Below, in pieces: positions 1 to 25,461 of a DNA stretch of 25,461 bases. The DNA comes from a virus, in IMG/VR virus record IMGVR_UViG_3300017762_000070, positions 1 through 25,461 of that record; one strand, written 5' to 3'. Below the pieces are notes generated by a model. The model was not told the DNA's origin. It ran no database searches and saw nothing but the letters and a program-made list of their open reading frames with translations. Position numbers and translations under genes: made by a program. Numbering within the stretch: position 1 is the stretch's first letter; each line of letters opens with the position of its first letter.

Positions 1-711
1 AAGAAAGACTTTGGTAAGATGGTTCTTTGTTATGATGACAAGAACTATTGGAGACGTGAAATCTTTCCATTCTATAAGAAGAATCGTAAGCAAGAACGTG
101 AGACATCAAAGTACAACTGGGATGAGATGTTTTCCGTACTAAATATCATTAGGGACGAGGTTAAAGCAAACCTACCTTATCAAGTTCTTCAGGTTGAAGG
201 TGCTGAGGCTGATGATGTCATCGCTTCCATCTGTATCTACAACTCTAAGAAGACACAACCAGAACCTATTCTTATTCTCTCAGCTGATAAAGACTTCATT
301 CAGCTTCATCGCTATGAGCTCGTTAAGCAATATGATCCAATCAGGAATCGTTGGATTGAGAATGAGAACCCAGTTAGATACCTTCAAGAACACATCATTA
401 AAGGTGATCGCTCTGATGGTATTCCTAATATTCTTACCTGTGATGACGCAATCGTAACTGGTAAGCCACAGAAGAAGATGAGTAAAGAGAAGATCACTTC
501 TCTGGCGAGCATGGACCCACAAGATTTCACAAATTTTATTCGTCTTCGTAACTGGAAAAGGAATTCACAACTGATTGACTTCAATCAGATCCCTGAGGAT
601 GTTACAACTCGCATCCTTCAGAGTTATACAAACACCAAACCTCTTGACACCATTCGTCTAGAGTACTTTATTCACAATAATATCTCCCAATTGATTGAGG
701 AGTTCGCATAA
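1..711 (+). CDS. rnh: RNase H-type 5'-3' exonuclease (T4 rnh), 5'-truncated
   Basis: A flap-type 5'-3' nuclease that removes RNA primers and processes Okazaki fragments in T4-type replication. The frame is open from base 1 (KKDFGK precedes the first ATG at 19), so the N-terminus lies outside the window. Visible FEN-family features are the Arg/Lys-rich stretch YWRREIFPFYKKNRKQ, the acidic metal-binding cluster GAEADDVIAS, the strand ILSADKDFIQL, and the DNA-binding turn KGDRSDGIPN. T4 RNase H is about 305 residues and at least 236 are present, so roughly a quarter is missing. The stop overlaps the next start by one base (TAATG). In T4, rnh also lies upstream of genes 33, 59 and 32, as here. 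Family assignment is secure; activity is inferred. Confidence 0.93.
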   Translation, partial: KKDFGKMVLCYDDKNYWRREIFPFYKKNRKQERETSKYNWDEMFSVLNIIRDEVKANLPYQVLQVEGAEADDVIASICIYNSKKTQPEPILILSADKDFIQLHRYELVKQYDPIRNRWIENENPVRYLQEHIIKGDRSDGIPNILTCDDAIVTGKPQKKMSKEKITSLASMDPQDFTNFIRLRNWKRNSQLIDFNQIPEDVTTRILQSYTNTKPLDTIRLEYFIHNNISQLIEEFA

Positions 712-1214
712 TGGCTAGACCCACTAAACCAAAGCTTTCAGTAAACCAAACTCTTATCTCTGAGGTACTTCAAAGAGTATCAAACGCTAAGAATAAGGAT
801 GAGAAGGTAAGTATTCTCAAAGAGTATAAGACTCTTGCTCTCACAAAGATTCTACTTTGTAACTTTGCAAAGAACATTCACTTTGTATTTCCTGATGGAG
901 AGACACCATTCACTGCTCTAGATGTACCTAAGGGTGTAGAGCATCAACTGCTCATCACTGAGCATAGAATGATTGATAAGATGATCAAGAAAGAAGTGAA
1001 TGGTATGGTACTCTATGGTTGTTCTGGTAATACCAAACCATCTATTCAACAACTAAAGAAAGAAGCACTCTGGATTCAACTTCTTGAATCACTTCACTCT
1101 GAAGAGGCAGAACTCTTAGATCTTATTAAAGATAAGAAGCTCACCACTCGTTATAAGATTACAAAGCAAAACGTTGTAGACGCATTCCCTGAACTAGGAC
1201 TCCAGAATCAATGA
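711..1214 (+). CDS. Conserved T4-type cyanophage protein (DUF6433-like)
   Basis: A 167-residue protein that I recall as a conserved family in marine T4-like phages (DUF6433), without a known function. The N-terminus MARPTKPKLSVNQTLISEV is basic. A mostly helical body follows, with a Lys-rich patch near residues 130-152 (KDKKLTTRYKITKQN) that would suit nucleic-acid or protein contact. There are no membrane segments and no catalytic motif. It starts on a TAATG overlap with rnh and ends on an ATGA overlap with the next gene, so it is very probably translated coupled to both. It occupies the place of dsbA in the T4 order, but I see no resemblance to DsbA. The family name is from memory and should be checked with an HMM search. 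Confidence 0.75.
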   Translation: MARPTKPKLSVNQTLISEVLQRVSNAKNKDEKVSILKEYKTLALTKILLCNFAKNIHFVFPDGETPFTALDVPKGVEHQLLITEHRMIDKMIKKEVNGMVLYGCSGNTKPSIQQLKKEALWIQLLESLHSEEAELLDLIKDKKLTTRYKITKQNVVDAFPELGLQNQ

Positions 1215-1378
1215 GCAACCAAAGAATTAAAACCCTCATCACTAAGCTCAAGCTTTATGTAGAACAACTTGAAAGTGAACTGGCTTGCGCTGAAACTTAT
1301 GGGTTTCACATCTATAATCAAAGTCTCCATGACGAAATCAAACTCTTTGAAGAGTGGTATGACGGACCTGATGTATGA
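1211..1378 (+). CDS. Small hypothetical protein, 55 residues
   Basis: A short reading frame (MSNQRIKTLITKLKLYVEQL...) joined by ATGA overlaps at both ends: its ATG overlaps the stop of the preceding gene and its TGA overlaps the ATG of the next one. The first half is a basic amphipathic helix with leucine/isoleucine spacing typical of a short coiled coil. The second half is acidic (DEIKLFEEWYDGPDV). I do not recognise a family. The exact fit between two coupled neighbours is the main argument that it is real. A product this small in the replication block could be a regulator or accessory subunit, but nothing in the sequence decides this. Confidence 0.7.
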   Translation: MSNQRIKTLITKLKLYVEQLESELACAETYGFHIYNQSLHDEIKLFEEWYDGPDV

Positions 1379-1560
1379 GTTTAGGTAAGAAGACAATCAA
1401 GAGAGTGCAAGGTGTACTCAAGGATGAAAGTAAACGTAAGTTGTACACTGATGAGGAGCTTCTCTACATGGAGAAGCAACTTGTCCTTCTAAAAGAACTG
1501 AGGAAAGCACGTGTCCAAGAACGAAGAGAGCAACGAGGATTTGGTACGAAAGGTACCTAA
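1375..1560 (+). CDS. Small basic hypothetical protein, 61 residues
   Basis: Starts MSLGKKTIKRVQG and is strongly basic. A central helix (ELLYMEKQLVLLKELRKARVQERREQ) has leucines at coiled-coil-like spacing, followed by a Gly-rich basic tail (RGFGTKGT). It begins within the stop of the previous gene (ATGA) and its last 50 bases overlap a GTG-started frame on the same strand. Charge and helix content would suit nucleic-acid binding, but no domain is recognisable. I recall similar short Lys/Arg-rich proteins near thyX in T4-like cyanophages, without a function. Confidence 0.65.
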   Translation: MSLGKKTIKRVQGVLKDESKRKLYTDEELLYMEKQLVLLKELRKARVQERREQRGFGTKGT

Positions 1561-1678
1561 TCCAATAGATGAAATTGCATCACTTACATTACGTAAGAAA
1601 AGACTGTACAATGAAGGTAAGTTTGCAGGGAACTACCCTGGACCACTCTACGCACCCCACCCAGACATTAAGAAATGA
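1511..1678 (+). CDS. Small hypothetical protein from a GTG start, 55 residues
   Basis: A frame running from GTG at 1511 to TGA at 1678 encodes VSKNEESNEDLVRKVPNP...GKFAGNYPGPLYAPHPDIKK. The start is supported by GAGGA about 7 nt upstream (1499-1503). The stop overlaps the thyX ATG as ATGA, and the composition is balanced and protein-like. Without it there would be a 114-base gap in an otherwise gapless operon. The first 50 bases overlap the end of the preceding gene in another frame. The C-terminal half is rich in Gly, Pro, Tyr and His, with no recognised domain. No ATG start exists in this frame. Confidence 0.6.
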   Translation: MSKNEESNEDLVRKVPNPIDEIASLTLRKKRLYNEGKFAGNYPGPLYAPHPDIKK

Positions 1679-2337
1679 GCGACGTGAAACTGATCTCCTG
1701 TACCTCTGGTGCAGGTGAACTTGAAGGCAAGTCACCACAGGATGTAATCTCTTTTGTGGCTAGGGTTTCTAACCCACACAACCAAGAGAACTACAGAACT
1801 GCTGGAGGCTTGCTTAAGTATTGCATTCTACATAACCACTGGAGCATCTTTGAGACTGCGTCTATGACACTAGAGATCAATACCAACAGAGGTATTGCTG
1901 CTCAGGTGTTACGTCATCGCTCCTTCTGCTTCCAAGAGTTCTCTCAGCGTTATGCTGACACTAAACTTCTTGATCAGACTATCCCAGTTCCTGAGCTTAG
2001 GAAACAGGATAAGAAGAACAGACAAAACTCCACCAATGACCTACCACCTGGTATGGTTGCCGAGTATCAGAAGAAGATTGAGAAGCATTTTGAAGACTCA
2101 ATGCACCTCTACAACAACCTTCTAGATAATGGTGTGGCTAAGGAGTCAGCACGTTTTGTTCTTCCTTTATCAACACCAACTAGAATCTACATGACAGGCA
2201 CATGTCGCAGTTGGGTTCATTACATCAATCTAAGAACATCTAATGGAACACAACAAGAACACATGGAACTCGCAGAACAATGCAGAACGGTGTTCAGATC
2301 TGTATTCCCTGATGTGGCTGAGGCACTTGACTGGTGA
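1675..2337 (+). CDS. thyX: Flavin-dependent thymidylate synthase ThyX
   Basis: Makes dTMP from dUMP using FAD, NADPH and methylene-tetrahydrofolate, feeding thymidine to phage DNA synthesis. The 220-residue length is normal for ThyX. The signature RHR-x7-S is present at residues 80-90 (RHRSFCFQEFSQRY), contributing flavin and dUMP contacts. The C-terminal RFVLPLSTPTRIYMTGTCRSWVHYINLR block matches the family's second conserved region. The start overlaps the stop of the 55-residue frame (ATGA), and the stop overlaps the next gene's GTG (GTGA). ThyX is common in cyanophages and marine cyanobacteria. T4 itself uses the unrelated ThyA-type enzyme Td, so the gene is a good marker of the marine branch. 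Confidence 0.97.
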   Translation: MSDVKLISCTSGAGELEGKSPQDVISFVARVSNPHNQENYRTAGGLLKYCILHNHWSIFETASMTLEINTNRGIAAQVLRHRSFCFQEFSQRYADTKLLDQTIPVPELRKQDKKNRQNSTNDLPPGMVAEYQKKIEKHFEDSMHLYNNLLDNGVAKESARFVLPLSTPTRIYMTGTCRSWVHYINLRTSNGTQQEHMELAEQCRTVFRSVFPDVAEALDW

Positions 2338-2531
2338 GAAAGGAAACACGAGAAGCAATGGAGAACCTCTTCTCCGCAAAATGGAACCTCCCCAAGGCAG
2401 CTAAGCACTGTGGACTCACTAACAAGGAGATGAAAATCACCTTCAACGAGTACTGTGTCTTCCATCCTCCTACATGGAAAAATTCTGACTTCGTTGATAT
2501 TCCCTACGATCCTGTTCCTCGGGTTCAGTGA
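2334..2531 (+). CDS. Small hypothetical protein, 65 residues
   Basis: Translated from a GTG that overlaps the thyX stop (GTGA). The N-terminal half (REAMENLFSAKWNLPKAAKHCGLTNKEMKITFNEYC) has the helix-turn-helix rhythm of a short DNA-binding or Fis/transposase-like fold, with AAKHCGLTNKEMK as a plausible turn plus recognition helix. The C-terminus is Pro- and aromatic-rich. I recall similar short proteins next to thyX in cyanophages but know no function. A hairpin at 2542-2559 follows its stop, suggesting this is the last gene of a transcriptional or processing unit. The helix-turn-helix reading is by eye only. Confidence 0.6.
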   Translation: MRKETREAMENLFSAKWNLPKAAKHCGLTNKEMKITFNEYCVFHPPTWKNSDFVDIPYDPVPRVQ

Positions 2532-2541
2532 TTACATCATC

Positions 2542-2559
2542 CTCCCACCTGGGTGGGAG
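2542..2559 (+). other. Perfect hairpin at operon junction
   Basis: CTCCCAC (2542-2548), loop CTGG, GTGGGAG (2553-2559): a 7-bp GC-rich stem 10 bases after the preceding stop codon. No T-run follows, so it is not a standard intrinsic terminator. It is directly followed by a late-promoter motif. A role in insulating or trimming the upstream transcript is an inference. Confidence 0.55.
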
Positions 2560-2560
2560 A

Positions 2561-2567
2561 ATAAATA
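2561..2567 (+). promoter_or_regulatory. Putative gp55-type late promoter (ATAAATA)
   Basis: ATAAATA matches the core of T4-type late promoters (TATAAATA in T4). It lies in the only intergenic gap of this block, 23 bases before the TTG start at 2590. A transcript from it would cover phoH, the exonuclease, gp33, gp59 and possibly gp32, giving them late expression. Seven AT-rich bases can occur by chance; position is the supporting argument. Confidence 0.45.
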
Positions 2568-2589
2568 CCCATGTGAGAGATTTACTATT

Positions 2590-2841
2590 TTGGCAACATA
2601 CCCTGTACAACACAAAGACACTGGTGAGACTAAAGAAGTCGTCATGAGTGTAGACGAATGGGACACTTGGAAAGAAGAGAACCCAGAGTGGTTTAGATTC
2701 TATACACCTGAAAACTCTCCTGCACTTGGACTTGAGGTGGGTGAGTGGAAAGACAAGCTCAACAAAACACATCCTGGTTGGAAAGAAGTTCTCAAGAAAG
2801 TTGAGAAGGCACCAGGTGCTAAAGCTAAAAACCTTTATTAA
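2590..2841 (+). CDS. Small conserved cyanophage protein, 83 residues, TTG start
   Basis: The frame is open from 2455, but the upstream part overlaps the preceding gene and has shadow-like composition. The protein-like part begins at TTG 2590: M-ATYPVQHKDTGETKEVVMSVDEWDTWKEENPEWFRFYT, ending GEWKDKLNKTHPGWKEVLKKVEKAPGAKAKNLY. A GAGAGA element lies about 9 nt upstream and a late-promoter motif sits at 2561. The pattern of an N-terminal strand pair, a WxxWKExNPxW helix and a WKDKLxxxxPGWxxVL helix is one I recall from small cyanophage proteins of unknown role beside phoH. It lacks the Cys pairs of FmdB-type zinc ribbons. The exact start is uncertain because no ATG is available. Confidence 0.65.
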   Translation: MATYPVQHKDTGETKEVVMSVDEWDTWKEENPEWFRFYTPENSPALGLEVGEWKDKLNKTHPGWKEVLKKVEKAPGAKAKNLY

Positions 2842-2843
2842 TC

Positions 2844-3569
2844 ATGGCAGTAAAAACAAGAGCAAAGCGCAAGAAGCAAGTCTCTATTGGTGCTGAGAAG
2901 ATGGTGGCAGTGACACCACTCACTGAGAACCAAGAGAGAATCTTTAAGTCATGGGATGAAGGTAAACACCTGTTCATCTATGGAGCAGCAGGTACAGGAA
3001 AGACATTCTGTGCCCTCTACAAGGCTCTGTACGACACCTTAAAGACAACTCCCAACTACGACTCTGTTTATCTGGTAAGATCCCTTGTAGCAACAAGAGA
3101 GATTGGTTTCCTTCCTGGAGATCATGAGGATAAGTCCTCTCTGTATCAGATTCCATACAAAAACATGGTGAAATACATGTTTGAGATGGGTAATGATAAT
3201 GACTTTGAGATTCTTTATGGTGCATTGAAAGCACAAGAGAGTGTTAAGTTTTGGAGCACTTCCTTCCTTAGAGGTGTAACACTAGACAATTCTGTTATAA
3301 TCATTGATGAGATGCAGAATCTAAACTTCCACGAACTTGATTCAATTATCACAAGGGTGGGTGAGAACACTCGCATCGTCTTCTGTGGAGACGCAATGCA
3401 GTCTGACCTCATCAGAGACAAGGAGAAGAATGGAATCCATGATTTCATGAGGATTCTTGAGATGATGCCTGATGATTTTGACATGATTGAGATGGGAATT
3501 GACGACATCTGTCGTTCAGGTTTGGTAAGAAATTACCTCATCGCTAAAAATGCAAGTGGAATTAATTGA
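2844..3569 (+). CDS. phoH: PhoH-like ATPase
   Basis: A 241-residue P-loop NTPase of the PhoH family, related to superfamily 1 helicase cores. The Walker A motif is GAAGTGKT at residues 47-54. The family signature VRSLVATREIGFLPGD is at residues 78-93, followed by Walker B VIIIDEMQN at 151-159 and an arginine-containing C-terminal segment GIDDICRSGLVR. PhoH is near-universal in marine phages. The E. coli gene is phosphate-starvation induced, but the phage role is unsettled, with RNA or DNA unwinding usually proposed. It begins two bases after the preceding stop and ends on a TGATG junction with the nuclease gene, so both are probably made from one mRNA. A basic N-terminus (KTRAKRKKQ) may aid nucleic-acid binding. 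Confidence 0.95.
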   Translation: MAVKTRAKRKKQVSIGAEKMVAVTPLTENQERIFKSWDEGKHLFIYGAAGTGKTFCALYKALYDTLKTTPNYDSVYLVRSLVATREIGFLPGDHEDKSSLYQIPYKNMVKYMFEMGNDNDFEILYGALKAQESVKFWSTSFLRGVTLDNSVIIIDEMQNLNFHELDSIITRVGENTRIVFCGDAMQSDLIRDKEKNGIHDFMRILEMMPDDFDMIEMGIDDICRSGLVRNYLIAKNASGIN

Positions 3570-4243
3570 TGTTCAGGCAGGTTGAAGAATACAGACAGAT
3601 GTTTAGACAACTGTCTCGTAAGAATGTAAATGAAGTAAGAATGTATGAGTGTGGTGACAACGCTTACCCGTCTGTCACCTCCATCATCTCCTTTGTTAGC
3701 AGGGAAAAGTTTGCTAGCTGGCGCGCCAAGGTGGGTAATGAAGAAGCTAATAAGGTATGTAAACAGGCTACAAGTAGAGGAACAGACTTACACCTGTGTC
3801 TTGAGAAGTACTTACAGAATGAAGATGTAAAGTTGCTTGACGAGTACAAGCGTCCTCTGATACAATACATGTTCAACTTCGCCAAACCTTATGTTGATGA
3901 GAGGTTAGACAACATCTACCAGCAAGAGACTCCAATGTATTCTGACAAGCTATGTTTGGCTGGTACAGTGGATCTTATTTGTGAGGTGGATGGAGAACTT
4001 GCCATCGTTGACTTTAAGACATCTAAGAAAGAGAAACCAGAAGAGTGGTTGGAAGATTACTTCGTCCAACTATCAGCCTACTGGGCTATGTTCTCTGAGA
4101 AGACTGGAATTGTACCAAAGAAACTGGTAGTATTTCTAGTAGGTGAGAATGGAGACGTTCAAATTGTAGAACGTCGAAACATTATGAAGTACCTGACTAA
4201 ACTACAAGATTATGTTGATCAATTTGTTCGATTCCATGCCTGA
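3569..4243 (+). CDS. PD-(D/E)XK exonuclease, RecB/MGME1-like
   Basis: A 224-residue nuclease. Core motifs are visible in order: GTDLH with H75 and E79 (RecB-type first helix), E110, D125 in AGTVDL, D138-x-K140 in IVDFKTSKK, and the QLSAYW helix (Q157, Y161). This H-E-D-DxK-Q/Y set is that of RecB-like or mitochondrial MGME1-like single-strand exonucleases, so it should cut DNA with Mg2+. Start choice: ATG 3569 gives a TGATG junction with phoH; the in-frame TTG at 3566 would add one residue. The gene sits between phoH and gp33 among recombination genes, which suggests a job in processing DNA ends or degrading host DNA. The exact substrate cannot be read from the sequence. Confidence 0.88.
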   Translation: MFRQVEEYRQMFRQLSRKNVNEVRMYECGDNAYPSVTSIISFVSREKFASWRAKVGNEEANKVCKQATSRGTDLHLCLEKYLQNEDVKLLDEYKRPLIQYMFNFAKPYVDERLDNIYQQETPMYSDKLCLAGTVDLICEVDGELAIVDFKTSKKEKPEEWLEDYFVQLSAYWAMFSEKTGIVPKKLVVFLVGENGDVQIVERRNIMKYLTKLQDYVDQFVRFHA

Positions 4244-4496
4244 TAAAAAAGCACTAGACAAGGCCCTCAATGATAAGTTCATTAGCAAAGACAAGTTTGC
4301 TGAGGACATTGAAAAGATTGTTCTTAACAAACAGCTCTCATACATTGATGCTATTGTAGAGTACTGTTCAGAGAATGAGATTGAACTTGATACTGTCAAC
4401 AAATTAGTATCACGTCCACTCAAAGAGAAGCTTAAGTATGAAGCAACCCAACTTAACTTTCTCAAGAAGACTTCTCTTGGCAAACTGCCTGTATGA
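4236..4496 (+). CDS. gp33: Late promoter transcription accessory protein gp33
   Basis: Co-activator that bridges the sliding clamp gp45 and RNA polymerase during late transcription, working with the sigma factor gp55 (encoded on the - strand at 23242). The 86-residue product (MPDKKALDKALNDKFISKDKFAEDIEKIV...) matches the conserved gp33 helix with acidic/hydrophobic alternation and ends TSLGKLPV, resembling the hydrophobic clamp-binding tail expected of gp33. T4 gp33 is 112 residues. An in-frame ATG at 4212 would add eight residues; ATG 4236 is preferred because MPDKKALDKAL looks like the family N-terminus, but neither start has a clear ribosome site. It overlaps the exonuclease end by 8 bases and gp59 by ATGA. 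Confidence 0.82.
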   Translation: MPDKKALDKALNDKFISKDKFAEDIEKIVLNKQLSYIDAIVEYCSENEIELDTVNKLVSRPLKEKLKYEATQLNFLKKTSLGKLPV

Positions 4497-5101
4497 TCGT
4501 GCACGGCATTGATGTCTACAAAACCTACCTCGCATTTAAACAGCACTTCTCAAACCCAGCGTTTGACTTCTACAAATATGAAGGAAAAGTTAGAGCCAAA
4601 GAGTCAACCTACCAAGCTAGAAACGACTTCTACTTCTTTGAAACGCTTGCGCGTAAGTACTCAGACCAAGAAATTAAGGAGTACATGCTGGCGTCGTTTG
4701 TGGAAGCAGAGGACCCAACGAAGGTCTGGATTGGCAATATCAAGACAGCTGGTAAAGATTGCTGGTTGGTATGGGCTAAACGCCAACAGAGTCTCACCTA
4801 CATTGTTGAGCAAGATTTTGACACAGTGGTTAAACATCTGGAGACCACGCAAACTTCCTTTAACAATCTTTTTGAAACGATGGGAGGACATCCTCCACTC
4901 CTCAGACTCTACATCAAACGATCAATTAATCTAGAGACTCTTATCATCTTTGATATGGTTCTAAACTTTATGAAAGACTGGGATAATAAACTTAGAGACC
5001 CACTGTGGGAACAGTTGTCATTCAAGATCAAGAACTACAAACCATTTCTATCCATTCAAACAAATAAGTATAAGGACTTGATGAGAGAGTCCTTTATCTG
5101 A
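4493..5101 (+). CDS. gp59: Replicative helicase loader gp59
   Basis: Loads the gp41 helicase onto gp32-coated forks during recombination-dependent replication. At 202 residues it is close to T4 gp59 (217). It shows the all-helical, aromatic and basic composition of the family, with the recognisable N-terminus VYKTYLAFKQHFSNPAFDFYKYEGKV and the segment GHPPLLRLYIKRSINLETLIIFDMVL. It starts on an ATGA overlap with gp33, so gp33 and gp59 are translated as a pair, as in the T4 gene order 33-59-32. The link to gp32 is broken here by an HNH endonuclease gene. A sigma70-like promoter overlaps its last codons (5078-5107). Confidence 0.9.
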   Translation: MIVHGIDVYKTYLAFKQHFSNPAFDFYKYEGKVRAKESTYQARNDFYFFETLARKYSDQEIKEYMLASFVEAEDPTKVWIGNIKTAGKDCWLVWAKRQQSLTYIVEQDFDTVVKHLETTQTSFNNLFETMGGHPPLLRLYIKRSINLETLIIFDMVLNFMKDWDNKLRDPLWEQLSFKIKNYKPFLSIQTNKYKDLMRESFI

Positions 5102-5107
5102 TATAAT
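5078..5107 (+). promoter_or_regulatory. Sigma70-like promoter at gp59/HNH junction
   Basis: TTGATG (5078-5083), 18-bp spacer, TATAAT (5102-5107) preceded by TGA, giving an extended -10. Predicted initiation is near 5113, so the HNH ATG at 5114 would be almost leaderless. It may originally have served gp32. Prediction by eye. Confidence 0.45.
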
Positions 5108-5113
5108 AAGACC

Positions 5114-5497
5114 ATGAAACAGTTTAGAGACTTCCCCTATCTGGTGTCTGAGGACGGCAGAATCTGGAACACGAAACTAAAGATGTTTATGAAGACTCGT
5201 ATTGACAGAGGTGGGTACGAGGTGGTTTCACTACGGAAACCTGGGGTGAGAGTTCATCTAAATGTTCATAGAATAGTTTGTGAAGTGTTTCACAAACGAC
5301 CTGAAATGTCAAGCGTGGTTCTACACCTTGACAGCAACCCACTTAATAATCATAAAGATAATCTTAAATGGGGAACTCAATCAGAGAATATCCAGCAGGC
5401 ATACGATGAGGGTTACAAAAAACCCTCGTATGGATTCGCTGGTAAGAATCATTCAGAAAAAACCAAGAAACAAATCTCCAAAAGTATGCTACAATAA
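5114..5497 (+). CDS. Free-standing HNH homing endonuclease
   Basis: A 127-residue site-specific DNase of the type found in phage intergenic spaces. The N-terminus FPYLVSEDGRIWNTKLKMFM matches the NUMOD4-like region. The HNH_3-type core follows: H52 in VHRIVCEVFH, H71 in VVLHLDSN, N79/H80 in LNNH and N83 in KDNLKW. The tail GKNHSEKTKKQISKSM looks like the start of a NUMOD3 DNA-binding repeat that stops early, so the protein may be slightly truncated. It is not one of the conserved replication genes and separates gp59 from gp32, which are neighbours in T4. No ribosome site is visible before the ATG. Such genes typically spread by cutting a neighbouring conserved gene in a co-infecting relative. 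Confidence 0.88.
   Translation: MKQFRDFPYLVSEDGRIWNTKLKMFMKTRIDRGGYEVVSLRKPGVRVHLNVHRIVCEVFHKRPEMSSVVLHLDSNPLNNHKDNLKWGTQSENIQQAYDEGYKKPSYGFAGKNHSEKTKKQISKSMLQ
5485..5495 (+). promoter_or_regulatory. Extended -10 promoter before gp32
   Basis: TATGCTACAAT at the 3' end of the HNH gene contains TACAAT (5490-5495) with an upstream TG (extended -10). I see no good -35. It would give gp32 its own transcript with a leader of about 60 bases. Prediction by eye. Confidence 0.3.
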
Positions 5498-5564
5498 CAT
5501 CATGGACCCTGTGTGAAGTCCCTAAACTCGCCACAATCGAACCCAATCAATCCTACGAATCTTA

Positions 5565-6506
5565 ATGTCGTTTAATTCGCTCAAGCAAAACAAATCCTCC
5601 ATCTTCAACAAGCTCCAGAAGCAACTTGAAGACACAACTAAGGTTGGTACCACTGACGAGAGAATGTGGAAGCTCACTACTGACAAGGCTGGCAACGGCT
5701 TCGCAGTGATTCGTTTCCTTCCTGCATCAGATGGTGAGGACATGCCATTTGTGAAACTGTACAACCATGGCTTCCAAGGTCCTGGCGGCTGGTACATCGA
5801 GAACTCGCTGACCACCCTGGGCAAGGATGATCCTCTTGGTGAGTACAATCGTGAGCTCTGGAATTCAGGTGATGAGAGCCTGAAAGAACAGGTGCGTAAG
5901 CAGAAGCGAAAGCTTTCCTATTACGCAAACGTCTACATCGTCAAGGATACTGGTAATCCTGACAATGAAGGTCAAGTCAAAATCTTCCGCTTTGGCAAGA
6001 AGATCTATGACAAGATCATGGACGCAGTCAATGGTGATGAACTGGAAGGACGTGAAGGAATCAATCCCTTTGACTTCTGGGCAGGTGCAAACTTCAAGCT
6101 TCGTGCTAAGAAGGTTGCTGGTTATCCCAACTATGACTCCTCTGAGTTCCAGGATACTGGAGTTCTAGATGATCTAGATGATGCTCAACTTGAGTCCATC
6201 TGGAAGCGTCAACACCCTCTTCAGTCAATTGTTGCTGAGGATCAATTCAAGACCTACGATCAACTGAAAGAACGTCTTGATAAGGTGCTGAACCTTCAAA
6301 GTTCTGGCTCTACTGAAAGAGCCCCAGCAAGAACCGCTGAAACAGTGGTATCTACAAAACCATCGTTCTCCTCACCCAGTGTATCAGAAGATACCGTGGG
6401 AGAGACTGAGCAGGAGGTCGTGGTACCACAATCTGAAACCTCTTCATCCAATGAAGAAGGTGAAGGAGACGTCCTGGATTACTTCAGGTCACTGGCGGAG
6501 TCGTAA
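5565..6506 (+). CDS. gp32: Single-stranded DNA-binding protein gp32
   Basis: Coats single-stranded DNA and coordinates replication, recombination and repair. At 313 residues it matches T4 gp32 (301). The OB-fold core is clear: AGNGFAVIRFLPASDGEDMPFVKLYNHGFQGPGGWYIEN, then RKLSYYANVYIVKDTGNPDNEGQVKIFRFGKKIYDKI, then NPFDFWAGANFKLRAKKVAGYPNYDSSEF. The T4 zinc ligands Cys77, Cys87 and Cys90 are absent: the segment reads NSLTTLGKDDPLGEYN, as I recall for cyanophage gp32s. The C-terminus is the usual acidic tail (SSSNEEGEGDVLDYFRSL), the docking site for gp59 and other partners. No Shine-Dalgarno precedes the ATG, which would fit weak, regulated initiation. The HNH gene lies directly upstream and an intrinsic terminator downstream. 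Confidence 0.95.
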   Translation: MSFNSLKQNKSSIFNKLQKQLEDTTKVGTTDERMWKLTTDKAGNGFAVIRFLPASDGEDMPFVKLYNHGFQGPGGWYIENSLTTLGKDDPLGEYNRELWNSGDESLKEQVRKQKRKLSYYANVYIVKDTGNPDNEGQVKIFRFGKKIYDKIMDAVNGDELEGREGINPFDFWAGANFKLRAKKVAGYPNYDSSEFQDTGVLDDLDDAQLESIWKRQHPLQSIVAEDQFKTYDQLKERLDKVLNLQSSGSTERAPARTAETVVSTKPSFSSPSVSEDTVGETEQEVVVPQSETSSSNEEGEGDVLDYFRSLAES

Positions 6507-6527
6507 GAGACTAAAAAGACTCACTAA

Positions 6528-6544
6528 GTCTCCTCTCAGGAGAC
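6528..6544 (+). other. Hairpin in gp32 3' untranslated region
   Basis: GTCTCCT (6528-6534), loop CTC, AGGAGAC (6538-6544): a 7-bp perfect stem between the gp32 stop and the terminator. GAGACT at 6507-6512 can pair instead with AGTCTC at 6527-6532, giving a competing fold. Confidence 0.5.
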
Positions 6545-6557
6545 AGTGGGACGAGAT

Positions 6558-6582
6558 GGAGGGCTAAGGCCCTCCTTTTTTT
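6558..6582 (+). terminator. Rho-independent terminator after gp32
   Basis: GGAGGGC (6558-6564), loop TAAG, GCCCTCC (6569-6575), then seven T (6576-6582). This is a textbook intrinsic terminator on the + strand. It marks the end of the replication block. The T-run reaches into the stop codon of the convergent gp53 gene; in the opposite direction the stem has no T-run, so it is one-way. Confidence 0.93.
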
Positions 6583-7225
6583 ATGCGTTGGCGTCTAACT
6601 GTGACTTGACAGTTGTCTTTCTCATCTTCCTGTAATAATCTCTACACTCTTCCTCGTATCTAATCACAAAGTCTGGATTCAGAACATTGATTTGTGACTT
6701 GGTTTCATTCAGTCTGTACTCATACTGTCTGTATGAGATAGGTACAGGGCGACTTGTCTTGTAGATAAACTGTCCTGGTTTATCAGGATATTGAAAAAGA
6801 AAGTCTCCTGAAACTTTGATACCTTCTTCAAGTACTACATCACCAAGTGCATTCTTAGTCTCTACTGTTTCATGGTGTCTTGTTGCACCAGACTTCTCAT
6901 ATGAACCATACTTATCTTTAATAAACTCATCAAGATCAGTGTTACTGAGAGGCCATTCATTGTAGTAATCTACGATCCCATTAATCTGCAATAGAATCCA
7001 GTAGTATCTTGGATCACCATACAGTTCCTCAGAAATTTGTTCAGGTCTCTGTCCATTTCTGATATTATAAAGTTCATAGATGGTGTCATCCTTAAAGATG
7101 TCATCTCTAACTTTCAATAAATGAAAGTAATCTTTGATTGTAATGTTTGATTCATTACCTGCCCTGTCAATTGAGACTGTGTACTCAATGTTAGGCAGGT
7201 AACTGAAGTATCGTGGCATTCCCAT
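6581..7225 (-). CDS. gp53: Baseplate wedge protein gp53
   Basis: Structural protein that joins adjacent baseplate wedges into the hexagonal baseplate. At 214 residues it is close to T4 gp53 (196). The family's N-terminal region is recognisable: MPRYFSYLPNIEYT, then LKVRDDIFKDDTIYELYNIRNGQRPEQISEELYGDPRYYWILLQING, a LysM-like segment with the conserved YGDxxYYWILLxxNxI motif. The C-terminus has conserved Tyr-rich strands (ISYRQYEYRLNETKSQINVLNP). It is last in the leftward late operon and touches the upstream gp48 gene at one base. Expression is likely from the late promoter at 8972-8979. Confidence 0.93.
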   Translation of the reverse strand: MGMPRYFSYLPNIEYTVSIDRAGNESNITIKDYFHLLKVRDDIFKDDTIYELYNIRNGQRPEQISEELYGDPRYYWILLQINGIVDYYNEWPLSNTDLDEFIKDKYGSYEKSGATRHHETVETKNALGDVVLEEGIKVSGDFLFQYPDKPGQFIYKTSRPVPISYRQYEYRLNETKSQINVLNPDFVIRYEEECRDYYRKMRKTTVKSQLDANA

Positions 7226-7986
7226 TAGGTTCCTATCCCTGTTGCGTGATCTGTGCGAGTGACAACATCAACCTCCATAAACCCAAGTCCAATTGAGTAC
7301 TCAACTGGCATGCCGTCACTGAAGGTGGTGTGATAACCTGATGTTGGGTTAGACTGTACGTTCACAGTAGTTAGAGCAGCTTTCTTAAACTTGCCCATCA
7401 TATCTGGTTGTCTGTATTGAACCTGCCATACGTGTGGGACGTTAAACATTTGTCCATTTATTTCTGGAGCGCTCCACTTCTTGAATGTTCTAATAATATT
7501 TCTTACTGCTGTAGCTTCATGAGCTGATGAAGGCAAAAATCTAAATGAGAAACTAAACTGTCTAAGGACAGGTGTATGATACAGTAATTCTACGTTAGGG
7601 TTATAAACCTCTCCTCCCTTTAATGCTGCTAACTGACTGGCAGTCATGCCTGCAATACTGGCAGACAATCCAAGAGTCGCCTGTTTAGCTGAACCAAATA
7701 CATTTGCTGCTGCCTCAGCTCCACCTTGTCTACCAAGTGATCCTGCAAATCGTGCAGCGGCAGAAGACATTCGTCCCATTGGACCTTCAAAATCCATTCT
7801 TTGCCAATTATTTGTATTAGCTACAGAAGGAGCATTCTCTGGTGAGTAAAGTCTGATATAACCATCTCTTGGTGGTGATGCCGCGTTACCTGAACGGACT
7901 CTTTGATTAGAAACATACTTGTGATAACTGAAATCAATATAATCAGAATCAGTTGTAAGATTTAGTGGGTACTGAAGTTTGTTCAT
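7225..7986 (-). CDS. gp48: Baseplate tail-tube cap gp48
   Basis: Sits on top of the baseplate hub and nucleates the tail tube together with gp54. The 253-residue protein carries the block I associate with cyanophage gp48: PNVELLYHTPVLRQFSFSFRFLPSSAHEATAVRNIIRTFKKWSAP, the tube-type beta-hairpin plus helix, followed by the strands PVEYSIGLGFMEVDVVTR. The central Ala/Gly/Ser-rich region (about residues 75-120) is probably an exposed helix or loop. T4 gp48 is longer (364). It lies between gp53 and a small unknown gene with ATGA overlaps. An alternative would be another tube-fold baseplate protein; the match is by recall, not a search. Confidence 0.8.
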   Translation of the reverse strand: MNKLQYPLNLTTDSDYIDFSYHKYVSNQRVRSGNAASPPRDGYIRLYSPENAPSVANTNNWQRMDFEGPMGRMSSAAARFAGSLGRQGGAEAAANVFGSAKQATLGLSASIAGMTASQLAALKGGEVYNPNVELLYHTPVLRQFSFSFRFLPSSAHEATAVRNIIRTFKKWSAPEINGQMFNVPHVWQVQYRQPDMMGKFKKAALTTVNVQSNPTSGYHTTFSDGMPVEYSIGLGFMEVDVVTRTDHATGIGT

Positions 7987-8327
7987 GCTGTTTTAAATCT
8001 TGCCAGTGGTAACTTACTTACTACTTCAAATTCACCCTGAGATAACTCAAGTAAATTTGATGTTTCTTTCCAAGTGTATCTTCTTATCTCCTCCCAGTGA
8101 ACATTGTAGCCAGTGAATCCCCAACTAAAGATGGAGCCACTGATGATTGCTGGGTGTTGATCATACTCTAAACCTTTCGTCTTGGCATTATAGACGAACA
8201 CATAGTATTTATTAGGCTCTGGAACGATAATTGTGGGTCCAGAATACCTACCATATAGTAGACTCATGTTCTGTTCTGGCGAACGTCCAATCATCTTATA
8301 CTCAATGTCATTTAGATCTAATGTCAT
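7983..8327 (-). CDS. Conserved cyanophage baseplate-operon protein, unknown
   Basis: A 114-residue protein coupled by ATGA overlaps on both sides, between gp48 and the tube-fold gene. It contains NKYYVFVYNAKTKGLEYDQHPAIISGSIFSWGFTGYNVHWEEIRRYTWKE, a pattern of beta-strands ending in a Trp/His/Arg-rich helix that I recall from many T4-like cyanophages without an assigned role. There is no signal peptide, no membrane segment and no catalytic motif. Its position makes a structural or assembly role in the baseplate-tube junction likely, but this is inference from context only. Confidence 0.75.
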   Translation of the reverse strand: MTLDLNDIEYKMIGRSPEQNMSLLYGRYSGPTIIVPEPNKYYVFVYNAKTKGLEYDQHPAIISGSIFSWGFTGYNVHWEEIRRYTWKETSNLLELSQGEFEVVSKLPLARFKTA

Positions 8328-8950
8328 ATAGTAGTTAATTCAGCGTCCTTGTTTATGAAGATGTCATATCTGTCATACTGAAACTCAACAGTGTACTCAA
8401 CCATTGAGTTTCTTGCCTCAGTATTCAACATAATCTCACTGATGCTTGAAGGATAAGCACTCTCAAAGTTTATCTCTAAAGCGTTTCTAAAACCTACCTC
8501 AGTTCGCATACTATCAAAATCAATTGGTTGCCCATCTCCATTGTAAGTTGGCAACTCATATTTCTTAAGGATGATAGGACAGGTGAACTCATTTCTGTAT
8601 CTCATCTTAAGGGTGTCAGTAAGATTCTGCTGACTGTTATATGTCAATGAGAACCATTCTTGAAACTGCTCATAAGAATGATAGTCACTTCTCTCAATGA
8701 TAGTTAGAGTAAGAGGTTTACCATACGCAACACCATATGGTTGTGAACTCATCACACCCTGCCTTGCATGTCCACGAATGATGTGTACATCATGATTGAT
8801 TCCAGGAATGGATGCCTGCTTACAATAATATTCCAGGTAATCATTTGCAGTGAACTGTCCGTTGGCTGGAGCACGAGGAATTTCAACCTTGAATAGAGAA
8901 GGTTTTGCTAACCCTCTACTCATTCTTGCCTGGGCAACTCTCGCACTCAT
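8324..8950 (-). CDS. Tail-tube-fold protein, probable tube initiator (gp54-like)
   Basis: 208 residues with the architecture of T4 tail-tube proteins (gp19/gp54): N-terminal LAKPSLFKVEIPR, then CKQASIPGINHDVHIIRGHARQG..VAYGKPLTLTIIERSDYHSYEQFQEWFSLTYN (the helix preceded by a PxxLTxxxxD strand), then the C-terminal EIMLNTEARNSMVEYTVEFQYDRYDIF strands typical of tube rings. Because it is in the baseplate operon with gp48 and gp53, the tube initiator gp54 is the best fit. T4 gp54 is longer (320), and a duplicated tail tube monomer is the alternative. First gene of the leftward late operon; its ATG lies 22 bases past the late-promoter box. Confidence 0.75.
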   Translation of the reverse strand: MSARVAQARMSRGLAKPSLFKVEIPRAPANGQFTANDYLEYYCKQASIPGINHDVHIIRGHARQGVMSSQPYGVAYGKPLTLTIIERSDYHSYEQFQEWFSLTYNSQQNLTDTLKMRYRNEFTCPIILKKYELPTYNGDGQPIDFDSMRTEVGFRNALEINFESAYPSSISEIMLNTEARNSMVEYTVEFQYDRYDIFINKDAELTTI

Positions 8951-8951
8951 A

Positions 8952-8959
8952 TCTAAATA
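8952..8959 (+). promoter_or_regulatory. Late promoter for the gp4-PAAR operon (TCTAAATA)
   Basis: TCTAAATA on the + strand, 22 bases before the GTG of gp4. It is the rightward half of a palindromic pair with 8972-8979. It matches the TAAATA core of T4-type late promoters and stands at the head of a structural operon. Confidence 0.7.
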
Positions 8960-8971
8960 CCTTTATGGAGT

Positions 8972-8979
8972 TATTTAGA
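8972..8979 (-). promoter_or_regulatory. Late promoter for the gp54-gp48-gp53 operon (TCTAAATA)
   Basis: TCTAAATA on the - strand, read leftward into the tube-fold gene starting at 8950. It is the exact inverted copy of 8952-8959, separated by 12 bases, so the two late promoters overlap and initiate within each other's territory. Confidence 0.7.
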
Positions 8980-8981
8980 GT

Positions 8982-9422
8982 GTGAAAAGGACATTACAGG
9001 GCAAGTTTCGTCCTCAAAATCCAGAGAAGTACAAGGGCGATCCCTCTAACATAGTCTACAGAAGTTCATGGGAGAAAATCTTTTGTAACTGGTGTGACAG
9101 GAATGATAAGATTGTCTCCTGGCAGAGCGAAGAGAAGGCTCTATGGTATGATGACCCAGTTTCTAAGAAGAAGAGAAGATACTTTCCTGACTTCATCATT
9201 CAGTTTGAAAAGAACGGTGTGATGGTGACTGAGATGATTGAAGTAAAACCTATGTCTCAGGTAATAGGACCTCCTGTGAACCCAAAAAGAAGGACACAGG
9301 CATGGATGAATGCTGTTCATACTTACATAACCAACCAAGCAAAGTGGAATGCAGCAGCGAAGGTATGTGAGGATCGTGGGTGGAGCTTTAGATTGGTGAC
9401 AGAAAAGGAGTTAGGCATCTAG
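8982..9422 (+). CDS. gp4: Head completion protein gp4, PD-(D/E)XK nuclease-like
   Basis: T4 gp4 (150 residues) is needed to finish DNA-filled heads so that tails can join; this protein has 146 residues. A nuclease core is visible: YRSSWEKIFCNWCDR with E31, RYFPDFII with P69-D70, and EMIEVKP with E87-x-K89, i.e. PD...ExK as in PD-(D/E)XK enzymes. This suggests it trims DNA protruding at the portal. The start is GTG 8982, with GGAG at 8967-8970 as a rather distant ribosome site. First gene of the rightward late operon, directly downstream of the bidirectional promoter. In T4, gp4 is near other head-completion genes, so its place before hub genes is a cyanophage-type arrangement. Confidence 0.88.
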   Translation: MKRTLQGKFRPQNPEKYKGDPSNIVYRSSWEKIFCNWCDRNDKIVSWQSEEKALWYDDPVSKKKRRYFPDFIIQFEKNGVMVTEMIEVKPMSQVIGPPVNPKRRTQAWMNAVHTYITNQAKWNAAAKVCEDRGWSFRLVTEKELGI

Positions 9423-9423
9423 G

Positions 9424-9430
9424 ATAAATA
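9424..9430 (+). promoter_or_regulatory. Late promoter before gp26 (GATAAATA)
   Basis: ATAAATA preceded by G, immediately after the gp4 stop and 18 bases before the gp26 ATG at 9449, in a 26-base gap. Matches the T4-type late core and would boost the chaperone/tape-measure genes. Confidence 0.65.
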
Positions 9431-9448
9431 ACTAAAAGAATTTTCGTT

Positions 9449-10153
9449 ATGATTCCTAAATTAACTCGCCCTGAATATAGTACAACTATCCCTTCCACAG
9501 GTAAGAAGATTAAGTATCACCCCTTCACTGTAAGAGAAGAGAAGGTGTTGATGTTGGCAGCAGAAGGTGCTGATCAAGACGAGATTACAAATGCAGTCAT
9601 CAATTGTCTAAACACTTGTATCAGTTCACCATCTGATATTGATGTTGAATCTCTTGCCCTGTTTGACATTGAGTATCTATTTCTAAAGACAAGATCCAAA
9701 TCTGTCGGTGAACTCATTAGTGTAAGAGTAACTGATCCTGATGATGAGACTTTCACTACTGATGTAGAAATCAATATTGATAAGATTGGAATTAAGAAAC
9801 AGGAAGATCACTCACCGCTCATCAAGATTGATGATGAAGTGTCTGTGACAATGAGGTATCCTGACATTTCATTCTTCAATACAGGAGTTAATCTAAACAC
9901 TGTGAACTCAACAATTGAAGTTGTTGGTAAGTGTATTGATCAGATTATCGTTGGTGAAGAGGTTTATAATAAGGAAGACATGACAAATGAAGAAGTGTTA
10001 GATTGGGTTGAGGGACTGTCACAGAAGCAGTTCAATGAGTTTACAAACTTCTTCAACTCAATGCCTAAGATGTCTTACACCATCACAGCTAAGAACACCA
10101 ATACCAAAAAGAACTTTAGTGTAACACTGGAGGGACTAGCAGATTTTTTCTAG
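9449..10153 (+). CDS. gp26: gp26-like baseplate hub / tail assembly chaperone
   Basis: 234 residues; T4 gp26 is 208. The T4 gp26 family N-terminus is clear: RPEYSTTIPSTGKKIKYHPFTVREEKVLMLAAEG, then INCLNTCISSPSDIDVESLALFDIEYLFLKTRSKSVGE. A conserved C-terminal beta-domain ends KNTNTKKNFSVTLEGLADFF. In T4, gp26 is required for hub assembly together with gp51. The last sense codons GAT TTT TTC contain the slippery heptamer T-TTT-TTC and are followed directly by TAG. An overlapping -1 frame continues for 64 codons, and the tape-measure-like gene comes next. I infer that this protein is the short form of a frameshifted tail chaperone pair comparable to lambda gpG/gpGT. Confidence 0.88.
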   Translation: MIPKLTRPEYSTTIPSTGKKIKYHPFTVREEKVLMLAAEGADQDEITNAVINCLNTCISSPSDIDVESLALFDIEYLFLKTRSKSVGELISVRVTDPDDETFTTDVEINIDKIGIKKQEDHSPLIKIDDEVSVTMRYPDISFFNTGVNLNTVNSTIEVVGKCIDQIIVGEEVYNKEDMTNEEVLDWVEGLSQKQFNEFTNFFNSMPKMSYTITAKNTNTKKNFSVTLEGLADFF

Positions 10154-10185
10154 TGGGAATGGTACACACAGGGTTGTTACCATTC
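10129..10185 (+). promoter_or_regulatory. Programmed -1 ribosomal frameshift signal
   Basis: Three elements in the right order. An internal Shine-Dalgarno-like GGAGGG (10129-10134) lies 9 nt before the heptamer T-TTT-TTC (10144-10150), which is in the zero frame of gp26 (GAT TTT TTC TAG). A hairpin GAATGGTA (10157-10164) / TACCATTC (10178-10185) starts 6 nt downstream; it has 8 perfect pairs, with three further inner pairs possible (ACA/TGT past one bulge). This is the layout of the E. coli dnaX frameshift site. Slippage avoids the TAG at 10151 and reads CTA GTG GGA ATG... into the next frame. Confidence 0.8.
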
Positions 10186-10347
10186 TACGAAAAAGTATTC
10201 GCACTCAACCATCATCATAACTGGAGCATTGTAGATGTTGAGAACCTATTTCCATGGGAACTTGATGTATACACCACTCTTTTAGCTAATTATATTGATA
10301 CGATTGAGACATTAAGGAAGAATAGAGACTTCGCAAATGGCAGATAA
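10153..10347 (+). CDS. -1 frame extension of gp26 (T-like chaperone part; gp51 position)
   Basis: 64 codons beginning at the GTG that overlaps the gp26 stop by one base: GTGLLPFYEKVFALNHHHNWSIVDVENLFPWELDVYTTLLANYIDTIETLRKNRDFANGR is its content, starting MGMVH. It is all-helical with a PWELDVYTxLL motif, like the short T domains of tail assembly chaperones. No Shine-Dalgarno stands at a usable distance from the GTG (10153) or ATG (10159). A -1 slip at 10144-10150 would join it to gp26 as a 299-residue fusion (234 + Leu + 64). It occupies the place of T4 gene 51, whose product is 249 residues and independent. Separate translation by termination-reinitiation is the alternative. Confidence 0.8.
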   Translation: MGMVHTGLLPFYEKVFALNHHHNWSIVDVENLFPWELDVYTTLLANYIDTIETLRKNRDFANGR

Positions 10348-10350
10348 ATA
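10344..10350 (+). promoter_or_regulatory. Late promoter before the tape-measure gene (GATAAATA)
   Basis: ATAAATA preceded by G, overlapping the stop codon of the 64-codon frame and 19 bases before ATG 10370. Same motif and spacing as at 9424-9430. Confidence 0.6.
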
Positions 10351-10369
10351 AAAATAAAGTGGATAATCC

Positions 10370-13015
10370 ATGGCGTTAGTTGAGAGCTTATTGTTAGCAG
10401 GCAAAGAGAATCAAAAGACGCTTTCTAACATTGAGAAGTCTCTTGTTGGAAGTGAGAAGAGAGAGAAGAAAGAATCTATTACCTCAAGGATGAGGGAGAG
10501 GAGAGAAGATCAGAAAGAACTGCGCAATAAGAGAGCTGCCAAGGGCAATGGAGAAATTGTATCTCTTCTACAGGAGATAAAGGAATGCGTATGTGATTGT
10601 GATGGTAAGAAGAAAGGTGGTAAGGGTGATGATAATAATTTATTGAAGATGCTTGGTTTAGGTGCCGCAGGTCTTGCGCTTGCACCTTTACTGGGTGGCA
10701 TCGCTGCGATTGTTAAACTCTCTGAGACACTTGGAGATCTAAGAGCAAAACTTGGTGAAGCAATTAAGGAAGGATTATCTAATGCAGGTGACTGGATTGG
10801 AGATAGGTTAGGAGATTTACAAGGTTTACCTGATAAGGTAAGAGAAGGATTAGATAAAGCACTTGAAGAAAGTGGAATCAAAAACATTGGCGACCAGTTA
10901 CAGACTGGTACTGAGAACCTTGTTGTCATCTCTGAGAGACTGCTGGATAAAGGCAAAGAAGTTACTGCTCCTGTTGTTGAAAGTGTATCAACAGCTGCAC
11001 AAGAGGGATGGGACAGTTTAATTGACTTTGGAGAGTCATTAAAAGGCATTGATCTTGGTGCTAAAGTCAATCAACTCTTTGCTCCCATGGAGGGAAGCAA
11101 TGGATTTGCAATGGACGACATAAGTTCTTGGATGGAACAAAGTCCAGCCTTGAGTTTATTAAATCAATTTGTTCAGAAGCTTGGAAAAGTAGCAGCTGCA
11201 GTTGTAGGTATTGGTGCAGCAGCGTTCAATTTAGATGGACAACAATTTGCATTCCAAAATGGTGGTCCTGTATGGTCAGTTCCTGGCACAGGAACAGGAG
11301 ACAAACCAAATCCTAAGACAGGTAAACCCTATCAGTTGAAGCCCGGTTCTTTTGTTCTGAATCGTAATGCATCAAACTACCTAAGGAAACAAAAGGGTGG
11401 TTCAATTCCTGCAATCTTAGAACCAGGTGAGTTAGTTTTTCCTAAGACAACTAACAGTCTCAAGAAATTAAACTCCTCCATACCAAGATTCCAATCAGGT
11501 GGTGAGGTGAGTCACCCTGACACAGGCACTGGATTCCAACCAGGCAATGCTACTGATCAGTCAGGACGTCCTGTTGTTCTGAGTGAGGGTGCAGCAGAAG
11601 CCTTCAAGAAGATGATGGATGTTGGTGGTGTCAAGGGAACTGATGTAGCATCTTCAAGGAGAAGTGCCAAAAAGAATGCTGCTGTTGGTGGTGTTCCTGG
11701 TTCTGCACACCTTGGTGGTAACGCAATTGACATTCATGGTTCGTCTAAGGCATGGATGATTGAGAACAGTGACAAGTTTGGATGGAAGAGAAATAATTAT
11801 ATGGCTGACAGTTGGCACTGGGATTTTACTGGAAAGAATTCAGGTAACACAGGAACTAATAAGGGTGTGAATGAAGGTAATGATGACAAGAGAGAGAACA
11901 AAGATACAGAGAAAAAGGCGTTCTCAATAGAAGGAATTTTATCAGGTGCATCAAATGCGTTAACTGGATTGTTTGGTGGAGGATTGGGTACCATAATGGG
12001 GCAGATCCTGGGCAACTCAGACATTATGGGTAAACTTTCATCAGATCAGTTAGCTCAAAGAGAAGAAGATAAGGGTTGGTTGTCTAATTTTAGTGGGATG
12101 TTTGGAGACTTATTTTCCGTTCTAACATCTAAGAAGGAAACAGAAAATAATACTGATTATGGTGCTGGTGTTGGACCTGCTGGAGCAGGTGGTGCTGGCG
12201 CGACATCTATAAGTGATCCTAATGCAAAAGCATTACTAAATGCTATTGCTGACGCTGAGGGCACATCAAAATATGCCAACCAGGGTTACAACACACAATT
12301 TACAGGAAAACAATTCAAGGGAACTGACCACCCAAGAGAAGTAATTAATAGTGGAGGATATGGTTCTGATGCAGCAGGTAGATATCAGTTCCTGAGTACA
12401 ACTTGGGATGGGACTGGTGGCGGTGAGATGACACCTGAAAGACAAGACAAAGCCGCACTCAAACTTGTCTCTGGTAGAGGAGTTAATCTAAGTGATGGAC
12501 TTTCTAAGAAGGAAGTGTACAAATTAGGTGGAGAGTGGGCATCCATTGAGGGCGGACCTACAATGAGTAAGGGTGGTTCATATGGTGGACAGGCTAAGTT
12601 CTCAGCTGAAAAATTTCTGGGAATGTATAAGAGTTATGGTGGACAGATAGAGGAACTTCAAAATGGTGGCACAGTTGGTGCATACTTAGAAGGTGGTGAG
12701 ACTGTTTGGCCTAGTGCAAATAGTGCTCTTCAGAGTCTCAATTCAGCAGTCCCTAGATTCCAAACAGGCGGAATGGTTTCACCGCCACCAACAACAGCAT
12801 CAAATGAATTGATGAGACAGATTGAGATGCTCACAGCAGAGATCACTACACAGAATAAGGATCCAATTGTTGTTCCTGTACCATCAGGTGGTGAAAGTGG
12901 TGGAGCAAGGGCAGAATCAACAGGCAATGCACCACCTCCAATGCCTTCTGGACCATCAGTCAACTTCCTAACTGATGTAATCAACAGAGTTAATATGGGT
13001 TCAGTGTTCTCATGA
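10370..13015 (+). CDS. Tape-measure/hub protein with M15 peptidase and lysozyme-like domains
   Basis: 881 residues. Residues 1-85 are charged and helical. Residues 90-117 are strongly hydrophobic (LGLGAAGLALAPLLGGIAAIV), as in tape-measure proteins. Three Gly/Pro motifs of the type GGxV...PGExVxN recur near 295-330, 341-381 and 762-803. Residues about 402-490 resemble a zinc D-Ala-D-Ala carboxypeptidase (M15): SAHLGGNAID with H447 and D454, and WHWDF with H483. Residues about 615-745 resemble a phage muramidase: IADAEGT with E630, then HPR and DAAGRYQFLSTTWD. Its place right after the chaperone-type gene and before gp27 argues for the tape measure (T4 gp29 role, 590 residues), carrying wall-cutting enzymes to the cell. 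It ends in an ATGA overlap with gp27. A hub lysozyme rather than true tape measure is the alternative. Confidence 0.8.
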   Translation: MALVESLLLAGKENQKTLSNIEKSLVGSEKREKKESITSRMRERREDQKELRNKRAAKGNGEIVSLLQEIKECVCDCDGKKKGGKGDDNNLLKMLGLGAAGLALAPLLGGIAAIVKLSETLGDLRAKLGEAIKEGLSNAGDWIGDRLGDLQGLPDKVREGLDKALEESGIKNIGDQLQTGTENLVVISERLLDKGKEVTAPVVESVSTAAQEGWDSLIDFGESLKGIDLGAKVNQLFAPMEGSNGFAMDDISSWMEQSPALSLLNQFVQKLGKVAAAVVGIGAAAFNLDGQQFAFQNGGPVWSVPGTGTGDKPNPKTGKPYQLKPGSFVLNRNASNYLRKQKGGSIPAILEPGELVFPKTTNSLKKLNSSIPRFQSGGEVSHPDTGTGFQPGNATDQSGRPVVLSEGAAEAFKKMMDVGGVKGTDVASSRRSAKKNAAVGGVPGSAHLGGNAIDIHGSSKAWMIENSDKFGWKRNNYMADSWHWDFTGKNSGNTGTNKGVNEGNDDKRENKDTEKKAFSIEGILSGASNALTGLFGGGLGTIMGQILGNSDIMGKLSSDQLAQREEDKGWLSNFSGMFGDLFSVLTSKKETENNTDYGAGVGPAGAGGAGATSISDPNAKALLNAIADAEGTSKYANQGYNTQFTGKQFKGTDHPREVINSGGYGSDAAGRYQFLSTTWDGTGGGEMTPERQDKAALKLVSGRGVNLSDGLSKKEVYKLGGEWASIEGGPTMSKGGSYGGQAKFSAEKFLGMYKSYGGQIEELQNGGTVGAYLEGGETVWPSANSALQSLNSAVPRFQTGGMVSPPPTTASNELMRQIEMLTAEITTQNKDPIVVPVPSGGESGGARAESTGNAPPPMPSGPSVNFLTDVINRVNMGSVFS

Positions 13016-14286
13016 GTGACATTCTAAGACCTCAACAGTTTCAAGTTCAAAATGTTATGATTGATGACAAGGATGTGAGTGGCATCTATAGTTACATTGA
13101 AATCTTTGAGAACATATACATGACTGCAGTCACAGGTTCAATCACAATCCTTGACACAGATGGTGGTGGATTTATTGAGAAGAATGACATTGAATTCAAT
13201 GAAGACTTCTCTTTCTCTGTCAATGGTTCAGGCGAAGACAATGACATGAAGTTTAATGGTGTTCTGAATGGGTTGAGAAGTGAAACCACAAAGGACTCTA
13301 AGAGAATGTATGTGATTGATTTCACCACAAAGGAGTTGAGAAACAATGAACAGGAGTTTATCAACAAAAAGTTTGATAATGAAACACCAGAAGACATCAT
13401 CAGTTATTGTCTAAGAGATAGGTGTAAGGCACAGAACTTAGACTTATCTGGTATCACAGGCAAACCAATGCAACTGGTTGGTTCTAGACGCAAACCATTT
13501 TATATTATTAAGCATGTCCTAACACATGGTGTCATGCAGTCAGAGGCAGGTGACGGACAAGGACAACAGAAGAAAGGCAAACAACTCAAGGGTGAGACTG
13601 GATTTTTATGTTGGCAGGTAATGAGTGACACAGGTGAGAATGAATACAGAGGGACATCATTAAAGACACTGACTCAGGGAGGTTCATTTGAGAATCACTC
13701 TGGTTATGGTAATAAACTTGCCAACAAAAGTATGTCAATGGAGGACATGAGAACTAACATCATTGACTTCAACTTCCAAACGATGGGTGATGTACAATCA
13801 AAAATGAAATCAGGTGCATTACACTCCAAGATTATCTCTTTTGATATGGACACTGGACTATACAAGGAGTTTGAACACAGAGCAGAGGATCAGATGACTG
13901 ATAAACAGAAAAAGATCATCACAAAACCTACAAGAGTTATGTTTGTTCCTTATGTAAATGAAGGGTTTCAACGTGATTGTTCTAGAGGACAAGCAAATAA
14001 CAATGATCAGAGTCGTGATTATGCAGCACAAAATAATTCATCACAGAATTCATTCAATGATCAATCAGGTACCATAACCATCTATAACACTTACAAAATA
14101 CATGCTGGGGACACAATTGATGTACAAATGAACAAGGTAAAATCAGGAGATTCTGATGGTATGAAACATAAGAAACACTCAGGCAGGTATGTAATTAAGC
14201 AGGTTTGTCACGTGCTAAATCAAGGTGGTGAGGAAGGATACACTCAACTTACACTCCTTCGCTCCACAAATTCTGAGGAACAATGA
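13012..14286 (+). CDS. gp27: Baseplate hub protein gp27-like
   Basis: 424 residues (T4 gp27: 391). The N-terminus QFQVQNVMIDDKDVSGIYSYIEIFENIYMTAVTGSITILDTDGGGF is the hub signature: a tube-like barrel with an acidic loop. It is followed by INGEDF-type strands (NGVLNGLRSETTKDSKRMYVIDFTTKELRNN) and a C-terminal barrel (IYNTYKIHAGDTIDVQMNKV...SGRYVIKQVCHVLNQ..YTQLTLLRS). In T4, a gp27 trimer forms the hub cylinder that holds the gp5 spike. It is coupled by ATGA overlaps to the upstream tape-measure gene and downstream gp5-like gene, consistent with stoichiometric assembly of hub and spike. Confidence 0.88.
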   Translation: MSDILRPQQFQVQNVMIDDKDVSGIYSYIEIFENIYMTAVTGSITILDTDGGGFIEKNDIEFNEDFSFSVNGSGEDNDMKFNGVLNGLRSETTKDSKRMYVIDFTTKELRNNEQEFINKKFDNETPEDIISYCLRDRCKAQNLDLSGITGKPMQLVGSRRKPFYIIKHVLTHGVMQSEAGDGQGQQKKGKQLKGETGFLCWQVMSDTGENEYRGTSLKTLTQGGSFENHSGYGNKLANKSMSMEDMRTNIIDFNFQTMGDVQSKMKSGALHSKIISFDMDTGLYKEFEHRAEDQMTDKQKKIITKPTRVMFVPYVNEGFQRDCSRGQANNNDQSRDYAAQNNSSQNSFNDQSGTITIYNTYKIHAGDTIDVQMNKVKSGDSDGMKHKKHSGRYVIKQVCHVLNQGGEEGYTQLTLLRSTNSEEQ

Positions 14287-17045
14287 CAGAAATACAATCA
14301 AGTTCTAATCCCCAGTTCTTTGGTAAGATGGGTCTCACACCATTCATTGGTGTTATTGAAGATGTCAATGATCCTAAGCAAGCAGGACGCGTTAAGGTAA
14401 GGGCAGTTGGTTGGAATCCAACTGAGAAGAAAGGAGAAGATGGACTGAGTACTGATGACTTACCATGGGCAAGGGTGTCTGCACCTACCACTCATGCACA
14501 GCAGTCTAGAGTTGGTTCCAAGCATGGTTTACTGCCTGGGTGTTGGGTGTGGGGATTCTTTTTGGATGATGATGAAGCCCAGAAACCAATGGTGTGTGGG
14601 TCGTTTCCTTTTACAGCTAAGGCAGCAGACAAAGACAACAGACAAATAGATGCAGGGGCAGAGAGTACACCTGGTAGACAGTCTGATGATATTGAAGCTT
14701 TCTCACTTGTGGACGCAAGTGGAAGAGGACCTAATACTCAAACAAGAACTGAAAAAGAAAGAGGTAGTGGGAGAGCGGCATCAGATCCTGCTGATCCAGC
14801 TGCAGCTGCTCCTTCCCTAGATGACAGCACGACTAATGAGTGTGGAGAACTTATCTCTGCAAACACCAAAGCAAAGAGATCACCACTCAAGAAAGGTGAG
14901 CAAGGCAATAATAACTCACAGGTTTATCCAGTAAGCATTGCCGATGGAGCATGTGGAACTATTGCTCATGGCACTGAGGACATTCAAAGAATGATGATGG
15001 AGAGAATGCCATCAGCGTTCTCACGTTTTGCTTATGGTGACATGGTGTGGAACAAGTTTACTGGTAGTCACCTAAACATCAATGGCATTATGGCTCAGAT
15101 GTCTCTTGATATCTGTGCAATCATTAGAATGATTCTGACTCAGTTGAAAGCATTCCAAGAGGAGAACATTAACAGACCTACTAAGGGTGCGATGTGTCTT
15201 GCAGCAACTGAAAGAGATGGACCAGGTAATCTGATTGCAGATGAAACCACAACCATCAAGGATGACATCTTCCACACCATCTTTACCATGTTGATGGAGC
15301 AAATGTGTGGACAAGTCTTTGACATGCTCAAGGACATCGACAATGGTGGTGACTCAGGTGGTAATAATCAGGGTGATAACAATGATGGTGGCGGAGGCGG
15401 TGGACTAAGAGATCCAGGTGCTCCTTGTGTGACTGATCAAATCATGCAAAACATCTCTGTGATGGCAAATGAAATGATCCAAAGAGCCCTGAGAGAGTCA
15501 GAGGAGTTGTTGGAGTCATACAACAGAAAAGAGTACAGAAGAATTGAGATGACATACAGGGCAAGTGTCAGAGAACACTTGATTGAAGAAGATACCCTGA
15601 CTGGATCTAGTGATTTTACCTTGAGTCAGTACATTGACATCCTTGAGGATGTTATTGATGAGTTTGAAGAGGAAGATGAGAGACAAAAATCAGAGATGAG
15701 AAACATCCAATCACAATTTGGTGACTCAAGTTCTGGTAGTGAGGGCAATGAGTTCTCTGATGTCCTATCAATGTTGGGATCAGTTGGCAACATCCTACAG
15801 TTCTCCTCTATGAGTAAGTACGCCATGATTGGTGCTAAGACTCATAACAGATCAGGCAATGCAACTCAGGATGAGAGACTGAGAGATGGTGGTTGTAAGA
15901 TGGAAAGGATTTATAATACTGTAGAAGGTGTCTCTGGCTCAATGATGGGTGGTATGAGTGGTGGACTTGGTGGTATTGGTGGAACATTAGAAGGAGCATT
16001 AGGTCTTGCTGGTTCTCTTGGTGGTGGCAATGGAAGTGGTGGTGGCAATGGACGCAATGGAAGTGGACGTGGATCCAGAGGTGATGGTAGTGGTGAGAGG
16101 TTTGGAAGTGACAGAATGGAGAGAATTGCCAACCTTGGATTTGGTGGACTTGATTCAAGAACAAGATCAGAGTTCAGTAACACCACCTGCGAAACACTCA
16201 TAGGTAGAAATCCTGGTAATGGTGTTGGAGATGGAACAGGTGGAGGAGGTACTGGTGGTATAGGTAATGGCTCTGGAGGCAGTGGTTCTGGAGGTACTGG
16301 ATCTGGAGGTACTGGATTCTCAGGTGATGGATCAGGCAGCAATGTTGTTGGTACACCTGGCTCAGTACCTATTGGAAACATTGGCACTGGTACTGATGGA
16401 ACTGGTGGACTGAATGGTGACGCATTTGCAATCTCACTTCCAAGTGGTGACCCTTGTCTTGCAGATAACTTTAGACATGGTACTCCAACCAATGTTATCG
16501 TCACAAATCATGGCAAAAATTACAGAAATTATCCACTCATCTTCATCCCTGAATACAATGGAACTCCTGTTCCTGTAATCAACAGTTCCAATGGTGAGAT
16601 AATTGCAATCCTGACAAATTGTAAATCATGGAACCCAAATGTTCCTAATCCAGGTGTTTCAATACTTCCAGACAATGGAGGAATTGGTATTGATTTACAC
16701 AACAATGATGATTACGATCTTGTTCTTGGTGGCATCTTTGTTGGTAACATTGGATCAGGTTATTGCAATCCAAGAATTGAAGTAATTGATAGAGACACTC
16801 TTCTACCAAATGGAGAGGTAAAACCTGTTGTAATACAGGAAAGGATCGTAGATGCAGAGATAATAAATAGTGGACAAGGGTTCAAAAGAATTCCAAAATT
16901 AAATGTTATTGATGACTGTGGAATGGGAGCAAAGTTATACCCAATTATGTCAGTTGTTCCAAGACCTAGGGCAAAAGAATACCCAATCCCAGTTATGATG
17001 ATCTACTGTCCAAGTAAAAATCAAAGGAATTACCAAGAGAATTAA
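14283..17045 (+). CDS. gp5: gp5-like spike OB-fold protein, long and lysozyme-free
   Basis: 920 residues. Residues about 18-120 are the gp5/VgrG OB-fold (TPFIGVIEDVNDPKQAGRVKVRAVGW...PWARVSAPT...GSKHGLLPGCWVWGFFLDDDEAQKPMVCGSF). The muramidase domain of T4 gp5 is missing. Instead there are a long variable region with low-complexity acidic/Gly linkers near 350-378, a helical segment (about 380-480), Gly/Ser-rich tracts near 545-620 and 640-710, and a C-terminal beta-rich domain (about 735-900) with a repeated VxNxGxxYxxxP-type motif (IVTNHGKNYRNYPLIFIPE; IINSGQGFKRIPKLNVID). The beta-helix needle is encoded by the next gene. Start overlaps gp27 by ATGA. Length is far above T4 gp5 (575), so extra surface or binding parts are likely. 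Confidence 0.85.
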   Translation: MTEIQSSSNPQFFGKMGLTPFIGVIEDVNDPKQAGRVKVRAVGWNPTEKKGEDGLSTDDLPWARVSAPTTHAQQSRVGSKHGLLPGCWVWGFFLDDDEAQKPMVCGSFPFTAKAADKDNRQIDAGAESTPGRQSDDIEAFSLVDASGRGPNTQTRTEKERGSGRAASDPADPAAAAPSLDDSTTNECGELISANTKAKRSPLKKGEQGNNNSQVYPVSIADGACGTIAHGTEDIQRMMMERMPSAFSRFAYGDMVWNKFTGSHLNINGIMAQMSLDICAIIRMILTQLKAFQEENINRPTKGAMCLAATERDGPGNLIADETTTIKDDIFHTIFTMLMEQMCGQVFDMLKDIDNGGDSGGNNQGDNNDGGGGGGLRDPGAPCVTDQIMQNISVMANEMIQRALRESEELLESYNRKEYRRIEMTYRASVREHLIEEDTLTGSSDFTLSQYIDILEDVIDEFEEEDERQKSEMRNIQSQFGDSSSGSEGNEFSDVLSMLGSVGNILQFSSMSKYAMIGAKTHNRSGNATQDERLRDGGCKMERIYNTVEGVSGSMMGGMSGGLGGIGGTLEGALGLAGSLGGGNGSGGGNGRNGSGRGSRGDGSGERFGSDRMERIANLGFGGLDSRTRSEFSNTTCETLIGRNPGNGVGDGTGGGGTGGIGNGSGGSGSGGTGSGGTGFSGDGSGSNVVGTPGSVPIGNIGTGTDGTGGLNGDAFAISLPSGDPCLADNFRHGTPTNVIVTNHGKNYRNYPLIFIPEYNGTPVPVINSSNGEIIAILTNCKSWNPNVPNPGVSILPDNGGIGIDLHNNDDYDLVLGGIFVGNIGSGYCNPRIEVIDRDTLLPNGEVKPVVIQERIVDAEIINSGQGFKRIPKLNVIDDCGMGAKLYPIMSVVPRPRAKEYPIPVMMIYCPSKNQRNYQEN

Positions 17046-17047
17046 TT

Positions 17048-18121
17048 ATGAGCGCTGGATCAAAGGTAGAAGACGACAAGCAGGATTACGCTCTGTCTAT
17101 GATGGGGCCTTCATACATCAGCCCCTCTGGACAAGAGTTAGCCTTCTATGAAACAGAAGACAATGAAAGACTTGTAGTTAAGCACGCGACAGGCTCATCA
17201 ATTGAGTTTATGTCTGATGGAAGTGTATTCATCAAGGCAATTAAAGACTTACACATGCACGGCAGTGTCCTTTCAGATCAATCTGGATCATTTGAATCAA
17301 GTGCTAAAGGCGCAGACAGCACTACGATGAGATACGACACTGATCTCACACTTGAGGTTGGTGGAAGATTAAATATTAAGTGTGCACAACTTGATCTTGA
17401 AGTTGGCAACTCTGCTTTCATTAAGGCAGGTCGTGACATCAAGATGGAACAGAATAACCTCATCACAAAGTCAGCAGAACAGACTGCAATTGAGGCAACC
17501 AAGTCTGTCTACATTGACACAAAAGAACTAAAGGAACGTCTGACATCTAGAAGAGCAGAGATTGGTTCAGAAGAGAGTCCTGGTGGGTTGTCAGGTGGTG
17601 GATTTGCCCCTGTTGGTGGTGTGAACGTCATCAATGTGACTGGTAACACTATCATTGAGAACAATAATCCATCAGGTGGTATCACCATTTCATCTGCTGG
17701 TTATCTGAACCTTGTTGCTGGTGGTGAGAGAGTTGACATCACAGGCAAGTGGGCACCAATGTCCACTGGACCTTCTCCAACCTTCTTTCCTTCAATGTTG
17801 GCAAAACCTTTCTTATCAACCTTTACAAACCTAGTGTTTGACCCTATACAAGGACTTCCAGATCCTAAGATGCAATACAATGCACCTCCTGGTACTGGTG
17901 GTTCTTACTGTCACATGTCACAGAACAGTTCAGTGTATCATTACGCAACAACAAACATGAATGCCCCGATGGCAGCAGGCAATGGACACCTTGTGAATGT
18001 GTTGATGGGTAACAAGACTGAGAACGTAATAGGTAACAGATTCCGTTCTGTTTTGATGAATGAGTTTGTGACAGTAGCAGGAATGCAAAAAATTCAAGCA
18101 GCCATTATCCTTCTAAACTGA
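17048..18121 (+). CDS. Beta-helix spike protein, gp5 C-terminal-like
   Basis: 357 residues. Strand-rich repeats such as GGRLNIKCAQLDLEVGNSAFIKAGRDIKMEQNNLITKSAEQTAIEATKSVYIDTKELKE have the roughly eight-residue rhythm of the T4 gp5 C-terminal triple-stranded beta-helix and of VgrG needles. The N-terminus (ISPSGQELAFYETEDNERLVVKHATGSSIEFMSDGSVFIKAIKDLHMHG) matches the collar leading into such helices. A second strand-rich block is at residues 190-235. I infer that it trimerises into the membrane-piercing needle, held by the OB protein encoded 2 bases upstream and capped by the PAAR protein encoded downstream. The C-terminal 120 residues are not recognisable. Confidence 0.82.
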   Translation: MSAGSKVEDDKQDYALSMMGPSYISPSGQELAFYETEDNERLVVKHATGSSIEFMSDGSVFIKAIKDLHMHGSVLSDQSGSFESSAKGADSTTMRYDTDLTLEVGGRLNIKCAQLDLEVGNSAFIKAGRDIKMEQNNLITKSAEQTAIEATKSVYIDTKELKERLTSRRAEIGSEESPGGLSGGGFAPVGGVNVINVTGNTIIENNNPSGGITISSAGYLNLVAGGERVDITGKWAPMSTGPSPTFFPSMLAKPFLSTFTNLVFDPIQGLPDPKMQYNAPPGTGGSYCHMSQNSSVYHYATTNMNAPMAAGNGHLVNVLMGNKTENVIGNRFRSVLMNEFVTVAGMQKIQAAIILLN

Positions 18122-19128
18122 TGACTATACCACCAATTGGAATCCCTGTAGGCAGTGGACTAGAGATTACTCTTGAAAAAGATGGCAACTTATGGAAATT
18201 TTGTGCAACACCAACGAGTACTAACTGCGATGGTGGATTTGGAGGGATTGCACCTAACGGACAGGTTGTTGGTTTTGGATCTAAGGCGCCTTATTACTGG
18301 TCTGATGTAAGTCTAGAAGCAGGTTTTAATGCCTCACCTTTGAATGGTTATAGAGTAGGTGTTAGATACTATGAACAGTACTCACAAACAATAACCACTC
18401 CTCCAGGTCCAGGTGGAGTGCCACCAGGTTCAACTGTAACCACTTACTACAGAGCATACCCTGGATTTGAATTGATTTCACAAAGTCTTGAACATGCTGG
18501 AGACATCAAGTTTACAACAGATAATGGAGACGAGTTCTTTACTGCTGATGAGGGTAACTACGATGAAAATGAGTACGCCACGGCAGGAATTACTGATGGA
18601 ACCAAGTACTCTTATGTACGAGTGTTTGATCAGGCAGAAATAACTTACATCCCAAGACTCTCTGTTGCAGGACAATATCCAGTTGGCAATGGAGTCTTAC
18701 CCTCCTCACCTTATGATGAGAATGCGGATCCACCTTTGTATCCTATTGATCTTCTATGCTCTTTCCTCCCTGACGACAGGGACTCTGTGACTGTAGGATT
18801 TAATCTAATCACAGAGTGGAAAGCAGACGGAAACACCTACACCACTTCTGTAACAATAAATCACACCTGCACACAGGACACAGACTTCTCTAACATACAA
18901 GGTAAGATTAGGTCATATCAGAAGGCATCTTACTTTGGCAATGGATTACCTCACATGGGACTTTATCCACCTCCAGGAGCAGACTTTGATCATCCAAAGT
19001 ATAATAATAATGGAGATTTGGTATCAGGACAACTTAATGAACCATTTGATATGAGACAACTAAAAAGAAACTCATTTCCAGTTGAGTTTGAGACAGGTGA
19101 ATTTAGACCTTGCCCTGAAAAGCAATGA
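18121..19128 (+). CDS. Probable virion structural protein, unknown
   Basis: 335 residues, joined to the spike gene by a TGATG junction and to the next gene by ATGA. Mostly beta, rich in Tyr, Gly, Pro and Thr; a proline-rich loop (TTPPGPGGVPPGSTVTTYY) lies near residues 96-113. The N-terminus MTIPPIGIPVGSGLEITLEKDGNLWKFCAT could insert into or cap a complex. No signal peptide or enzymatic motif is evident. I recall uncharacterised proteins of this type in the cyanophage hub operon. Context suggests a spike- or baseplate-associated part, perhaps filling roles of T4 proteins that have no homologue here; that is inference only. Confidence 0.75.
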   Translation: MTIPPIGIPVGSGLEITLEKDGNLWKFCATPTSTNCDGGFGGIAPNGQVVGFGSKAPYYWSDVSLEAGFNASPLNGYRVGVRYYEQYSQTITTPPGPGGVPPGSTVTTYYRAYPGFELISQSLEHAGDIKFTTDNGDEFFTADEGNYDENEYATAGITDGTKYSYVRVFDQAEITYIPRLSVAGQYPVGNGVLPSSPYDENADPPLYPIDLLCSFLPDDRDSVTVGFNLITEWKADGNTYTTSVTINHTCTQDTDFSNIQGKIRSYQKASYFGNGLPHMGLYPPPGADFDHPKYNNNGDLVSGQLNEPFDMRQLKRNSFPVEFETGEFRPCPEKQ

Positions 19129-19361
19129 ACATTTTACAAAAGAAACCAGGAACCTTCATCTTCCTTGATAGTAATTTTCAGTCTCATCAATTTGATGACT
19201 ATGATGACATCCCTGAGGATCTAGACATACAACATGTTGTGTGTTTCTTACCTAAGATTCCACCCTCACCTCACACACTCCAGGATCATGAGTTAATCAA
19301 TTCATGGAATGGTGTACTTATAAAACTAATGGAGAAAATCAATGGGACAACCAGCAACTAG
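19125..19361 (+). CDS. Small hypothetical protein in spike operon, 78 residues
   Basis: Begins MNILQKKPGTFIFLDSNFQSHQFDDYDDIPEDLDIQHVVCFLPKIPPSP. It is acidic, starting in an ATGA overlap and overlapping the PAAR gene by 20 bases in another frame. The C-terminal part (LQDHELINSWNGVLIKLMEKING) is helical. I do not recognise a family. Tight coupling between a structural gene and the spike-tip gene suggests a small chaperone or adaptor for spike assembly, but nothing in the sequence proves it. Confidence 0.65.
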   Translation: MNILQKKPGTFIFLDSNFQSHQFDDYDDIPEDLDIQHVVCFLPKIPPSPHTLQDHELINSWNGVLIKLMEKINGTTSN

Positions 19362-19635
19362 ATTTGGAGACGCAGACGTCCCACACTGTTCAGGGATGGT
19401 GAGAGCACAAGGATCACCTAATGTATTAGTGAATGGCATTCCATGGAGTCTGATGGGTCATCTAAACACTCCACACCTCCTACCAGGCGATCCGTGTCCT
19501 ATTCACGCTGCTCCTATTGCAAGAGGATCAGCAACTGTCCTTGTGAATGGCATACCATCAGGCAGAGTAGGAGATCCTATTGCTGGATGTACATCAGTTG
19601 CATCGGGATCCCCTAATGTCATCGTTGGTGGTTAG
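19342..19635 (+). CDS. PAAR-domain spike tip (gp5.4-like)
   Basis: 97 residues, the normal size for T4 gp5.4 and other PAAR tips. PAAR features are clear: FGDADVPHCSGMVRAQGSPNVLVNGIPWSLMGHLNTPHLLPGDPCPIHAAPIARGSATVLVNGIPSGRVGDPIAGC...SGSPNVIVGG, i.e. repeated GSxxVxVNGxP strands and His/Cys residues positioned to bind a metal at the apex. It forms the sharp conical end on the beta-helix needle. The ATG has GGAG at 19331-19334 as ribosome site inside the preceding gene. Last gene of the rightward late operon; its TAG overlaps the TAA of the convergent gp46 gene. Confidence 0.95.
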   Translation: MGQPATRFGDADVPHCSGMVRAQGSPNVLVNGIPWSLMGHLNTPHLLPGDPCPIHAAPIARGSATVLVNGIPSGRVGDPIAGCTSVASGSPNVIVGG

Positions 19636-21359
19636 GTAGAATACTGACTAAACCCTTTTACCTGAGAGACAACCACTGATCTCTGGAACTTCTCCTTGAA
19701 GTTCTCTGAGAGAGTGTGATCCACCACCAGTATGTTCTGATTCTCAGGTAGCTTATAACGAATCAGTGCCATCAACAACTCCTTACCGGTGTCATCCAGA
19801 GAGGACGAGAACACTTCATCAAGGAATAGAATGTTGGTGGACACAGAGTTCTTCATCTTACCAATCTCTCTCCATGTAAACATGAGAGCAAGATCTATTC
19901 GTGCCTTCTGTCCTTCACTAAAGGATGCGTAGGAGAAATCCTGATGCAATGGTGATGCAACAGTCTCATTGAACTCATCATCAAGTTTGAAGTGAACAGG
20001 TAAGTCTAGTTCTGTGAGGTAGTTACGAATCAGTTTGTTCATAACTGGCAAATACTTCTTGACAATCTGTGCCTTGATACCACCATCTCTCAACAGATTA
20101 GATACAACATCTAAGTCCTTGACATCTGATTCATACTCTTCCTTGCGTGATGTAAGTCTCTTGCGTTCATCAGTCATCACCTCAAGTTTACCCTGCTCCT
20201 TATTGAAATCTCCTGTATCATCTTCAATCTCTCTTACCTTATCAACCACCTTCTTGCCTCTTAACTCAAGGTTCTTGAGTTCTGTGTGGTACTGTGTGAG
20301 TCTGTTGGAGAGTGATTGAAGGTGTCTGTGTCTCCTGTTTAGAATACGTACTTTGGTTGACATCACATCAAGTGCTTTCTGTCCTTCAAGGATGTGAGCA
20401 GTGTGTGTCTCAATGTCACAGTCGTTACAGTGGATGTTATCTGTCTTAGTCTCTGCAGTGATGGGTTGACGACAGGTAGGACAATCATCATGTTTGGCAT
20501 AGAACTGATTATCTTTTACAAGTCTCTCAACCTTCTGCTCTAACTTGGCAGTTATCTTCTGTACTTCACTAACCTTCTCTGCTGGCTTAACTTCATCCAG
20601 TCTCTTACACAACTCCAGTACATTGGATTGATGAGTCTCAACTCGTTCAACGAGCGCTCGCACTCTTGTGATTTCTGTAGAGATTTGTTTAAGTTCATCC
20701 TTGTACTCTTTAGTACTCTCTTTCGCCTTCCTTTCAATCTCATTGACTCTGTCCTGTTGTACTTCAATCTTAAAATCTACATTCCCAATGTCACCCTTGA
20801 CAACACTGAGCTGATCTCTGGCACCTTTTAACCTCTCCTTAGCAAGGAGTGCCATGGCAGTGAACACCTTGATGTCTAGGAAGTCCTCAACACACTCTCT
20901 CCTTGCTGGAGTAGGAAGTTGCATGAAGGGCATGTAGTTTGCTGAACCTAGAATACAAACCTGAACAAAGCTCTTGTAGGTTAGTTTCAGGATGTTCTGT
21001 TCCAGGTGTGCCTGAGTGTCCTTGTCAGCAGCAAGTTTAGTGAAAGGTTCTCCATTCACCCACAACTCAAACTTCTTAGGCTTCATACCACGCCTAACCA
21101 TGAACTGAGTCTTACCAATAACAAACTCTACCTCAACAAGAAGACCCTTCTTGTTTTGTGTGTTGATAAGTTGAGGTAGGTTGACGCGTCTGAATGGCTT
21201 ATTGAATAAGACATAACACAAAGCATCAAGGATGGTAGACTTACCACTACCATTGCTACCATGAATCAGAGTTGTCTTTGTCTTTGATAAGTCTACTGTT
21301 ACAGGTTGGTTTCCTACTGAGAGGATATTACAAAAAGTTAACTTGTTGAATACAATCAC
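19632..21359 (-). CDS. gp46: Recombination endonuclease subunit gp46 (SbcC/Rad50-like)
   Basis: ATPase partner of gp47; the complex resects DNA ends for recombination-dependent replication and helps degrade host DNA. 575 residues (T4: 560). Walker A GSNGSGKS is at residues 34-41. A long coiled coil follows (about 170-290 and 325-420). At its apex are C293-P-T-C296 and C311-x-x-C314, a zinc hook with an extra Cys pair. The ABC signature is SFSEGQKARIDLA and Walker B is NILFLDEVFSSSLDD near the C-terminus. It overlaps the small upstream gene by four bases. The 3' end has no terminator against the convergent PAAR gene. Confidence 0.96.
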   Translation of the reverse strand: MIVFNKLTFCNILSVGNQPVTVDLSKTKTTLIHGSNGSGKSTILDALCYVLFNKPFRRVNLPQLINTQNKKGLLVEVEFVIGKTQFMVRRGMKPKKFELWVNGEPFTKLAADKDTQAHLEQNILKLTYKSFVQVCILGSANYMPFMQLPTPARRECVEDFLDIKVFTAMALLAKERLKGARDQLSVVKGDIGNVDFKIEVQQDRVNEIERKAKESTKEYKDELKQISTEITRVRALVERVETHQSNVLELCKRLDEVKPAEKVSEVQKITAKLEQKVERLVKDNQFYAKHDDCPTCRQPITAETKTDNIHCNDCDIETHTAHILEGQKALDVMSTKVRILNRRHRHLQSLSNRLTQYHTELKNLELRGKKVVDKVREIEDDTGDFNKEQGKLEVMTDERKRLTSRKEEYESDVKDLDVVSNLLRDGGIKAQIVKKYLPVMNKLIRNYLTELDLPVHFKLDDEFNETVASPLHQDFSYASFSEGQKARIDLALMFTWREIGKMKNSVSTNILFLDEVFSSSLDDTGKELLMALIRYKLPENQNILVVDHTLSENFKEKFQRSVVVSQVKGFSQYST

Positions 21360-21640
21360 AAATCAGCCATCAAGGTTTCAAGAATTTCAAGGCGAGGCAT
21401 CACCAAATCACCTGGTTCTGCCACTGTGTAAGCAAATCCCAGTACGTCACAGAGTTTATCTATGGCGTCATCAGGAATTTCTGTTACTTCCAACTCAAAG
21501 TCACACGCCTTCAGTTGTTCATTATAGCACATCGCATCATCAGAATCAACAAAGAATTGTACCACTGTTGTTCCATCAGTATCTCTGGTGGCATAAGCAC
21601 CAGATTCAATTGAGTTCTTCTCTCTGGTTAGCATGTACAT
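21356..21640 (-). CDS. Small conserved protein between gp46 and gp47
   Basis: 94 residues (MYMLTREKNSIESGAYATRDTDGTTVVQFFVDSDDAMCYNEQLKA...). Overlaps gp46 by four bases and gp47 by one base (TAATG), so all three are translated together. The fold looks like a small alpha/beta domain: strand GAYATRD, strand TTVVQFFVD, helix DDAMCYNEQL, strand FELEVTEI, helix AIDKLCDVLG. I recall an equivalent gene in other T4-like cyanophages and possibly a DUF3110 relationship, but not a function. Context suggests a partner or regulator of the gp46/gp47 nuclease. Confidence 0.75.
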   Translation of the reverse strand: MYMLTREKNSIESGAYATRDTDGTTVVQFFVDSDDAMCYNEQLKACDFELEVTEIPDDAIDKLCDVLGFAYTVAEPGDLVMPRLEILETLMADL

Positions 21641-22683
21641 TACACTTCCTGTGCCTCCACGTATAAGGATTTGAAAATTGAAATGACTTTTGACTTGTTG
21701 AAACCATCATCCATTGCTTCAACATAGTTAGTAAAGGTGGTGAGAGTGTCTTCTGCCTCTACCTCCACATCATCATCAATACTGTAGTCAATTGTTTCAA
21801 TAACTTTGATGTCGTGGATACCAGTATCATACAAACTGTCCACAACCTTAGAGAGTTTCTGTGGTGTTGACTTACCCTCAACAATCACCTTGACATAAGA
21901 GTTCTTATACTTGTTAGGGTTGATGAGTTTCCTGTCTTCCTCATTGTACGAAATCTTATGGAACATTGTGTTGGGGTTCTCAATGAACTCTAGGTCCAAT
22001 GTCTCTAAGTCAAAGATGTGGAACCCTCTTGTGTCTCCTTCATCATTCCAGTAGAGTTGATAAGGATTTCCCAAATAAGTAATGTTACCTGAAGTGTTCT
22101 TCTTATGAAAGTGCCCAGAGAACACCCTGTCAAACTCACTGAATATCTTGGAATCTGTGCCATGCTGGCATTTGTAATCCTTGTTGGCATAAAATCCAGC
22201 CAACTCCAGGTGACCCATACAGACCTTGGCTTCTGAGTAGGCTAGCTCCTCGGAGAACTGCTCAGCATTAGATTCACAGATCCAGGGTACCATGAAGATT
22301 GGACTACCTGAGATGGTGGCAGTTCCAGGTTCTTGGTAGATTGTAACGTTGTCATACTCTTGTAGGTTGAGGCCTGGAGAGTTGATGCTGAGGCTCTCCT
22401 TGTAGAAGATGTCATGGTTACCAACAATAAGGTGCAGCTGAATACCTCTCTCTTGGAGAGGTGTAAAGAAGTTATCCTTTGCCCAGTTGAGACTCCAGTA
22501 ATCTATTCCTTTACGTACGTCAAAGCAATCACCAAGATGAATAACAGTATCAATACCACGAGACTCTAACTCAGGAAAGAAGACTTCAGAATAAAACTTA
22601 TTGAAATAGTCATGGAAGATTTGTGAACCTTTACGAATACCAAAGTGAGTATCAGTTATAAGAGCTACTTTACGCCCTACCAT
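21640..22683 (-). CDS. gp47: Recombination endonuclease subunit gp47 (SbcD/Mre11-like)
   Basis: Two-metal nuclease that works with gp46. 347 residues (T4: 339). Calcineurin-type phosphoesterase motifs are complete: D11-x-H13 in LITDTHFG, G51-D52 in HLGDCFD, N89-H90 in VGNHDIF, H158 in MGHLEL, and H191-x-H193 in SGHFHK. The C-terminal domain that caps the active site and contacts gp46 follows. The ATG lies inside the end of the upstream gene, a 14-base overlap. Translation is likely coupled to that gene. Confidence 0.97.
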   Translation of the reverse strand: MVGRKVALITDTHFGIRKGSQIFHDYFNKFYSEVFFPELESRGIDTVIHLGDCFDVRKGIDYWSLNWAKDNFFTPLQERGIQLHLIVGNHDIFYKESLSINSPGLNLQEYDNVTIYQEPGTATISGSPIFMVPWICESNAEQFSEELAYSEAKVCMGHLELAGFYANKDYKCQHGTDSKIFSEFDRVFSGHFHKKNTSGNITYLGNPYQLYWNDEGDTRGFHIFDLETLDLEFIENPNTMFHKISYNEEDRKLINPNKYKNSYVKVIVEGKSTPQKLSKVVDSLYDTGIHDIKVIETIDYSIDDDVEVEAEDTLTTFTNYVEAMDDGFNKSKVISIFKSLYVEAQEV

Positions 22684-23161
22684 AATTCTGCAAGTATGCT
22701 ACATCAAAATTATACCAGTCTTCTTGCTGTTGTTCAAGCCCATCAGGAACTTCCTGTCCCATTGGTGTCTTCATGTCTTCAGGTGTCACATCACTATTTG
22801 ATTCTGCTTCTTTCTCTTTAGCAAACAATGACTTGAAGGTAGCATTCTTATCTACCTGAACACCTCTCTTCTCACTATCTGTTTGAATACGATGTAGTGT
22901 GGATGCTAGTTGTGCTTTACTCTCTGGGTCAGCCAAGTCAACCTCACCATACACTTCTTGATGAGCATCAACATCTGACATACCTTGAGCTCTCAAATCA
23001 TCCACCTGCCTTCTCTGCTGAATGACAGGGTGCTCTCTTTCACCAGGTCCTGGTTCTGCTGTTGGTGTACCCATTGCAGAAGGTTCCTCTTGTTCAAATG
23101 ATGGTTTCTCAACCACATTCATCTCATCATAGAGTTCCCAGAGCTGTTGTAAATGATCCAT
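22670..23161 (-). CDS. Hypothetical acidic protein between gp55 and gp47
   Basis: 163 residues, acidic, Gln/Glu/Pro-rich, and probably partly disordered in the first 55 residues (EKPSFEQEEPSAMGTPTAEPGPGEREHP). A more ordered helical part follows (QQRRQVDDLRAQGMSDVDAHQEVYG...AQLASTLHRIQTDSEKRG). The C-terminus EDWYNFDVAYLQNYG is aromatic and could be a peptide that docks on a partner. I do not recognise a family. The ribosome site AAAGAGGA stands before the ATG, and a strong hairpin lies upstream. Overlap with gp47 suggests joint expression. Confidence 0.7.
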   Translation of the reverse strand: MDHLQQLWELYDEMNVVEKPSFEQEEPSAMGTPTAEPGPGEREHPVIQQRRQVDDLRAQGMSDVDAHQEVYGEVDLADPESKAQLASTLHRIQTDSEKRGVQVDKNATFKSLFAKEKEAESNSDVTPEDMKTPMGQEVPDGLEQQQEDWYNFDVAYLQNYGRA

Positions 23162-23176
23162 AATTCCTCTTTGTAA

Positions 23177-23209
23177 GAGATGAGGAGGCTCAAAGCCTCC
23201 TTCAATCTC
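23177..23209 (-). other. Extended hairpin in leader between gp55 and next gene
   Basis: On the + strand GGAGGCT (23184-23190), loop CAA, AGCCTCC (23194-23200): a perfect 7-bp stem, lengthened by GAGAT (23177-23181) / ATCTC (23205-23209) across an internal loop. No T-run follows on the - strand, so it is not an intrinsic terminator. It ends six to eight bases before the ribosome site of the downstream gene. Confidence 0.6.
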
Positions 23210-23238
23210 ACCTAGGTAGCGAACACGTTAGGCTCTTT

Positions 23239-23245
23239 TATTTAT
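23239..23245 (-). promoter_or_regulatory. Putative late promoter at the end of gp55 (AATAAATA)
   Basis: ATAAATA on the - strand overlapping the gp55 stop codon, about 78 bases upstream of the next ATG. It would give the gene at 23161, and perhaps gp47 and gp46, a late transcript starting with the hairpin at 23177-23209. AT-rich stop regions can mimic this motif. Confidence 0.35.
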
Positions 23246-23715
23246 TTGCCTTGTCTCTTCTGATCGACGGCGTCTTTAATAGAGTTGTAATCTGATGAAG
23301 AACCCAGAGCATCACCGACAAAGAACTCTTCGTAACCTGACTTAGAAATGATCTTATCACAAATCTCAATTTGTTTCTTCTCTTTGCTGATACGACGTAT
23401 AAATGCGTACCAGCATACTTGTGTAAAGTAAGAGAAAGGGTTCTTAGATTTTTCTGGGTCAAAACGGTGACAGTAAACTACACAGTTCTCAACTGCATCC
23501 ATCACCATGTCCTGGCGATACATGTAGTTAGAGAAGTTGGGTCTCATTGAGAGATGCTCTGCAATGTCTAGAAAGCACTTACCAATGTACCTTGGTACAA
23601 TAGGTCTTGGTTCTCCTGCATCTTTAGCATCGTTACATTCCTTGTGGAACTTCACGAATGCAGCATACATCTCCTTGTTATCAATAAAATTGTTCTTGCG
23701 TCTTTTAGTAGTCAT
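23242..23715 (-). CDS. gp55: Late sigma factor gp55
   Basis: Directs host RNA polymerase to TAAATA-type late promoters, with gp33 and the gp45 clamp. 157 residues (T4: 185). The recognisable core is the region-2-like segment: FIDNKEMYAAFVKFHKECN, RYIGKCFLDIAEHLSMRPNFSNYMYRQDMVMDAVENCVVYCHRFDPEKSKNPFSYFTQVCWYAFIRRISKEKKQ, where NPFSYFTQVxWxAFxRRI matches sigma region 2.3-2.4. A host-type extended -10 promoter (23736-23741) stands just upstream, allowing early or middle expression before late transcription begins. Confidence 0.95.
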   Translation of the reverse strand: MTTKRRKNNFIDNKEMYAAFVKFHKECNDAKDAGEPRPIVPRYIGKCFLDIAEHLSMRPNFSNYMYRQDMVMDAVENCVVYCHRFDPEKSKNPFSYFTQVCWYAFIRRISKEKKQIEICDKIISKSGYEEFFVGDALGSSSDYNSIKDAVDQKRQGK

Positions 23716-23735
23716 AGTCTTCTTTTATCATTGTT

Positions 23736-23744
23736 ATTATAGCA
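23736..23744 (-). promoter_or_regulatory. Extended -10 promoter for gp55
   Basis: On the - strand TGC-TATAAT (23744 to 23736). It has a perfect -10 with upstream TG; no convincing -35 is seen. Predicted start near 23729, 14 bases before the gp55 ATG. Expected of a middle gene read by host sigma70-type factor. Confidence 0.55.
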
Positions 23745-23747
23745 CAT

Positions 23748-23775
23748 TTAACAAATCTTATTTTTGTGTTATAAT
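23748..23775 (+). promoter_or_regulatory. Strong sigma70-like promoter pointing right, antisense
   Basis: TTAACA (23748-23753), 16-bp spacer, TATAAT (23770-23775) with TG two bases before it. This is the best sigma70 match I noticed in the window. It faces into the 3' ends of the SH3-like gene and uvsW, both on the opposite strand, and no + strand gene follows. Confidence 0.45.
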
Positions 23776-23802
23776 GTATGTGATACATTTGAGATACAGG
23801 TA

Positions 23803-24276
23803 CTATAAGGACTCGTCGGTTATATCAGGTGATTCATCATATATTTGTTCTAGTTGTTCTCTAGATGATTCTATCTTACCAACGTAACCAACATTGTCAG
23901 AGGAATCAACTTTCTTTTTAATAGGACTGGAACACTTAGCTGCGATTAGAGCTTTGTTATAAAACTCTACTCCAAACTTATCCATCTCAGAAATGGAAAC
24001 GACATGGTTCTTGTAGATAATAGACATGTCATCACTGGCATACATCATCCATTTCTTAGGAACCAGACCTGCCATTGCAATGCCTTTCTTATGATCTAAT
24101 TGCACTTGTTCATTAACCACAATAGGGTTGAGTGCAACAAAAAATTCAGTTCCGTTCTCTTCGCTTGGTGTAATCTCAGCAAGTACTTCCTCTCCCGTGA
24201 CCAATTTCATCGTGGCGTGGAATGAGTCAGCAATCATACGTTTTATTTTCTTGCCTACATTAGTATTTAGGTTCAT
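23803..24276 (-). CDS. Conserved cyanophage protein, possible Sm/SH3-like fold
   Basis: 157 residues between uvsW and gp55, overlapping uvsW by four bases (ATGA). Residues 20-55 (FHATMKLVTGEEVLAEITPSEENGTEFFVALNPIVV) show the bent-strand pattern of Sm-like or SH3 barrels, where a short KLVTGEEV turn is followed by a second strand. Residues 83-98 (DMSIIYKNHVVSISEM) resemble the second Sm motif, where an xHVVSI-type strand closes the barrel. The C-terminal 60 residues are charged and probably flexible. I recall similar marine phage proteins without function. An RNA-binding role is a hypothesis only. Confidence 0.7.
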   Translation of the reverse strand: MNLNTNVGKKIKRMIADSFHATMKLVTGEEVLAEITPSEENGTEFFVALNPIVVNEQVQLDHKKGIAMAGLVPKKWMMYASDDMSIIYKNHVVSISEMDKFGVEFYNKALIAAKCSSPIKKKVDSSDNVGYVGKIESSREQLEQIYDESPDITDESL

Positions 24277-25461
24277 AAATCTATCTTACCTACACCAGAT
24301 CCAAGTGTCATCTCTGTTAGTCTATAAGTAAAGTTTTCATCAACATAATACTTCATCCTCTCTACAAGGTGATTGAGTGTGAAGTTATTCCTACCACCAG
24401 GTTTTCTGAAGTCATCTGCAATGTCATAAAGCATTGCTGAGTCCTTACCCTTTGCCTTCCTCAGTCCTCTACCAATTGATTGAAGCACACGAATGCGAGA
24501 CTTACTAGGAGAAGCAAATATAACATGATGGAGGTTTTTGATATTAACACCAGTAGACATTGTGCCATAAGAACCCAGAATAATATTATTAGAAGTTGCC
24601 TCAGAGATTTCACGGACTTCCTCTCTCACTTTTACTTTTGTATCACCATAGATGAGGTGAACGGGACGTGTTGTTAGATGTGTTAGCATCTCATGCATTG
24701 GTATTCCATGTCCTTCTACTCTACCAAAGAGAACCAGAACATTACCTTCTAATGAGTTGGCAAGATTACAGATAAACCTGTTCCTCTTGTACATGTTACC
24801 AATCCATTCAATCTCATCATTGTAAGTCTCAAACTTCTCTGGTGCATGCTTCAGAGTAATGATTTCAACATTGAGTTTAGCAAGAAAACCTTTCTCCATC
24901 AAGTCAGAAGAGGATGTTGTCCTGTACACAGGTCCAAACTGTCCTTCCAAGATAAGTTTATGGACATTCTTACCATCCAGTGTACCAGTAAAACCATAAC
25001 GCCACTTGGCGTCAGGCATCTTCTTCATGATGCCTTGCAATGACTTCGCTTTGAAGTTATGACACTCATCACCAATCACAGCATCAAACTGTCTGAACCA
25101 CTTCTTATCCAGTCCATAGACAGACTGCCACGTGGTTACTGTAACTGGTTTGTCTGTATCTTTTGCATGTCCAGCATAAATCTTATGAACAAACTGATCT
25201 GTGTCCCAACCATAATCAGCGAAGTCCTTTGTCATCTGCTCCACAAGACCCTTAGAAGGCACTACGATGATAACTTTCTTATCAATGGACTTCAGATACC
25301 TAGCGATAGCGTAAATCATCAGAGACTTACCTGAACCAGTAGGTGAGAGGATTGTCTTACGATGTTCCTTCAGTGCATGAAACACTGTATCAATCTGATA
25401 CTGACGTGGTTTCACACCTGAAATCTTATTCATAAACAACTCCACACCTTCCTCAAAGATG
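24273..25461 (-). CDS. uvsW: DNA/RNA helicase UvsW, 5'-truncated by window edge
   Basis: Superfamily 2 helicase that unwinds R-loops and branched recombination intermediates, and shifts T4 replication from origins to recombination. Numbered from GTG 25445: motif I SPTGSGKS (34-41), motif II DECH (126-129), motif III FTGT (152-155) and motif VI QSIGRGLRK (322-330). The reading frame stays open from 25445 to the window edge (IFEEG precedes the GTG) and T4 UvsW is about 500 residues. The true start therefore lies outside and about 100 N-terminal residues are missing. The stop overlaps the downstream gene by four bases. Confidence 0.95.
   Translation of the reverse strand, partial: IFEEGVELFMNKISGVKPRQYQIDTVFHALKEHRKTILSPTGSGKSLMIYAIARYLKSIDKKVIIVVPSKGLVEQMTKDFADYGWDTDQFVHKIYAGHAKDTDKPVTVTTWQSVYGLDKKWFRQFDAVIGDECHNFKAKSLQGIMKKMPDAKWRYGFTGTLDGKNVHKLILEGQFGPVYRTTSSSDLMEKGFLAKLNVEIITLKHAPEKFETYNDEIEWIGNMYKRNRFICNLANSLEGNVLVLFGRVEGHGIPMHEMLTHLTTRPVHLIYGDTKVKVREEVREISEATSNNIILGSYGTMSTGVNIKNLHHVIFASPSKSRIRVLQSIGRGLRKAKGKDSAMLYDIADDFRKPGGRNNFTLNHLVERMKYYVDENFTYRLTEMTLGSGVGKIDL

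Follow-up and report, generated by a model that had tools for sequence, protein, structure and literature searches.

Genes and signals at the gp26 junction

The window analysed here is the whole stretch of viral DNA, 25,461 nucleotides in length, taken from IMG/VR record IMGVR_UViG_3300017762_000070. It carries a gp26-like gene, a short segment in the −1 frame that resembles the C-terminus of T4 gp51, and a large open reading frame to which a tape-measure role can be ascribed provisionally (Table 1). In HTVC008M, the gene at the corresponding place is annotated as a putative tail tape measure and comes after one extra small gene. The gp26-like frame ends with the codons GAT (10142), TTT (10145), TTC (10148) and TAG (10151), which places the heptamer in the correct X-XXY-YYZ phase. 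No stop interrupts the −1 frame between a point just past position 10117 and the stop codon at 10345–10347; it comprises 65 codons when counted from 10150 and was listed as an open reading frame of 64 codons at 10153–10347. A −1 shift at the heptamer would yield a fusion of 299 residues with the junction ...GLADFFLVGM....

Table 1. Features of the gp26 junction and its downstream neighbour in the window
Feature	Coordinates	Strand	Basis
gp26-like zero-frame gene (TAC-N, 234 aa)	9449..10153	+	PF12322 (T4_baseplate) E 5e-59; phrog_150 (baseplate hub) E 7.5e-62
SD-like GGAGGG, 9 nt 5′ of the heptamer	10129..10134	+	Window sequence; GAGGG/GGAGGG enriched among relatives
Candidate slippery heptamer T-TTT-TTC	10144..10150	+	In phase in 109/116 clusters; preceding codon always NNT
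−1 frame after the putative shift; TAC-C domain	10150..10347	+	phrog_634 (baseplate hub assembly catalyst, gp51) E 3e-16; homologous to T4 gp51 C-terminus
Zero-frame stop TAG, abutting the heptamer	10151..10153	+	Read from sequence
Downstream hairpin (arms 10157–10164 and 10178–10185)	10157..10185	+	Window fold; covarying counterpart in marine relatives
Large tape-measure-like protein (881 aa), 3′ of the cassette	10370..13015	+	Location and size; M15 peptidase and transglycosylase-like matches

The TTTTTTC string occurs once on the plus strand of the whole window, and among the window genes examined this is the only slippery heptamer found in phase within 5 codons of a stop. The left arm of the hairpin, GAATGGTA, is the exact reverse complement of the right arm, TACCATTC, giving a perfect 8-bp stem that begins 6 nt 3′ of the heptamer. 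The 50 nt 3′ of the heptamer have a folding energy of −12.4 kcal/mol, compared with a mean of −7.0 for shuffles, and the hairpin region has a z of −2.57, with 3 of 200 shuffles folding as well. Upon re-reading of the window, every coordinate given in the original prediction for the heptamer, its phase, the upstream GGAGGG and the stem was verified. The same holds for the GAT TTT TTC TAG ending of the zero frame and, over positions 10117–10347, for the exact −1 register of the downstream frame and the length of the fusion.

The E. coli dnaX signal consists of an upstream SD, the heptamer A AAA AAG and a downstream hairpin, and its frameshift product is a shorter protein. The original prediction had likened the window site to it, and the resemblance is borne out: a phased X-XXY-YYZ heptamer, an SD-like element about 10 nt upstream and a hairpin within 5–8 nt downstream, as in dnaX-type sites, are all present with similar spacings. 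The two differ in that the window heptamer is T-TTT-TTC and that the window product would be longer.

Conservation of the heptamer and of its codons

Relatives were collected by tblastn, which found gp26 in 679 phage records and the −1 frame (ORF2) in 505. Junctions were read in 187 loci that fall into 116 clusters at 80% protein identity. An alignment of the junction across relatives had been proposed as a check on the original prediction; in the junctions read here, the heptamer is in phase 0, 1 or 2 codons before the stop in 109 of the 116 clusters, as T TTT TTC in 105 and as T TTT TTT in 4. These clusters include phages of Synechococcus and Prochlorococcus, Pelagibacter phage HTVC008M, Methylophilales phage Melnitz, Sinorhizobium phage phiM7, Aeromonas phages Aeh1 and 65, Vibrio phage K566, Stenotrophomonas phage Bhz51, Ochrobactrum phage ORM20 and Acidovorax phage ACP17. 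The gp26 protein is 100% identical in two IMG/VR contigs (L002 and L003), which have the same junction, and the nearest named relatives are the Synechococcus phages S-B68, S-CREM2, S-H34 and S-CRM01, all Kyanoviridae. S-CRM01 and syn9 share the cassette. The seven clusters lacking the heptamer are T4 and Acinetobacter ZZ1, both of which carry a separate gene 51, Vibrio D533, VAP7, two other Ackermannviridae, and one contig (L170) that lacks it only because its gp26 frame breaks mid-gene.

Codon usage at the site is strongly constrained. The codon before TTT encodes five different amino acids (D, S, A, N, G) and ends in T in 109/109 clusters (AGT 46, GAT 26, TCT 23, GCT 10, AAT 3, GGT 1), compared with 32–79% T-ending codons for those residues in the same genes. 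Likewise, the first Phe of the heptamer is TTT in 109/109 clusters versus 66% overall. Naive probabilities are about 1e-24 for the T-ending preceding codon and about 1e-19 for the first Phe; both are overstated because the clusters share ancestry, and they are inflated further by a search conditioned on the T run, a condition that only 7 of the 116 clusters failed.

Two trivial origins of the junction were rejected: a heptamer present by chance, given its in-phase conservation across clusters, and one gene cut in two by a sequencing error, which would not account for the recurrence of this −1 break in many independent genomes.

Conservation of the putative stimulators

In 78/109 clusters, the 20 nt preceding the heptamer contain GAGGG or GGAGGG, and GAG encodes the Glu of the EG motif in 78 of 98 cases, versus a GAG share of 33% among Glu codons overall. 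The 45 nt 3′ of the heptamer have a mean folding z of −2.47 over the 109 clusters, with z < −1.5 in 73 of them. Covariation was evaluated on 90 gap-free sequences with one codon between heptamer and stop, using an 11-bp stem. Paired cells amount to 67.5% (n=90) versus at most 44.6% in slid registers, and the covariation score is 0.173 against a shuffle mean of 0.135 (0/500 shuffles as high; slid registers at most 0.112). On paired cells, too, the stem scores higher than each of the 500 shuffles and every slid register; its position inside coding sequence and its selection from among sequences that fold well restrict how far these values can be read.

As for the window hairpin itself, a similar stem is present among the closest relatives (L004, L006, L007, L011), and three others (L008, L017, L018) fold differently or weakly at this place, so that it is only partly shared.

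Start codons in the −1 frame and other ways to its product

The original prediction had stated that the −1 frame has no usable ribosome site. Start codons do exist in the window, namely a GTG at 10153 and an ATG at 10159. The only strong SD-like element available to them is GGAGGG, at least 18 nt upstream, which is too far and disfavours ordinary initiation at either codon; the statement stands with this nuance. In 27 of the 109 clusters, one has to go at least 16 codons into the −1 frame to meet an ATG, and the motif LExYYxxNFALM is conserved in the −1 peptide even where no start codon precedes it.

Ribosomes terminating at TAG could instead restart at the GTG or at the ATG, releasing a free small gp51 and no fusion. 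The TAGTG overlap in the window would suit such stop–start coupling, as would an ATG or GTG overlapping the zero-frame stop in 16/109 clusters, from which some separate gp51 could also be made, and the outgroups D533 (L030) and VAP7 (L031), which have no heptamer and show TAATG before ORF2. However, the overlap is absent from most clusters, and 19/109 lack ATG, GTG and TTG alike over the initial 16 codons of the conserved −1 peptide. Moreover, the T-ending codon and the TTT constraint play no role in reinitiation, and T4 carries the fusion in a single frame. We consider coupling a distinctly improbable source of the −1 product.

RNA polymerase slippage on the T run, adding or dropping a U, would give a mixed mRNA and the same fusion with no ribosomal frameshifting, and runs are longer in some relatives (T8 in phiM7, at least T8 in HTVC008M and Melnitz), but the window run is just T6, which is short for bacterial polymerase slippage, and the precise X-XXY-YYZ phase, the SD-like element and the hairpin fit the ribosome instead, making this the least credible of the explanations. 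At the loci with long T runs (L014, L026, L015), polymerase slippage could also contribute.

Several public annotations start gp51 inside or after LExYYxxNFALM (syn9, P-TIM40, HTVC008M), and gp51 is left out of the ACG-2014d annotation. Such omissions and internal starts are expected if the −1 frame has no start codon of its own. The cyanophage records at four loci (L013, L020, L024, L025), with gp51 missing or given a doubtful internal start, are flagged accordingly.

T4 gp51 as an in-frame counterpart of the predicted fusion

Where the window phage has a single gene with a putative frameshift, T4 has two, genes 26 and 51, which stand apart from each other in divergent orientation. T4 gp51 matches PF12322 over residues 1–201 and phrog_634 over residues 147–246. 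A profile built from 107 −1 frames matches the gp51 proteins of 44RR (E 5e-10), EC-F2 (7e-8) and T4 (4e-7), and in a multiple alignment the matching part is the C-terminal end of gp51; T4 gp26 gave no match with this profile. T4 gp51 is therefore a gp26-like domain with this C-terminal part as an extension in one frame, which makes it an in-frame counterpart of the predicted frameshift fusion, with T4 gp26 as that of the short form. Together with the family matches in Table 1, this layout agrees with the earlier assignment of the two parts to gp26 and gp51. As judged from sequence, T4 encodes as two genes, 26 and 51, the short and long chaperone that the window phage would make by frameshifting. 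Both T4 proteins have been classed as hub assembly chaperones (PMC3004832), and these long-standing hub-assembly genes would be explained as encoding one chaperone in a short and a long version.

The structure model of the window gp26 is confident (pLDDT 90.9). In the PDB it comes closest to the HK97 tail assembly chaperone 2ob9, two chains of which rank first and third; this match is weak (E 0.32, probability 0.60) and only suggestive of a shared fold. No meaningful match was obtained in a PDB fold search with the T4 gp51-like model, and a search of solved structures by sequence matched none for gp26 or T4 gp51.

A probable frameshift cassette for tail assembly chaperones

Comparison of sequences establishes the cassette, its conservation and its homology to T4 gp26 and gp51. 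The in-phase heptamer, the clusters with no start codon, the SD bias and the covariation strongly support the original prediction that a programmed −1 ribosomal frameshift yields gp26 and a gp26–gp51 fusion as tail assembly chaperones, a reading that we put at roughly 93%. In this reading, gp26 (TAC-N) would come from the majority of ribosomes, which terminate at TAG. Some would slip at T-TTT-TTC, aided by the SD-like GGAGGG and the hairpin, and make the fusion (TAC-NC). If the two products act as lambda gpG and gpGT do, the short one may coat the tape measure protein, and recruitment of tail tube subunits may fall to the long one. We infer the slippage itself, its rate, the ratio of the products and the chaperone action from these features.

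The likeness to lambda gpG/gpGT is one of arrangement: a short chaperone gene with a −1 frameshift near its end, which gives a short and a long form, precedes the tape measure in lambda, and the putative cassette of the window precedes the tape-measure-like gene. The frameshifting has been measured in lambda, whereas it is inferred in the window, and the lambda heptamer differs from that of the window. Phages of the P2/Mu type and the Vandenendeviridae/Andersonviridae resemble the predicted arrangement too, with contractile tails, a −1 frameshift before the tape measure and a poly-T site; the tail chaperone frameshift motif of Vandenendeviridae is GTTTTT (PMC12846349).

A 2016 review (PMC5009743) still excepted T4 from the G–T frameshift pattern. 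The original prediction had called the arrangement unreported for T4-type phages, which is wrong: the chaperone idea is already published, and the arrangement was proposed for T4-like phages in 2022. As cited in PMC10885494 and PMC12846349 for T4-like TAC genes, Vladimirov, Gautam & Davidson (Virology 2022;566:9–15) identified T4-like tail assembly chaperones. A passage of the phage Adele paper (PMC12846349) describes poly-T −1 frameshift signals as known in TAC-N genes of T4-like phages, and one in the PRFect paper (PMC10885494) mentions separate short and long TAC genes in some of them. The T4-like chaperones belong to the same protein families as the parts found in the window and comprise a short gp26-type and a long gp51-type form; the poly-T −1 signal in their TAC-N genes is as cited in PMC12846349. 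The window cassette is thus a well-supported further case of a published arrangement. Vladimirov and colleagues reportedly found in 2022 that several T4-like groups share conserved frameshifting, and that genes 26 and 51 are the ones used by T4. Dense comparative evidence is added here, comprising the 109 clusters, the wobble-base constraint, the SD bias and the hairpin covariation.

A variant junction in Ackermannviridae

At the 3′ end of gp26 in Ackermannviridae (L116, L117, L202–L219), the −1 ORF2 homologue is retained and T TTT TTY is absent. The junction is nearly invariant, reading GAR ATT TTC ATT TAA. Tentatively, and with the odds against it, frameshifting could be ancestral in T4-related phages, the T4 group having swapped it for a gene duplication and Ackermannviridae making the fusion through this undescribed, non-heptameric signal. 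In Kuttervirus, no ATG, GTG or TTG is found where the conserved −1 peptide begins; the Ackermannviridae junction may work through another kind of recoding signal or through initiation at AUU.
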